From Desulfobulbaceae bacterium (GTDB taxonomy: Bacteria; Bacteroidota; Ignavibacteria; Kapaibacteriales; UBA2268), in assembly GCA_018335795.1 (NCBI GenBank), contig JAGXRP010000009.1:1-59851 (forward strand): a stretch of 59,851 bases of DNA, read 5' to 3'. The position numbers and the translations under genes are program-made. Position 1 is the first letter of the stretch; every line of letters begins with the position of its first letter. The notes beneath the pieces were generated by a model that did no database searches, had not been told where the DNA came from, and saw only the letters and a list, made by a program, of their open reading frames with translations. Positions 1 through 59,851 of the stretch are shown in pieces.

Positions 1-3000
1 GAACTTTTACTTCGCAATAGTATTCGCCATTTAGTTCCGCTCTTGAATTGTTAATAATCAATGTGCTTGAATGTGAGCCGACGTAATCAGCATTGTCAAG
101 TAATGCGACACCGTCTTTATACCATCTGTACGAAATTGGTTCGCCAATTGAAGATTTTGCCGATACGCTAAAGCTTACAAACTCATTTTGACAAGGTGAA
201 GCATTCATAGGTTGACTAGTAATCGAAAATTCAGATTTGGTAAGTCCAAAGTTCCGAACTGTATCATTTCCACACAGACCATAAACAACAACCCAATAAT
301 CATCACCATAATCAGAATCTTGGATGTTAGCAATAATCAAACTGTTAGATTGAGTACCGTTGAATTTTGGTGATTCCAATAGTGGGTCGGGTCCTCTGAA
401 CCACTGAACTTTAGGCTCAAATTCTGGAGGTGCACCGTTGACGTGAGCTCTTACTACCCAATTGACAGAATTTCCAAGCATGGCAGCTTGTGTAGTAGGC
501 TTCCTTGCAAATTGTGTTGGAGTCGCTACGTAAACTGCTGCAGGATTTGAAGTCACGATTTTCTTACCGGCGCAATCTTCTACAGTCAAACGACATTGGT
601 AAATACCGGAATTGTCATATTCAACATTCGGAATAATCAAAACTCGTTTGTCGGCATAAAAGTTTTCATCAGTACTAATTTCAACCCCATTTCTTAACCA
701 TTGAAATCCATAAATTGTTCCTTCGGCAAAAACTTTGAGTGTAACTTCTTCGCCTGCACAAACTACCTGACTCGCCGGATGCTCTTCGATTGCAAAGAAA
801 TCCCATACTTTGACAGCTGTTGAGGGTGTTGGAACAAGTGGTGTTCCGCATGTAGTGCTTCCTAGAATCATACAACGATAATCAGCAGATTCGTCAGGAC
901 TCATATTAGTCATCACAAGTGTTTGAGTGTTGGCAGAAGGATATTCATCAATACTAAGGTCAATAAATCCTGTCCCTGTACTTTTTTGCCATTGATAGCC
1001 GAAAATAGTACCGTCGCCGGTTGCGCTTATAGTAATACTCTCATCTTTGCAAATGTAAGTCAAATCGCCTTCGTAATGCAACTGAGCATTTTCGAGTGGG
1101 TCAGAAATGTTTACAAAACTGATTTCCGAATACAGATAATCAGGTCCGCAATTTCCGGGTCCCATCACTTTCAATCTGTAATGTCCGATAGCTGATTCAG
1201 GATTATCCAAATCAAGTTGTACAACGGGACTTGTTTCACCAGGCATGGGGATAAATGTACTTGTACCTAATTTTCTAAATTCCCATTGATAACCATAAAT
1301 ATTACCAGTTGCAACGGTTCTGATTAGCAATTGTGGGTCTGTAGAACAGACATCTTCATCTTTAGGCTGTAATTCAAAAGCTATTGGTGTTTCAACTACA
1401 ACATGTTGTGATTTAGTCATCAATTCAACGTCCATAAACTTAGCTGTGGCATAATACGTAGCCGAATCAGACATTTGAAGTGACTCAAATTCCAATTTCC
1501 GAGACTTTGCACCATTAATACCATAATTATTTTTGAACCAAACAATATCAATACTTGATAAACCATCTCTAGTTATGTCGTCGCCAAAAGTTAATTCGTA
1601 ATCAAATGACAATGTGAGTGGGTTGTCAACACAATAGACATTATATTCCGGAGTAAGTGTGTTATCCTCTGTCATGTTCAAATAAGCGATAACTTCGTCA
1701 GCGCCTACATATGTTGAACTTTTGCGAAGCTCACCATCGGAATCATATAGAACATCATCCATTCTTTGAATCATAAGGTTGGTATTACCAACACTACTGC
1801 TATTTAAGTGTAAATCAGTATCACTAATATGATATGTTGTAACGGAGAAAGAATTTGCATCTTTTCCGGTCATATTCTTCCAAGCTGTCAAAGATTCAGC
1901 AACATTTGAGAATGGATAGGAAGTACCGTATCCGCCATACTTACCCGCATCACCACCGACTGTATAATTATTATTATCTAATATGCTCAATACGTTTGTA
2001 AGATTACTGGTACTATATAAAAATATGTTAAAGGAACTCGTGCCGGTAACACCCGAAATTGAGTTGTGAAGTATATTTCCTCTTACATCGTTATTCAAAT
2101 ACGAAGATGAAAATATAATATTTGCTGTAAGTGAGGGTTGGGAGCCTGCAGTAGCCTGACTGCCTTTCATTATGATGGTATTGTGCCATATCTTGTGCCC
2201 TGAGCCCGAGCCAACACGAATACCGAAAGGATTTCCTGTGGTAGAAGTTGAACTCATTCGACTTGTGGTGATATCAAATATATAATTATTCATAATTGTA
2301 TGACCTGTACCGCCTAATATGTTTATACCGTAACAACCAACTGTGCTTGATGCAGTTTGCTTTAATCCATGAATTATATTATTTTCGATAAGGGCGTTAG
2401 TTGATGTCGAACCATCAATTTCAATCCCTGTACGTGATGTGCTATAGGCTGTTGTGAAATTAAATATTTTATTCCCACGAATTACAGCATTATCTGCAAG
2501 ATAAACATCAATACCTTTGACGGAAATCTCGCTGCCGGAAGTAGTCGAACCTATAATATTGTTTTCAATCAATAAATTTTGTAACAGACCGGATGTCTTA
2601 CCGAAAGCTGAAATCCCATATGAACATTTGTAGATTTCATTATTACGGATAGTTAAATTATTCACATTTTCACTTGAAGCATTCGTACTCGTACTTATTA
2701 AACCATCAGTAACTATTATTCCATACGAGCCGACTGTGCTCATAATATAGTTGTTGAAGATTACACAATTTTGAATTGTAACGAATTTTCCTCCATCTAA
2801 CATAGCACCACCGCTTCCGATTGCTATCGCAGCATTATATCCTGTAGATTGTTGATTGGTAATTTCGAGGTAACGACCGTCACCGTCAAAACTTCCGTCG
2901 AATGTTACATAACTTGCACCGAGCAGCGTAATGATTGACCCACCGGCAAGAGTGCCTGAAAGTCTTTTGACTTTAGCTTCGCTTGGTTTGAATGTGACGT

Positions 3001-5689
3001 TATAATATTCGGCGCCTTCGTATAATAATTTACCGAGTGCAATAGCACCGGACTCAGAAATATCCGTAGAAATGACCACTTCGACATCGCCTGTCAAAAT
3101 ACCATTATTTAAGTATTCGAATACTCCACCTACATCGGTTAGAGTAGCATAATCTTTACCGGAGCCGCTACCTACTGTAATTTCGCCTTCAATAGCTTCT
3201 GCTATTTTGAAGTTATCTGAATCGTAGAATGGAAAGTTTTCAGCTGTCAAACTTGTAGAAGTTGGATTGACAGAGAAAAAGCCCTTGGAAACACTAATGT
3301 TGCCCGCCGGAGCAACATCTTTTGCAACAATAAAGTATTCGTAAACATCTCCAACTTCCATACCATCATAGATTTTGTTGTAATCCAATGTAAATGAATA
3401 TTCGTCGCCACTTATTGTAGCAGTTGCATATTTCCATCCGTCTTGAGTTGAATTATTCCCCACCCAAGAATTACTATTTTTTGTAGCTCTGTAATATAGC
3501 CTTGGTGCTGAAGAAGTTTTATTGACAGCAGTATAGTCTGTAATTGTTGCAACAAGGACTCTGTTGTCTGTGCTTGTCGTAGAAGCAAATCTTTCAAAAA
3601 CAATATCGGGACCTAGAAGGTCAGCAGCTTTTTCATATGCACCGGGAGTCGGATTGGTTGTCGAACGCTGCGTTCCTATAATATCATATATCACCTCACT
3701 AATTGCTGTACCTTTCCCTATGACTGCAGAACCGGGGACAGGAGCGTTATTAGTGGCTGAGTTAAACTCTGTAAATAGATTCATCGAGTTTGATTCAGTA
3801 GATGTAGCTGATTGCCATCCAGATAAATCTGTAATATCAGAATTTAAGTATCCTATCAAGCCATAAGTTCCACCGGCATAATAGTTATTGTAATCCATTG
3901 TCGAGTTGTTCAAATTACTCGAACTTACAAGATAAACACAGAATGAACGTGACCCGGATAAACCTTCAAGAGTGTTGGAAAACAAGTTATTTCTCAAGTC
4001 AATTGTGTTGACTGATGTTGATGATATCATTAAGCATGATGACAGAGTGCCTTCCGTACCGGTTTCGATTTGTTTACCATTCATTTGCACACTATTAAAC
4101 CAAATTTTATACCCTGTACCGCCTGTAATGTCAATACCAAATGGATTAATTGTAGTACTACTATTACTATATTGTGTAGTTCGAATATTTGCAATAGAGT
4201 TGTTGATAATTTGTGTATTGCTTGATGTTCCGGCAATCATTATCCCCCGAGCACTGGTGGAACTGGTACCATTGGCAGAAATACTGAAAATTTCATTATT
4301 TTGAACTTCACCATCAGCAACAGTAGAAAGGTAAATCCCATAAGAAGTAGAAGATGAAGTTTGGTTGCCAACGGTATTATTTAGCACTTTTGCATTACTG
4401 CAACTACTAAGATAAATACCGTATGAAGTGCTGCTTGAGTTCATTAAATTATCAAAATAATTCCTTTGAACTACTCCTTCAGTACCCGAACTTAAATAAA
4501 CTCCGTACATTGTTCCTGCATTGTATATGTTAGTAGCCCTGTTGTCCTCAATAATCGCATAAGGACAACTTGAATTATAATATATATAAGCTGTTCCGTT
4601 TGCTGTAACATTGTCAATTTGATTGTCATAGACCTCTCCATATTGATTGGATGAGACATAGATTCCATAAAAAGTAGAGGTAGCGGTAATATTCTTAATG
4701 GTATTATCATAAAATTTAGAATAATTGCCTGTGCTGAGATAAACACCATACATAGAACCTGTAGCATTCATATTCTCGACTTTATTACCATAAAATTCTG
4801 TGTAAGGACTTTGTACCATGTAAAATCCGTACATCGTTGACCCTGACTTGAAATTGCTGATTGTATTATCGTAAATTTTTGATTCATTACCATAATAGAA
4901 GTAAAGACCATAAACTGTACTTGTGCGTTCAAGTCTATCAAAAGTATTATCGTAAATTTCAGCACCATCTGTATAATATATATACATTCCATATAAAGCT
5001 ACCGTTTCTGTTGCGTCAGATGAACCTAAGTGATTTCCATAAATCTTTAAGTTTTTGGTTCTGCCGGTTGATATGCCATGGGCTCTAATGCCATAGTAGA
5101 GTTTTTTGAATGTGCAGTATGCAATCGTGTTATTGTCATTGCCGGCACCTGAGCCGGTCAAAGATGTACTGACACTAAGTACAATGCCATATCCTGAAGT
5201 AAGTGAACCGCCAATAATATTGATGTTTCGTATAGTATTATTGGATGCACCACCACCACCGGTTGTATTACTATCTAACCAAATAACAGAGTGAGTGCTG
5301 GTGTTTGTATTTTCTATTGTTAATTTGTTTGCTGTACCTGATTGGTTCTGGCGACCGTCGAAAGTGACGTCATCAGCACCACGTAATTCGATAAGTGCAG
5401 TGGCTTGATTGCCGGAAATTTTATATTCGCCTGTCGGATAAATCACAACCGAAGTGTAATCAGCACTACCTTGACCCGAGGCGTTCAAAATCGCCCTGGA
5501 GGTTTCTGAAATATCACCGGTAATTTTAGCAACAATATTGCCTGTATGGGTACCATCATTAATGGCGCTAAAAGCAGCAGATAATGTTGAGTATTCGGTC
5601 GAGCCGATTTCTACTTTTGCATTAGCTTGCTGGACATAAATTGTAAATACAAAAATGATGACAAAAAATCTTGTACAGATTTTTTTCAT
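1..5689 (-). CDS. Giant secreted beta-helix / Ig-like surface protein (3' end outside window)
   Basis: The reading frame is open from ATG at 5689-5687 to the window edge, so about 1,896 residues are visible and the C-terminus is missing. It starts with a signal peptide (MKKICTRFFVIIFVFT, cleavage after VQQANA). A right-handed parallel beta-helix follows at about residues 25-620, including tandem 27-residue rungs of the type 'YGIYLSS...KVLNNTV'. A short linker domain lies near 690-830, and a second beta-helix at about 830-1330. From about residue 1340 to the edge there are several Ig-like units with the 'C...G..YQWQK...C' pattern. Such proteins are usually T9SS substrates in Bacteroidota; a sorting domain would lie outside the window. 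The likely role is a cell-surface adhesin or carbohydrate-binding protein, but no catalytic residues are evident. Upstream GAGG gives a weak ribosome site. Confidence 0.85.
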   Translation of the reverse strand, partial: MKKICTRFFVIIFVFTIYVQQANAKVEIGSTEYSTLSAAFSAINDGTHTGNIVAKITGDISETSRAILNASGQGSADYTSVVIYPTGEYKISGNQATALIELRGADDVTFDGRQNQSGTANKLTIENTNTSTHSVIWLDSNTTGGGGASNNTIRNINIIGGSLTSGYGIVLSVSTSLTGSGAGNDNNTIAYCTFKKLYYGIRAHGISTGRTKNLKIYGNHLGSSDATETVALYGMYIYYTDGAEIYDNTFDRLERTSTVYGLYFYYGNESKIYDNTISNFKSGSTMYGFYMVQSPYTEFYGNKVENMNATGSMYGVYLSTGNYSKFYDNTIKNITATSTFYGIYVSSNQYGEVYDNQIDNVTANGTAYIYYNSSCPYAIIEDNRATNIYNAGTMYGVYLSSGTEGVVQRNYFDNLMNSSSTSYGIYLSSCSNAKVLNNTVGNQTSSSTSYGIYLSTVADGEVQNNEIFSISANGTSSTSARGIMIAGTSSNTQIINNSIANIRTTQYSNSSTTINPFGIDITGGTGYKIWFNSVQMNGKQIETGTEGTLSSCLMISSTSVNTIDLRNNLFSNTLEGLSGSRSFCVYLVSSSNLNNSTMDYNNYYAGGTYGLIGYLNSDITDLSGWQSATSTESNSMNLFTEFNSATNNAPVPGSAVIGKGTAISEVIYDIIGTQRSTTNPTPGAYEKAADLLGPDIVFERFASTTSTDNRVLVATITDYTAVNKTSSAPRLYYRATKNSNSWVGNNSTQDGWKYATATISGDEYSFTLDYNKIYDGMEVGDVYEYFIVAKDVAPAGNISVSKGFFSVNPTSTSLTAENFPFYDSDNFKIAEAIEGEITVGSGSGKDYATLTDVGGVFEYLNNGILTGDVEVVISTDISESGAIALGKLLYEGAEYYNVTFKPSEAKVKRLSGTLAGGSIITLLGASYVTFDGSFDGDGRYLEITNQQSTGYNAAIAIGSGGAMLDGGKFVTIQNCVIFNNYIMSTVGSYGIIVTDGLISTSTNASSENVNNLTIRNNEIYKCSYGISAFGKTSGLLQNLLIENNIIGSTTSGSEISVKGIDVYLADNAVIRGNKIFNFTTAYSTSRTGIEIDGSTSTNALIENNIIHGLKQTASSTVGCYGINILGGTGHTIMNNYIFDITTSRMSSTSTTGNPFGIRVGSGSGHKIWHNTIIMKGSQATAGSQPSLTANIIFSSSYLNNDVRGNILHNSISGVTGTSSFNIFLYSTSNLTNVLSILDNNNYTVGGDAGKYGGYGTSYPFSNVAESLTAWKNMTGKDANSFSVTTYHISDTDLHLNSSSVGNTNLMIQRMDDVLYDSDGELRKSSTYVGADEVIAYLNMTEDNTLTPEYNVYCVDNPLTLSFDYELTFGDDITRDGLSSIDIVWFKNNYGINGAKSRKLEFESLQMSDSATYYATAKFMDVELMTKSQHVVVETPIAFELQPKDEDVCSTDPQLLIRTVATGNIYGYQWEFRKLGTSTFIPMPGETSPVVQLDLDNPESAIGHYRLKVMGPGNCGPDYLYSEISFVNISDPLENAQLHYEGDLTYICKDESITISATGDGTIFGYQWQKSTGTGFIDLSIDEYPSANTQTLVMTNMSPDESADYRCMILGSTTCGTPLVPTPSTAVKVWDFFAIEEHPASQVVCAGEEVTLKVFAEGTIYGFQWLRNGVEISTDENFYADKRVLIIPNVEYDNSGIYQCRLTVEDCAGKKIVTSNPAAVYVATPTQFARKPTTQAAMLGNSVNWVVRAHVNGAPPEFEPKVQWFRGPDPLLESPKFNGTQSNSLIIANIQDSDYGDDYWVVVYGLCGNDTVRNFGLTKSEFSITSQPMNASPCQNEFVSFSVSAKSSIGEPISYRWYKDGVALLDNADYVGSHSSTLIINNSRAELNGEYYCEVKV
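4309..4960 (-). repeat. 81-bp tandem repeats encoding 27-residue beta-helix rungs
   Basis: Within the large surface protein, residues about 244-461 are eight near-tandem units of 27-28 residues. Each has the pattern 'xhYDNxhxNhxxxxThYGhYhSS'. At DNA level the conserved piece (minus strand AATTTACGATAATAC or similar) recurs at about 4697, 4778, 4859 and 4940, that is, every 81 bases. Units have diverged in sequence but hardly in length, as expected for stacked coils of a beta-helix that spread by internal duplication. Confidence 0.8.
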
Positions 5690-5930
5690 AATAAACCTCA
5701 AATGATAAATTTTACATACTATCTATATTATTAAATGAATACTAAACCCAATAAGTAAAAAATAATGATACTCTACATTTTATAGAGCTCAGTTTCATAA
5801 TATCAAAATAATTATTTTCCAAGATATGCATAAAAATGGAAATAGAAAAGTAAAATCGTATTTTGAGTACGAAAAAGTGTCACAAAATGGTGTTTATCTA
5901 CATTTCTGAAGTAATTATGAAGTTATAATG

Positions 5931-5967
5931 AAAAAAAACTCACCCATGATTAATTTTCATGAGTGAG
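5931..5967 (-). terminator. Rho-independent terminator of ppdK
   Basis: Read on the minus strand, CTCACTCATG and CATGGGTGAG form a 10-bp stem (one G-T pair) around a 9-base loop, followed directly by eight T. It lies 25 bases past the ppdK stop codon. The rest of the 303-base gap between ppdK and the surface-protein start shows no gene. Confidence 0.85.
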
Positions 5968-5992
5968 CTTGATGAACAATTATTAATTGATT

Positions 5993-8803
5993 TTATTTCT
6001 TTTTAGCTTTTTTCTTGCCTTTCTTGTCAGTTTTTGCTTGAAGTTTTTCTCTAATTGTAGCACGAGCAGCAGCAAGACGTGCGATAGGCACTCTATATGG
6101 CGAACATGACACATAGTTAAGTCCTGCAAAGTGGCAGAATTCCACAGAAGCCGGGTCGCCACCATGTTCACCGCAAATACCGAGTTTGATTTTCGGCTTC
6201 ACACTTCTACCTTCGTTAACAGCATGTTTAACCAAGAAACCAACACCTGAACGGTCAATCGAAACAAATGGGTCAACATTATAAACTTCGCGAGCAACGT
6301 AATCGGGTAAAAATTTACCAGCATCATCGCGGCTCAAGCCAAGTGTCGTTTGAGTCAAATCATTTGTACCGAATGAGAAGAATTCGGCAACTTCGGCTAT
6401 TTCGGCAGCAGTGATTGCTCCGCGTGGGATTTCAATCATTGTACCTACGAGATAATCAAATTTCACGCCTGTTTCAGCCATAACTTCAGAAGCCACACGG
6501 CGAACAACTTGTTCTTGATGAGCTAATTCCTTAACATGCCCAACTAATGGAATCATCACTTCGGGCAATACTTTTTTGCCTTCTTTGGCAACATTAACAG
6601 TCGCTTCGAAAATAGCACGAGCTTGCATTTCTGTGATTTCAGGGAAAATAAAGCCGAGACGGCATCCGCGGAAGCCAAGCATAGGATTGAATTCGTGCAA
6701 AGCGTCAACGCGTTCTTTGACAGCTTTTGCCGAAATTCCGAGTTCTTTTGCAACTTCTTTTTGTCCGGCATCATCATGAGGCAGGAATTCGTGAAGTGGC
6801 GGGTCAATAGTTCTGATTGTCACGGGTTTACCGTCCATCACACGGAAGATACCCTCGAAATCTTCACGTTGTAGCGGCAATAATTTAGCTAATGCTTTTT
6901 TGCGATTTTCGACATTCTCAGCAAGAATCATTTCTCGCATAGGTTGGATTTTTCCTTCGCCAAAGAACATATGTTCAGTACGGCACAATCCGATACCTTC
7001 GGCACCAAATGCAATCGCATTTTCACTTTGGTCAGGTTGGTCAGCGTTAGTACGGACGTTCATTTTGCGGAATTGGTCAGCCCAATCCATGATTTGCTTG
7101 TAAATTTGGAATGTTGGAGCGTCTTTTGCATCAAGAGTTTTGTCGATAAGAACTTCGACTACTTCGCTTGGCTTGGTAGGAATATTGCCTAGAATGACTT
7201 CGCCTGTTGAACCGTCAATAGAGATGTAATCACCTTCTTTAACAGTGAATGTTTTGCCTTCGACTGTAAATTTACGTGCTTTGTAGTCCACTAAAAGCGA
7301 CCCGCAACCTGCAACGCAAACTTTACCCATTTGGCGAGCTACAAGAGCAGCATGAGAAGTCATGCCACCGCGTGCAGTCAAAATACCTTCAGCAGCATTC
7401 ATACCTGCGATATCTTCAGGTGATGTTTCGATACGTACTAAAATTATATTTTCGCCTTTTGCTTTCCATTCTACTGCATCTTCGGCATTGAATACAACCT
7501 TGCCTGCTGCAGCGCCCGGACCTGCATTCAAACCAATTGCCAATAAATCACCTTTTGCAAGAGCATCTTTTTTGGCTTGCAAATCAAATACGGGACGCAA
7601 TAATTGGTTTAATTGGTCAGGGTCAATTCTCATCAATGCTTCTTCAGGTTTGATAAGTTTAGATTTTACCATTTCGACTGCAATTCTCATCGCAGCCATA
7701 GCAGTTCGTTTGCCCACACGGCATTGGAGCATATATAGACGACCATCTTGAATTGTAAATTCTATATCGAGCATTTCTCTGTAATGCTTTTCGAGTTTTT
7801 TACGGATTGCTAATAATTTATGGTATGATTTAGGGTCAATTGCTTCAAGTTCAATAATCGGGTTAGGAGTTCTTGTGCCCGCAACGACATCTTCACCTTG
7901 GGCATTCATCAAGAATTCACCATAGAAGATATCTTCGCCGGAAGCCGCATCGCGAGTGAAAGCAACACCAGTACCGGAAGTTTCGCCAAGATTACCAAAT
8001 ACCATTCCTTGGATATTTACGGCTGTGCCCCATTCTTCGGGGATGTTGTTCAATTTACGGTAAACGATAGCTCTATCATTCATCCAAGAACTAAATACAG
8101 CTCCAACCGAACCCCAAAGTTGTTCCATTGGGTCTTCGGGAAATTCTTGACCAGTCATTTTTTTGATTGCAGCTTTAAATTCAGCTACCAACTCTTTCAG
8201 ATCATCTGCAGAAAATTCAATATCAAGTTTGATATTTTTAGCGTGTTTTTTAGCTTCGAGAATTTCTTCAAATGGGTCAATGTCATCTTTGCCTTGTGGT
8301 TTCAAGCCCATTACAACGTCACCATACATTGCGACGAATCTGCGGTATGAATCATAAGCAAAGCGTGCATTGCCTGATTTTTCAATCAACCCAATGATAG
8401 TAGTGTCATTAAGACCTAGATTGAGCACAGTATCCATCATACCCGGCATAGAAGCGCGAGCACCTGAGCGAACTGAAAGCAACAAAGGATTTTTGGGGTC
8501 ACCAAATTTTGCACCCATTTCTTTTTCCATCTTAGCAATTGCTTTATCAACTTGTTTAGTTAATTCTTTTGGATAGGAATGTTTATTTTTATAGAAGTAA
8601 GTACAAACTTCGGTAGTAATCGTGAATCCCGGAGGGACAGGTAAACCGATATTTACCATTTCGGCAAGGTTAGCACCTTTGCCTCCGAGCAAGCCCTTCA
8701 TTTCAGCTGTACCGTCTGCTTGGTCACCCCCGAAATAATAAACATATTTGTTTGATTTGCTCTTTTTGGAAACTTTTGAATCGCTTTTCTTTGATTTTGA
8801 CAT
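5993..8803 (-). CDS. ppdK: Pyruvate, phosphate dikinase
   Basis: This enzyme interconverts pyruvate + ATP + Pi and PEP + AMP + PPi in the cytoplasm, linking glycolysis and gluconeogenesis. All three domains are present in 936 residues: the N-terminal ATP-grasp region ('[10 protein letters not shown]' at 40-49), the phosphohistidine swivel (GGMTSHA at 479-485, His484) and the PEP/pyruvate barrel with the catalytic Cys877 in '[10 protein letters not shown]'. Length fits the family apart from extra tails: the first 20 residues are Lys/Ser-rich and the last 13 mostly Lys. It is a single-gene unit with its own terminator. A cATG with upstream GGAG (minus strand) supports the start. TANNTTTG-like boxes occur 50-70 bases upstream (8848-8855, 8868-8875), but no matching -33 TTTG is placed well, so no promoter is called. 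Confidence 0.97.
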
Positions 8804-9013
8804 GGATTTCTCCGATATTATTCGTAAAATTGTGAAAATATTATCTACAAATTTACAAAAAAGGAAGCAAATCTATGTTAATTAATTGTTAATTGTATGA
8901 ATAAAAAATAATTGTACGAATGTTTGGCATTGAGCAATAACTTTTGTAATTTCACATAATTGAATTACGCAAGCGTGCTAAAAGAAATTAAAATATCATA
9001 CATGGGAGTTTCT

Positions 9014-10021
9014 ATGGTTAAGAAAATTTATCCGAAACACAAAGGGAGCGGACTTGAGTTCATTCTCGATACTGCACTTGCATTTCAAAAAAGTAAAGTA
9101 TTGCTAACTGCGTGTGAACTTGATGTGTTCAGTATAATCGGTGACGAAGCATTATCTGCCGAAGAAATTGCACGAATTCTAAATACTGATTTTCGGGCAA
9201 CAGAGCGGTTATTAAGTGCTCTTTGCGGGATGGAATTACTCGAATTCAATGATTTGCATTACAAAAATACCGATGATTCGATGAAGCACTTGGTGCACGG
9301 TAGCCCTGAATATCTGGGAAATTTGGAGCATGTAGCCGGATTGTGGGATTCGTGGAGTGACCTCATTCAGGTGATTAGGTCGGGGCAGCCTGCAAATTAT
9401 AAAAATCTTCAAGAAAAGGACGAAAAATGGGTGGAAAGCTTTGCTAATTCTACCGATTGGAGGGCAACGATGGAAGCCCCCGAAATTTTGTCGCATTTGA
9501 ATCTTAAAAATGTAAAAAAAGTATTAGATATTGGTGGTGGCAAAGGAGCTTATGCCAAAAGTTTTATAGAGCTAAATCCGAATATCAAAGTACATGTTAT
9601 TGACTACCCCGAAGTAATAAGATTTACAATGCGAATGATAATTGACGAAGATTTGCAAGATAAGATATTCCCGATTTCGGGAGATTTCAACGAAGACGAC
9701 TTAGGAAGCGGTTATGATTTGATTTTTATTTCAAATGTACTCAATTTGTATTCGATTTGGGATAATGTCAAATTGTTACAAAGATGTTTCGACGCTCTTA
9801 ATCATGGCGGACAAATTGTCGTTCATGAGATGATTATTGATGATGACAGAACGCATCCGCTTAAATTTGCATTAACGTCTATTAACTTGCTTGTCAACAC
9901 ACTTCGTGGCGGTGTTTACACCGAAACTGATTTGTGGATAATACTCAAAGAAGCATGGTTCAGAGATGTAGTCAAAATTGACACAAAGTACGAATCGAGC
10001 CTTATGGTTGGGTATAAATAA
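9014..10021 (+). CDS. SAM-dependent O-methyltransferase, family 2 (dimerisation + AdoMet domain)
   Basis: A 335-residue protein of the family typified by hydroxyneurosporene and plant-type O-methyltransferases. The N-terminal winged-helix dimerisation domain covers about 1-130 ('ALSAEEIARIL'). The Rossmann fold starts with the AdoMet motif 'VLDIGGGKGAYA' near residue 169, followed by 'VIDYPEVI' and a late 'VVHEMIID' motif. The frame is open further upstream (TTG at 8960, ATG at 9002), but ATG 9014 has GGGAG five bases before it, so it is preferred. The substrate cannot be read from sequence. It stands alone, convergent with the DUF58 gene two bases away, so context gives no pathway. Confidence 0.85.
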   Translation: MVKKIYPKHKGSGLEFILDTALAFQKSKVLLTACELDVFSIIGDEALSAEEIARILNTDFRATERLLSALCGMELLEFNDLHYKNTDDSMKHLVHGSPEYLGNLEHVAGLWDSWSDLIQVIRSGQPANYKNLQEKDEKWVESFANSTDWRATMEAPEILSHLNLKNVKKVLDIGGGKGAYAKSFIELNPNIKVHVIDYPEVIRFTMRMIIDEDLQDKIFPISGDFNEDDLGSGYDLIFISNVLNLYSIWDNVKLLQRCFDALNHGGQIVVHEMIIDDDRTHPLKFALTSINLLVNTLRGGVYTETDLWIILKEAWFRDVVKIDTKYESSLMVGYK

Positions 10022-10023
10022 AA

Positions 10024-10929
10024 TTATACTTTGCGACGCTTTGTGATATAATCTCTTAATGCTTTATCAAAGGGAGTTGATGTTTCAATCATTGTATAAT
10101 CAATATTATGATTGAAACATTCTTTTTTTATGTCCTTGATGAAACTTTTGACAGCGTCAGAATATGCTCCACCAATTTGGTGTGGCTGAGTTACAAGCTC
10201 TTCGCCGGTTTCCATATCACGAAAAGTAGCACCTGTACCAAGTTTGAAGTCAATTTCGCGTGGGTCGAGCAAATGAAAAGCAAGAACTTCGTGATTACGA
10301 TGGCGGAAATGTTTCAAAGCATTCAAAACCGATTCCTTTTCGTCGAAGAAATCGCTCATTATAATAACCAATCCGCGACGTTTGATTCTTTCAGCTAAAG
10401 AATCTAAGGCATTTGCTGTACCGGTATTATTAGAGGGCTTATATGAAGCTAAAGTTTTCAAGATTTCAGTCACAAAAGACTGTTTCGAATTCGGCGGTAG
10501 ATATTTTCGGATTTCGGTATCATAAAGAGCAAGTCCTACTGCATCTCGTTGCCTGAGCATCAACATACTGAGTGCGGCGGTCAAGAAAATAGCATAGTCG
10601 AATTTGGAAATCATACCTTTGGAGGCATAAGACATAGAAGCACTCGAATCTACTGCAAGCACAGCACGTAAATTGGTTTCTTCTTCATATTGCTTTACAT
10701 AATATTTATTCGTCCGAGCATATACTTTCCAATCAATATTTTTAGTTTCATCACCGTGACGGTATTGCCTATGTTCGGCAAATTCAACGCTAAAGCCATG
10801 ATAGGGCGAACGATGCAATCCTGTAATGAACCCTTCGACAACGAGCCGAGCCACTAATTCGAGATTTTGAATCCCGGCTACATTAGCAGGTATGAGAAAT
10901 TTTCTGTAGTCTTGATTTTTCTGTTCCAT
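10024..10929 (-). CDS. DUF58 / von Willebrand A-like protein
   Basis: The 301-residue protein carries the DUF58 signature ('YRHGDETKNIDWKVYARTNK' at about 56-75) and a vWA-type metal site 'VDSSAS' (93-98). DUF58 proteins usually sit with a MoxR AAA+ ATPase and are thought to act as chaperone partners or scaffolds; no moxR is visible here. Function beyond the domain is unknown. ATG at 10929 follows an A-rich leader without a clear ribosome site. It ends two bases from the methyltransferase stop on the other strand, with no hairpin between them. Confidence 0.85.
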   Translation of the reverse strand: MEQKNQDYRKFLIPANVAGIQNLELVARLVVEGFITGLHRSPYHGFSVEFAEHRQYRHGDETKNIDWKVYARTNKYYVKQYEEETNLRAVLAVDSSASMSYASKGMISKFDYAIFLTAALSMLMLRQRDAVGLALYDTEIRKYLPPNSKQSFVTEILKTLASYKPSNNTGTANALDSLAERIKRRGLVIIMSDFFDEKESVLNALKHFRHRNHEVLAFHLLDPREIDFKLGTGATFRDMETGEELVTQPHQIGGAYSDAVKSFIKDIKKECFNHNIDYTMIETSTPFDKALRDYITKRRKV

Positions 10930-10964
10930 ATTAAAAGCATTGACGAAACTGATTGATATGTATT

Positions 10965-11000
10965 AAAAAGGAAACCCGTCCGGGGGGATGGACGGGTTTC
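10965..11000 (-). terminator. Rho-independent terminator of the S24 peptidase gene
   Basis: On the minus strand GAAACCCGTCC and GGACGGGTTTC pair perfectly (11 bp, 8-base loop) and are followed by CTTTTT. It separates the S24 gene from the DUF58 gene downstream. Confidence 0.9.
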
Positions 11001-11028
11001 TCAAACGGGGCGTTTCCTCGTCATATTT

Positions 11029-11490
11029 CTATAAGGTTCTATCCTTAATAACCATAATAGCGACACCCCAAATATCGAACTTGTCGCCGGAGCCTACTTT
11101 GATAGGCATATAATCTTCATTTTCGGAAAGTAACATTGTTTCGCGATATGAAAAATTCAATTTTTTGACTAAAATCTTACCATTAATTGATGCCACGACA
11201 ATATCGCCGTGCTTTGGTTCGAGCGAACAATCCACTAATAAAGTATCAGCATTGTCAATTCCGCAGTTAATCATCGAATCGCCTTTGACTTTTATCAGGA
11301 AAGAGTATTCGGGTTTTTTGACAAGCATTTCATTGAGATCAACATCGTCTTCGATGATCTCCAAGTATTTACCTTTTCTTTCTAAAAATTCGTGTGCTAT
11401 TGCTTTATCAAAATTTAATTTACTGTTATTTTTCAAATTTGAGATTATCTTTCTTTCTTCATCAGTTATCAAGTTACATACAGGGTTCAT
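11029..11490 (-). CDS. S24-family peptidase, UmuD-like
   Basis: The 153-residue protein has the LexA/UmuD serine-lysine dyad fold: Ser72 in 'VKGDSMINCGI' and Lys109 in 'GKILVKKL', plus the UmuD-like lead-in 'VDLNEMLVKKPEYSFLIKV' (50-68). There is no room for a LexA DNA-binding domain. The usual Ala-Gly or Cys-Gly self-cleavage dipeptide is not seen in the N-terminal 50 residues. UmuD normally works with the polymerase UmuC, which is absent here. It may be an SOS polymerase accessory protein whose partner lies elsewhere, or a diverged non-cleaving relative. It is transcribed divergently from dnaX across a 157-base AT-rich gap. Confidence 0.8.
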   Translation of the reverse strand: MNPVCNLITDEERKIISNLKNNSKLNFDKAIAHEFLERKGKYLEIIEDDVDLNEMLVKKPEYSFLIKVKGDSMINCGIDNADTLLVDCSLEPKHGDIVVASINGKILVKKLNFSYRETMLLSENEDYMPIKVGSGDKFDIWGVAIMVIKDRTL

Positions 11491-11647
11491 ATAGTTTTGC
11501 TTTCTTTAGTTTCAACAATTACAAATCGATTATATCATATATCGTGCCAATGAATCTTAAGAAAAATATTTTTTTTTTGAAATTTTTTGATATTTTAAAC
11601 TTTAATAGTCTTACTTTGTAATTTGTTTATCATAAAATATTTTAAAA

Positions 11648-13363
11648 ATGTCCGAAGAAAATACATTGACTAACGAATCCGAAAACTACATAGTAACGGC
11701 TCGAAAGTGGCGTCCCTTGACGTTTGCCGATGTTGTAGGGCAAGACCACATAACTCAGACATTGAAAAATGCCGTTACTTCCGGGCGGATGCACCATGCT
11801 TATTTATTTTGCGGTCCGCGAGGAGTGGGCAAAACCACTACAGCCCGAATAATGGCTCGTGCGGTGAACTGCTTGAATCCCATTGATGCCGAACCATGCA
11901 ATAAGTGCATCAATTGCCAGGCTGTTCTTGAAGGACGCTCTGTTGATGTTATCGAAATTGATGGTGCATCCAATAATAGCGTGGACGACGTACGGAAGTT
12001 GAGAGAAAATGCGAAGTATCCTCCATCTCACGGCAAATATAAAATGTATGTGATAGACGAGGTTCATATGCTTTCGTCCGCCGCATTCAATGCCTTGCTC
12101 AAAACTTTGGAGGAGCCGCCACCGCATTTGATGTTCGTGTTTGCTACAACTGAGGCTCACAAAGTGCTACCGACTATCACAAGCCGATGCCAAAGGTATG
12201 ATTTCCGAAGAATGGAAACCGGAGAAATAGTCTCGCAACTCAAATACATTGCGGGAAAAGAATCCATTACAATAGATGAAAAATCGCTTATGATTATTGC
12301 AAAACGGGCAGACGGCTCGATGCGAGATTCTCAGAGTATTTTCGACCAAGTAATAGCATTTTGCGGCAAAAATGTAGATTTTCATGCTACTGTTGATTCA
12401 TTGAGTTTGATTGATGACGAATTTTATTTCAGGATTTCGCGAGCTGCAGTGAGTAAAAACACTGCGGAAATGTTCCATATAGCAAATGAAATAATCAATC
12501 GTGGTTACGATTTGCAAGAAACTTTATCAGGATTACTCGAGCATTTGAGACATTTACTTACAGTTGTCGTGACCGGAAGCACAGAATTAATCGAAACTGC
12601 GAGCGAAATTCAATCGCTTTATCAACAAGAATCCAAAAATTTCAGAAAGAATGATTTGTTGAGAATGATGAATTTGATTGCTCAATCCGAACAAGAAATT
12701 CGATTTGCCAAGCAACCTCGGGTCAAATTTGAACTGACTCTATGCAAATTAGCTACGATGGATACAGTTGCCGAAATCGAAGATTTGATTCGTCAAATTA
12801 ACGGCTTGCCAACGACTGAAAGCTCGGTAGTAGTTGCTCCTACACCGAAAGCAGCTCCAAATGAAAATATAGTAGCCCGTGAAAATAATCCGACTTATGC
12901 TCCTGAAAAAAAAACACTTAATGTAAAAGTTGAAGCACCAAAACCTGAAAGTAAAATAACTGAAGCAAAAACAGAAGCACCAAAAGTTGTATATGAATTA
13001 GCTAAGGATTGGAATAAAATTTTAAAATCCGATGAAATCAACGAAAGCGGGCTATCGAAAGGATTGGAACAAGCCGTAATGTTGGTAGAAGGCAAAACCC
13101 TTATTCTCAAGTACGACAATGCTTTCCATGCTGACTTTATTGGGGGTAAAAGCAAATTACTTGAATCAATACTTTTAAAACATTTCGATTTACACTACTC
13201 AGTCAAAGTTGAATTAGAGCAAGGAAAGATTGAATCGAATGATAACAACTTAAGTTCCGTTTCGACGTCAAATGATAAATACGTTAACCAAAACAAAGAT
13301 TTACATCCTATTGAAAATGAAATCATTAATATATTTGGTGCAATTGAAGTAAGAAATGATTAA
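11648..13363 (+). CDS. dnaX: DNA polymerase III subunit gamma/tau
   Basis: The clamp-loader ATPase, 571 residues. Walker A is GPRGVGKT (56-63); the zinc site is Cys75, 84, 87, 90; Walker B is 'VIDEVHML' (135-142); and the SRC motif is 'TITSRCQRY'. Domain III ends near residue 370, followed by a low-complexity Pro/Lys/Glu linker and a C-terminal tau region that would contact the polymerase. A run of nine A (12906-12914) in the linker may give a short gamma form (see separate entry). It is first of a tight run dnaX-bcp-tatD-upp (gaps 21, 22 and 1 bases). Confidence 0.97.
   Translation: MSEENTLTNESENYIVTARKWRPLTFADVVGQDHITQTLKNAVTSGRMHHAYLFCGPRGVGKTTTARIMARAVNCLNPIDAEPCNKCINCQAVLEGRSVDVIEIDGASNNSVDDVRKLRENAKYPPSHGKYKMYVIDEVHMLSSAAFNALLKTLEEPPPHLMFVFATTEAHKVLPTITSRCQRYDFRRMETGEIVSQLKYIAGKESITIDEKSLMIIAKRADGSMRDSQSIFDQVIAFCGKNVDFHATVDSLSLIDDEFYFRISRAAVSKNTAEMFHIANEIINRGYDLQETLSGLLEHLRHLLTVVVTGSTELIETASEIQSLYQQESKNFRKNDLLRMMNLIAQSEQEIRFAKQPRVKFELTLCKLATMDTVAEIEDLIRQINGLPTTESSVVVAPTPKAAPNENIVARENNPTYAPEKKTLNVKVEAPKPESKITEAKTEAPKVVYELAKDWNKILKSDEINESGLSKGLEQAVMLVEGKTLILKYDNAFHADFIGGKSKLLESILLKHFDLHYSVKVELEQGKIESNDNNLSSVSTSNDKYVNQNKDLHPIENEIINIFGAIEVRND
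12906..12914 (+). other. A9 slippage site in dnaX (predicted gamma/tau switch)
   Basis: Codons 420-423 read GAA AAA AAA ACA, giving nine consecutive A after the G at 12905. One added A (or a -1 shift) reads AAC ACT TAA; one lost A reads CAC TTA ATG TAA. Both therefore stop within three codons, giving a product of 424 or 425 residues. That length matches the ATPase core (gamma) and is close to E. coli gamma. In Thermus dnaX an A9 run makes gamma by transcriptional slippage. Slippage here is an inference. Confidence 0.6.
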
Positions 13364-13384
13364 TATGATAACTTAGGAGAAAAA

Positions 13385-13855
13385 ATGTCACTCGAAATCG
13401 GTTCAAAAGCACCTGATTTTACTGCCAAAGTAAACAGCAGGGATAATTTTAATTTACATGATAACCTTGGTAAATGGTTAGTGCTATATTTTTATCCGCA
13501 AGATGACACAGAAACTTGCACAAAACAAGCTTGTGATTTTCGGGATAATATGGAACGCATAACAAGTGCCGGAGCAAACGTCGTTGGCGTTAGCCCTGAC
13601 GGAGTCAGTTCGCACGAGAAATTCAAATCAAAATACAATCTCAATTTCCAATTAATAGCCGATGAAAGTAAGGAAATATGTAATTTATATTGTGTAGTCG
13701 GTGAGAAATCCATGTTTGGTAAAAAATATATCGGAATCATCCGAACAACTTATATTATAGACCCAAATGGAGTAATAAAAAAGGTTTATGACAATGTCCG
13801 ATTAAAAGGACACATCGATAAAGTCATTGCAGATTTGAAATCACTTCAATCATGA
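13385..13855 (+). CDS. bcp: Thiol peroxidase, BCP/PrxQ type
   Basis: A 156-residue peroxiredoxin that reduces hydroperoxides with thioredoxin. The motif 'YFYPQDDTETCTKQACDF' gives the peroxidatic Cys45 and a resolving Cys50, the same spacing as E. coli Bcp. Downstream 'GEKSMFGKKYIGIIRTTYII' and 'GVIKKVYDNV' are typical. AGGAG precedes the ATG. It lies 21 bases after dnaX and 22 before the tatD ORF, so it is probably co-transcribed with both. Confidence 0.95.
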   Translation: MSLEIGSKAPDFTAKVNSRDNFNLHDNLGKWLVLYFYPQDDTETCTKQACDFRDNMERITSAGANVVGVSPDGVSSHEKFKSKYNLNFQLIADESKEICNLYCVVGEKSMFGKKYIGIIRTTYIIDPNGVIKKVYDNVRLKGHIDKVIADLKSLQS

Positions 13856-13877
13856 CTGTTAAAGTAAATAAATCAAA

Positions 13878-15329
13878 ATGATAGACACACACGCACATAT
13901 TGATTCGGAAGAATTCGATTCGGACAGAAATGAAGTCATAGACAGAACTTTTGCAGCTGGGGTCGAAGCCGTCATAGTGCCTGCTATCGAGCCTGATAAG
14001 TTCATATCTACTTATGGAATCGCAGCCTCATACAAAAATATTTTTGCAGGAATTGGAATTCATCCTCATAGTTCGCTAAGTACAAACGATGATTCGTATG
14101 CAAAAATCTATCATTATGCACAGATGGAAAAAACTGTCGCAATAGGTGAAATCGGATTGGATTATTTCTACGATTTCTCACCAAAAGATGTACAGAAAGA
14201 TGTTTTCCGTAAGCAACTAAAAATTGCCAAAGAACTAAATTTGCCTGTGATTATTCACAATCGCGATTCCGAAGATGACCTTTTGCAAATACTAACTGAA
14301 GAACAAGACGGAAATTTGCGAGGGGTTTTGCATTGCTTTTATGGTTCGCTTGATTATTTTCAAAAAATCATGGATTTGGGAATGCACATTTCATTCACAG
14401 GAAATATTACTTTCAAAAAATTTGCCGACCAAGAAATTATTCGTCTTGTTCCAGAGGACAGATTCATGATTGAAACTGATTCGCCCTATATGTCTCCCGT
14501 ACCATTTAGAGGTAAACGAAATGAGCCTTTATTCGTCAAGTATGTTGCGGAGAAGATCGCTGAACTAAAATCAATTAAAATAGAAAAGGTTATAGAAATG
14601 ACAACAATCAATGCTAAGAATTTATTCAAACTAACATTAATCTCACTTTTATTTGTACTTACAGGTCTGAAATCATCACAAGCTCAAGAATATGAAGAGG
14701 ATTATCCTGAAGAAACACCGCGATATACAAAACCTTATAATCATTTCAAGAAAACTCTCGGCATAGGATTTGTTTTGGGTACTAATACGATAGTTGAATC
14801 TTACAACCCTGACCCACAGGATTTGTCATACGAAGGCTTAGTATCATATGGTGGTACAATTCATGCCTCACCATTTGATTTTTTGGTGCTTTCCGGTTCA
14901 TATTTGTATGCAAAAAATGAAAAATTGCTAGTAAAATTTCCATTTCTCAAACCAAATGTTCACCAACAAATTCAATTTACAGCTCATTTCCTTTTAAATC
15001 CGCGTAACAAAATCAACTTTTACGGAATGGCTGGCCCATCAATATTATTGAACGAGTACGGTTTGGACAACGGAGAAGTTGATAATCAAACTCGAATGGG
15101 TATCAATGCAGGATTGGGCTTTTTCATAAACATCCCTGTATCAGGTGCAGGATTATTTGCGATTCAAGCTGAATGGAAATTAGACTTTATGCTTGGCAAA
15201 ACAACCAGAAACTTTGACCCCAGATATGAAAGAAATGACCCTAACGGAAAATTTTTCCGTGAAACTGAAGTATCAACCTTTTTCTCAATTCCGAGATTGA
15301 ATTTAATGTGGTATCCGGATTTGTTTTAA
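13878..15329 (+). CDS. TatD-family metal-dependent hydrolase fused in frame to an exported protein
   Basis: One open frame of 483 residues. Residues 1-252 are a complete TatD DNase: metal ligands 'DTHAHID' (His5, His7), 'AIGEIGLDYFYD' (Glu), 'VIIHNRDS', 'VLHCFYG' and 'METDSPYM'-like 'IETDSPYM', ending in the usual last helix 'INAKNLFKL'. The same helix runs straight into a signal peptide (LTLISLLFVLTGLKSSQAQ, about 253-271). An Asp/Glu/Tyr-rich linker and an aromatic, beta-rich domain of about 200 residues follow, resembling an outer-membrane barrel. A cytoplasmic nuclease cannot work with a barrel in one chain, so the exported part may be made from ATG 14598. It is coupled to upp with a single base between stop and start. 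Confidence 0.8.
   Translation: MIDTHAHIDSEEFDSDRNEVIDRTFAAGVEAVIVPAIEPDKFISTYGIAASYKNIFAGIGIHPHSSLSTNDDSYAKIYHYAQMEKTVAIGEIGLDYFYDFSPKDVQKDVFRKQLKIAKELNLPVIIHNRDSEDDLLQILTEEQDGNLRGVLHCFYGSLDYFQKIMDLGMHISFTGNITFKKFADQEIIRLVPEDRFMIETDSPYMSPVPFRGKRNEPLFVKYVAEKIAELKSIKIEKVIEMTTINAKNLFKLTLISLLFVLTGLKSSQAQEYEEDYPEETPRYTKPYNHFKKTLGIGFVLGTNTIVESYNPDPQDLSYEGLVSYGGTIHASPFDFLVLSGSYLYAKNEKLLVKFPFLKPNVHQQIQFTAHFLLNPRNKINFYGMAGPSILLNEYGLDNGEVDNQTRMGINAGLGFFINIPVSGAGLFAIQAEWKLDFMLGKTTRNFDPRYERNDPNGKFFRETEVSTFFSIPRLNLMWYPDLF
14598..15329 (+). CDS. Possible separate exported protein from an internal start in the tatD ORF
   Basis: ATG 14598 is in frame (residue 241 of the fusion) and has AGAAAAGG ending eight bases before it. 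It would give a 243-residue protein whose first 31 residues form a normal signal peptide: charged start, hydrophobic 'LTLISLLFVLTGL' and cleavage after SQAQ. The mature part has alternating aromatic and polar stretches and many Gly/Asn turns, as in outer-membrane barrels. No known family is recognised. This is the biologically simplest reading of the fusion, but it is not proven; a lost stop codon or assembly deletion are alternatives. Confidence 0.5.
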   Translation: MTTINAKNLFKLTLISLLFVLTGLKSSQAQEYEEDYPEETPRYTKPYNHFKKTLGIGFVLGTNTIVESYNPDPQDLSYEGLVSYGGTIHASPFDFLVLSGSYLYAKNEKLLVKFPFLKPNVHQQIQFTAHFLLNPRNKINFYGMAGPSILLNEYGLDNGEVDNQTRMGINAGLGFFINIPVSGAGLFAIQAEWKLDFMLGKTTRNFDPRYERNDPNGKFFRETEVSTFFSIPRLNLMWYPDLF

Positions 15330-15330
15330 T

Positions 15331-15948
15331 ATGTTAAATTTGCTAAATCATCCGATTATCGAATCCGAGCTTACCAAACTTCGAGACAAAAGAACAAGCT
15401 CCGAATTATTCCGTCAATCTGTCGTTAGCATAGGCAGTTGCATGGCTTATGAAGTACTGAAAAATCTACCAACAAGAGAGATTCAAGTCGAAACACCACT
15501 CGAAACCACTAAAGGAATTGAAATCACAAGCAAAGTTGTTTTCATTCCGATTCTCAGAGCGGGATTGGGATTATTGCCACCATTTATGAAAAAGTACCCG
15601 AAGGCGGAAGTTGGTTATATTGGAATCCGTCGCAACGAAACTACTTTTCATGGAGAAGAATATTATTTCAACGTTCCGGAAATTAATTCCGAAACGCGAA
15701 TATTTCTATTAGAGATTATGCTTGCCACAGGTGGTTCGCTAATATCAGCGATTTCGAGACTCAAACTCGAGGGAGCTGCTCACATAAATGTGGTGGCTTT
15801 GATTTCAGCTCCCGAAGGAATTGAAAGAATTGCCACAGAATACCCCGAAATAGCAATCTATACAGCCGCCATTGACCGTGGCTTAAATGAAAAAAAATAC
15901 ATTGTACCCGGACTTGGAGATGCCGGTGACAGACTGAACGGAACATGA
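15331..15948 (+). CDS. upp: Uracil phosphoribosyltransferase
   Basis: Makes UMP from uracil and PRPP for pyrimidine salvage. The 205-residue length, 'ILRAGLGLLPPF' (74-85), the PRPP loop 'MLATGGS' (130-136) and the uracil-binding end 'GLGDAGDRLNGT' (194-205) identify it. The acidic pair before the PRPP loop, usually Asp-Pro, is Glu128-Ile129 here, so binding may be altered. The start codon follows the preceding stop by one base, suggesting translational coupling. It is last in the dnaX run; no strong hairpin follows. Confidence 0.93.
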   Translation: MLNLLNHPIIESELTKLRDKRTSSELFRQSVVSIGSCMAYEVLKNLPTREIQVETPLETTKGIEITSKVVFIPILRAGLGLLPPFMKKYPKAEVGYIGIRRNETTFHGEEYYFNVPEINSETRIFLLEIMLATGGSLISAISRLKLEGAAHINVVALISAPEGIERIATEYPEIAIYTAAIDRGLNEKKYIVPGLGDAGDRLNGT

Positions 15949-16085
15949 TTTAAGCATTAGCCTTGCCTACATTTTAATTAATTAAAAACTAAACACAAAA
16001 TTTTAATGAAAAAGTCTATTTTTTTCCTTAATTTTGCTTTGGAATTTGATATTGGTAATTTTTCGTAATAAAAATGTGAGGTACT

Positions 16086-17729
16086 ATGTTCAAAAATCAT
16101 CCTAAAGGTCTTATCGTAGCCTTCTTTGCCAATATGGGCGAGCGATTTGGTTTTTACACAATGATGGCAATTCTCGTTCTCTTTCTGCAAGCTAAATTTG
16201 GTTTAGCAGCAGATGATGCAGGGATTATTTATAGCGTCTTCTATACTTTGATTTATGCATTGGCACTCCTTGGCGGTTTTTTAGCCGATAGGACTCAAAA
16301 TTATAAAGGCATAATTTTAATAGGTATTGTTATAATGTTCTTGGGATATGCGCTAATGGCAACTCCCGGAACGGGTCTGGTTGTAACCCTAATCGGGCTT
16401 TTCACGATTTCGCTCGGTAACGGTCTTTTCAAGGGTAATTTGCAGGCTCTCGTTGGTCAGATGTACGACGCACCACAATATGCACATCTTCGCGATTCGG
16501 CTTTCAGTATTTTTTACATGGGTATAAATATTGGTGCATTCTTCGCTCCAACTGCCGCAAACGGTATCCGAAACTGGTTTTTGTCAAGTCAGGGCTATTC
16601 CTATGATGCAGATTTGCCGGCATTATGCCACAAAGTCATCAACGGTCAACCTGTTGATATGGTTCAATTCCAAGAATTAGCAACTAATTCGACTACTTTG
16701 CAAGTTACGGATTTAGCCGTTTTTGCACAAAACTATATTGATATTTTTGCGGTAGGTTATAATTATGCTTTTGGCGTGGCTGCTGTAGCAATGGTTATTT
16801 CCTTAGTTGTATATATTTTCTTTAAGAATAAATTACCCGACAGAAAAAAACAAGTCGAAAAAGGGGAAGCTACTATTCAAATGGCGCCTGCAGAAGAACG
16901 CCAACGTTTAATTGCACTTGGTTTAGTTTTTCTTGTTGTAATTTTCTTCTGGATGTCATTCCACCAAAACGGACTAACATTAACTTACTTTGCTCGAGAT
17001 TATACCGCTAAAACTGCAGATGCTTTCACATATCTATTCTTCGACTTGCGCGGATTTTTGCCAATTATTGCAGCTATATTCGGTATGGTATTCTTGGTTA
17101 AGAAAAGTTCCGAGACTAAGCATCGACTCTTAGGTGCTGCATTATTAGTTGGTGGAATCGCTTTGGCTTACTATTTCTATGGTACTTACAGCGATGCAAA
17201 CGTTATCGAACCCGAATTGTTCCAACAGTTTAATCCGATATTTATCGTATTTCTGACACCGGTGGTAGTTTGGTTATTCGGTTGGCTCAAAAAGCGAAAT
17301 ATCGAACCTTCGACGCCACGAAAAATCGGCATCGGTATGATTTTGGCAGCTTTTGCATTTATGCTTCTGCTCGTAGGTTCCTTTGGGCTAGTTTCCCCTG
17401 CTGATTTAGGTGGTGAGGCAACACCCGGTAGAGTTTCACCATATTGGCTAATAAATACATATTTGATATTAACAATTGCAGAATTATTCCTAAGCCCGAT
17501 GGGTATTTCATTCGTATCGAAAGTGTCACCACCTCGATTCCAAGGTTTGATGCAAGGCGGATGGTTGGGCGCTACAGCAGTTGGTAATCAACTTTTGTTC
17601 GTAGGTTCATTCATGTGGATTCGCATCGAAGTATGGCAGGTATGGGCAATTTTCGTGGTTTGTTGCTTGATTTCGGCTGTATTTGTATTTTCAATCATGA
17701 AGAAATTAGAAAAAGCGACCGGGAAATAA
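16086..17729 (+). CDS. Proton-dependent oligopeptide transporter (POT/PTR family)
   Basis: A 547-residue major-facilitator membrane protein with about 14 hydrophobic segments and the family's signature regions: 'FANMGERFGFYTMMAILVLF' (14-33), 'GGFLADR' and 'FYMGINIGAFFAP'. POT carriers import di- and tripeptides with protons. The usual ExxER proton-coupling motif reads NMGER (Asn16), keeping the second Glu and Arg. This form may be typical of a Bacteroidota subfamily. GAGG lies upstream of the ATG. It is a single gene, ending at a hairpin shared with the convergent T9SS gene. Confidence 0.9.
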   Translation: MFKNHPKGLIVAFFANMGERFGFYTMMAILVLFLQAKFGLAADDAGIIYSVFYTLIYALALLGGFLADRTQNYKGIILIGIVIMFLGYALMATPGTGLVVTLIGLFTISLGNGLFKGNLQALVGQMYDAPQYAHLRDSAFSIFYMGINIGAFFAPTAANGIRNWFLSSQGYSYDADLPALCHKVINGQPVDMVQFQELATNSTTLQVTDLAVFAQNYIDIFAVGYNYAFGVAAVAMVISLVVYIFFKNKLPDRKKQVEKGEATIQMAPAEERQRLIALGLVFLVVIFFWMSFHQNGLTLTYFARDYTAKTADAFTYLFFDLRGFLPIIAAIFGMVFLVKKSSETKHRLLGAALLVGGIALAYYFYGTYSDANVIEPELFQQFNPIFIVFLTPVVVWLFGWLKKRNIEPSTPRKIGIGMILAAFAFMLLLVGSFGLVSPADLGGEATPGRVSPYWLINTYLILTIAELFLSPMGISFVSKVSPPRFQGLMQGGWLGATAVGNQLLFVGSFMWIRIEVWQVWAIFVVCCLISAVFVFSIMKKLEKATGK

Positions 17730-17756
17730 TAAGAAAATATTGCACTTAGTATAAAC

Positions 17757-17784
17757 ATAGCCCACAATTGATTTTGTGGGCTAT
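17757..17784. terminator. Hairpin between convergent genes, probable bidirectional terminator
   Basis: ATAGCCCACAA and TTGTGGGCTAT form a perfect 11-bp stem with a 6-base loop between the POT stop and the stop of the T9SS gene on the other strand. The flanks lack a strong T run in either direction, so termination efficiency is uncertain. Confidence 0.6.
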
Positions 17785-17795
17785 ATTTATGATAT

Positions 17796-19940
17796 TTACA
17801 TCTTCACAAACATCTGCGTCCGGCTGCCAATGCGGAGGTAATACACTCCGCGAGGGAGATTGGACACATCAATGCGTTGTAGATGTCCAACATCTCCAAG
17901 ATGTTGGACATCTGTTAATTCAATCACACATTCACCAAGAGTATTGAAAATTTTGATTTCTGAACCTTCCGAAGGTTCGAAACCTTTGGAAGGTTTGGTA
18001 ATTGTAATATATTCGCTTGCCGGATTGGGGAATACAGTTAAACTTGTCGAATAATCAGACTTCACACTCGTGCTTGTTTTGGGTTGTACATCAATTTTAA
18101 TTGTGTCCGTTATTGAATACCCGCAAAAATTGTCGTGCCGGAACTTTGCAAAATAATACCCATCATCTGCAAAAGTTACTTCTCTAATGTATCTATACCA
18201 CAAGCCGTGAAGTGCTGTGGTTTGTTGAATCAACTGCGGTGTACTGTTCAGATATGGCATGTAGTATAATTCTACATTAATCTCTTCTTCTTCCTCGTTG
18301 AGAAACTGTACATACATGAGTGTGTCTAAATCACCATAGGACACAACTTTATCATTTGGTTGTTTAAAAATAGCAGGTTTTGCATATACTTTTATAACAA
18401 ATTTGTTACTCCAGATTGTGGTATCTCCAATTTCCTTTCCATGTTTTGTTCTTGCAGTTATATGATAATGTCCATCATCCAATTTTCTCAAATTTTTAAA
18501 TGTCAATTTATTAGTAATTCTTCCTTCATAAAACTTTTCATCAGTTAAAGTGTTTCCATTATTGGATGCCCATGAATAATTCAAATCCGATTGCTTATGC
18601 AAATAATAATTCATTTGTAAAGTGGTACTTTCGCCTTCGCAGAATTCTCTATATTGGTTCCATGGGTCTCTGCCTTCGAAATCATTCAAGTTATCTCTTA
18701 TCGTAACAGTATCGGAAATAGAAGTACCGCAACGATTACGTACTACTGCCCAATACCTTGCATCTTTATTGCTAGTATCAACTCCGTAATTAATAGGTAT
18801 TAACCCTATGTTTGCATTTGCCCTTGCTAAATCATAAGCATTATGTACCCATTCAGGCTCCCAAGTATTGACTAATTCACCGTCTCGGTAAACATCAAGA
18901 TATGTAGAATCACCGATTTCATAAAATATTGATAAAAATACTTTAGTTCTATAACCTATTCCTGCAGTCATATCTTCAATTCTTAAAGCAACAAGTTTTG
19001 GTACTTTGATAATTTTCATATCAATACTGTTTGATTTTAAATTGTAATTCAACTTTTTAATATTCGCTTCAAGTCGGTATCTACCTTCGTCTTCCGGCAA
19101 TATAGGAGAGAAAACCAATTCATCGCTTCTTGAGCCTATTACATTATGCTTATTAATAATTGGCATATCGTCTTTGAACCATTGGAATTCCATCTCGTAG
19201 TTATTCGGATTGTTGATTTCTGCCTTTATTGTGCGAATACTACCGTTGCAAGGGTCCAAATCATCAATAGCCAAATTAATAACAACATCATCCAAATTTT
19301 TAATTATGCGGACAGTTCGCGTTACGGCTGCACCACAACTGCCATTGATTGAAGCAAAGTAATACGTAGTGTCAAGCAATTGTGTTAAATGGACATTCAA
19401 TAAATTTGAATTGGAACCGCTAAAGATTTCATTATCAATTAATTCATATGGGATATGCTCGAGAACTTCGTACCATTGGATTTTGATATTTTCGCCACTC
19501 ATAAGTGCTTGAGCGATAGGCATACCATTTACATGAGCATCAAAAGTCAAAACGACTTTGCCTTCCGACAAATTAATTCTCACATCATCAGGTTGCCGAG
19601 TAATTGAAGTGGGACGAATAGCATAAACAGATGCAACGCGGGATTGGACGTAATCGGTGTTGTCTGCATTAGAAACTCTACATGAATAATTACCGGATTG
19701 GAAATGCTTGAGTGATTGGAACATCAAAAGCGATGAATTTGCTCCAAATAGCATTATATCGTCCATATACCATTGGTATTTCAATTCTTGACCGGATTTC
19801 GATTCTGCAAATACTTTCAAAATAACTTCAGAACCGATACATTGAGTTGATGATATAGGGTGCTCTGTGATTTCAATATCTTGAGCCTGCAAATTGCTTA
19901 CAAGAAATGCAAAAAATATAAATATATAAAATTTTTTCAT
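17796..19940 (-). CDS. Multi-Ig secreted protein with T9SS sorting domain
   Basis: A 714-residue secreted protein. The signal peptide is MKKFYIFIFFAFLVSNLQAQ. Several Ig-like units follow, each with a 'YQWYMDD'- or 'YSCRVSN'-type strand and conserved Cys/Trp. The C-terminal sorting domain starts at 'LTVFPNPASEYITI' and ends 'LPRGVYYLRIGSRTQMFVKM'; it would direct export through the T9SS and attachment to the surface. Upstream in-frame ATGs exist at 19946 and 19952, but GAGG sits six bases before ATG 19940. Two palindromic DNA inserts lie inside the sorting domain (separate entries). It is 28 bases downstream of the Cys-rich gene and may share its transcript. The ligand is unknown. Confidence 0.9.
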   Translation of the reverse strand: MKKFYIFIFFAFLVSNLQAQDIEITEHPISSTQCIGSEVILKVFAESKSGQELKYQWYMDDIMLFGANSSLLMFQSLKHFQSGNYSCRVSNADNTDYVQSRVASVYAIRPTSITRQPDDVRINLSEGKVVLTFDAHVNGMPIAQALMSGENIKIQWYEVLEHIPYELIDNEIFSGSNSNLLNVHLTQLLDTTYYFASINGSCGAAVTRTVRIIKNLDDVVINLAIDDLDPCNGSIRTIKAEINNPNNYEMEFQWFKDDMPIINKHNVIGSRSDELVFSPILPEDEGRYRLEANIKKLNYNLKSNSIDMKIIKVPKLVALRIEDMTAGIGYRTKVFLSIFYEIGDSTYLDVYRDGELVNTWEPEWVHNAYDLARANANIGLIPINYGVDTSNKDARYWAVVRNRCGTSISDTVTIRDNLNDFEGRDPWNQYREFCEGESTTLQMNYYLHKQSDLNYSWASNNGNTLTDEKFYEGRITNKLTFKNLRKLDDGHYHITARTKHGKEIGDTTIWSNKFVIKVYAKPAIFKQPNDKVVSYGDLDTLMYVQFLNEEEEEINVELYYMPYLNSTPQLIQQTTALHGLWYRYIREVTFADDGYYFAKFRHDNFCGYSITDTIKIDVQPKTSTSVKSDYSTSLTVFPNPASEYITITKPSKGFEPSEGSEIKIFNTLGECVIELTDVQHLGDVGHLQRIDVSNLPRGVYYLRIGSRTQMFVKM
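17881..17913. repeat. Perfect 15-bp inverted repeat inside a T9SS sorting-domain coding sequence
   Basis: AGATGTCCAACATCT, 3-base spacer, AGATGTTGGACATCT. Read in the gene frame it codes for the segment DVQHLGDVGHLQ, placed in the loop just before the conserved 'RIDVSNLPRGVYYLRI' strand. A 33-base perfect stem-loop that stays in frame is unlikely by chance and looks like an inserted element. Confidence 0.85.
17962..17996. repeat. Two adjacent short palindromes inside the same sorting domain
   Basis: GAACCTTC-C-GAAGGTTC (17962-17978) is followed by AAACCTT-TGG-AAGGTTT (17980-17996). Together they code for PSKGFEPSEGS, located in the first loop of the sorting domain between 'YITITK' and 'EIKIFNTLGE'. 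The two units are similar to each other, suggesting duplication of one palindromic unit. Confidence 0.8.
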
Positions 19941-19980
19941 TTTCATCCTCATATTAAAATAAACTATTCACCATTTTGAG

Positions 19981-20592
19981 CTATTTTTTTTCTTCTTCAT
20001 CGCAAATGCCAAAACATTCCCCTGATGGGCAAATCGGATTTATACCATTTTGAGAAATTTGTACCGGTTCCAAAGGATTCCCCTTACTATCAAGGCACAA
20101 CTTCCAGGTACTATGGCAACAGATACTTTTTTCTAAACAAGGGACCAAATCTGTTGGTCCTGAAGGACCTGAATTCGTATATTGAAAACAAGCTGACTTA
20201 CTCACTGCTAAATTAACCTTACAACTATCCGGTTCTAATCCACTTGCACACGGCGTATCATAGCCATTTTGAAATAATATTTCTTTTGCTGCTTTCATTG
20301 AAAGAGCATAAGGATCTTGAATATAAATCTCACAACCTGGGGTAGTAGAATTTTGAGAAATTTTATCAATTTTAAACTGACAATATTCTATACCTTCACA
20401 CTTCGCATATCTGTATGACCAATATACAGTAAATACGCAACCATTATAATGTACAACATTACTTGAATCGGTATGGGTAACCCAATTTATATGATCACAA
20501 TATATCTTACAATCGTGACTATATGCTTCGTTTGTATAAGATAAATTTATTAGATATACAGAAATACAAACCAAAAATATCTTGAATCTCAT
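19981..20592 (-). CDS. Secreted Cys-rich protein of unknown function
   Basis: A 203-residue protein with a signal peptide (hydrophobic 'FKIFLVCISVYLINLSY', cleavage near 'NEAYS'). The mature part holds 16 Cys in about 177 residues, including 'CKIYC', 'SICCHS' and a final 'CPSGECFGICDEEEKK'. That density suggests disulfide bonds in the periplasm or outside the cell. I recognise no family. The start has a strong GGAGG five bases before ATG. It lies upstream of, and in line with, the Ig/T9SS gene. Confidence 0.75.
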   Translation of the reverse strand: MRFKIFLVCISVYLINLSYTNEAYSHDCKIYCDHINWVTHTDSSNVVHYNGCVFTVYWSYRYAKCEGIEYCQFKIDKISQNSTTPGCEIYIQDPYALSMKAAKEILFQNGYDTPCASGLEPDSCKVNLAVSKSACFQYTNSGPSGPTDLVPCLEKSICCHSTWKLCLDSKGNPLEPVQISQNGINPICPSGECFGICDEEEKK

Positions 20593-20833
20593 AAATCCTC
20601 CTATTTAAAAATGAATAAAAACAAAAAGTTTATTCTCAATCTTACACAAAAATAATTAGTGTGAACTAATATTTTTTTGAACCATATGCACATTTTTTAG
20701 TTTTGTTAAATTTATAACTTATGTAAATATATTAAATAAACTTTTATAAAGCAAATAAATTTTTAAAATATTATTTTAAATAATTTTCATTCAAGAAGAA
20801 TAAAGTAGAGGTTGTATTGCCCTAATTTCTTCA

Positions 20834-20898
20834 CCCACGACTAAATTCATGGGCTATGTTTAAATTCTTGAATCATCTCCTACAGTTAAAACCGTGGG
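20834..20898. repeat. Two degenerate palindromes, possibly remnants of a REP-like element
   Basis: CCCACGA...TCATGGG (20834-20853, one mismatch) and CCTACAGTT...AACCGTGGG (20879-20898, two mismatches) lie 25 bases apart. Both resemble the common CCCACGACT/AGTCGTGGG palindrome family. Apart from these, the 319-base gap between the Cys-rich gene and the Asp-box gene is AT-rich with nothing recognisable. Confidence 0.4.
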
Positions 20899-20911
20899 CT
20901 TGTCAGCAATT

Positions 20912-22834
20912 TTATCTAACTACAGTGAACTTTTTAAATACCGAACCCTCCTTTGTATTTATACTTAGATAGTATTGACCGGGTGGAAATGATTTTACTT
21001 CAATATCAAATGTATGGGCGCCTATTTGTTTATTGCCTATTATGCCGTTTAGCAATGCTTCGCCGGATAGGTCATAAATAGTATAAGTAAGCTCATTCAT
21101 TTTGTTCATGGTTATTTCGATATTCAATTTTTCATTTGCGGGATTGGGATATAATTTAGTGATGAACAAATCGGAATATATGCTGACAATATCGGGGACA
21201 TCCGTAAGATATTGTTCAAGATTTTCCACATCAATTTTAGCCATGTAGATATTAATATTTCCGTCGTTTGTTCTGCCATCAGCCCACACAGGTATTATAG
21301 TGTTGCCGTCAGAAACGATTGCATTGTATTCACCGATACCGAAATTGTTATTCCGTGAACCAATATTGTTAAAATTCATTGGTTCGGATGTAAGCGGAAA
21401 TTCGACAAAACTGTCACCTTGGTCTTTTGATACAGCAAGGTAATAATGTGTTGAAGCAGTTGTAGAATGGCGTCTGTCGTAATATGAAATAGACAATACA
21501 CCTTTGGAACTAACATTAATTGAAGAATAATAAGCATGAATCTTCTGCCCAACAGGATGTTGGTTGACAATCTTTGGTGCCGACCATGTATTGCCACCAT
21601 CAGTTGATTTAGCTAAATAAATATCCAGTCCGCGCTGTGCATTAGAATTCACACCATTAGCAGTCCACGCTAAATAGAGATTATTTTCACCAACGCCATT
21701 ACTACGGTCTATAGCAAGATATGGACAAGGATACAAACGCGATTGATTCATTCCCGAAACAGTTTCAGCTCCACCTAATTGATATAAGGTACCTTGAATT
21801 TGTGCAATTTGTTCAGGCACTGAGAATGTCAAACCACCATTTTTGGATACGCTGTGAAATAAATATCCTATTCCGTCACTTCTTGCTCCAACAAATGTAA
21901 AGTGGACATGTCCGTTCAAATCAACATCTAATGAACCAAATTGAACCAATTGAAAACCTAAACCTCGAGTGATGTTAGTGCCATCCTTGTCGAATTGCGA
22001 TGATGAAGCAGATTTCGAAAATATTATCAAATTAATTCCATAATCAGGTGAAGTGAAATCAACATCCATCTGCATTGCACTTGTGTATATGTTGTTGTAA
22101 TAGGGCGATGAACTTGTCACATCAGCTGCCATCCATTGTTTGTCGAGCATATATGTAATACCCGAGCTACCTGTATAACGAGACTTGACAATTTTTCCTA
22201 TGTACATTGAGTTTTCAAAATTGAAATTCACCCCGCCGTCGTCAGAACTTGCATAGTGCATAACAGCCCAAACTGAATCCGGGATAAATTGATTAGGATT
22301 TTCGGGCGATGAAATTGTGGATACACAGATATTAATCCATGATAAAAACAATTTGCCATCTCCATCAAAAACAAGTACCGGGTCGCCACCACCAACTATT
22401 AATACATTCTCAATTATTGGTTTTGTAATGAAACTACTTTTTTGCCAACTTGCTCCTTGGTTTTTGGTATAATATATTGGACAAGAGAGAGGCGACATTG
22501 GATTGGCAGTATTTTGATTGATTGGCGAAACAACGATGTTGTCTGGATTTGTGGGGTTGATTGCTGCATGAACTTCAGATTCTACAACCGAGGTAATACT
22601 TACAGGGGATTCGAGCTTGGAGCCTTGAAATTCAGGGAGAGTCAAATCTTCAATCTTTTTGTAATTATCGGGATTGTTGATTCTGTCTAACAATTCCTCA
22701 GCTTTAAGCCTATACTTTTCATTTTTCCAAAATTCCTTAACTTTTAGATGGCTTTCACTCATTTCCCTTTCTTGGGTGAATAATATATTGCTACTGATTA
22801 GAAGCAAGATGAGAACAAAAAATACATATTTCAT
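20912..22834 (-). CDS. Secreted Asp-box (sialidase-like beta-propeller) protein with T9SS sorting domain
   Basis: A 640-residue protein. The signal peptide is 'KYVFFVLILLLISSNILF'. The body has repeated Asp-box motifs, 'YTKNQGASWQKS', 'SDDGGVNFNF', 'SKNGGLTFSV', 'STDGGNTWSAP' and 'SKDQGDSFVEF', which mark a sialidase-type propeller. Catalytic Arg triads are not assignable by eye, so enzyme activity is not claimed. The sorting domain runs from 'ITKLYPNPANEKLNIEI' to 'GQYYLSINTKEGSVFKKFTVV'. It is divergent from lon across 151 bases. Confidence 0.88.
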   Translation of the reverse strand: MKYVFFVLILLLISSNILFTQEREMSESHLKVKEFWKNEKYRLKAEELLDRINNPDNYKKIEDLTLPEFQGSKLESPVSITSVVESEVHAAINPTNPDNIVVSPINQNTANPMSPLSCPIYYTKNQGASWQKSSFITKPIIENVLIVGGGDPVLVFDGDGKLFLSWINICVSTISSPENPNQFIPDSVWAVMHYASSDDGGVNFNFENSMYIGKIVKSRYTGSSGITYMLDKQWMAADVTSSSPYYNNIYTSAMQMDVDFTSPDYGINLIIFSKSASSSQFDKDGTNITRGLGFQLVQFGSLDVDLNGHVHFTFVGARSDGIGYLFHSVSKNGGLTFSVPEQIAQIQGTLYQLGGAETVSGMNQSRLYPCPYLAIDRSNGVGENNLYLAWTANGVNSNAQRGLDIYLAKSTDGGNTWSAPKIVNQHPVGQKIHAYYSSINVSSKGVLSISYYDRRHSTTASTHYYLAVSKDQGDSFVEFPLTSEPMNFNNIGSRNNNFGIGEYNAIVSDGNTIIPVWADGRTNDGNINIYMAKIDVENLEQYLTDVPDIVSIYSDLFITKLYPNPANEKLNIEITMNKMNELTYTIYDLSGEALLNGIIGNKQIGAHTFDIEVKSFPPGQYYLSINTKEGSVFKKFTVVR

Positions 22835-22985
22835 ATTATTTCCATAAAATTTGTGAACTTAATAAAGTTATAACAAATAAACTTATGAAAAAGTTACAAT
22901 ATATTTCAAAATTAATACTATACTTTCAGTTTATTTGTCTTATAATTATGAAAATGACAAAAACTTGAAAAGTATAGGCTATTAA

Positions 22986-25502
22986 ATGAAAAAAAATATT
23001 GACTTTTTATTAGATATTGAATCAGAAGAAATTGATTTTACAAAAATTCCAAAGAGATTAGCTGTTATTCCATTGCGTGATGTTGTGATTTATCCCAATA
23101 TGATATTTCCTCTGCTAATAGGTCGTAATTCTACTCTAAAAGCTGTTTCTGTATCACTCGAATCAAAACGATTTGTTTTCCTCTCGGCTCAAAAAAGCCC
23201 TGATGTTGACGAACCAACTTTTGCAGATATTTACGAATATGGTACAATCGCCAGAATTATCCAAGTCTTGAGATTGCCGAATAATTTAATGAAAGTATTG
23301 ATTGAAGGGATTTGCCAAGCAAAGATACAACGGAAATATAAACGCAAAGACTATTTATCGGCAGATATTCAACAAATCGAACTAATAATACCACCTTCTA
23401 CACCAGAGTTTGAAGCATTGGTACGACGTTCCGGAGATTTATTTGCCGAGTATGTCAAATCTGATTCAACGCTTCCGGGAGATTTGATTTCAGCTTTTCA
23501 AAATTCGCCCGACCCTGTACAAAAATTATTTTTTGGAGCAGCAAATCTCAAATCTAAAGTCGAACGCAAGCAACGTTTGCTTGAAATTGAGGATTTGAGT
23601 AATCAATACTTAGAATTGATTACCATGTTAGTTTCCGAAATGGAATTGCTCAAACTTGAGGGAGATATTAATAATAAAGTGAGCGATTTGATTCACAAAA
23701 ATCAGAAACGTTACTTTATTCAAGAGCAAATTCGAGCATTGCAAAACGAACTTGGCGAAGACGAAGATTATAGCCCCGAACTTGTCCAGCTAAAAGAAGA
23801 GTTAGACAAAGCAGGATTGCCCGAGCATGTAAAGGCAAAAGCTGATGAAGAGCTAAAGAGGCTCGAGCGGATTCCGCCTATGTCTCCGGAATTTTCAGTA
23901 CATAGAAATTTTCTGGAACTTTTGACACAGATTCCTTGGAATGAAAAAACTATAGACCATTTAAATATCCAACATGTAAAAAACATTCTTGACGAGGACC
24001 ATTTTGCTCTCGACAAACCAAAAGACAGAATCCAAGAATTTATTGCATTATTAAATTTAGCAGGAAACGTCAAAAGGCAAATTTTATGTTTTGTAGGACC
24101 TCCGGGAGTTGGTAAGACGTCATTAGCAAAGTCAATCGCAAGAGCTATGGGCAGAAAATTCGTTAGGATTTCCCTTGGTGGAGTTCGCGATGAGGCAGAA
24201 ATACGCGGACACAGAAGGACTTATATCGGAGCAATGCCGGGCAAAATCATTCAATCCATGAAAAAAGCCGGAACTATCAATCCGGTAATGCTTTTGGACG
24301 AGATTGACAAAATGTCTATGGATTTCCGCGGCGACCCTTCGTCGGCACTGTTGGAAGTGCTCGACCCCGAGCAAAATATCGCATTCAACGACCATTATCT
24401 CGAAGTGGATTATGATTTGTCGAATGTAATGTTTATAACTACCGCAAACGTCCGATACGACATACCTCTCCCCTTGTTGGACAGAATGGAAATCATAGAG
24501 TTGAACAGTTATATGGAATACGAAAAGCTCGAAATCGCCCGCCGCCACATATTGCCAAAACTTTATGAAGAGTTCGGGATGAAGGATTTGGGCATTAAAT
24601 TTGACGAAAGTGCCATCAAAAAAATCATTCGTGAATACACTCGCGAAGCAGGAGTCCGAAATTTAGAACGGGAAATGACATCAGTGCTCCGCAAGTTAAT
24701 TAAAGATTTGATAAACGATTACTTTGAAAATCAACCTATAAAGAAACCGAGCAAAAAAACGGCAACAGAAGTCGAAATAGTTAGTATCTTAAGCCAGAAT
24801 CGTGAATTTAGCAGCTTTATTTCCGATAAAAAAATTGTGATAGACGAGCATACAATCGAAAAATACCTGAAAGCTCCGAAATTTAAAGATATGAAGGGTG
24901 AATTGAGCGATAAAATTGGCGTAGCTACAGGATTGGCTTGGACAAGTGTTGGAGGCGATATTATGCCTCTTGAGGTGATGATTATGCCGTCTTCGACAGA
25001 GAAATTGACATTGACCGGGCAATTGGGCGATGTGATGAAAGAATCTGCTATGGCTGCACTATCGTTCATCAGAGCAAACTATTCGGATTTGGGATTAGTC
25101 GAGAATTTCAACAAAAATAAAGAAATCCATATTCACGTTCCCGAAGGTGCAATCCCTAAAGACGGACCATCAGCCGGTATCACAATGGCAATAGCAATGA
25201 TTTCCGCTCTTACAAATAAGGCTGTCAAAGGCACAATCGCTATGACCGGAGAAATTACTTTACGCGGGAATATATTGCCAATCGGCGGTTTGAAAGAAAA
25301 ATTATTAGCCGCAAAACGCAACGGAATTTCAAAGGTAATAGTACCAATAGATAACAAATCTGATATTATAGATATCGAAAGTGCAATTATTGATGGATTA
25401 GAGATAGTTTACGCCAAGCATCTCAAAGATATTTTGGCTGAAGCCTTCGTATCAAGCCCGATTGTGACAATAAAATCGAAAACGCATCAGGGCGTCAACT
25501 AA
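22986..25502 (+). CDS. lon: ATP-dependent protease Lon
   Basis: An 838-residue cytoplasmic AAA+ protease for damaged and regulatory proteins. In order: N-terminal substrate domain ('[20 protein letters not shown]', about 24-43), coiled-coil, Walker A GPPGVGKT (371-378), Walker B 'MLLDEIDKM', sensor region, and the protease domain with catalytic Ser729 in 'DGPSAG' and Lys772 in 'GGLKEK'. It is slightly longer than E. coli Lon because of an N-terminal extension and a Lys/Ser-rich insert before the protease domain. No heat-shock operator is seen. Confidence 0.97.
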
Positions 25503-25573
25503 AGAAGAATTTATACTTTCGATGGCATGAAATTTGTATTGCAACCTTGTACAAATTTATAAAATGAAGGATT

Positions 25574-26521
25574 ATGATTAATAGAGAAGAATACACAATT
25601 ATCGGCATAGATGGCGGCGGTACCAAAACAAGAGGTGTTCTATTTACTCAAGGCAACGAAAAAGTCGAAATGGTTGCCGGCACCACTCGCATTGGTGCTG
25701 TAGGAGTTGGCGAATCCTGCGAAAGGACATTGAACGTTATTACTGAACTATGCAAAAAAGCTGAAATAGACACTTCGGAAGTGGATGCAATTGTTGTAGG
25801 GCTTGCAGGTGTTTGGCTCGATGAAGAAAAAAAACGTTCTCAATCTCTCATCCGTACTTTAGCTCGAGGGCAAGGAGTAGCAATTAATGATATTATGGTT
25901 ACAAGCGATGCAGAGATTGCTCTCGAAGGGGCATTTGAAGGCAAAGACGGTATCATGATTATCGTAGGAACCGGCTCGATTGCATTAGCACGAAAAAAAC
26001 ACGAAGTATTCAGATGCGGTGGTTGGGGAATAGAACTTGATGACGAAGGTAGCGGCGCATGGATTGGAAGAGAAGGCTTGACGGCTGTTGTGCGTGCTTT
26101 AGACGGCAGAGGAAGAGCTACAAAATTAACAACTGTAATCGGTGAGATGTTCCCTACAATTGATATTGAACAACCCAGAACAATCGTCAAAGCCTATGCA
26201 GAGCGTGCTTTTGAATATCAGATGCTTACTCCGACAATCATGAAATGTGCCGAAGAAGGCGATGATGTTTGCATGGAATTAATTGAAAAAGCTGCAAATC
26301 ACTTGTATGAATTGCCCAAAGCCTTGGATAAGCATTATGATTCGAAGGTCCAAGTAGCAATGATGGGCGGTATTATTGATGCCGATACAATATTGAATAA
26401 AAAATTAGAAAAATTGATTGAATCCGATAAGAAATTAAAACTCGTGAAACCCAAAGGCTCGGCGTTAAAGGGTGCTATCGAAATCGGATTCCGCATGATA
26501 GCCGATGACATTGAAAATTAA
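25574..26521 (+). CDS. BadF/BadG/BcrA-type ATPase, N-acetylglucosamine kinase-like
   Basis: A 315-residue protein of the acetate/sugar-kinase/Hsp70 fold. It begins with the phosphate-1 motif 'GIDGGGTKTRGVLF' (about 13-26), followed by 'VGLAGVW', the phosphate-2 motif 'MIIVGTGSIALA' and 'GWGIELDDEGSGAWIG'. Single-domain members often phosphorylate N-acetylglucosamine or other amino sugars, for example in wall recycling; the substrate here is inferred. AAGGA precedes the ATG. It lies 71 bases after lon and 17 before the rRNA methyltransferase. Confidence 0.85.
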   Translation: MINREEYTIIGIDGGGTKTRGVLFTQGNEKVEMVAGTTRIGAVGVGESCERTLNVITELCKKAEIDTSEVDAIVVGLAGVWLDEEKKRSQSLIRTLARGQGVAINDIMVTSDAEIALEGAFEGKDGIMIIVGTGSIALARKKHEVFRCGGWGIELDDEGSGAWIGREGLTAVVRALDGRGRATKLTTVIGEMFPTIDIEQPRTIVKAYAERAFEYQMLTPTIMKCAEEGDDVCMELIEKAANHLYELPKALDKHYDSKVQVAMMGGIIDADTILNKKLEKLIESDKKLKLVKPKGSALKGAIEIGFRMIADDIEN

Positions 26522-26538
26522 CTTATAAAGCAAAAACA

Positions 26539-27711
26539 TTGCTATTTGATGAAAATAATTTAGAAATAACTGCAAAAACCCTTGCAGGGCTTGAAGATGT
26601 GCTTTCAGCAGAAATCGAGAGGCTCGGGGGTAGAGATATTTCGCTACATTCGCGCGCGGTGACCTTCTTTGGCGATACCGCCCTTTTGTACAAAGCAAAT
26701 CTGCACGTGCGGACTGCATTGAAATTCCTTATAGCTCTCAAAAAATTCCAAGTCCGAAATGACAAACAATTCTATGAGCAATGCCTCGATATAGAGTGGG
26801 AATCATTCATTACGCCCAATATGACAATTGCTGTTGATAGCACTGTCAATTCCCCGCATTTTAATCATGCAAATTACGTTGCTCTAAAATTGAAGGATGC
26901 TGTAGTTGATAGGCTCCGCGATTACTACGGAGGTCGCCCTGATGTCGATGTCAACAATCCCGACATAAGATTGAATGTGTATATTTCAGGTGAAGATTGC
27001 GTAATTTCGCTCGACAGTTCGGGCAATTCGCTTCACAAACGCGGCTATCGCGTCAGTCAAACTGACGCACCATTAAATGAAGTTTTGGCTGCAGGATTAA
27101 TATTGTTAAGTGGTTGGAACGCTGAAACTGATTTATATGACCCGATGTGCGGCTCCGGGACAATTGTCACAGAGGCATATATGTTTGCAGCGGGAATTCC
27201 TCCGGGAAATTTTCGGAAATTCAGCTTTATGAATTGGAAAAATTATAACGAAGCACTTTGGACTAGAATCAAAAATGAATCCAAAGCATTTATTATCGAG
27301 CCACAGGTCAAAATTTCTTGTGCCGATATTTCCTCGAAAGCGATTTCAGTAACTTTCCGTAACCTTGAAGAGATTGGAATCGAAAAGAAAATTGATGTCC
27401 GCCGCAGGGATTTCATCAAAGCCAAACCCGAAATGGAAAATACTACTTTGATAATGAATCCTCCCTACGGCGAGCGAATGGATGATGAAGACGTCGAAGC
27501 ATTTCACAAGCAAATTGGCGACAAATTGAAGCAAGATTACAAAGGCAACGTTGCTTGGGTATTGAGTGGCAACATGGCAGCACTGAAGATGTTCGGGCTT
27601 CGCCACGCCAAGCAATTCATACTGATGAATGCCACAATTGAATGTAGATTCCGCAAATTCGAGCTTTATGAAGGTTCACGAAAAAGCAAATATAATTCAG
27701 ACCCAGATTGA
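26539..27711 (+). CDS. THUMP-domain rRNA guanine-N2 methyltransferase, RlmL-like
   Basis: A 390-residue protein. The THUMP RNA-binding region covers about 1-165 ('LEITAKTLAGLEDVLSAEI'). The class I methyltransferase domain follows with 'DPMCGSGTIVTEAYMFAAGI' (201-220) and the catalytic NPPYGER (307-313). It corresponds to the N-terminal half of E. coli RlmL, which methylates G2445 of 23S rRNA; the RlmK half is absent. The only suitable start is TTG 26539; the ATG at 26549 is out of frame. The 3' end overlaps mpg. Confidence 0.88.
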   Translation: MLFDENNLEITAKTLAGLEDVLSAEIERLGGRDISLHSRAVTFFGDTALLYKANLHVRTALKFLIALKKFQVRNDKQFYEQCLDIEWESFITPNMTIAVDSTVNSPHFNHANYVALKLKDAVVDRLRDYYGGRPDVDVNNPDIRLNVYISGEDCVISLDSSGNSLHKRGYRVSQTDAPLNEVLAAGLILLSGWNAETDLYDPMCGSGTIVTEAYMFAAGIPPGNFRKFSFMNWKNYNEALWTRIKNESKAFIIEPQVKISCADISSKAISVTFRNLEEIGIEKKIDVRRRDFIKAKPEMENTTLIMNPPYGERMDDEDVEAFHKQIGDKLKQDYKGNVAWVLSGNMAALKMFGLRHAKQFILMNATIECRFRKFELYEGSRKSKYNSDPD

Positions 27712-28273
27712 CCAATTCGATAAATTACCGATTGAATTTTATCTGCGAAAACCTGAAATTGTAGCGCGCGATTTAATCGGCAAATTACTCGTCCGAGTAA
27801 CCGATGAGCATATCTATACAGGTATGATAAGCGAAACGGAAGCATATCTGGCAGAAGGTGATTTGGCAAGTCATTCGGCAGTTGGTCTTACAAAACGCAA
27901 TTCAGCAATGTTCGAAACGGGGGGCATACTCTACGTTTATCAAATTTATGGTATGCACTATTGCGCTAATGCAGTTACAGAGCAAAGCGGGCAAGGCTCC
28001 GCAGTATTGCTGAGAGCTGTTCAGCCATTGATAGGGATTGAGCAAATGAAAATCAATCGCAACAAAATCACTACAAATCAATTAGCCGACGGTCCCGCAA
28101 AGCTATGTCAAGCATTTCAAATAGGAATTGCCGACAATCGCAAATCATTGTTGGGTGATGAAATATTCATTGCAAAGTATCATGATTTCCCTGATGAAAA
28201 TATAGAAACCACTCCTAGAATCGGAATCACAAAATCTGCAGATTTGAAGTTGAGATTTGTACTTAAAAAATAG
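27668..28273 (+). CDS. mpg: 3-methyladenine DNA glycosylase (AAG/MPG family)
   Basis: Removes alkylated purines from DNA as the first step of base-excision repair. Its 201 residues match the family: 'ARDLIGKLLVR', 'ISETEAYL' with the catalytic Glu, 'RNSAMFETGGILYVYQIYGM', 'AVLLRAVQPL' and 'DGPAKLCQAF'. ATG 27668 was chosen because the family starts shortly before 'LPIEFYLRKPEIVARDL'; it overlaps the preceding gene by 44 bases in another frame, implying coupling. Confidence 0.93.
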   Translation: MKVHEKANIIQTQIDQFDKLPIEFYLRKPEIVARDLIGKLLVRVTDEHIYTGMISETEAYLAEGDLASHSAVGLTKRNSAMFETGGILYVYQIYGMHYCANAVTEQSGQGSAVLLRAVQPLIGIEQMKINRNKITTNQLADGPAKLCQAFQIGIADNRKSLLGDEIFIAKYHDFPDENIETTPRIGITKSADLKLRFVLKK

Positions 28274-28381
28274 TCTGAGCATATTTACTAATATTAATAA
28301 CCATGTACAATAGTCGAATCAATATTGCACCAAATTTATTTTTAGTCTAATATTAGTTCAAAAATTATAGATATGAAATTA

Positions 28382-28402
28382 TAATATTTATTATAAATAT
28401 TA
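28382..28402. repeat. AT-only inverted repeat upstream of an outer-membrane gene
   Basis: TAATATTTA-TTA-TAAATATTA, 9-bp perfect arms, 120 bases before the outer-membrane gene start. In such AT-rich DNA this may be chance; it could also be an operator. The rest of the 249-base gap holds no gene. Confidence 0.3.
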
Positions 28403-28522
28403 GATTAATATTTATTAATTTGGAAATGCCGATTCTAAGCAATACATTTGAATTATAGAGCAACTATCACTTAAGATATTTGTTTTAGTAATAAACATTT
28501 ATAATTTATTGGGGAGGCATTT

Positions 28523-29122
28523 ATGAATCGTATTCTGGGACTAATTTTAGTACTATGCGTAGTATTCGCATCAACACAAGCTTTACAAGCTGGCGAACCA
28601 CAAACAAAAGAAGGTACTAAAGCCTTATTTTGGGGGTTTAACGGACTTTCGGACTTGTCTATTGACAATTCAACTATCGGATTCCTATACAACATTTCTG
28701 ATGGTGTTGGGCTTTGGGGAGCACTCGGACTTAACATCGGTTCTTCCAAAATCGATGATAATGACCATCTCTCCACAACCGGAGTAGATTTTGCAGTAGG
28801 TGCAAAACTCAATATGTTCCAAACTGAGCCGGTTGCAATGTTTATTTCTCCTATGGTAACTATCGGAACTTCTTCGACAGAAGACAAATCTGCATCCAGT
28901 ACCTTTATTGACAGCGAAATGACATTAGGTATCGGCGCAGCAATCGGTGCTGAATGGTGGTTTGCTAACAACGTTAGTTTCTCAGCTTCGACTTTCTTAG
29001 GCTTCGTAACAGAAACGATGACTGAAGAAAGAGGTGAAAATAAAGATGAACATACTAAAACAAATATTGGCACTATGGCAAATTACGGAGCTCATTTCAC
29101 ATTATCATTCTATTTCAGATAA
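28523..29122 (+). CDS. Small outer-membrane beta-barrel protein
   Basis: A 199-residue protein with a signal peptide (MNRILGLILVLCVVFASTQALQAG) and alternating amphipathic strands through the body, such as 'STIGFLYNISDGVGLWGALGLNI' read in two parts and 'NVSFSASTFLGF'. It ends in 'HFTLSFYFR', with the aromatic near-terminal residue typical of barrels. GGGGAGG five bases before ATG is one of the strongest ribosome sites in the window, suggesting high expression. A decayed copy of the 3' end with its terminator lies at 54721-54883 on the other strand. Ligand or pore function is unknown. Confidence 0.85.
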   Translation: MNRILGLILVLCVVFASTQALQAGEPQTKEGTKALFWGFNGLSDLSIDNSTIGFLYNISDGVGLWGALGLNIGSSKIDDNDHLSTTGVDFAVGAKLNMFQTEPVAMFISPMVTIGTSSTEDKSASSTFIDSEMTLGIGAAIGAEWWFANNVSFSASTFLGFVTETMTEERGENKDEHTKTNIGTMANYGAHFTLSFYFR

Positions 29123-29153
29123 TCACGACGACATTCAAAAAATGAATTAACAT

Positions 29154-29184
29154 ACCGCATCAATTTTTGATGCGGTTTTTTTTT
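29154..29184 (+). terminator. Rho-independent terminator of the outer-membrane gene
   Basis: ACCGCATCA-ATTTT-TGATGCGGT followed by eight T, 31 bases past the stop codon. A degenerate copy is found next to the remnant at 54721-54750. Confidence 0.93.
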
Positions 29185-29223
29185 CTTGAACAGGATTATC
29201 AGGATAAGATAGACAGGATTAAC
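29185..29223 (+). repeat. Dispersed repeat, copy 1 (reverse orientation to the others)
   Basis: Contains GAACAGGATTATCAGGAT and ACAGGATTAA. Its reverse complement aligns with the copies at 30058-30099 and 54914-54955 through AATCCTGTC and GATAATCCTGTTCAAG. It lies directly after the terminator of the outer-membrane gene. Confidence 0.75.
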
Positions 29224-29286
29224 TAAAACAAATATTTACCTAAGTACAAATTCAAATATTCCTCAATAAGCATCGTATATCAGCTT

Positions 29287-29676
29287 ATGAAGAAAGATGA
29301 TTATATTGATTATTGGGTACAGATTGCCTCTTACGATTTGGCAACAGCCGAAAATCTTTTCATGACAGGTGATTATCATTGGTGTTTATATATTGGTCAT
29401 CTAAGCCTCGAAAAGCTTTTAAAAGCTGTTTTCAGCCAAAAACATGAGGTTACACCTCCAAAGACTCATGATTTATTGAAATTAGCAAAATTGGTGGATT
29501 TGAAGTTGACAGAGGAACAGGCTATATTTTACAACAGAGTTAATGATTTCAATATAGAGGCTCGATATCCTGATGAAAAATTGAATTTTTACAAAATTGC
29601 GACGAAAGAATTTACTGAAAAAAATTTTTCGAGAATCAAAGAGGAATTTAAATGGATAAAATCTCATCTGAAGTAA
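29287..29676 (+). CDS. HEPN-domain protein (partner of MNT nucleotidyltransferase)
   Basis: A 129-residue all-helical protein of the HEPN class, with 'YDLATAENLFMTGDYHWCLYI' (read in part), 'LEKLLKAVF', 'KTHDLLKLAKL' and 'FNIEARYPDE'. HEPN proteins paired with a minimal nucleotidyltransferase form toxin-antitoxin modules in which the transferase modifies the HEPN RNase. The catalytic R-x4-6-H motif of active HEPN RNases is not seen here, so toxicity is uncertain. It overlaps the MNT gene by 25 bases. The pair is bracketed by inverted copies of a dispersed repeat, which suggests acquisition as a unit. Confidence 0.85.
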   Translation: MKKDDYIDYWVQIASYDLATAENLFMTGDYHWCLYIGHLSLEKLLKAVFSQKHEVTPPKTHDLLKLAKLVDLKLTEEQAIFYNRVNDFNIEARYPDEKLNFYKIATKEFTEKNFSRIKEEFKWIKSHLK

Positions 29677-29969
29677 TTGAAAGCATCAAGAAGCTATTAT
29701 TGCTTCTTGAGGAAAATGATATACATATCAAGCAAGCTTTGTTATTTGGTTCTTATGCCAAGGGTACAAATGACTCAGATAGCGATATAGATTTAGCTAT
29801 CGTTTCAGATAGTTTTTCGGGCAATAGATTTGTTGATAAGGAAATCATTCGTAAATATGTTGTTTATGTTAATAGTGATATTTCTCCAATTCCTTTTCGT
29901 ACAGAGGATTTTTCTGAAAAAAATTTATTAGCCAAAGAAATATTATCCTATGGTATTAGGATAGTGTAG
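29652..29969 (+). CDS. MNT-type minimal nucleotidyltransferase
   Basis: A 105-residue protein of the polymerase-beta superfamily. The signature 'LLFGSYAKG' (31-39) with 'SDSDIDLAIVSD' (43-54) supplies two metal-binding Asp, and 'DISPIPF' is the likely third carboxylate strand. Such proteins act as antitoxins that AMPylate their HEPN partner. The overlap with the upstream HEPN gene fits obligate coupling. No terminator follows directly. Confidence 0.88.
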   Translation: MDKISSEVIESIKKLLLLLEENDIHIKQALLFGSYAKGTNDSDSDIDLAIVSDSFSGNRFVDKEIIRKYVVYVNSDISPIPFRTEDFSEKNLLAKEILSYGIRIV

Positions 29970-30057
29970 ATTAAGCCCCTGTTTAAAAACAGCACTGAAG
30001 TTTTAAAATTTTACCCTTCTCAAAATCAAATAATCTTGATTAAAGAAGATGAATAAT

Positions 30058-30099
30058 AATCCTGTCCATCCCGTAATCTTGATAATCCTGTTCAAGACA
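30058..30099 (-). repeat. Dispersed repeat, copy 2
   Basis: The 42 bases match 54914-54955 with four substitutions; the shared core is AATCTTGATAATCCTGTTC. It is inverted relative to copy 1, so the two copies flank the HEPN/MNT genes. Confidence 0.8.
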
Positions 30100-30101
30100 A
30101 C

Positions 30102-30132
30102 AAAAAAAGCCTCACAATTTCTTGTGAAGCTT
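30102..30132 (-). terminator. Terminator of tRNA-Thr (minus strand)
   Basis: On the minus strand AAGCTTCACAA and TTGTGAGGCTT pair over 11 bp with one mismatch and a 4-base loop, continuing into seven T. It lies 13 bases downstream of the tRNA. Confidence 0.8.
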
Positions 30133-30144
30133 CTTTTTTCTTTG

Positions 30145-30217
30145 AGCCGGATGACGGATTCGAACCCCCGACCTGCTGATTACAAGTCAGCTGCTCTACC
30201 AACTGAGCTAATCCGGC
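30145..30217 (-). tRNA. tRNA-Thr (anticodon TGT)
   Basis: The minus strand folds into a full cloverleaf: acceptor GCCGGAT/ATCCGGC, D-arm GCTCAGTTGGTAGAGC, anticodon stem GCTGA/TCAGC around loop CTTGTAA (anticodon TGT), and T-loop TTCGAAT. CCA is not encoded. The T stem GGGGG/CCGTC has one G-G mismatch and one G-T pair; the complement of C30155 is where a C would restore pairing. It follows gmhA by 52 bases and may be cut from the same transcript. Confidence 0.95.
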
Positions 30218-30269
30218 GCAAAACAGAATACAAAAGTAAGGGTTTTTCGGATTCTATGCAAGTATTTTT

Positions 30270-30863
30270 TTAAAAAAGTTCAGGAAAAATTGTTTCTTCG
30301 ATTATCTCGCACCAAACATGCCCGATTAGGATGTGAGACTCTTGGATTCGGGCTGTTACCTCCGATGGGACAACTACGGAATGGTCGCATAGAGGAAGCA
30401 ATTTGCCACCGCTCCCGCCCAAAAGCCCAATCGTTAACACGCCTTGTTGCTTGGCAGTGTTGACCGCCCGGATTACGTTTTCGGAGTTGCCGCTTGTCGA
30501 AATTGCCACCAGAGCATCGCCACTCTTGCCATAAGCTTCTACAAGTCTGGCAAAAACATTCTCAAATCCGATGTCGTTGCCACCGGCGCTCATCATCGAA
30601 GGGTCAACTGTGAGTGCTATTGCCGGCAATGCTGCACGATTGATTTTGCTCCTGAATCGTATTACAAGTTCGGCTGCAATGTGCTGACAGTCGGCAGCGC
30701 TGCCACCATTGCCACAAAAGAGAATTTTCCCACCTTTTTCATATACTCCGGCAAGTAATTGTCCGCTTTTCTCGATTTGTTCAGATTGCTCGGCTAATAG
30801 TTTTAGCTTAGTTGCTATGGATTCTGCCACAGAAGTGGCGATAAGTGATTTCGCATTTAACAT
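30270..30863 (-). CDS. gmhA: Sedoheptulose-7-phosphate isomerase (SIS domain)
   Basis: The first enzyme of ADP-heptose synthesis for the LPS core. Its 197 residues match GmhA: 'LFCGNGGSAADCQHIAAEL' near 48-66, 'GDALVAISTSGNSENV' and the end 'SHILIGHVWCEIIEETIF' with family metal/substrate residues. It is the last gene of a tight five-gene run, 11 bases after engB. Other SIS-domain isomerases are possible but the motif match is close. Its presence supports a heptose-containing outer membrane. Confidence 0.92.
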   Translation of the reverse strand: MLNAKSLIATSVAESIATKLKLLAEQSEQIEKSGQLLAGVYEKGGKILFCGNGGSAADCQHIAAELVIRFRSKINRAALPAIALTVDPSMMSAGGNDIGFENVFARLVEAYGKSGDALVAISTSGNSENVIRAVNTAKQQGVLTIGLLGGSGGKLLPLCDHSVVVPSEVTARIQESHILIGHVWCEIIEETIFPELF

Positions 30864-30874
30864 TTTCTTATTCC

Positions 30875-31462
30875 TTATTCGGTTACTCGTTTGATGATTG
30901 CAACAAGTTCTTTACGTCCCAAACCTGTTTGGACAGAGTACGGAAGCACCTCGATGCAATGCTTGCAACTTGAAGTGAGGTGTCTAATTTGTTCGTGCCT
31001 TTCTTCTACATCTTTTGGTTTGATTTTGTCACATTTTGTAAGTATAATTATAAAATCTTTTCCATTATTTTCATACCATTCGATAAGCCCCAAATCAGTC
31101 TCTGTCGGGTCGTGACGGCTGTCCACGAGTGCTACGATTAACTTTAGATTGTCGCGATTGGCAAGATAATCCATATTAAGTTTTCGCCATTGTTCACGCA
31201 AGTCTTTGCTCACTTGAGCATATCCAAAGCCTGGTAAATCCGCAAAAGTCCATCTACCTTCGACTTTGAAAAAATTGATTTGTCTTGTTTTCCCCGGACT
31301 TGAACTGATAAGTGCGAGATTTTTTTGGAGTACAATGCTATTTATAAGTGACGATTTGCCTACGTTTGAACGCCCCGAAAAGGCTAATTCGGGCAAATTT
31401 GTCTTAGGGAATTGATCGATAGCTACAGCTCCGAGCAAAAATTCGGCTTCCATTGGTTTCAT
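30875..31462 (-). CDS. engB: Ribosome-biogenesis GTPase EngB/YsxC
   Basis: A 195-residue GTPase needed for assembly of the large ribosomal subunit. G1 is GRSNVGKSS (30-38), G3 'DLPGFGYAQV', G4 'TKCDK', and the typical N-terminal 'PELAFSGRSNVG'. It lies 12 bases after pbpC and 11 before gmhA on the same strand, so it is co-transcribed with envelope genes. Confidence 0.96.
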   Translation of the reverse strand: MKPMEAEFLLGAVAIDQFPKTNLPELAFSGRSNVGKSSLINSIVLQKNLALISSSPGKTRQINFFKVEGRWTFADLPGFGYAQVSKDLREQWRKLNMDYLANRDNLKLIVALVDSRHDPTETDLGLIEWYENNGKDFIIILTKCDKIKPKDVEERHEQIRHLTSSCKHCIEVLPYSVQTGLGRKELVAIIKRVTE

Positions 31463-31474
31463 ACTTATTACGCT

Positions 31475-33805
31475 TCAATAAATTTCTATTTCAATTTGTA
31501 CATTACTATTCATACCATTATCATCGGAACAAGATATTTTATATTTTCCCGATTGTTTGGGTATAAACGAAACTTTGTCGTTTAACTTTGATTTTGCGAA
31601 ATATTTATTGTTTACGTACCAATAAATATAAGATTCGAGATTTGATGTCTTGCACTCAAAAGTCAGTCCCTTGCCTTCAGCTAAGAAATATTTTGAATTG
31701 TTGAGCGGGAAAACTATCATCGGTGGATTTGAGCCTGTGTAACTTTGGCAAGCCGGATTGTGGGGCGGAATTTTCTCATATGCGATTTTCATCTCTTCAT
31801 AATATGATACAAGTTCAGGTTTTAGTAGTTTGAATATTTTTGTGACGCTTCCCGATTCGGGCTTGCAAATCATGCAGTATGAGCATTTCATATCAGGGGA
31901 AACTTCAATTTCGCGATATAAATCGGACACTTGCACTGAAGAAATGCCCGGAATATAATAATCTTCAGAAAATGATATTGTCAGTGGCGATGGCAATAGT
32001 CCTGTTTCTGCATCAATGATTCGGGTGAGCGGTGCTTCGGCAATTGTTATTTTTTTTGCCTGATATGATTTATCAGCTATTCTCAAAATATCGAATAGAA
32101 TAGGAATTGTGACATTACTACCTGTGAGGTGTTTACTTGGGGTAGCGTCGAAATTGCCGAGCCACACTCCCATCGTAATTCTTTCGTTGAATCCAATAGC
32201 CCAAGCATCACGTCTTCCTTGCGAAGTGCCCGTTTTGAATGCCAGAGGAGGCAGCCCGATTACACTATTTGCAAATAACCCAAAATCCGGGCGTTCGGGT
32301 TTGGACAAAATCTCCGCAATCATAAATGAAGCATCCGAACTGAAAGCTCTGCAATTTTGATTAATCTTCTTTGAGTTTAATAGATATATTGGAATGACGG
32401 CAATACCTTCTCTCGCAAACGATGAGTAAATCGCAGTTAGCTCATCTAAACGCACTTCACAACCTCCTAATATCATCGAAAGCCCCAAATCCTGTTTATT
32501 GCCTACGAGACCCGATAAATGATTCTCATCAAGAAATTCGACGAAATTTCTCGCCCCAACTTGCTTCAACAAATTAACGGCAGGAATGTTAAGAGATGAT
32601 ATTAGAGCTTGTTCAGCTGTAACTTGCCCGTGATATTTACTGTCAAAGTTTTCGGGAGAGTAATCTTCGCCTATAAGTGGAACATCGTTTATGACGAGCT
32701 TTGGCGTAATCAAACCCAAATCAATGCAATAAGCATATAAGAGAGGCTTCAAAGCACTTCCGGGAGAGCGTTTGGCTCTGACTCCGTCAACCTCTCCGTG
32801 ATTCTTTTTGTCAAAAAAATCGCCCGAACCTTCATAAGCCAGAATTTCACCGTTTTGATTATCCAATATGATAACAGCCGCATTTCGGATACCTAAATTT
32901 TTCAATTGTTGCAAATTTGATTTAATAAGCTCTTCTACTCCACTTTGCAAACTGAAATTGATAGAAGTGGTGACTCTGCCTCGCTGACCATCGGTATAAT
33001 ATATACGATTGCTAAGGTGGGTAGCATAATTTCGGAAAAAACGACGCGTTGGATTGACAGTTTCAGCTTTTGCTTTTTGAATTTGAGATTGTTCGAAAAG
33101 ATTGACTTGTTCGATGATTTCGAGCCACAAATCCCGTTCTTTCCTTATTCTTTCATTGAATTTTCCGAGAGCTAATTGATTTGGATTATTCGGGATAATA
33201 GATAAAATAAGCGATTGCGACAAACTCAAGACTTGAGGTTCCGAATCGAAAAATAAAAGTGAAGCTGCCCGCACTCCTTCAATATTACCGCCATAGGGTA
33301 GTTTATTCAAATACATCTTCAAAATTTCATCTTTTGAATAATGCAATTCTAACTGAAAGGCACGGAAAATCTCGATAAATTTGTTGGCATAAGTACGTGC
33401 TTTGGGTTGCAACATTCTTGCAAGCTGCATTGTAATTGTCGAAGCACCACTTTGGATTTCACCCGAAAAAAGATTCTGTTTGAAAGCACGAAAAATTGAA
33501 AATACATTTACACCCGGATGATAATAAAAATATTTATCCTCCTTGAATATGATTAGCTCCTTCATCTTAGGATTGATTTCCGCTAATTTGGCTTCCAATC
33601 TCCATTTATCGTCTTTACTTAGATAGGTTTTGAGTATTTTCCCTTCGCGAGAAGTGATGACTGTAGAATAATCAAAATCAAATCTGAAGGGAAAAATCAA
33701 ATCGAAAATCAATAAAACCCACAAAAATATAAACAGAAGACCTACACTTTTCAGTAGTATATTTTTATAATCAATTGAATTGAGGATTTTTGGTGATAAT
33801 GACAT
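31475..33805 (-). CDS. pbpC: Penicillin-binding protein 1C
   Basis: A bifunctional peptidoglycan synthase in the inner membrane, 776 residues. Transmembrane anchor at about 20-40; GT51 glycosyltransferase with 'IIFKEDKYFYYHPG' (catalytic Glu89) and 'SGASTITMQLARML' (119-132); transpeptidase with Ser350-x-x-Lys353 in 'RSPGSALKP' and 'KTGTSQGRRDAW'. A C-terminal PBP1C-type beta domain ends the protein. 'CSYCMICKPE' adds a Cys cluster between the transpeptidase and that domain. The alpha-2-macroglobulin gene often beside pbpC is not present here. Confidence 0.95.
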   Translation of the reverse strand: MSLSPKILNSIDYKNILLKSVGLLFIFLWVLLIFDLIFPFRFDFDYSTVITSREGKILKTYLSKDDKWRLEAKLAEINPKMKELIIFKEDKYFYYHPGVNVFSIFRAFKQNLFSGEIQSGASTITMQLARMLQPKARTYANKFIEIFRAFQLELHYSKDEILKMYLNKLPYGGNIEGVRAASLLFFDSEPQVLSLSQSLILSIIPNNPNQLALGKFNERIRKERDLWLEIIEQVNLFEQSQIQKAKAETVNPTRRFFRNYATHLSNRIYYTDGQRGRVTTSINFSLQSGVEELIKSNLQQLKNLGIRNAAVIILDNQNGEILAYEGSGDFFDKKNHGEVDGVRAKRSPGSALKPLLYAYCIDLGLITPKLVINDVPLIGEDYSPENFDSKYHGQVTAEQALISSLNIPAVNLLKQVGARNFVEFLDENHLSGLVGNKQDLGLSMILGGCEVRLDELTAIYSSFAREGIAVIPIYLLNSKKINQNCRAFSSDASFMIAEILSKPERPDFGLFANSVIGLPPLAFKTGTSQGRRDAWAIGFNERITMGVWLGNFDATPSKHLTGSNVTIPILFDILRIADKSYQAKKITIAEAPLTRIIDAETGLLPSPLTISFSEDYYIPGISSVQVSDLYREIEVSPDMKCSYCMICKPESGSVTKIFKLLKPELVSYYEEMKIAYEKIPPHNPACQSYTGSNPPMIVFPLNNSKYFLAEGKGLTFECKTSNLESYIYWYVNNKYFAKSKLNDKVSFIPKQSGKYKISCSDDNGMNSNVQIEIEIY

Positions 33806-33813
33806 AGCGGATG

Positions 33814-34560
33814 CTATTTACTTATAAGACCATTCATTAGCGAAATTCCAAAATGCAAATCGTAGTGTTTCCATTTTTCGGATTCAATAATATTATCAAT
33901 GGTATATGAGGCAGAAATGTAGGGTGAAATATATACATTCCGGAAAATCGCCAAATCATATCCGAGGCGTAATTGGGGCAACACTACTAAAGTAGAGAGT
34001 GCGTCAATTCTACCATTTGCAATAGTTCGCGAGTTGAAAGGTACATTATCGGAAATTCGGCGCTCGCTATGCTCTCCGGAAGAGGCATATTTAATCAACA
34101 TTTTCAAATCAAATGCAGCATACAATTTCGAGCCTAACAAACGATATTTAATTCCCGGGCTGATAGCCAAATAGCTGACCGTTGACTCGAAATCAAACGC
34201 TGTCTTCATGCTGCCACCTCGAACTGTATCGCTCGAATTTGCGGTGAAAGAGCCGGTAACATTATTCACAGCAGCTGTGAGTTGAAATGAAATTTTACTA
34301 TCGTACCAGTATTCTAAGGAAATTCCAATATTTGAAATATTGCCATCTCCATTTGTAAATCTGCAACATGGAATTTCATCTTCGAGAAAGTTGAAATTGC
34401 CCTCATGAAAAACTATTCCGTATTCTGCATTGATTCCTACGAATATAAACGGATAGCTCGAAGGCAAACGATAGTCATATTGCCAATCAAATCCCTGAGC
34501 AAAAGAAATTGTACTTTTCATTACAAACATTATGATTGCTATGAGAATGTATCGTATCAT
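33814..34560 (-). CDS. Outer-membrane beta-barrel protein
   Basis: A 248-residue protein with a signal peptide (hydrophobic 'YILIAIIMFVM', cleavage after SFAQ) and amphipathic strands such as 'ISLEYWYDSKISFQL', 'YLAISPGIKYRLLG' and 'LRLGYDLAIFRNVYISPYI'. A 'PCCRF' pair near residue 64 may bind or crosslink. The ATG overlaps the stop of the upstream T9SS gene by four bases, so the two are coupled. It lies eight bases before pbpC. The exact family is not recognised. Confidence 0.8.
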   Translation of the reverse strand: MIRYILIAIIMFVMKSTISFAQGFDWQYDYRLPSSYPFIFVGINAEYGIVFHEGNFNFLEDEIPCCRFTNGDGNISNIGISLEYWYDSKISFQLTAAVNNVTGSFTANSSDTVRGGSMKTAFDFESTVSYLAISPGIKYRLLGSKLYAAFDLKMLIKYASSGEHSERRISDNVPFNSRTIANGRIDALSTLVVLPQLRLGYDLAIFRNVYISPYISASYTIDNIIESEKWKHYDLHFGISLMNGLISK

Positions 34561-36839
34561 TTGATAATTAAGAAATGATTGGTGACAGCTAAAAATGGTG
34601 TTGTCATCTCGATGAAATATATTCCGGAGGCGAGATTGCGACTATCAAAATCGTATATATAGGCACCTGCAGGGATTTTTCCGGCGATTTCATCAGATAA
34701 AATATTCCCAAAAGCATCATAAATACGGAATGAAACTTCAGTAGATTTGCCAATTGTACAATCAAAATTGACAAAATCATGTGATTGAGAATTAGCACTT
34801 GATTTAATCGTGAATCCTTCAAAAATTCTCGGGACAGCTTTAAGTTCCAAACCGCACACCGAATCAGTCACAAAGACACCATTTTGGATATTTAGCTCGA
34901 AAAGGTCTTCGCAATTGCCATCACTAAAAATCGGATTGATAATCGCTATTTCAGTTGCTACCGCATGCCCCAAATATGTAAAGAATCGTACTTTGCATAA
35001 TGTATCGTTAGGCTCGAAAAAATCATTACCGGGTTTCAAAAATCGAATATCAACAGTTTGCTTATCTGGATTCTCGCGATTTTCGCCTTCGAATGCAGCT
35101 CCTACTGATGCAGTACCGAGCGTTATCACTCCTTTGTACTCCAAAATAGACCTATCGTAAGATAATGAAAAACTGAAACTTTTGGCAAATTCCGATGGAA
35201 TGAAATTGTCTGATGTCAATAAAATCGGCACCTCGATAAATCTCCCCGGTGAAGCCCGAAAATCATCAGAAATAGAAATTTTTGCTGATAGAGTCGGTGT
35301 AGAGTTTGCCCATAGCACTATTTTAATTTTATTTTGGGGTGAAGGAGCGTTTGTAATAAGCTCCATAATTGCAAAATACTCCCCAACAACGCCGGAATTA
35401 TTTTCAAATCTAATGTCAATTTGACCGGACGAATTAGGTTCAATTTCAAGCGAAGTCGCACCGGTAAAGAAATTTGCTCCACCACCATTTACAATTTTGA
35501 TGCTTTTAATCAGCAGTTTTTCGTTGCCAATATTGTAAATTGTGAGCGATGTATCTTTGTAATTTAAGCAACTTGGCTTGTTCAGAGTGACCGAACCGAA
35601 ATTCAGAGTATCGCTCGGAAGGACAATTTTGGGAGATACCACATTTGCTTTGATAAAAAATCTGACAAATCGCTTATCACTTTGGACTCCCTTGAATCCA
35701 CGTTCCAAAATATCACTTTCGATGATGTATTCCGCTATGTCCAATCCATTTTCTGTAGGTTGGTAACGTAGTACAAATGCATAGCTACTATCAGGCAGAA
35801 AGTCTGTAGCTTTGTCACCGATTTTATTTATTATAGTATAGTCCGGATGCTGCTCACCAGTGAAAACATCCCTTATATATTCATTTAGTGAATGAAACGG
35901 AATGTTGCCATTGTTTTTCAATAATACGACTATGAGCTCGGAACTACCTGCCCGAATATCGCCTAAAACTACAGTGTCACCAACAATATCGTGGGTTGAA
36001 GTGAAAAGATTTATTTGTTGTCGAACTCCTGTGCCGACAGCAAACATTGATGCAACATCAACAGAATCGGGGAATTTTTCGGGGTGTGGTTTATATGTAA
36101 CTTTGAACTGAATTGAGTCTTTGCCAATATCCAAGGGGTGATACGAAATATCCCATCCAATTGTATTTTTGCTATGAATGATAATATTGGCGGGACGTTG
36201 TTGGACGGTGAATTCTTGCCCCGATGGTTGTTGAGTAATAACCCTTGTTTGGTAATCAATAATTTCGATAGATTTATACGAAGCGTTCTTCAATTCCCAA
36301 GTAATTTTGGGCGTGACGTTTGGCTCGATATAAACTGAATCAAAATTAACAACATCGTCAATACCGTTCAAGTACAAGGCTACTTTTTTTACACGAAGTA
36401 AAAATGTATCAATTTTTGAAATTGGAGGTCCGCTTCTGTCATCATTTTTGAGCAAACTGAGACCGAGTAGTGCTTCAAACCATCCAAATGGAGGAGCGAG
36501 AGCATCACCAGCATTGAATTGAATTATCAATGTATCTCTCGAATTAGGAGGAAAGACCCTCTCGAGCGATGTAATTCGGCGAAAGAAGTTGAATTGACTC
36601 TGAGTAGGGTCATTCGGGCTAACACCAAGATAAAAACTCGGAACAAGTGGCTGCATATATAAGGCTTTTTCGCCATCATTTATGATTTCGAAACTAAATC
36701 TGATACTATCGTTAACAAGGCAGGGACCTACATTGATGGTTCCATTTTCATTTTTTTGCAAAGGTATAATCCTCCCGCTATATTCTTTTGAATAAGCGAG
36801 AGAAGTTATAAAAACTAATATCAATATTGTACGCAACAT
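34557..36839 (-). CDS. Secreted protein with ASPM/SPD2-like and cohesin-like domains and T9SS-type tail
   Basis: About 760 residues. The start at 36839 gives a normal signal peptide (MLRTILILVFITSLAYS); an upstream ATG at 36896 would add 19 residues, and neither has a clear ribosome site. Beta-sandwich units with 'SVTLNKPSCLNYKDTSLTIYNIGNEKL'-type sequence (quoted in part: LTIYNIGNEKL) resemble ASPM/SPD2 repeats. Next comes a cohesin-like stretch ('GRFIEVPILL', 'SFSLSYDRSILEYKGV'). The end 'VSFRIYDAFGNIL' to 'LASGIYFIEMTTPFLAVTNHFLIIK' (read in parts) looks like a T9SS sorting domain. It heads the envelope run. Confidence 0.83.
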   Translation of the reverse strand: MLRTILILVFITSLAYSKEYSGRIIPLQKNENGTINVGPCLVNDSIRFSFEIINDGEKALYMQPLVPSFYLGVSPNDPTQSQFNFFRRITSLERVFPPNSRDTLIIQFNAGDALAPPFGWFEALLGLSLLKNDDRSGPPISKIDTFLLRVKKVALYLNGIDDVVNFDSVYIEPNVTPKITWELKNASYKSIEIIDYQTRVITQQPSGQEFTVQQRPANIIIHSKNTIGWDISYHPLDIGKDSIQFKVTYKPHPEKFPDSVDVASMFAVGTGVRQQINLFTSTHDIVGDTVVLGDIRAGSSELIVVLLKNNGNIPFHSLNEYIRDVFTGEQHPDYTIINKIGDKATDFLPDSSYAFVLRYQPTENGLDIAEYIIESDILERGFKGVQSDKRFVRFFIKANVVSPKIVLPSDTLNFGSVTLNKPSCLNYKDTSLTIYNIGNEKLLIKSIKIVNGGGANFFTGATSLEIEPNSSGQIDIRFENNSGVVGEYFAIMELITNAPSPQNKIKIVLWANSTPTLSAKISISDDFRASPGRFIEVPILLTSDNFIPSEFAKSFSFSLSYDRSILEYKGVITLGTASVGAAFEGENRENPDKQTVDIRFLKPGNDFFEPNDTLCKVRFFTYLGHAVATEIAIINPIFSDGNCEDLFELNIQNGVFVTDSVCGLELKAVPRIFEGFTIKSSANSQSHDFVNFDCTIGKSTEVSFRIYDAFGNILSDEIAGKIPAGAYIYDFDSRNLASGIYFIEMTTPFLAVTNHFLIIK

Positions 36840-36976
36840 GAATACCAAATTACTTCCATTCTTACTTTTTTTCAAATAAAAAAAACAAAGTGTCATATTT
36901 ACTTAATTAATTCGTCAAATGATTAACGATTCAACATATTAGTTGGTTTATTTGTTTATCTAGTTCGGAGAAATTG

Positions 36977-37687
36977 ATGAAAATGATTATTATCGCTTTT
37001 GTTGCCTTGTTTTTATCAAGTGCAGTGTTGGTGGCACAACCAAAAATTGAAGTAGTCGGTGGGACAACGAAGAACTGGGGAACTGTTGCACCTGCAGATA
37101 GTCCCCTTAAATACGACCTTGTAGTCAAAAATACAGGCAATCAAAATCTTAAGATTTCCAATGTGAGACCAACCTGCGGATGCACGACAGCGCCTCTTGA
37201 AAAAGATGAGTTAAAACCCAACGAAAGCACTAAAATTGCTATTACATTTAATGTAGCTCAAAATTCGGGACCTGTTCAAAAGCAGATCATGATTTACTCG
37301 AACGACCCTGTCAATCCGAGTATTAATTATACATTAATGGCTGAAGTGGTCAGACCCTTGACTGTTTCGCCTTCAAATCATATGTCCTTCAGAGATTTAG
37401 TAGTTGGGGGCGTTGGCGAATCAACTCTCAAAATCAAGAATACATCTAATCGCAATATTACAATGACTGATTTTAATACAACACCATCGGAATTGACGAT
37501 TAATTTGAGCGGAACTAAAAGATTACGTCCAGGCGAAGAAATAGAGCTTAAAGCAAAGATTTTACCTCTAAAAACCGGGAACCTAAATACTAGGATTAGC
37601 ATCAAAACCGACCATCCGGATTTTCCACAACTCGAAATTCATGGTTTTGGGCGTGTTGGCGAATCGCCAATATTTAACAACAGATAA
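36977..37687 (+). CDS. DUF1573 secreted protein
   Basis: A 236-residue exported protein with a signal peptide (MKMIIIAFVALFLSSAVLVAQ) and a DUF1573 domain: 'WGTVAPADSPLKYDLVVKNTG', then 'ISNVRPTCGCTTAPL', a motif typical of the family, and 'IYSNDPVNPSI'. A second Ig-like beta-sandwich follows. Function of the family is not established. TTG 36974 is in frame just before, but ATG 36977 has GGAG six bases upstream and is preferred. It converges on the dksA-like gene with four bases between stops. Confidence 0.88.
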   Translation: MKMIIIAFVALFLSSAVLVAQPKIEVVGGTTKNWGTVAPADSPLKYDLVVKNTGNQNLKISNVRPTCGCTTAPLEKDELKPNESTKIAITFNVAQNSGPVQKQIMIYSNDPVNPSINYTLMAEVVRPLTVSPSNHMSFRDLVVGGVGESTLKIKNTSNRNITMTDFNTTPSELTINLSGTKRLRPGEEIELKAKILPLKTGNLNTRISIKTDHPDFPQLEIHGFGRVGESPIFNNR

Positions 37688-37691
37688 AGAC

Positions 37692-38029
37692 TTAGATATT
37701 GCAATTACTGCAATGTGTTGCCTCGGGGATTGCTTTCAAACGATTGTAAGCAATTTTAGCGTGGCAATTTTTGCATGTGCCGAAGAACGAAGTTCCGATT
37801 CTAAATAAAGCTTTTTCAAGAGCGATTAATCTCATTCTGTTATTTTCGAGTAAGGAATCGTTTACACTTTTGCCACCAATAGCATCCATTCTTGTAAGTC
37901 GTCCGATAGTATTATCTAAGCAATTGGTTTTGTTGCTTCTTCGAGATGCGTGATGTTTGATTTCAATTGGTCTAATTCATTATTAATAATAGCAGTAATT
38001 TCAACAATCTGTTCCGGTGTCAAAGCCAT
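37692..38029 (-). pseudogene. Frameshifted DksA/TraR-family zinc-finger gene
   Basis: From ATG 38029 the frame gives 37 residues ending 'LEEATKPIA' and a TAG stop. One base back, the frame continues 'DNTIGRLTRMDAIGGKSVND' and the C4 zinc finger 'CKNC...CSNC' to TAA at 37692. Together these rebuild a typical 112-residue TraR/DksA-type protein (TKPI.P.N.IGR..RMDAI..KSVN), so a single base is missing near 37918. The family binds RNA polymerase in stringent-type control. No standard slippery heptamer is seen, so it is called a disrupted gene or a sequence error. The downstream part alone (ATG 37889) could make a 65-residue zinc finger. Confidence 0.75.
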
Positions 38030-38031
38030 TA

Positions 38032-38391
38032 TTAATACTCTTCGTTGTTTTGTTTCAATGCCAACCTCTTTTGCTCTATTTGTTGTAGCTTATCACTTAC
38101 AGCTTGTCCGAGATTGACATCCTTTGCATTGCAATAATTCATTAAAGCAATCAACACATCGGCTGCTTCTGATTCAAATTTTTCGTGAGGTATTTCTTTG
38201 CCTTTCCAGACTTTTTTTTCAATATTAGCCAATTCCCCTGCTTCGCCGTTTAGTTCGAGGCAAAAGAATTCTGAAGGACGGCTGACGAAGCATTCCTTTT
38301 GATACTCATCAAAACCAATTTGAACTTTTCTTAAAGCTTCCGCAACAAATTCCACTAAAGCCAAATATTTTGGTTCAGTTTTTTTAATCAT
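38032..38391 (-). CDS. MazG-like nucleotide pyrophosphohydrolase
   Basis: A 119-residue all-helical protein with the two metal-binding helices of the MazG/dUTPase superfamily: 'LELNGEAGELANIEKKVWKG' (ExxE) and 'ESEAADVLIALMNYC' (ExxD). Such enzymes hydrolyse abnormal NTPs or dNTPs to monophosphates and PPi; the substrate is not predictable. Its ATG overlaps the end of the response regulator by eight bases, and the dksA-like gene starts two bases after its stop. Confidence 0.82.
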   Translation of the reverse strand: MIKKTEPKYLALVEFVAEALRKVQIGFDEYQKECFVSRPSEFFCLELNGEAGELANIEKKVWKGKEIPHEKFESEAADVLIALMNYCNAKDVNLGQAVSDKLQQIEQKRLALKQNNEEY

Positions 38392-39067
38392 CCGATGTCA
38401 TTTCTCTCATTCTGTAGCCAACACCTCTGATGCTCTGAATAATAGGTTTGATGTCATCTTTTTCAATTTTGGAACGCAATCTTTTGATATAGACATCAAT
38501 GATGTTTGATTCCGGGTCGAAATTATGTTTCCAAACATGCTGTGTAATAGTGCTTCTGCTAAGGATTCTATTTTTGTTGCGCATAAGATATTCCATCAAA
38601 GCATACTCTTTCGTCGTAAGTTCGATTTCTCTGCCTTGACGATATGCTAAATGAGAAACTGTATCGAGAATCAAGTCTCCACATCTGAGTTTAGTGGTTT
38701 TTTCGGGACTTGACCGACGCAAAATCGAGCGTAATCTGGCGGCTAATTCCTCAAAGCTGAAAGGCTTGGGCAAATAATCATCTGCACCCAAATCCAAACC
38801 TGTAACTCTGTCTTCGACGTTACCGCGAGCGGTTAGCATCACGACGGGTGTTGAAATTCCGGCGTCACGCATCTCTCTGAGAAGTGTGAATCCATCTTTG
38901 CCCGGCAACATTACATCGAGCAAAATTGCATCAAAATGATTGTTCATGGCTATATCAAGCCCTGTTATTCCATCCTGAGCGAGTTCAACGATATAACGCT
39001 CCTCTTCCAAACCGTGCTTTATAAAGTTAGCAACTTTTTTTTCATCTTCTACTACAAGAATTCTCAT
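38384..39067 (-). CDS. OmpR/PhoB-family response regulator
   Basis: A 227-residue two-domain transcription factor. The receiver has Glu7-Asp8-Glu9, the phospho-acceptor Asp50 in 'ILLDVMLP' and the conserved Lys in 'YLPKPF'. The winged helix has 'ELTTKEYALMEYLMRNKNRI' and the wing 'IQSIRGVGYRM'. ATG 39067 is preferred over 39082 because AGG precedes it at a normal distance. No histidine kinase is adjacent; its partner must be elsewhere. It lies 33 bases after the large T9SS gene. Confidence 0.92.
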   Translation of the reverse strand: MRILVVEDEKKVANFIKHGLEEERYIVELAQDGITGLDIAMNNHFDAILLDVMLPGKDGFTLLREMRDAGISTPVVMLTARGNVEDRVTGLDLGADDYLPKPFSFEELAARLRSILRRSSPEKTTKLRCGDLILDTVSHLAYRQGREIELTTKEYALMEYLMRNKNRILSRSTITQHVWKHNFDPESNIIDVYIKRLRSKIEKDDIKPIIQSIRGVGYRMREMTSDD

Positions 39068-39100
39068 GTTTATTAACCTCATTCAAAAGTAATTTGATAG

Positions 39101-42100
39101 TTATTTTCTAATATATAAAGGATATATTTCTCGTATTCCGTTAGATAGTTCCAGGCTTATGTAATAAATTCCATTTGCCACATAAGCACCGTCTGCTCTA
39201 ATTCCATCCCAACTGTCACCATATGCAATTCCGGGCATCCGTTGAACGTTTTCAATAGGTATAGCAACAACTTTGTTATTTTGGTCTAAAATTTTGATTG
39301 TAACATTAGTTTCTTGGTTCACTTTATAAACAATGGACAATTGTTCAGTTATCGGATTAAAAGGATTTGGAGCAATTATATCTATAAATTTTGGAGTCAC
39401 ACCGTCAATAGTCGTATCAATTCCTGCACAAGAGTTGACACAACAAAATCTAAAAATCAATTCATCAGGAATATTAACAGGAACATCCCATTCAAAAATT
39501 TCATCTGCAATGTTTGCTTCGCCAATTTGCATAAATTCTCTACCACCATCTATCGAAATTGAAATACTGATTTGCGTGCAATTAGCAGCAGAATCAAAAT
39601 CAATTTGTTCCCAATAAAAGACTCTCGTTGGGTCGGCACTTATAATTGGGTCAAATTTTATCGGTATTTTTATAGGTCGCAAAGCAATTGGTGTAACTAA
39701 AGATGTATCAGAAAATTCTGATTTAACAGCTACAACACGGTATTTGATTAGAGTATCTTGGTTTAATCGGTCGCAAAGGAATAATTCCGGGATACAATTA
39801 ATTTGCAAATCAAACATATACGAACCGTCCATCATAAGTGGTGTTGCACCTGCAAAAGTCCAATTAGTATCATCAGCACTCCATTCTGCAAATACACTAT
39901 CTGCACAATCTGCTCTACCCATTAATGTGATTTGATCATTCATATGATAAAATGGTTCAGGCAAAATGTCCGGTAATATCATTGGTTCGTTAAAAGTCAG
40001 CAGTGCAGTGATATCACGTAATTTATCGGGGTCACTAACTCCTTCTACTATTATAATGCCCTGCTTACCGGCAAAAGATGCGTCAGCAACAAAACTTAAA
40101 GTCAGAGTATCAGCATTATTATCGGCAAATTCCACGAGTGTTGTTTTATTTTCGGTGGGAATACCACCAATATATTCGATAAAATCAATTCTGACATTTC
40201 GTTGGCTTCTGATTGTGTTTGTCCATGAAACTTTTACTGTATCGCCTAAACAAAAGATAGTTTGATGCGTAGAGTCTTTTGGTGAGATTACGCTTAAAGT
40301 GTTTGGTATTATAGTTCCAATTACATAAGTGCTGTCATAGGTAGTAACTATTATATCATTCCTGCCGTCGCCTTCGAGGTCTGCTATTGCAACATGTGAA
40401 ATTGCTTGATTAAAAAATTCATGCACGAATACAGTATCGAAAGGATTGCCAAGTCGGAATCTTGTATCTTCATAATTTCTCAGTCGGACTACCATTAATT
40501 TACCACCGTCAGCAAGTACAATTTCGTCTTTATTATCGGGAGCATTGTCCAAATCATTTACTGCAGCAACCCAACCATTTATTCTCGCACTGAAAATTGT
40601 GTCCAATTGGAACAAGTTTTCACCAGTTGGAGTTGGCTTTTTAACAGCAGCACCTGTGAAATATCTCAACACAAATAGTTTACTTGCCGGATGAGCGAAT
40701 TCTCTTGAAGATTGGGTTACGATAATTTCGTTTCCCCGATTATTTGGGTAAAATTCTTCCCAAAAGTTTGATACAGCACCGTCAACGTTTCCAATAGCTA
40801 CCGACCAATAATGATTTGTATCGCCCCTAAAATGCGGATTTACTGTAGAACCTGTGAAGTAATCAGTTAATGGAGCGCCATCACGATTGTGTAAATGTAT
40901 TTTTGGAGTACCGTCGGAACCATCTAAACCGTTATATTCTTCAGCAACGAGAATGAATCCGCGTTCACCGGTCCAATTATCAGTAATATCAACATAATAT
41001 GGACGAATATTCGGGCGTGTGCCGTCATCAGGAATAATTTCAAAAGGAAAGAAAGCCGGCGTGGTGATAGTGTTATTCAAATTTAAGCCAACAAGTGAAG
41101 CCACATCTGCATAAGTTTCGAGATATTGGCTATTCAAAAAACTTGAAACTAACAAGTCATTAAAATTTGGATCTATGGCTTCGGGCGTTGGATAAGAAGG
41201 CAATAGAACACGTCCGTTTCCATCAGGTGAAACGAACAAAGACGGTTGTCCGGTATTAACTTCAGCACCTAAGAAAGCCCTGTTAGATGATACATCTTGG
41301 ATGTCGGGCAATGGGAAAGTAGATGTATTAACGCCTTCGTGGAATTGAGTCATACCCCTGAAAAAAGGAGGTTCAATTTGAGTTGGGTCAAGCACCTTAG
41401 GTTGTGTCATATTAATAGTGGCATAAACCATCAGTTTACCGTCAATTTTTCTCCCAAAAAATGGCTTGACGCTTCCGAATATATTTGGAGCAAAAGGACG
41501 TAAATTGATAGCGAGTCTTTTCAAAGGTCTTATAGAATCGCTCAAGACATCATATCCGAACAGGTATGAAAATGCGAGACTATCTCTATCCAAAGGATTG
41601 AATGTTTCGATTGATTCGAGCCCCATGACAAAATTTCCCGTCACGGGAGAATAAGTCTGAGAATTAGTATCAATCAAGCACGAAATCCCTTTCACACCAC
41701 TAACATAGCTCGGGAATCCTGATTTGTTTATCAACGAACCAGTTCCGCTTAAAATGATTATGTCATCACCCATGACCGCTGCAATTTGATTTGGAGCGTA
41801 TTTAAAGTCAGTCAAAGGTGGAAATGAAGCAAGATTGCCTATCAAAGGTCGAACATCACCCGATATAAGCGGTGTTGACCACTTAACGGAAAATGAGTCT
41901 ATTGTTTGCGGGTCAGATTTGTGTAGAACATAACGCGTAGCCTGCAAATTTCCATCAGGGTATAACCATGATGCTGGGGAGCTCGATTGACTATGTAAAT
42001 CGCTCGAAACAAGCCCCAATACTATGACAGACATTATCACAACCGATAAAATTTTGCGTTTAATCACATTTTCTAAACAAAAATTAATAATTTGTAACAT
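39101..42100 (-). CDS. Large secreted protein with FG-GAP-like repeats and FlgD/T9SS-type tail
   Basis: A 999-residue protein with an N-terminal signal (hydrophobic 'ILSVVIMSVIVLGLV' after 'NVIKRK'). The body has propeller-like repeats, e.g. 'HVAIADLEGDGRNDIIVTTY' and 'VAAVNDLDNAPDNKDEIVLA', as in FG-GAP/VCBS proteins. These are followed by beta-sandwich units. The C-terminus 'APNPFNPITEQLSIVYKV' to 'SDGIRADGAYVANGIYYISL'-like (GAYVANGIYYISLEL) is the FlgD-like form of T9SS tail. Probably surface-exposed; ligand unknown. It heads a run with the response regulator, MazG-like and dksA-like genes. Confidence 0.85.
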   Translation of the reverse strand: MLQIINFCLENVIKRKILSVVIMSVIVLGLVSSDLHSQSSSPASWLYPDGNLQATRYVLHKSDPQTIDSFSVKWSTPLISGDVRPLIGNLASFPPLTDFKYAPNQIAAVMGDDIIILSGTGSLINKSGFPSYVSGVKGISCLIDTNSQTYSPVTGNFVMGLESIETFNPLDRDSLAFSYLFGYDVLSDSIRPLKRLAINLRPFAPNIFGSVKPFFGRKIDGKLMVYATINMTQPKVLDPTQIEPPFFRGMTQFHEGVNTSTFPLPDIQDVSSNRAFLGAEVNTGQPSLFVSPDGNGRVLLPSYPTPEAIDPNFNDLLVSSFLNSQYLETYADVASLVGLNLNNTITTPAFFPFEIIPDDGTRPNIRPYYVDITDNWTGERGFILVAEEYNGLDGSDGTPKIHLHNRDGAPLTDYFTGSTVNPHFRGDTNHYWSVAIGNVDGAVSNFWEEFYPNNRGNEIIVTQSSREFAHPASKLFVLRYFTGAAVKKPTPTGENLFQLDTIFSARINGWVAAVNDLDNAPDNKDEIVLADGGKLMVVRLRNYEDTRFRLGNPFDTVFVHEFFNQAISHVAIADLEGDGRNDIIVTTYDSTYVIGTIIPNTLSVISPKDSTHQTIFCLGDTVKVSWTNTIRSQRNVRIDFIEYIGGIPTENKTTLVEFADNNADTLTLSFVADASFAGKQGIIIVEGVSDPDKLRDITALLTFNEPMILPDILPEPFYHMNDQITLMGRADCADSVFAEWSADDTNWTFAGATPLMMDGSYMFDLQINCIPELFLCDRLNQDTLIKYRVVAVKSEFSDTSLVTPIALRPIKIPIKFDPIISADPTRVFYWEQIDFDSAANCTQISISISIDGGREFMQIGEANIADEIFEWDVPVNIPDELIFRFCCVNSCAGIDTTIDGVTPKFIDIIAPNPFNPITEQLSIVYKVNQETNVTIKILDQNNKVVAIPIENVQRMPGIAYGDSWDGIRADGAYVANGIYYISLELSNGIREIYPLYIRK

Positions 42101-42280
42101 TATACAACCTAATATAAAAAAATTAATTTGTTTTTCATAATACTTTAATCATTTAATCAAAATATTTTTCAATTTATATTTGTAAAGCATAAATTATACC
42201 AAAAAAATTCAAATTGCACACTAACAATAATTGGGCTTGCTACTACGTAATAATACTATTTTAAAGTAGAAGTAATTCAG

Positions 42281-43174
42281 ATGAAATTATTCAAAATATT
42301 AGTGTTAATCACCCTTTTCGTGGCTATGTCATGCAATAAAGATTCGTCGAAACCGATTTATGTCGTGACAAGCTACCCTCTCAAATTTATCGTATCTGAA
42401 TTAGTCGGAACCAAGGCGGAAATCTTATGCCTTGTGCCTGCCGGTGCCTCACCTCATACTTATGCGCCCAAACCAAGCGACGTAAGAGCATCTCATGGCT
42501 CGATAGCACTCATTTATGTTTCAGAAAATTTTGATGAATGGGCTTCGGATTTTCCTGCAAAAAATAAAATAAAATTAATGGAGCTTTTACCCCAAGAAAT
42601 GATACTTTATTTTGAAGAAGTACACGAACATCATCACGACCACGAGCATGACCACAATTGCGGACACGGCGTTGACCCACATTTTTGGCTCGACCCGATC
42701 ACAGTAAAGGAAATTGTCAAACCATTGACCGAGAAACTCTGTGAACTTGACCCCGTAAATGCTGAATCATACAGAACAAATGCTGATTTATTCATCAAAA
42801 AATTGGATAATATTCACCTAAATACATCCGAGATTGTAAAAGAATTAGGCGGCAAAGCCGTTTTTTTGCAACATCCTTCATTTTTATATTTTTTAAACAG
42901 ATACAATATGGTATATGCAGGGAGTATAGAAGAAATTCCAGGCAAAGAACCCGGACCGAAATATATCAAAACATTAGTTGACAGAGTGAAAGAAAGCGGG
43001 ACTAAATCCATTTTCAGCGAGCCTCAACTCAACAACAAAATTGCGGAAACTGTTTCAACCGGCGCCGGAATTTTACTATTCGAGCTCGACCCATTGGGAG
43101 GCTCGGAATCAATAAAATCGTATTCCGATTTGATTCTGAAAAATGCCGAAACTTTTCGCAAAGCACTCAGATGA
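42281..43174 (+). CDS. znuA: Zinc/manganese ABC transporter, substrate-binding lipoprotein
   Basis: A 297-residue binding protein of cluster A-1. Lipobox 'LFVAMSC' (Cys18) anchors it. 'VVTSYPLKFIVSELVG' starts the fold, and 'GASPHTYAPKPSDV' supplies a metal His. A His-rich loop 'HEHHHDHEHDHNCGHG' (about 114-129) is the hallmark of zinc-specific members. Later 'DPHFWLDP' and 'FSEPQLN' complete the site. It overlaps znuC by four bases. I could not see a clear Zur operator in the 180 bases upstream. Confidence 0.93.
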   Translation: MKLFKILVLITLFVAMSCNKDSSKPIYVVTSYPLKFIVSELVGTKAEILCLVPAGASPHTYAPKPSDVRASHGSIALIYVSENFDEWASDFPAKNKIKLMELLPQEMILYFEEVHEHHHDHEHDHNCGHGVDPHFWLDPITVKEIVKPLTEKLCELDPVNAESYRTNADLFIKKLDNIHLNTSEIVKELGGKAVFLQHPSFLYFLNRYNMVYAGSIEEIPGKEPGPKYIKTLVDRVKESGTKSIFSEPQLNNKIAETVSTGAGILLFELDPLGGSESIKSYSDLILKNAETFRKALR

Positions 43175-43926
43175 GCGAACAAGCAAATATACTCGAAGTT
43201 AATAACCTAAATGTGGTTCTTGGGCAAAATACGGTTCTCGAAGACATTAATTTTAACTTAACGAAGGGTGCTTATCTTGCAATTGTAGGTCCTAATGGCT
43301 CCGGCAAAACGACATTGATGAAAACTTTAATCGGATTGGTCAAACCAAATACGGGCGATGTCAAGATGTTTGGTGCAAACATTGACGATCTGCCGCCCGG
43401 AACAATTTCCTATGTGCCCCAAATAAAAACAATGGACAAAGCATTCCCTGCACGTGCGATTGATTTGGTTATGAGCGGTATCCAACGCAGATGGAGCTTC
43501 AAAATTAATTCCCATGATAGCGACCGTGTAGCTACAATAATGCACGAAGTTGGTGCAGGCGATTTCATTTATCGTCCTTTGGCAGCACTTTCGGGAGGAG
43601 AATTACAAAGAGTATTTTTGGCTCGAAGCCTAATTCGCAATCCCAAAATCCTCTTGCTTGATGAACCTGCAACCGGAATAGATTTAGTCTGCGAATTGAG
43701 CATCAATAAGTTGATAACGGAGTATAACCAAAAATTCGGGACAACTGTCATAATGATAACACATGATTGGTCAGCAGCATACCACCATACTAATTATGTG
43801 CTATTGCTCAATCGTCGTCAAGTATATTACGGTGAATCAAAAACTGCATTCACTGACGAAAATTTACAACTCACTTTCTCCCATCTTGGGCATGGTCACG
43901 GAATAAAATTCGGTCTGAAAATTTAA
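43171..43926 (+). CDS. znuC: Zinc/manganese ABC transporter, ATPase
   Basis: A 251-residue ABC ATPase that powers the metal importer. Walker A 'VGPNGSGKTTLMK' (about 38-50), signature 'LSGGELQRVFLARSL', Walker B 'ILLLDEPATGID' and H-loop 'MITHDW'. It overlaps znuA (ATGA) and precedes the permease gene by 12 bases, which fixes its role as part of the three-gene operon. Confidence 0.94.
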   Translation: MSEQANILEVNNLNVVLGQNTVLEDINFNLTKGAYLAIVGPNGSGKTTLMKTLIGLVKPNTGDVKMFGANIDDLPPGTISYVPQIKTMDKAFPARAIDLVMSGIQRRWSFKINSHDSDRVATIMHEVGAGDFIYRPLAALSGGELQRVFLARSLIRNPKILLLDEPATGIDLVCELSINKLITEYNQKFGTTVIMITHDWSAAYHHTNYVLLLNRRQVYYGESKTAFTDENLQLTFSHLGHGHGIKFGLKI

Positions 43927-43938
43927 TTTGAGAACAAC

Positions 43939-44751
43939 ATGTTAGAAGCACTTACTTATCCCTTTTTTCAGAAAGCATTGACTGCGGGTCTATTGACCGG
44001 ATTTACAGGTAGTTATTACGGAGTATTTGTAGTCCAACGAAAAATCAGTTTTATTGGTAGTGGGCTTGCTCATGCAGCATTTGGCGGTGTGGCTCTTGGT
44101 TTACTTTTAGGTATAGAACCCTTGCTGACGGCAGTCCCTTTTACGATTCTTGTTGCTCTTGCAATAGTATATCTCCAAAAGCATACTCAATTGGCGGCAG
44201 ATGCTCTGATTGGAGTTCTATTTGCATTATCTGTAGCACTTGGTATTATTTTTCTTGCTGTCAAAACACAATATACATCCGATGCCTATTCTTATCTATT
44301 TGGTTCAATATTGACTGTCAATGACCAAGAATTAATAATAGCTCTCTTACTTTCATTAGTTACAGTGTTGACTTTTTTCAAGCTTTGGGCACGGTGGGCA
44401 TATTCCACATTCGATGTGGAGCTTGCCGGAGCAGACAAAATACCGATTGAATTTGATAACATTTTGTTGATTTTGTTGATTTCGGTGACAATAGTCATTT
44501 CAATTAAAATTGTGGGTATAATATTAATCTCCGCATACTTAGTTATTCCACCTGCATCGGCACGGCTTATCTCTTCATCTTTCGGCTCAATGACAGTCAT
44601 TTCGGTAATAATTGGGATGCTAAGTTCAATGATGGGTATTATATTTTCATACATTCTTGATTTACCAAGTGGAGCTATAATCGTCATTACGCAAACAATG
44701 ATTTTTTTTATAATCGTTTTAATTTCTTTGATAAAAAAGAATAAAAAGTGA
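43939..44751 (+). CDS. znuB: Zinc/manganese ABC transporter, permease
   Basis: A 270-residue ABC-3 family permease with eight or nine hydrophobic helices. The N-terminal 'GLLTGFTGSYYGVFVVQRKI' and 'GSGLAHAAFGGVALG' (substrate-path His) are family features, as is 'VGIILISAYLVIPPASARL'. It is the last gene of the znu operon; no terminator hairpin is evident in the short gap before the transglycosylase gene. Confidence 0.94.
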   Translation: MLEALTYPFFQKALTAGLLTGFTGSYYGVFVVQRKISFIGSGLAHAAFGGVALGLLLGIEPLLTAVPFTILVALAIVYLQKHTQLAADALIGVLFALSVALGIIFLAVKTQYTSDAYSYLFGSILTVNDQELIIALLLSLVTVLTFFKLWARWAYSTFDVELAGADKIPIEFDNILLILLISVTIVISIKIVGIILISAYLVIPPASARLISSSFGSMTVISVIIGMLSSMMGIIFSYILDLPSGAIIVITQTMIFFIIVLISLIKKNKK

Positions 44752-44823
44752 TTTTTTGTTTGCTACAATAAAATAAATGAGTTATATTGATACAATATTT
44801 TTTGCAAAATTTTGGGGAGTAGG

Positions 44824-47214
44824 ATGAAAAATATCCATAAAGGTTATATAATAATTCTATTTGTTTTGCTGACAGTGGCTGAACCGTTAGGATTGCTTTG
44901 CCAATCTAAAGGTTATCCGGTTTTGATACCGAGAGGTCGCCAATCATTACAGAAAGGAGAAATCCGAAACGATAGCACAAATACAAGAATTTTCCCCGAT
45001 AAATATTCAGATCTTGACGACCAAAAAGGTAGAAGTGCTGTCCACCAAGCCAACAACGAAATTACGACTACAATTGAGCAATCTCGTCAAAAATATCTTC
45101 AAGCACTAATCCTAATTCAAAAACGCGATACAGCAAGAGCTGCAAGGTATTTTGAACAAGCTTTGGATAAATTGAATATGATTTCGAGCAGTCCTGGAAT
45201 AGACAATAATAACGATTTTACGGATTTGGCTCAATCAATTATTGACGATTATCAAAATTATATTAAAAATATAGACTTAGTGGATGAATCTTCATCATTT
45301 TTTATCATACGAGACATACTTGCTACAGAAATTGCCGAAGACATAGAACCACTTGAATTCAATACACCGCACATTGCCGGTGGAAAAACAGCAATCCCTG
45401 CTTATCCAACTTTGCCAAAAGCACCAACAAACGTAGTAATACCCCTCACAGATCACCCATCCGTTGAAAAAGCAATATCGTTCTTGACAGGAAAAACCGG
45501 TGGAAGATATTTTAGGAACTGGCTCGAACGCAGTTCAAAATGGTTCCCGATGATGAAGCGATATGCACGTGAACACAACATGCCCGAAGAAATTGTATAT
45601 CTGTCGATGATAGAAAGTGGTCTGAATCCAACAATTGTATCAAGTGCTAGTGCAGTTGGGCTATGGCAATTTATCCGTTCTACAGGCGAAATGTACAATT
45701 TGAACAAAGACAAATCAATCTTCGTTGATGACAGACGTGACCCTGAAAAAGCAACTATTGCCGCAATGAGACACTTGAAGGATTTGTACAACGAATTTGG
45801 TGATTGGCATTTAGCAATGGCAGCATATAATTGCGGCGCCGGTTGCGTGTCTCGAGCAATTAGGCGTACCGGTGGTACCAAACCAGACTATTGGGATGTC
45901 TTGGAGCGATTGCCTCGTGAAACTCGCGGATACGTCCCGATGTATATAGCAACAGCTCGAATGGCGATGAATCCGGAAGCATACGGTATTGACATTAATT
46001 CCCTAAATTTCCAAGACGAATATCGCTATGATACTTTTCAAATTGAAGATGCAATTAGTTTGCAATCAATCGCACATGCCGCGGGAGTGACCTTAGATGA
46101 AATAAAGGCACTGAATCCCGAATTAATGAAAAATTGCACTCCTCCTGACAGACTTCCTTATACTTTGAAAATTCCCGTTGGTACAAAGGACAGATTTGCT
46201 GTTAATTTTGCAGCATTGACTGATGAAGAAAAGCAACCTTTCATGACTCACAAAGTAAAAAGCAAAGAAACGATTACTAAGATTGCTAAAAACTATGGAA
46301 TCAAAAGTTCGGACATTGTAGCAATGAACAATTTGAAATCTACAAAATCGAAATTGAAAACCGGACAGGAACTCATAATTCCTGTAATTAGTAGTCCGAA
46401 TACTGAAACTGCTTCAATCGCAGCAACAGCTTCTAACGAACGAAGCTCAACAAATTCCGCCACACATAAAGTCAAATCCGGTGAATCACTACATAGTATA
46501 GCTCGTCAATACGAAATGGAAGTTGGCGAATTAAGAAAACTGAATAATTTATCTTTAGACGATGATAAAATCACGATTGGTCAAATTTTGGTTATTAATT
46601 CTTCTGCCCAAGTAGCATCCAACCAAACACCAACCAAAGTAAATATAGAGCCAATTAAAAGCGACGGTGGCACTAATTATCATAAGGTAAAAAGTGGCGA
46701 AACTCTTGCTCAAATTGCTGATGATTATGGCGTGTCTATTGAGCAAATTCGAAAAATCAACAACATTGACAGGCACAAGATATACTCGGGTCAGAATTTG
46801 AAAATTCCTGCAAACGGACAAATTAAATCAAGCACAGATAATGAACCTTCGATTGCTACATCAACTAAGCCTATCGTCCACAAAGTATCTCGAGGCGAAA
46901 CTCTTAGCACTATCGCTGCAAAATATAGAGTTACCGAAAATCAAATCAAAGCATGGAATCCTGATGAAATCAACGGTTCGACTGTTTTTGCAAACAGTAA
47001 ACTGACAATCCATTCTTCGACAGATGCAAAAGGAAGTTCTGCAGCACAAACTAAAAATGTGAAGAGTTCTCCTAAGTATTATACAATCAAAAGAGGCGAT
47101 ACACTTGGAGAAATAGCGCGCAAATTTGGAGTTTCGGTAACATCACTCAAGTCAATAAACAAAAATATTGACGAACGCAGTCTCAGCATAGGTCGGAAGA
47201 TAAGAATTCAATAA
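44824..47214 (+). CDS. Membrane-bound lytic murein transglycosylase D-like, with five LysM domains
   Basis: A 796-residue periplasmic enzyme that cleaves peptidoglycan glycan strands. After a signal/anchor at 'YIIILFVLLTVAEPLGLL', a helical segment (about 60-200) leads to the SLT domain: catalytic Glu264 in 'SMIESGLNP', then 'SSASAVGLWQF' and 'MAAYNCGAG'. One LysM-like unit near 405-450 is degenerate. Five clear LysM units span about 475-796, each starting like 'THKVKSGESLHSIA' and separated by Ser/Thr-rich linkers. MltD of E. coli has fewer LysM units. The frame opens at TTG 44812, but ATG 44824 has GGGGAG upstream. Confidence 0.92.
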   Translation: MKNIHKGYIIILFVLLTVAEPLGLLCQSKGYPVLIPRGRQSLQKGEIRNDSTNTRIFPDKYSDLDDQKGRSAVHQANNEITTTIEQSRQKYLQALILIQKRDTARAARYFEQALDKLNMISSSPGIDNNNDFTDLAQSIIDDYQNYIKNIDLVDESSSFFIIRDILATEIAEDIEPLEFNTPHIAGGKTAIPAYPTLPKAPTNVVIPLTDHPSVEKAISFLTGKTGGRYFRNWLERSSKWFPMMKRYAREHNMPEEIVYLSMIESGLNPTIVSSASAVGLWQFIRSTGEMYNLNKDKSIFVDDRRDPEKATIAAMRHLKDLYNEFGDWHLAMAAYNCGAGCVSRAIRRTGGTKPDYWDVLERLPRETRGYVPMYIATARMAMNPEAYGIDINSLNFQDEYRYDTFQIEDAISLQSIAHAAGVTLDEIKALNPELMKNCTPPDRLPYTLKIPVGTKDRFAVNFAALTDEEKQPFMTHKVKSKETITKIAKNYGIKSSDIVAMNNLKSTKSKLKTGQELIIPVISSPNTETASIAATASNERSSTNSATHKVKSGESLHSIARQYEMEVGELRKLNNLSLDDDKITIGQILVINSSAQVASNQTPTKVNIEPIKSDGGTNYHKVKSGETLAQIADDYGVSIEQIRKINNIDRHKIYSGQNLKIPANGQIKSSTDNEPSIATSTKPIVHKVSRGETLSTIAAKYRVTENQIKAWNPDEINGSTVFANSKLTIHSSTDAKGSSAAQTKNVKSSPKYYTIKRGDTLGEIARKFGVSVTSLKSINKNIDERSLSIGRKIRIQ

Positions 47215-47316
47215 CAAATTTGCTAAAAATCATTTTTTTTCCAATTAATTACTACTAAATTCGTATTTTTGTGAACTTATGTATTTCATTTGGTTAATCA
47301 AAATTAGTAGTAATAA

Positions 47317-48297
47317 ATGAGAGCGGTAATACCGGTAGCCGGTGTCGGTACAAGGCTACGTCCACACACATATTCCTTACCGAAAGTCCTCTTAAACGTC
47401 GCCGGGAAACCCATTTTAGGTCATATTTTAGATGCTTTGGTCGAACAATCAATCACTAAAGCAACGATTATAACTGGTTATATGGGCAAATTGGTCGAAA
47501 ATTATGTTGTCGAAAATTACAAGTCTATAAATTTTGATTTTGTCGTCCAAGAAGAGCGTCTCGGTTTAGGACATGCTATTTGGACAGGTCGCAATACCTA
47601 TGGCACAGACCCACTGATAATAATACTTGGCGATACGATTTTTGACGTTGACCTATCAAGGTTGACTGTAAATGGTTCGAATACTATCGGTGTTAAAGAA
47701 GTTGACGACCCTCGTCGCTTTGGTGTTGTTGTTTTGAACAATAAAGGCAAAATCGAAAGATTAGTCGAAAAACCAGAACAATTTGTTTCAAATCTCGCAA
47801 TAGTAGGTCTTTACAATATTCAAGATTCGAAGTTATTAAGCGCCTGTTTGGACGAAATGATAAACAATAATATCCGAACACGCGGCGAATATCAGTTGAC
47901 AGATGCTTTGCAGATGATGATTGAAAAAGGTGCAGAGTTTTCAACAACAAATGTAGAAGGATGGTTCGATTGTGGCAAACCCGAGACTTTGCTCAATACA
48001 AATAGATTTTTGTTAGACCGCAAACCTCCATCAAGACAATTCCCCGATTCGATTATCATTCCGCCATCATTTGTAGCGGCAACAGCTGTTATCGAACGTT
48101 CGGTAATCGGACCATATGCGTCAGTCGCAGACGGTGCAGTCGTCAAAGATAGCATTGTGCGTGATTCGATTATCAGCAATTACGCCAAAGTTCAATCCTC
48201 CTTGCTCGAACAATCAATAATTGGAAATGAAGCCGAAGTAAAGGGTCATTTCAACCGTCTCAACGTCGGCGATTCGAGCCAAATATCAGAAACTTAA
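47317..48297 (+). CDS. Sugar-phosphate nucleotidyltransferase
   Basis: A 326-residue enzyme joining an NTP and a sugar-1-phosphate for envelope polysaccharides. N-terminal Rossmann domain: 'PVAGVGTRLRPHTYSLPKVL' (6-25), 'IILGDTIFDVD', 'LVEKPEQF' and 'GEYQLTDALQ'. Residues about 245-320 form a short left-handed beta-helix ('VIERSVIGPYASVADGAVV'). The overall form matches glucose-1-phosphate thymidylyl- or uridylyltransferase-like proteins; the sugar cannot be fixed. It leads a run with metK and ahcY (24- and 25-base gaps). Confidence 0.87.
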   Translation: MRAVIPVAGVGTRLRPHTYSLPKVLLNVAGKPILGHILDALVEQSITKATIITGYMGKLVENYVVENYKSINFDFVVQEERLGLGHAIWTGRNTYGTDPLIIILGDTIFDVDLSRLTVNGSNTIGVKEVDDPRRFGVVVLNNKGKIERLVEKPEQFVSNLAIVGLYNIQDSKLLSACLDEMINNNIRTRGEYQLTDALQMMIEKGAEFSTTNVEGWFDCGKPETLLNTNRFLLDRKPPSRQFPDSIIIPPSFVAATAVIERSVIGPYASVADGAVVKDSIVRDSIISNYAKVQSSLLEQSIIGNEAEVKGHFNRLNVGDSSQISET

Positions 48298-48321
48298 AAT
48301 TATAATAAAAAGGTCTTTATA

Positions 48322-49467
48322 ATGTCAAAAAAAACATATTTATTTACTTCTGAATCAGTTTCCGAAGGACATCCCGATAAAATTTGCGACCAAGTATCCG
48401 ATGCGGTTCTTGATGCTATGCTTAAAGATGACCCCGATAGCCGAGTAGCTTGTGAGTGTTTCGCATCAACCGGATTAATTGTTGTTGGCGGTGAAGTTAG
48501 AACAGACACTTACATAGATTTACAACAACTCGTTCGTGACGTAATTAAAGATATTGGCTACAATAAATACGGTTTAAGATTCGATGCAGAATCTGCCGCA
48601 GTAGTGAATGTGATTAATCATCAATCTCATGATATTGCTCTTGGAGTAGATGTCGGAGGTGCCGGAGACCAAGGGATGATGTTCGGCTATGCAAATACCG
48701 AAACTGCTGAATTGATGCCTGCTCCAATTATGTTTTCGCACCAATTAGTACGCAAATTGGCTGATATTAGGAAAAATTCCAACTTAATGCCTTATCTACG
48801 CCCTGATTCCAAATCGCAAGTCACAATCGAATATAGCGATACTAACGAAATTATTCGTGTTGACACTGTTGTAGTCTCGACTCAACATGACCCGGACGTC
48901 GAACAAAGCAAAATCAGAGAAGATGTAATTGAAAAATTGATTTATAAAGTAATTCCAAACGAATTGCTCGACGAAAATACAAAGTTCCACATCAACCCAA
49001 CAGGAAAATTCGAAATTGGCGGACCACATGGCGATACAGGATTGACCGGACGCAAAATCATCGTTGATACATACGGCGGTAGAGCTCCGCACGGTGGTGG
49101 AGCATTCTCAGGTAAAGATGCTACAAAAGTTGACCGTTCAGCTGCTTATGCCGCAAGACACTTGGCAAAAAACATTGTTGCCGCAGGAATTGCAAAAGAA
49201 TGTACGATACAATTGTCCTATGCAATCGGTGTAGCCCAACCTGTATCAATCAACGTCAAAACACATGGCACTTCGTTGGTGGACGAAACTGAATTAGCAT
49301 CATTCATTTTGAAGAACATAGATTTATCGCCAAGAGCAATCATCGAAAGATTAGACCTCAAGAAACCGATATTCCGTCCCACAGCTGCTTATGGACATTT
49401 CGGAAGAAATGAATTCCCATGGGAACAATTAAGCTTTGTGGAATTGTTCAAGAAAAATTTTAATTAG
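48322..49467 (+). CDS. metK: S-adenosylmethionine synthetase
   Basis: Forms AdoMet from methionine and ATP. The 381-residue length is typical. Motifs: '[18 protein letters not shown]' (metal and ATP sites), '[12 protein letters not shown]', '[20 protein letters not shown]' and 'GGGAFSGKD'. AAAAGG precedes the ATG. It is followed by ahcY, so production of AdoMet and removal of its by-product are co-expressed. No SAM riboswitch fits in the 24-base gap. Confidence 0.97.
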
Positions 49468-49492
49468 AATTTTAATAATATAGGATTTATAA

Positions 49493-50806
49493 ATGTCAAA
49501 TATACCATCAAAAGCCGCAACAGGCAACTTCTCCGAAGTTTTGGGGCAATATTGTGTACGCAATATCGAACTTGCCGATGAAGGCAGAAAATTAATTGAT
49601 TGGGCAGAAGCGAATATGCCGGTTTTAATGGGATTGCGTAAAAAATACAGCGAAACTAAGCCTTTTGCAGGTTATACTATCGCAGGCTGTTTGCACGTAA
49701 CCAAAGAAACTGCTGTTCTAATCAAAACACTCAGAGATGCCGGAGCCGATGTGCTTTGGTCGGGTTGTAACCCACTTTCAACAAGTGATGCAGTAGCTGC
49801 CGCTCTGGCTGCTGACGGAATCAAGATTTACGCTTGGTACAACAACAAGGAAGATTTCTACTGGTGTATCGAACGTACGATTGACGGAAAGCCACATCTG
49901 ACACTTGATGATGGTTGCGATTTGATTGATACTGTTCATGAAAAATATAAAGAACTCGCAACTCAGCATATAGTCGGCGGCTCGGAAGAGACTACAACCG
50001 GTGTAAGTCGTTTGAGAGCTCGCGAATTAGCCGGACAATTGCTCTACCCTGTTTTCGCCGTTAATGACGCCGAAACAAAATGGGACTTTGATAACGTTTA
50101 TGGTACAGGTCAATCAACTATTGACGGTATCATCCGCGCAACTTCCGTAATGCTTGCCGGCAAGAATTTTGTCGTTGCAGGTCACGGACATTGTGGCTCG
50201 GGTGTAGCCAAAAGAGCGAAAGGAATGGGCTCGAACACAATTATCACCGAAGTAAAAGCAACTGCTGCACTCAAAGGCTACCTCGAAGGACACACTGTGA
50301 TGACGATGGAAGATGCAGCCAAAGTTGGCGATATTTTCTGTACTGCAACAGGCGTCAAAGATGTAATACGCAAAGAGCATTTTGAAGTAATGAAAGACGG
50401 TGCAATCGTTTGCAACACCGGACATTATGATGCAGAAATCAATATTCCCGAATTGGAAGAAATTGCTGTAAGCAAGCGTACTATCCGCGCCAATTGCGAA
50501 GAATACACAATGAAAGATGGCAGAAAGATTTATCTTTTGGCTCAAGGCAGATTGATTAACTTAGCTGCAGCCGAAGGTCACCCTTCAGAAGTTATGGATA
50601 TGTCATTTGCTAATCAATTCATGGCACATCTCAACCTCGTCACAATGCACAAATCAGGCGACCCGATTCCTGTAAAAGTTATCACTCCTGACCCTGCTCA
50701 AGACGAATACGTAGCTGAAACAAAATTGGCTATGATGAATATGAAAATTGACAAACTCACTCCCGAGCAAATCATTTACATGAACGATTACAACGCCGGC
50801 ACATAA
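49493..50806 (+). CDS. ahcY: S-adenosylhomocysteine hydrolase
   Basis: Hydrolyses S-adenosylhomocysteine to adenosine and homocysteine, relieving product inhibition of methyltransferases. The 437 residues include 'TIAGCLHVTKETAVLIKTL', 'SGCNPLSTSD', 'VAGHGHCGSGVAKRAKGMGS' (NAD-binding) and 'VICNTGHYDAEI'. The Cys-containing NAD loop and 'AKRAKGMG' look closer to the short archaeal/thermophile-type enzymes than to the long proteobacterial type. It is last before a strong terminator. Confidence 0.96.
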   Translation: MSNIPSKAATGNFSEVLGQYCVRNIELADEGRKLIDWAEANMPVLMGLRKKYSETKPFAGYTIAGCLHVTKETAVLIKTLRDAGADVLWSGCNPLSTSDAVAAALAADGIKIYAWYNNKEDFYWCIERTIDGKPHLTLDDGCDLIDTVHEKYKELATQHIVGGSEETTTGVSRLRARELAGQLLYPVFAVNDAETKWDFDNVYGTGQSTIDGIIRATSVMLAGKNFVVAGHGHCGSGVAKRAKGMGSNTIITEVKATAALKGYLEGHTVMTMEDAAKVGDIFCTATGVKDVIRKEHFEVMKDGAIVCNTGHYDAEINIPELEEIAVSKRTIRANCEEYTMKDGRKIYLLAQGRLINLAAAEGHPSEVMDMSFANQFMAHLNLVTMHKSGDPIPVKVITPDPAQDEYVAETKLAMMNMKIDKLTPEQIIYMNDYNAGT

Positions 50807-50828
50807 TAGTTCAAGGCAAATATTTTAA

Positions 50829-50860
50829 AAGAGGCTCTTGAGAGCCTCTTTTTTTTTTGG
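50829..50860 (+). terminator. Rho-independent terminator after ahcY
   Basis: AAGAGGCTCT and AGAGCCTCTT form a 10-bp perfect stem with a very short loop, followed by eight more T. It ends the nucleotidyltransferase-metK-ahcY unit just before the convergent dprA-like gene. Confidence 0.93.
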
Positions 50861-50868
50861 GGTGGGAG

Positions 50869-51831
50869 TTATTCAAACAATATCGTTTGTTTTGTTTCTT
50901 TCAATGATTCACTATCATTTGGAGCATTATTTGATTGGTCTCCACTTCTCGGCAATTCAGTTCCATTGAAGTCAACAGCAATTGCGCCTTTTTGAATCAG
51001 AAGGTGGTTTGCATTTTTTTCGTCCGTGTCGGGTTGTCGGACATATATTTTTCGGTCCTTCCGCAATCCATCAATCACTCCAGACCAAGTTCCGCTATTT
51101 TCGGCTGATTCGGCTACATAAATTTCGTCGGCAAGCCCGTAAATAATTGGATTACGAGCCATTGCTAAGCCGGCATTCCAAGGTGCTTTGGGGAAGAATG
51201 TGCTCAAAACTAAGACATTACCCTCAATTATTTGCTTGTAATATTTGTTGAATCCTGAGCCGAATGTCATAATACCTTGCGGAAGCACAATTATACTTTG
51301 ACCGTTATAGTTGATTGCTGAATCAAGTGCTTGTTTGTCAACGCCTTTTGCAAAGCCGCTAACAACAACTTTATATTCCACACTTGCAAGTTTCGCAATA
51401 TTGTCGGTGAATTTCAAGGCTGTTTCGGATGCGTTCCTCGAACCTACGATGGCAATTGATTTTTCATCGAGAATTTTCTTATTCCCTTTGACATATAGCA
51501 CCGCAGGGGAGTAGGTAGTTTTCAAATTATTTTTTAAAGTCTTGGAATATTCGGGCGATGTAATTGGAATAATTTCAAATCCTTGACTAATAAAGGACTC
51601 GGCTAAAAAAGCGTTACTTGCAATTTCCGATTTTGCTTGGTTTAAGTCTGAAATTTGCTTTTCATCTAACTGATATTGATTTTTCCAATCGCTTTCACTC
51701 AGCTGAAAAAATTCATCTATTGAAATCTTGTTCTCGTGAAAAAACTTGATGATAAGGTTGTTTATTTTCAAATGCCCCCATCGTGGCAGGTGCGCCAATG
51801 CTAACCAATAAGGTGTTTCCTCATTTCTCAT
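50869..51831 (-). CDS. DprA-like protein (DNA-processing fold), possible antitoxin partner
   Basis: A 320-residue protein with an N-terminal helical part ('YWLALAHLPRWGHLKINNLI') and the DprA Rossmann fold: 'SIAIVGSRNASETAL' (about 126-140), 'VVSGFAKGVDKQALDSAI', 'IIVLPQGI' and 'SGTWSGVIDGLRK'. The C-terminus lacks the usual winged helix and ends in a polar tail. Canonical DprA loads RecA on incoming DNA during competence, but no competence genes are nearby. Here it follows the helicase-phosphoribosyltransferase gene by one base. A DprA homologue beside a phosphoribosyltransferase is the ShosTA layout, so an antitoxin or defence role is a reasonable alternative. Confidence 0.85.
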   Translation of the reverse strand: MRNEETPYWLALAHLPRWGHLKINNLIIKFFHENKISIDEFFQLSESDWKNQYQLDEKQISDLNQAKSEIASNAFLAESFISQGFEIIPITSPEYSKTLKNNLKTTYSPAVLYVKGNKKILDEKSIAIVGSRNASETALKFTDNIAKLASVEYKVVVSGFAKGVDKQALDSAINYNGQSIIVLPQGIMTFGSGFNKYYKQIIEGNVLVLSTFFPKAPWNAGLAMARNPIIYGLADEIYVAESAENSGTWSGVIDGLRKDRKIYVRQPDTDEKNANHLLIQKGAIAVDFNGTELPRSGDQSNNAPNDSESLKETKQTILFE

Positions 51832-51832
51832 A

Positions 51833-53848
51833 TTATACTATATCTCCTCCTACTGTTTTAGCAATGACTATTGGGGCAATTTTTATTGCTCCCAGCTCCG
51901 TTAAATATTTACCAATTTCTTTTACCGTTGCACCGCTATCAAAAATATCGTCAATTAGTAAAACGCTTTTGCCGTGAACTTCATTTGGATGTGGCAAAAA
52001 GAAAGCTCCTTTTACATTTTCAGACTTCAAATAATTGTTCTCGAATACCTTTTGTTTCTCTGTTTCCCTGCTTTTTATCAACTCGTGGGAGATTGGAAAC
52101 TTCAAAACCTGAGCCATTTTTGTAGCAAAGTTCCTGACCAAATCGCCGGATTGCGTTGGTGGGACATGAACTACCAAATCGAATCTCTCTTGACCGAATT
52201 TATTCCTGAAAGCTTTCAGCACTAATTTCAGGAGAAAGTCGGGATAATCGCCGCCGTGTTCATATTTTGACGCGTGCAAAGCAGCACCAACATTCGAAAC
52301 GCCATAATAAGAGGCTGCCACACCATTTACGATATGTGAACCTTTTGATTCAACTTCCAAAATAGGGAAATAATTTTCCCAAAAATTCTGCAATTTCCCC
52401 GACCATTCGGGTGTAACTGTCACTGTAATTCGCTTTTCGCCTGTGTTGTCACAATTGGTGAAAGTATGATTTGAAGTATCACCCAAATAATCGCAAAGAA
52501 ATTTCATTCGTGATTTATCGGTTTCAACATATTCAATCATCTTTTCCAAGTCATCAAATTTTGCTTTTCGCAAATCTTCGAATGCTTGAGTATTTAATGG
52601 TTGAGAATTACGCACGTACTCATATTTTTTACTTCGTCCGATCATTACTTCCCTGATTATTCCTTGTTCCATCAGGTCGGCTTTGATTACTCGGATTTGA
52701 TTTTGCTTCAAATTGCTTCGCTTCATTATTTCTTTTTCGCCGAGCAACTCAGATTTGACGACAGCAATCACTTTCTCATACTTTTTAATCGAAGGTCTGC
52801 TACCTTCGATAAATGCTTCGGGCAATTTTTTATCATCGGGATTGTAGAACAAAACAATGTAGCAGGGCTCTCCATCTCTGCCTGCTCGGCCAATTTCTTG
52901 ATAATAATGAATTGGTGATTGAGGGATTTGAGTGTGGATTATAAATCGTATATCCGGCTTGTCAATTCCCATCCCTAATGCGTTGGTCGAAATTATACAC
53001 TTCCATTGGTTCGACATTAAGCCATTTTCTATGGCAATTCTTGAAATCGGGTCTAAACCTGCATTGTAAGCGGTTGATGATATATTTAAATGCTCAAACC
53101 ATTTCGAGAAAATTTCGGTATCAACCCTTGTGCCGGTGTAGAGTATTCCGGTACCGGGAATTTTGTTCATGTACCTGCCGAGCCACATCATCTTTTCCTC
53201 TTGGGACGAAACTTTAATAACGTACAATTTGAAATTGTCTCGCATTAAATTTCCGCGAATTGTCTGAATGTTATTTCCGATTTGTTGGGCAACGTCAAGT
53301 TCAACTCTTTTTGTGGCTGTTGCCGTGGTTGCAAGTACCGGAAGCCCCGTTGGCAGTAGCTTAACGAGATTAATTATTCTTTTGAAAGCAGGTCTGAAGT
53401 CGTGTCCCCAAACCGATATGCAGTGCGCCTCGTCAACGACAACCATTGATAAATTTAATTGTCGTGTGGCTTCAATCCAATCACTATTTTCTTGCCTTTC
53501 AGGGGCAATGTAGAGGATTTGAATTTTGCCCTGTTTGGCGTCGCTAATTATTTGTGCGTTTTCTTCGGGAGTTTGCTCGCTATTAATACACTTAGCTGCT
53601 ATCCCAAGAGCTGTTAGCTTGCTGACTTGGTCTCTCATCAATGCAATTAGCGGGGAAAATATAACAGTTGTCCCTTTGAAAATCGTCGCCGGAAATTGGA
53701 AACAGAGCGACTTTCCAAAGCCCGTCTTTTCAATGAGCAATACTCTTTCTCCTTTCAAAATTTTATCAATTGTGAGCCATTGCTCATCATAAAATTTTGA
53801 GAGCTTAAAAGTCCGCTGCAAAATTATTTCGGCTTCTTGTCGGGTCAT
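51833..53848 (-). CDS. RecQ-type helicase fused to a ComF-like phosphoribosyltransferase
   Basis: A 671-residue two-part protein. Residues 1-350 are a RecQ-type SF2 helicase: Walker A 'EKTGFGKS' (40-47), 'SPLIALMRDQV', DEAH box at 139-142 in 'DEAHCISVWGHDFRP', and motif VI 'QEIGRAGRDGEP'. The zinc site normally after this is broken down ('CDYLGD...TNCDNTG' keeps only two Cys), and a small winged-helix-like stretch lies near 385-420. Residues about 500-671 are a phosphoribosyltransferase: 'FDLVVHVPPTQSGDL' and the PRPP loop 'VLLIDDIFDSGAT' (629-641). Fusion of helicase to phosphoribosyltransferase is unlike housekeeping RecQ. The GGAGG near its end probably serves the dprA-like gene. Confidence 0.9.
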   Translation of the reverse strand: MTRQEAEIILQRTFKLSKFYDEQWLTIDKILKGERVLLIEKTGFGKSLCFQFPATIFKGTTVIFSPLIALMRDQVSKLTALGIAAKCINSEQTPEENAQIISDAKQGKIQILYIAPERQENSDWIEATRQLNLSMVVVDEAHCISVWGHDFRPAFKRIINLVKLLPTGLPVLATTATATKRVELDVAQQIGNNIQTIRGNLMRDNFKLYVIKVSSQEEKMMWLGRYMNKIPGTGILYTGTRVDTEIFSKWFEHLNISSTAYNAGLDPISRIAIENGLMSNQWKCIISTNALGMGIDKPDIRFIIHTQIPQSPIHYYQEIGRAGRDGEPCYIVLFYNPDDKKLPEAFIEGSRPSIKKYEKVIAVVKSELLGEKEIMKRSNLKQNQIRVIKADLMEQGIIREVMIGRSKKYEYVRNSQPLNTQAFEDLRKAKFDDLEKMIEYVETDKSRMKFLCDYLGDTSNHTFTNCDNTGEKRITVTVTPEWSGKLQNFWENYFPILEVESKGSHIVNGVAASYYGVSNVGAALHASKYEHGGDYPDFLLKLVLKAFRNKFGQERFDLVVHVPPTQSGDLVRNFATKMAQVLKFPISHELIKSRETEKQKVFENNYLKSENVKGAFFLPHPNEVHGKSVLLIDDIFDSGATVKEIGKYLTELGAIKIAPIVIAKTVGGDIV

Positions 53849-53886
53849 ATACTGGTATTAATCTTGAATAAGTCGAACTTCCATTT

Positions 53887-54522
53887 TTACTTTAAAGTTG
53901 CATCTATAAGCCAAAATTCAGTATATATCGATGAATCACTTTTACGAGTCGCCTTATAATATACTACCCCGATGCCTTTTACGAAGTGTACTTCTTCATG
54001 TAGGGTTTTTGATTCGCTTACAAAGATATACGTTTGTTTCCATAATTTAAACTCTGTTTGAATATTTCTTCCATGCCCAACAAATTTATAAGGATCTTCA
54101 ACCTTATAATCATAGCTATCAACATAAGAAGCTGAGTAAGGGTAAAAAAAAGCCTTTTTTTTATAATTGTGGAAAGAAATATATTCTACTGTATCATGGT
54201 TTCGGTAAAAATAATTAATACTAAAGAAAAGCGGAATCATAGGTGAATTCCCCCAAAGAATATATAAAGGATGGCTTTTATTCTCGTCTTTTTGTAAATA
54301 AGGATCATCATCTAAATAAGCTATAAGTGTATATTCATACGTGGGATCCTTATGATTGTTAATTTTGTATGTCCATAGGTTCCCATTTCGCAATGGAAGT
54401 AAGCTATTTGGGTACATTACAGAAGATTTGATTTCATCTTCATTGTTCGGCTTGCTTTCCCCACCACAACCATTCAAAATCAGCAACAACGTTGCGAAGC
54501 ATAGTAAAAATGCAGATTTCAT
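53887..54522 (-). CDS. Lipoprotein of unknown function
   Basis: A 211-residue protein with a lipoprotein signal: 'SAFLLCFATLLLILNGCGG', Cys in an L-N-G-C lipobox. The mature part starts with an acidic linker and then 'YPNSLLPLRNGNLWTYKI', a pattern seen in many small Bacteroidota lipoproteins, and ends 'GIGVVYYKATRKSDSSIYTE'. I do not recognise the family. ATG 54522 is preferred over TTG 54528 because AAGGA lies seven bases upstream. It lies 38 bases before the helicase gene on the same strand. Confidence 0.75.
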   Translation of the reverse strand: MKSAFLLCFATLLLILNGCGGESKPNNEDEIKSSVMYPNSLLPLRNGNLWTYKINNHKDPTYEYTLIAYLDDDPYLQKDENKSHPLYILWGNSPMIPLFFSINYFYRNHDTVEYISFHNYKKKAFFYPYSASYVDSYDYKVEDPYKFVGHGRNIQTEFKLWKQTYIFVSESKTLHEEVHFVKGIGVVYYKATRKSDSSIYTEFWLIDATLK

Positions 54523-54720
54523 GAACAATTCCTTTTAAAAATTATATGTTAATATGACATTTCTTTGTCTATCACGAATTTAAAGAATCAAATTGATTGA
54601 TAATGCTTTTTGAACCTACTATGCCTTGCCACCCATATACTTGAGCAAATCTTGCTAAATAGCCAAAGTTTTCTATTAAACAAATTTACTATAATACTAT
54701 GAATATTACAAATATAGCAC

Positions 54721-54750
54721 AAAAAAAAACGCATCAAAAAATTGTTGCGG
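54721..54750 (-). terminator. Degenerate copy of the outer-membrane gene's terminator
   Basis: On the minus strand CCGCAACAA-TTTTT-TTGATGCG then nine T: the counterpart of the hairpin at 29154-29184 with one arm mismatch. It follows the gene remnant at the same distance as in the intact copy. Confidence 0.6.
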
Positions 54751-54781
54751 CATGATAATTCATTTTTTAATTGCGTAGCGA

Positions 54782-54883
54782 TTATCTGAAATAGAATGAC
54801 AATGTGAATTTCGAGCCAAACATTCCACCTATTCCGATGAATGTACTGGATCTTTTATATGTTTCTTCACCATCCTCTTCTCT
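54782..54883 (-). pseudogene. 3' remnant of an outer-membrane protein gene (paralogue of 28523-29122)
   Basis: The minus strand reads REEDGEETYKRSSTFIGIGG then MFGSKFTLSFYFR and TAA. The intact gene at 28523 ends with 'TEERGENKDEHTKTNIG', a short linker and 'HFTLSFYFR'. DNA similarity continues past the stop (TTCTATTTCAGATAATC, AAAAAATGAATTA) into the terminator. A stop lies in frame just upstream, where the dispersed repeat begins, so only about 34 codons remain. The rest of the 465-base gap between rsmH and the lipoprotein gene shows no other gene. Confidence 0.8.
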
Positions 54884-54955
54884 TGATAATCCTGTTCAGA
54901 ATTTGTTTTGGATAATCCTGCCCATCACGAAATCTTGATAATCCTGTTCGAGACA
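54882..54955 (-). repeat. Dispersed repeat, copies 3a and 3b
   Basis: CTTGATAATCCTGTTCAG (54882-54899) is a partial copy; 54914-54955 is a full copy matching 30058-30099 at 38 of 42 positions. The partial copy abuts the truncated outer-membrane gene exactly where homology to the intact gene ends. Confidence 0.8.
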
Positions 54956-54987
54956 TTCCTGCTCAATTCCCTAACCTAAAACCCCCA

Positions 54988-55938
54988 TCACACCACTTCG
55001 GCAACTCTCAACTTGGCGCTGCGGGCTCTGGGATTTGTGGCGATTTCTTCTTCTGTAGGAATTATTGGCTTCTTTGTGATGAGCGATAATCTGTGATTAT
55101 CTTTGGTGGCGTTAGTACGCATGAAATTTTTGACAATTCTATCTTCGAGCGAATGATATGAAATCACTACTATTCTTCCGCCGGGACGCATATTATCAAC
55201 GATACAATTTAGCGTTCTTTCCAAAATGTTCAATTCATCGTTTACTGCGATGCGAATAGCTTGGAAAACTCGTGAAAGTGTCTTGTAGTGTAGTGGAACG
55301 GGAACAATGGATGTGATAATATCGCGTAGTTCGAATGTTGAATTCAGAGGAATTACGCGACGCATTTCGACGATACATCGCGCAATTCGAGCTGAATTTG
55401 GTTCCTCGCCATAAAAGCGAAGAACATGGGTCAAATCTGCTACTTCAGCCGTCTTCAGTAGTTCTTCGGCAGTTTTGCCGTGGTTACCGAACCGCATGTC
55501 GAGAGGCGAGTCAACTCTGTAACTCAGCCCGGCGGATTCAGTATCAAGTTGCTTCGAGGAAACGCCCAAATCAAGCAATAACCCACTGAATTTCCCCCAA
55601 ACTGCTGATTTCTCGCAGACATTGCTATAGCACTCATTATAGATAGTAAGTTTAGGAGCAGCATCCTTTGTAACGTAATGCTTTAACTTCCTCTCGCAGT
55701 GTTCTACCGCATTTCTGTCTTTATCGAACGCTATCAGACTCCCCCCGAAATCTAATTTCGATAATATCAGTTCTGCATGCCCGCCGCCGCCTAATGTACC
55801 ATCTACATAAATACCATTAGCATTTTGAACCAAATTGTCAACACTTACATCAAGCAATACCGGCAAATGATAGTCATATTCTATGTGCCGACTCTTGTCG
55901 GGACGCACTCTTTGCGGTTTTGCTCTTTTCTTCTTCAT
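54988..55938 (-). CDS. rsmH: 16S rRNA (cytosine-1402-N4) methyltransferase
   Basis: A 316-residue methyltransferase acting on the ribosomal P site. Features: 'HLPVLLDVSVDNLV' (about 24-37), the AdoMet loop 'YVDGTLGGGGHAELIL' (44-59), 'GLLLDLGVSSKQLD' and 'VVISYHSLEDRIVKNFM'. A basic N-terminal extension of about 20 residues precedes the fold. It starts directly after the mraZ stop. The division genes that usually follow (ftsL, ftsI, mur) are absent downstream. Confidence 0.96.
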   Translation of the reverse strand: MKKKRAKPQRVRPDKSRHIEYDYHLPVLLDVSVDNLVQNANGIYVDGTLGGGGHAELILSKLDFGGSLIAFDKDRNAVEHCERKLKHYVTKDAAPKLTIYNECYSNVCEKSAVWGKFSGLLLDLGVSSKQLDTESAGLSYRVDSPLDMRFGNHGKTAEELLKTAEVADLTHVLRFYGEEPNSARIARCIVEMRRVIPLNSTFELRDIITSIVPVPLHYKTLSRVFQAIRIAVNDELNILERTLNCIVDNMRPGGRIVVISYHSLEDRIVKNFMRTNATKDNHRLSLITKKPIIPTEEEIATNPRARSAKLRVAEVV

Positions 55939-56382
55939 CTATTTTACCATCACTTTCGCCGCTACTTCTTCGTAACTCTCGTCGTGATTGTTCAAATATT
56001 CTTCGAATTTCTCCGGATTCCAAAACTCAATGTGGTCCACCATCCCAACGATAAGCACTTTGCCTTCGATTCCCGCAAAATCTGTCAATTTTTTGGGGAG
56101 CATTATGCGTTGTTGTGCATCAAGTAGCACTTCTTCCGACCACATCAAGATTTTACGTAAGAAAAATCTGTTTTTTGAATCATACTGGTTAAGTTCTTCA
56201 AATTTTTCCTCGTAATTTTTCCATTCATCTAAGGGATAGGCCACGATGCAATCATCTTGCCCGCGAGTAACGGTAAATGTATCATTGGCATCCGGCGATA
56301 TGCTGCGACGCATCTTTGCCGGAATATTCACTCTACCTTTGTTGTCGATAGAATGTAATTCTTGCCCTTTGAAAAAAGCCAT
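55939..56382 (-). CDS. mraZ: Transcriptional regulator MraZ
   Basis: A 147-residue protein with two SpoVT/AbrB-like halves: 'HSIDNKGRVNIPAKMRRSI' (11-29) and 'VLLDAQQRIMLPKKLTDFAG'. MraZ represses its own operon. The direct repeats just upstream fit its operator. It forms a two-gene unit with rsmH. The start has CGGAG about seven bases before ATG. Confidence 0.96.
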   Translation of the reverse strand: MAFFKGQELHSIDNKGRVNIPAKMRRSISPDANDTFTVTRGQDDCIVAYPLDEWKNYEEKFEELNQYDSKNRFFLRKILMWSEEVLLDAQQRIMLPKKLTDFAGIEGKVLIVGMVDHIEFWNPEKFEEYLNNHDESYEEVAAKVMVK

Positions 56383-56424
56383 TTACCACTCCGTTATCAA
56401 TTTATGAAAAAGTCAGGGAATTTT

Positions 56425-56449
56425 TCCCACTTTCACCCACTTTGACACA
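56425..56449 (-). promoter_or_regulatory. Probable MraZ operator (10-bp spaced TGGGN repeats)
   Basis: On the minus strand, TGTGT-CAAAG-TGGGT-GAAAG-TGGGA: two good TGGGN boxes and one weaker box, each exactly ten bases apart, ending 43 bases before the mraZ start. MraZ is known to bind TGGGN repeats separated by five bases upstream of its own gene. The assignment to self-repression is inferred from this match. Confidence 0.75.
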
Positions 56450-56500
56450 CGAAACTATTAAATTTCTACAACATGACCAAATATTTTTTCATTTTGTTGA

Positions 56501-56540
56501 AAAAAAAAAGAGCTTGCCTTTGGGAGGCAAGCTCTTTTTA
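56501..56540 (-). terminator. Rho-independent terminator of the multi-Ig T9SS gene
   Basis: AAGAGCTTGCCT and AGGCAAGCTCTT pair perfectly (12 bp, 5-base loop). On the minus strand the stem is followed by at least seven T; T residues also follow on the plus strand. Confidence 0.92.
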
Positions 56541-56557
56541 AGTATCAAATAGTATGA

Positions 56558-59350
56558 TTATTCGATTACAATCACTTTGTCGAGCACGACTGAACCGTTG
56601 ATTTCGAGCATAATCAAATATGTTCCGGCACTTAATGACGTTCCGTTGTTAATATTCCACGTCAAATTATTATTTCCCTCCAAAGCATAACCATTTTTGG
56701 TATTGAGTAATTCACCTTTGGGATTGAATAATTTTAAAGTGTAAGATAAATCATGTTTTGCAGATAACTCCAAATTCAAATGTTCGGCAGTCGGATTCGG
56801 GAAAATTCTCAAATCATTTATATACGCTTTGATATCTTCGACTGATGACAGAGAAGATACAGCTTTCAACTCAACAGAGATTTTTTCGATTTCGTCAAAT
56901 TCGATTTCCAACATTGCCGAATAATTGCCTTCAACGTCGGACATGAATTGAGTATTGATAGTCAATTCAGCACCGGCATCAATCACAGTACCATCATAAT
57001 CTTGAGCAATCGAGAACACATTATCGTCATCACCTGATATTGAAACCATGCTAATTTTGACAGATGAATTGCTGTTATTCGTGATAGTTAGTGACTGCGT
57101 AGGATTTTCATCAACCAAAACAGTTCCGAAATTAATCAATTCGGTTGAGAGCTCAATTGAATATTCTACCGCAAGGGCTGTCATTATAATTGTTGCTTCC
57201 TGACCGTCTTCCGTAACAAAGGTAAGTTTATAGGTCTTAGTTCCTTTAACAGTAGGAGTTACATCTATCATTAAATCAGCTTTTTCGCCCGGTCCTAATT
57301 CCTGTGGAGTTGGGAAACTGATAGTCATAGTGCCGTCTAATAAATCGTCTTCCAATATCAGTTCATTTATTAAGATTGGCTTGCTGCCCACATTTCTGAC
57401 TAATTCTACGATTGTAAATTCATAATTCTTGTTTAGTTCGATAATGCCTAAATCATAAGCAGTTGTCAAAAGTGATAATTTACCATCTTCAATTACATCA
57501 ACTGTAACGGTTACAATAGATGATTTGATAGTTCCGCAATCATTTGTAACATTGCAATAATAAGAACCTGCATCAGCAGTAGAAGCGCTTGCAATGCTCA
57601 AAGTAGCGGCAGTTTTGCCTTCTAATTCAGTATCATTATGGTACCACTGATAATCGAGTTCGCTTCCTGTTGCAACAACAGTGAGCTCGAGCATTTCACC
57701 TGCAGCGACTGTTTTTGAACTTGGCTGAGTAGAAATTATTGGAGCAGAATTCATAGTTACTTTTGCTATTGATGATTCAACCGCATCGCCACAAGTGCCT
57801 TGAACGACTACTTGATAATTTCCGGTGTCGGATGCTTGGAAGTTTGAAATAACGTAAGTAGCATTGACTGCATTTGTGATATCAATACCATCCTTTTTCC
57901 ACTGGTAACTAATACCGGTTCCCATAGCAACAACTGAAAGCATTAGTTCTTGATTTTCGCAGATGGATTTGCTTTGTGGATTAACAGTGATTTCGGGTGT
58001 TACACCCAAACTCAAAACAGCCGGAATACTTGTAACTGTCGAACCGCAATCTCCGGATACTTTTGCTGTATAGCTACCGGCGTTTGAACCGGAAACACTA
58101 AACAATTTCAAAGTGTCTCTATTTTCACCCGTTAACAACTGTGAACCTTTGAACCATTCTACTTTTTTGTTTAAACCCGTAGATTTGATAACAAACATTA
58201 CATCAGCTCCTGCACAAGCATCTACACCCGTTGGTTGCTGCGTAATTTTTGCATTTTCGTTAACTGTAAGTTTAGCAGTATTACTCGTTATAGGTGCACC
58301 ACAATCAGGTGTAACTACTAAGACGTAATCACCGGCACTTTGGAGTGAAGCAGAATTTATGGTAAGTGAAGCAGAGTTTGAATTCGGAACGGCAGTACCG
58401 TTTTTACGCCATTCATAAGACTTAACACTACCCGTCACAGTCGCTGTCAATGTAACAGATTCTTGCTCGCAAACAGTAATATCCGTAGGTTGCGAAGTAA
58501 TGGATGCAGGACCTGCAATTGTAAAACTACTTGTTTTTCCCGAAATATTAGCATCGGCGACATCTGTCAGACGAATCTGATATTGAGTTCCCGGGGTTAA
58601 ATCAACAGGGATGTTCCAATTAAATGAACCAGAGCCTGCACTGACACTATTCGCAATAACTGTAGGGAAAGACGACCCGCCATTAGAAGAAAGCTCAATT
58701 TTGAGATTATCAATTCCGGATTGAGTCCACTTAATCTCTTGAGTAGTTCCGGCGCACCATGTCGAAGAACTTGTAGGAGCAGTAACCGTTGCACCGGCAA
58801 CAATCAAAGTCTTTGGTGTCATCCAATTCCATTGGTCTCCACTCGTACCTCCATTTTCATTCACTGCATTACCGATTGCCCTTAGATAATAAGTCCCCGG
58901 TGTAGTGGGAGCCTTCCAAGTAAATGTAAATTCAGCATACGTCAATTCACCAAATGATTTGGGTGATGAGTGAGTAAGTTCGCTTGATTCAGTCCTTAGA
59001 CCCGAACCGCTCGCAAAACTGAGAGTGCCGGCATTTGTAGAGCCGGTTTCGGTTGTCTTAACAGCTATATTAACACCTGCTGCGGATTGACTTGAATTTG
59101 TTACTCTAACAACAAAATCCACTTCTTGGTCAGGACTAAACTTAAAACTACCTGTAGAACTTGTGACTTGCAAAGTAGTTGTGCTACTTGATGAGGAACC
59201 GTGGCAATTGCAACCGTTTGAATTAGTTGCTGTCAATCCTGAAATTCCACTACCACCACTCCTGGAGTAAACTTCTGCCCCAAACCATACGAAAAATGCA
59301 ATTAATAGTAAAGGAATGGAGAATCTCATAAAAGGGTTAGCTTTTTTCAT
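56558..59350 (-). CDS. Choice-of-anchor-V / multi-Ig secreted protein with T9SS sorting domain
   Basis: A 930-residue secreted protein. Signal peptide 'FSIPLLLIAFFVWFGAEVYS'. A Reelin-like 'choice-of-anchor V' domain begins with 'NGCNCHGSSSS' (about 45-55). A fibronectin-like unit (about 190-280) leads to at least four Ig-like units with repeated 'ITSQPTDITVCEQESVTLTA'-type starts and 'YQWKKDG/YEWRKNG' cores. Two ASPM/SPD2-like beta-sandwiches follow. The sorting domain runs from 'LRIFPNPTAEHLNLEL' to 'AGTYLIMLEINGSVVLDKVIVIE' (read in parts). Likely a surface adhesin; no enzyme motif is seen. Confidence 0.9.
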   Translation of the reverse strand: MKKANPFMRFSIPLLLIAFFVWFGAEVYSRSGGSGISGLTATNSNGCNCHGSSSSSTTTLQVTSSTGSFKFSPDQEVDFVVRVTNSSQSAAGVNIAVKTTETGSTNAGTLSFASGSGLRTESSELTHSSPKSFGELTYAEFTFTWKAPTTPGTYYLRAIGNAVNENGGTSGDQWNWMTPKTLIVAGATVTAPTSSSTWCAGTTQEIKWTQSGIDNLKIELSSNGGSSFPTVIANSVSAGSGSFNWNIPVDLTPGTQYQIRLTDVADANISGKTSSFTIAGPASITSQPTDITVCEQESVTLTATVTGSVKSYEWRKNGTAVPNSNSASLTINSASLQSAGDYVLVVTPDCGAPITSNTAKLTVNENAKITQQPTGVDACAGADVMFVIKSTGLNKKVEWFKGSQLLTGENRDTLKLFSVSGSNAGSYTAKVSGDCGSTVTSIPAVLSLGVTPEITVNPQSKSICENQELMLSVVAMGTGISYQWKKDGIDITNAVNATYVISNFQASDTGNYQVVVQGTCGDAVESSIAKVTMNSAPIISTQPSSKTVAAGEMLELTVVATGSELDYQWYHNDTELEGKTAATLSIASASTADAGSYYCNVTNDCGTIKSSIVTVTVDVIEDGKLSLLTTAYDLGIIELNKNYEFTIVELVRNVGSKPILINELILEDDLLDGTMTISFPTPQELGPGEKADLMIDVTPTVKGTKTYKLTFVTEDGQEATIIMTALAVEYSIELSTELINFGTVLVDENPTQSLTITNNSNSSVKISMVSISGDDDNVFSIAQDYDGTVIDAGAELTINTQFMSDVEGNYSAMLEIEFDEIEKISVELKAVSSLSSVEDIKAYINDLRIFPNPTAEHLNLELSAKHDLSYTLKLFNPKGELLNTKNGYALEGNNNLTWNINNGTSLSAGTYLIMLEINGSVVLDKVIVIE

Positions 59351-59539
59351 ATTAAATATCCTTAAATTTGTAAATAAATTATATTTCGTTTTTCTTATAT
59401 TATGATTTAATAATAATCATTCTTAGTTTTAAGATGCTATAACCGATATTTATGTTTTGCTCAAGAGATTATTCCAAAGCGGTCATATGAATGCCGAGTC
59501 ATGTTTCTAAAATATAAAGCCAATAAATCTCAAAATTTC

Positions 59540-59573
59540 AATCACGCGAAAAATAATTATTTTTTGCGTGATT
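59540..59573. repeat. 17-bp inverted repeat in a divergent intergenic region
   Basis: AATCACGCGAAAAATAA pairs with TTATTTTTTGCGTGATT across 17 positions (one G-T). There is no gene ending here that would need a terminator; it lies between a minus-strand start at 59350 and a plus-strand start at 59845. Otherwise the 494-base gap (59351-59844) is AT-rich with nothing recognisable. Confidence 0.6.
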
Positions 59574-59844
59574 TATAATATATAACAATATTTTTTAACA
59601 AAAGTTTCATAAGAATTTGTTTTTTATAAATTTATTTTCGGACTCTCGCTAATTTTATTTTTATACATGGCTAACATTAACTTTAGCGATGACTTATTAA
59701 CTCGTTAAAATATAATGACTTATGCAAAATTTATCTATTGAATAAAGAAATTTTTCGTACTTTTACATAAGATTATTGAACAAATTATGAAATAAATATC
59801 ATAATTGAAATATATACTTTACAGACTGAATTAAAGGTATTAGT

Positions 59845-59851
59845 ATGAAAG
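59845..59851 (+). CDS. Start of a gene running out of the window
   Basis: ATGAAAG at the very end, with AAAGG seven bases before the ATG. This is a plausible translation start (Met-Lys), but only two codons are visible and no product can be named. Confidence 0.4.

Follow-up and report, generated by a model that had tools for sequence, protein, structure and literature searches.

Introduction

Most of what is known about palindromic inserts that code for protein comes from Rickettsia, and other cases are few. The Rickettsia palindromic elements (RPEs) are 100–150 bp long, and orthologues can carry different RPE families in the same position or close to it (PMC3767692); they are reported to lose their repeat identity over time (PMC6649704). 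The GTAG/CGTC REPs are palindromes of 20–40 bp, mostly intergenic with some in frame, and the GTAG REPs are tied to tyrosine transposases (PMC3733652). PARCELs, tandem 25-residue amphipathic repeats whose coding DNA shows dyad symmetry, are dispersed among membrane proteins (PMC2996958), and in Porphyromonas gingivalis 5 of 19 MITEs of the BrickBuilt type adjoin a CTD gene, 29% of the CTDs being MITE-associated (PMC4596501). The labels RPE, REP, RAYT and MITE are also used here as general background, beyond what these papers state. We found no account of palindromic inserts inside T9SS tails in the open-licence literature that was searched. The locus described here, in a window of 59,851 nucleotides (the whole stretch of DNA analysed), carries two short palindromes in frame inside such a tail.

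Results

The host gene and its two palindromes

The two palindromes lie in a gene for a protein of 718 aa on the minus strand (17796..19952), defined by its open reading frame, translation and Pfam matches, with Ig-like domains (Ig_3, E 3.3e-14) and, at the C-terminus, a T9SS sorting tail (Por_Secre_tail, PF18962, E 5.7e-13, residues 640–716). The tail (17802..18035 of contig C9, minus strand) also matches TIGR04183, and its ColabFold model, with a mean pLDDT of 79.7, has seven predicted strands. Foldseek matches of this model include the T9SS substrate NucA (8glk_D), PorU (6za2), the RgpB CTD (7pq4) and PorZ (5m11); the best has an E of 1.3e-3 and none falls below 1e-3. We conclude that this is a genuine T9SS sorting tail, which satisfies the TIGR04183/PF18962 profile and the CTD fold, the structural matches being modest.

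Element A (17881..17913, 33 bp) consists of two 15-bp arms that form a perfect inverted repeat around a 3-nt spacer, as an earlier note made from the sequence alone had claimed. On the minus strand it codes for DVQHLGDVGHLQ, the element being read as DVQHLGDVGHL(Q), and such a repeat would be expected by chance about 5e-4 times in the window (59,851 positions × 9 spacers / 4^15). In the tail model it occupies loop 2, between strands 4 and 5 (residues 40–44 and 57–60), and residues 48–54 of this loop have pLDDT values below 50. Element B (17963..17995, 33 bp, one mismatched pair) codes for KPSKGFEPSEG in loop 1, a low-confidence stretch between strands 2 and 3 (residues 13–17 and 31–34). The earlier note had described two adjacent small palindromes here, at 17962–17978 and 17980–17996; these prove to be the halves of a single inverted repeat in which 14 of 15 pairs match, each half being also nearly self-complementary. 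When the same peptide is recoded 100 times by synonymous shuffling, A and B both stand at 1 in 101, the floor of the test. The window's two other tails (20921–21154 and 56567–56806) contain no inverted repeat with a score of 11 or more, and the claim that they lack such inserts therefore held.

Further palindrome families in the tail loops

The window's own genome (G000) contains at least 150 tails (150 of 215 candidates scored). In 861 kb of its DNA, chosen to hold tails, there are 89 strong inverted repeats, 36 of which belong to recurrent families: 20 lie in tails, eight lie downstream, no more than 250 bp past a tail gene in this tail-biased sample, and eight lie elsewhere, three of these being in a contig-edge tail and two tail remnants. 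None of the 14 strong inverted repeats in 400 kb of tail-poor DNA from the same genome belongs to the loop families.

There are at least eight palindrome families in total, at least six of them besides A and B, with family labels that rest on peptide patterns chosen by ourselves. Loop 1 is the site of B, C (INPTVNRRVD), F (TSEVLETSEV), H (NKGLQPL) and E (CCCCCTCTTTTAAGAGGGGG type), A-like variants being rare there, and loop 2 of A, D (VETRHAVSLQ, VETIHELSLQ), G (IHPMTPSHRM) and P, the last an asymmetric cassette, CCCTTCGACAGGCTCAGGG, without strong symmetry. A K-like palindrome is seen in the last loop of tails from the genomes G034 and G043. The elements are 33, 30 or 24 bp long. All 38 of the 38 copies of family C with at most two mismatches lie in tails, in three species: that of G000 and those of G001 and G002 from the same genus.

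Palindromic symmetry and its fate

Loop statistics were drawn from five genomes (G000, G001, G002, G034 and G043), in which 126 rows were reduced to 107 by the tail filter and to 99 by parsing, with 8 of the 107 left unparsed and loop 2 available for 98. Inverted-repeat scores of 9 or more are reached by loop 1 in 63 of 99 tails and by loop 2 in 45 of 98, whereas the control, the last 25 codons, which form a strand, reaches them in 2 of 99. The mean scores are 10.4, 8.6 and 4.5 respectively, against 4.5, 4.3 and 4.7 in 100 synonymous shuffles of each. We conclude that the loop DNA is palindromic far beyond what synonymous codon choice would give. Where pairs of tails share residues, codon identity is 0.89–0.99 inside inserts of families A, B, C, D and G and 0.47–0.72 in the flanks, and the insert DNA is thus younger, or more homogenised, than the tail that surrounds it. 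Most of the G043 tails that were read have no strong palindromes; the mean loop lengths in G000 and G043 are 17.5 versus 16.4 residues for loop 1 and 20.1 versus 17.0 for loop 2. Loops that bear inserts are therefore little longer than short ones, and clean addition is not the pattern observed.

Compensated cells, in which both arms have changed and the symmetry is kept, number 5 in family C and 16 in family D (shuffle P 2e-4 each), and no compensation was found in families B and G. Among one-sided changes, plain mismatches (17 in C and 18 in D) outnumber G-U wobble pairs (6 and 5). We read this pattern as new insertions of symmetric variants that then decay, with no need to invoke selection on a hairpin, and it may be that the D variants comprise several separately inserted subfamilies.

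Distribution of elements A and B

In the window's own genome (3.53 Mb, 82 contigs) there are eight A elements, all within T9SS-tail coding sequence: five in profile-matched tails, one in a tail truncated where a contig begins, and two in remnants behind an in-frame stop. A search with single arms gave 16 matches, which are those of the eight elements, and 12 further lone arms with two mismatches, which are likely to be chance; a control pattern gave 3 forward matches and 1 reverse. Among 149 genomes A is present in 12, its own included (11 of 148 relatives), these being 12 of the 54 from the family and none of the 95 outside it. An exact scan of 84,980 species, which may leave out the own genome or very near ones, found A in only three MAGs, identified by coordinates as G017, G002 and G015, of which two are named Ignavibacteria/Ignavibacteriae, and the exact pattern had no match in IMG/VR. 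G002, an Ignavibacteriota MAG, has A in tails in 9 of 9 cases, always in loop 2 and in the same phase; no copies are found in G001.

The family relative G017 (CoA_1_bin.73) carries 97 copies of A with at most three mismatches. In the 49 exact copies that were read, conservation ends sharply at 33 bp and the flanks are unrelated, with partial copies alongside a few, and we conclude that A is a discrete dispersed repeat unit. Thirty-nine of the 49 are outside both tails and open reading frames of 200 aa or more. The other ten are inside; nine are read in the DVQHL phase (xDVQHLxDVGHL) and one as RCPTSxRCWTS, all three phases of A being free of stops. Their hosts include a PruA-type aldehyde dehydrogenase, in which the A site is an insertion of 20 residues that 3qan and 3rjl lack, a molybdopterin-dehydrogenase FAD subunit and the barrel of a TonB-dependent receptor, and three of the ten copies are in three different tails, in loops 1, 2 and 3 (one of these tails, L221, is in a frame of only 78 aa). 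Tails are only weakly over-represented, at 3 of 49 copies when they make up ∼2% of the DNA examined. The named relatives are MAGs, and small repeats may have been joined wrongly in such assemblies.

Element B is present in 10 copies with at most three mismatches in its own genome, some in tails and others intergenic, and in 22 of the 54 family genomes, its own included, with up to 82 copies. In G036 and G033, 19 distinct copies were examined out of 50 with at most one mismatch and none is in a tail; one lies at the start of a 471-aa open reading frame of unknown worth.

The palindromes therefore do recur, as the earlier note had proposed, A in eight places of its own genome and in 11 of 148 relatives, B in ten places and in 22 of 54 family genomes. 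The proposed preference for loops, with the frame kept, held within the genus (A, 8 of 8 and 9 of 9; C, 38 of 38) and only in part in G017, where most copies are outside tails.

Exchange of loop contents between tails

B and C, in loop 1, are each found together with any of the loop-2 families A, D, G and P. Loops that combine so freely cannot be explained by a tree unless there was recombination or repeated insertion. Pairs of tail genes were sought as reciprocal best matches across genomes, among the tails retrieved, on the basis of at most 150 residues preceding the tail; 43 such pairs were obtained, 22 of them with at least 80% upstream identity. Loop 1 differs in 17 of these 22, agrees in 4 and is untyped in 1 (17 of 21 typed), while loop 2 differs in 11, agrees in 6 and is untyped in 5 (11 of 17 typed); in the sole pair alike in both loops, loop 2 is untyped. 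These 22 pairs are not independent, since they have genes in common. Near-identical genes of sister species thus carry different palindromes, and the loops act like swappable cassettes.

Twelve hand-chosen pairs were inspected closely, and a pattern of shared ends with a swapped interior is seen in some and not in others. The adjacent paralogues C20:41789 and C20:44214 have an agreement of 0.93 ahead of the loops, 0.67 between them and 0.97 beyond them, with a background of 0.77, 0.72 and 0.67, as a short exchanged tract would give. For the pair L382 of G001 and L363 of G002 the corresponding values are 0.90, 0.79 and 0.95. For C38 of G000 and L322 of G002 they are 0.67, 0.61 and 0.80, the first being no better than background, and for C8 of G000 and L380 of G001 the tail end differs too (0.53).

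The window gene has homologues in another genus that are 39–43% identical to it. One has A in loop 2, in a frame with one stop (L319), one has C in loop 1 (L321), one has an H-like loop 1 with weak symmetry (L320), and one has short loops, of which loop 2 itself scores 8 (p 0.01; L317). Relatives with other inserts or none of strong symmetry are therefore found both among homologues and among the near-identical gene pairs. Neither outcome that would have refuted the original proposal, an absence of copies elsewhere or relatives with the same residues encoded without DNA symmetry, occurred.

Y1 transposases near palindromes

No Y1_Tnp match is found in the window's own genome among 11 candidates scored, and matches are present in 27 of the 54 family genomes, in 25 over the cut-off. 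Thirty Y1_Tnp loci of relatives (L247–L276) contain no A or B core; G occurs in only two of them (L255 and L266), and in 17 no inverted repeat reaches a score of 10. The view that the Y1 loci of relatives lack palindromes, formed from these 30 loci, was dropped for G017 and G006 after a wider scan.

In locus L280 of G017 a Y1_Tnp domain (E 1.8e-8) is bracketed by the family K palindrome AACAATGGAGCATGCTCCATTGTT, with two copies on each side at an equal spacing of 54 bp and a variant copy inside. A single open frame of 1166 aa spans the locus, and parts of an Eco57I-type methylase stand in it on either side of the Y1_Tnp domain: segments 358–436 and 705–742 align to residues 21–94 and 103–140 of 8cxz_A, the second match being weak alone. 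Since these are adjacent parts of the methylase, ∼268 residues that include the transposase are inserted in frame. Elsewhere in G017, A lies 492 bp past a Y1_Tnp match (L281) and two G elements lie ∼590 bp from a Y1_Tnp open reading frame (L277); in G006 an A variant lies ∼306 bp from another (L286). Locus L243 has an A-like array together with three copies of A; they lie in a gene with a broken frame, which by its look we take to be a RAYT, without a Y1_Tnp match. The genomes G003 and G033 carry A, and no Y1_Tnp was found in either.

Discussion

The likely course of events, in our reading, is that mobile palindromes enter tolerant loops and then spread between tails by short-tract recombination. 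The data show dispersal, maintenance of frame, placement in loops, diversity of families, free assortment, and different inserts in near-identical genes; that transposition comes first, that a transposase is responsible, that gene conversion follows, and that the inserts are neutral for secretion are all inferred and not shown. Entry as a mobile palindrome is inferred because the sites are unrelated and the edges sharp. Small mobile palindromes, of 24–33 bp with lengths divisible by three and an open frame that is used, would disperse mostly to intergenic sites, and the rare copy within a gene would survive if its peptide were frame-neutral, hydrophilic and at a tolerant site, the Y1 (RAYT-like) transposases of relatives being the likeliest putative movers. 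T9SS tails would then accumulate elements of many families, since each genome has many similar ones, which tolerate inserts between strands 2 and 3 and between strands 4 and 5. Within the genus, homologous recombination over short tracts would finally spread or swap copies from tail to tail, at a pace above that at which the host proteins diverge. Such exchange is favoured because A and C are there confined to tails and to one loop each, and most spread within the genus is probably of this kind. For A and B no precise pair of empty and filled sites was found at the nucleotide level, so neither target duplication nor excision is shown, and it remains possible that the apparent swapping of loops is recurrent insertion instead.

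A more specific form of this mechanism holds that the elements are of REP type, each family moved by its own Y1 (RAYT-like) transposase, and that these transposases have been lost from the window's genome. For it speak the presence of Y1_Tnp in half the family genomes, the K pairs that bracket the Y1_Tnp of L280, the occurrence of A, an A variant or G near Y1_Tnp in L281, L286, L277, L255 and L266, and the A array in L243. Against it are the lack of Y1_Tnp in the own genome, of A or B cores in L247–L276, and of an unpaired GTAG/CGTC tag on A and B, as well as the presence of A in G003 and G033 without Y1_Tnp. The evidence leaves this form finely balanced, and RAYT-like movers of A and B in particular are plausible but unproven. 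If instead there were no mobility, and the palindromes were ancestral tail loops spread only by duplication of genes or tails, one would account for the restriction of A and C to tail sequence in the genus (8 of 8, 9 of 9 and 38 of 38) and to one loop each, but not for the unrelated A sites of G017, for the examined B copies of G036 and G033 outside tails, or for near-identical gene pairs that differ in their loops; we regard this explanation as very improbable.

Equally hard to sustain is a selected function of the symmetry in mRNA or DNA, as a 3'-end hairpin, a terminator or a protein site. It is supported by the compensated cells in C and D and by the 8 of 36 family copies that follow a tail gene at a distance of no more than 250 bp, but mismatches outnumber wobble pairs, B and G are uncompensated, D is perhaps made up of separate subfamilies, the loop-2 cassette P has no strong symmetry, and most G043 tails manage without. 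Coincidence, or convergence at the protein level on suitable loop peptides, has in its favour that the loop peptides are polar, and loops often are; the synonymous shuffles and the near-fixed codons virtually rule it out. A bolder reading, which we consider unlikely, is that of a loop-cassette shuffling system, in which palindromes specialised on the T9SS tails of this clade would promote short-tract exchange through their own hairpins, and dozens of tails in each genome would continually trade loop peptides. If true, such shuffling would diversify the tail or the way in which the secretion machinery deals with it. Entry of mobile palindromes followed by exchange between tails remains the reading that we prefer.

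Because the inserts are short and numerous, belong to many families and differ between near-identical genes, their entry, exchange and decay can be traced step by step, and the mechanism is open to test through the transposase of a relative, which is bracketed by a palindrome and sits in frame within a different gene. The T9SS sorting tail apparently tolerates varied peptides at defined loops, and conserved loop peptides of this kind should not be taken for functional motifs. The suggestion in the earlier note that sorting domains would be a good home for such elements held within the genus, and the phenomenon is wider than was proposed, with at least eight families instead of two.

Comparison with known systems

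Like the MITEs of P. gingivalis, the elements are small repeats associated with T9SS-tail genes; those MITEs adjoin genes and are not stated to be inside the tail (PMC4596501), whereas the elements described here are inside it. With PARCELs they share protein-coding dyad symmetry, but they are single short inserts of ∼8–12 residues in an existing fold. Of the known kinds, RPEs and the in-frame REPs come nearest. The resemblance to REPs lies in the dispersed, mainly intergenic palindromes, as seen for A in G017 and B in G036 and G033, though not for A and C in the window's genus, and family K, which flanks the Y1_Tnp gene of L280 in G017, resembles the RAYT-mobilised REPs. Unlike REPs, with their unpaired GTAG/CGTC end tag, A and B pair to their ends, no flanking tag is common to the 49 copies of A, and the GTAG of family D is paired with CTAC (A, B and D were those covered by the tag test).

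The likeness to RPEs, on which the earlier note had drawn, is upheld in part: the in-frame behaviour is alike, and the length that defines an RPE is not met, the elements here being 24–33 bp and A 33 bp with sharp edges. As with RPEs, there are several palindrome families, placed in frame in unrelated proteins with the existing reading frames kept open, and repeat identity decays with time. RPEs are found in Rickettsia and Wolbachia, whereas exact A occurs in three MAGs, two of them named Ignavibacteria/Ignavibacteriae, and A in none of 95 genomes outside the family. The present elements also differ from RPEs in that one domain family is their main home within the genus, and in that the loop families assort freely and differ between near-identical genes.

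Repeats in and around sorting tails

Beyond matches to the T9SS sorting tail in the same genome as the window, at distances of 14–39 bp, lie palindromes that belong to the families found in tails or to related ones (C82:108987, C14:12183, C21:52358 and C77:72350, as contig:position). The own-genome sample showing these palindromes downstream of tail genes is biased to tails, and that tail ends form a broader landing zone for palindromes is only a possibility. A tail remnant behind an in-frame stop (C6:134400–134780 of this genome) carries palindrome A, the loop-2 element of the window gene's tail, and half of palindrome B, its loop-1 counterpart; another palindrome is found nearby, at C6:134851.

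In A-like elements of three relatives, G006, G003 and G033, both arms are altered together, as in TCCTACA/TGTAGGA and CCAACACCT/AGGTGTTGG; symmetric variants therefore tend to be genome-specific. An asymmetric cassette, CCCTTCGACAGGCTCAGGG, encodes PSTGSGSG in loop 2 of tails from the own genome and two same-genus relatives, G001 and G002; a related loop-2 cassette, seen once, reads LRQAQG. Similar repeats occur in many environmental genomes. Six tails of the relative G043 (L325, L329, L333, L337, L341 and L349) form a homogeneous set in which loops are short and strong palindromes absent; they could depict the pre-insertion state.

The 3′ end of the window gene has a terminator-like hairpin between convergent genes (window 17751–17790). 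It shares ACATAGCCCAC with hairpins at C1:41654 and C36:90128 of the own genome, the three places representing an additional repeat family.

Transposase-like loci

Three copies of A, together with A-like units of 24 bp arrayed in tandem, lie within and around a frame-broken gene (L243, 7049–7850) that in our reading resembles a RAYT, a REP-associated tyrosine transposase; neither piece of the gene matches the Y1 transposase profile. The relative G017 has a 291-aa ORF with a weak match to this profile (L281, 1118–1990), which opens with a repetitive stretch (EKVAQTPPSVHKPIKEEVSQ) and has an A element downstream. On contig C33 of G017, a Y1 transposase (L280, 1466–2194) flanked on both sides by paired palindromes interrupts an Eco57I-type restriction-modification methylase in frame, the two making a single open frame of 1166 aa. 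There is no sign of splicing at this locus, despite the position of the insert, an in-frame transposon placed much as an intein would be.
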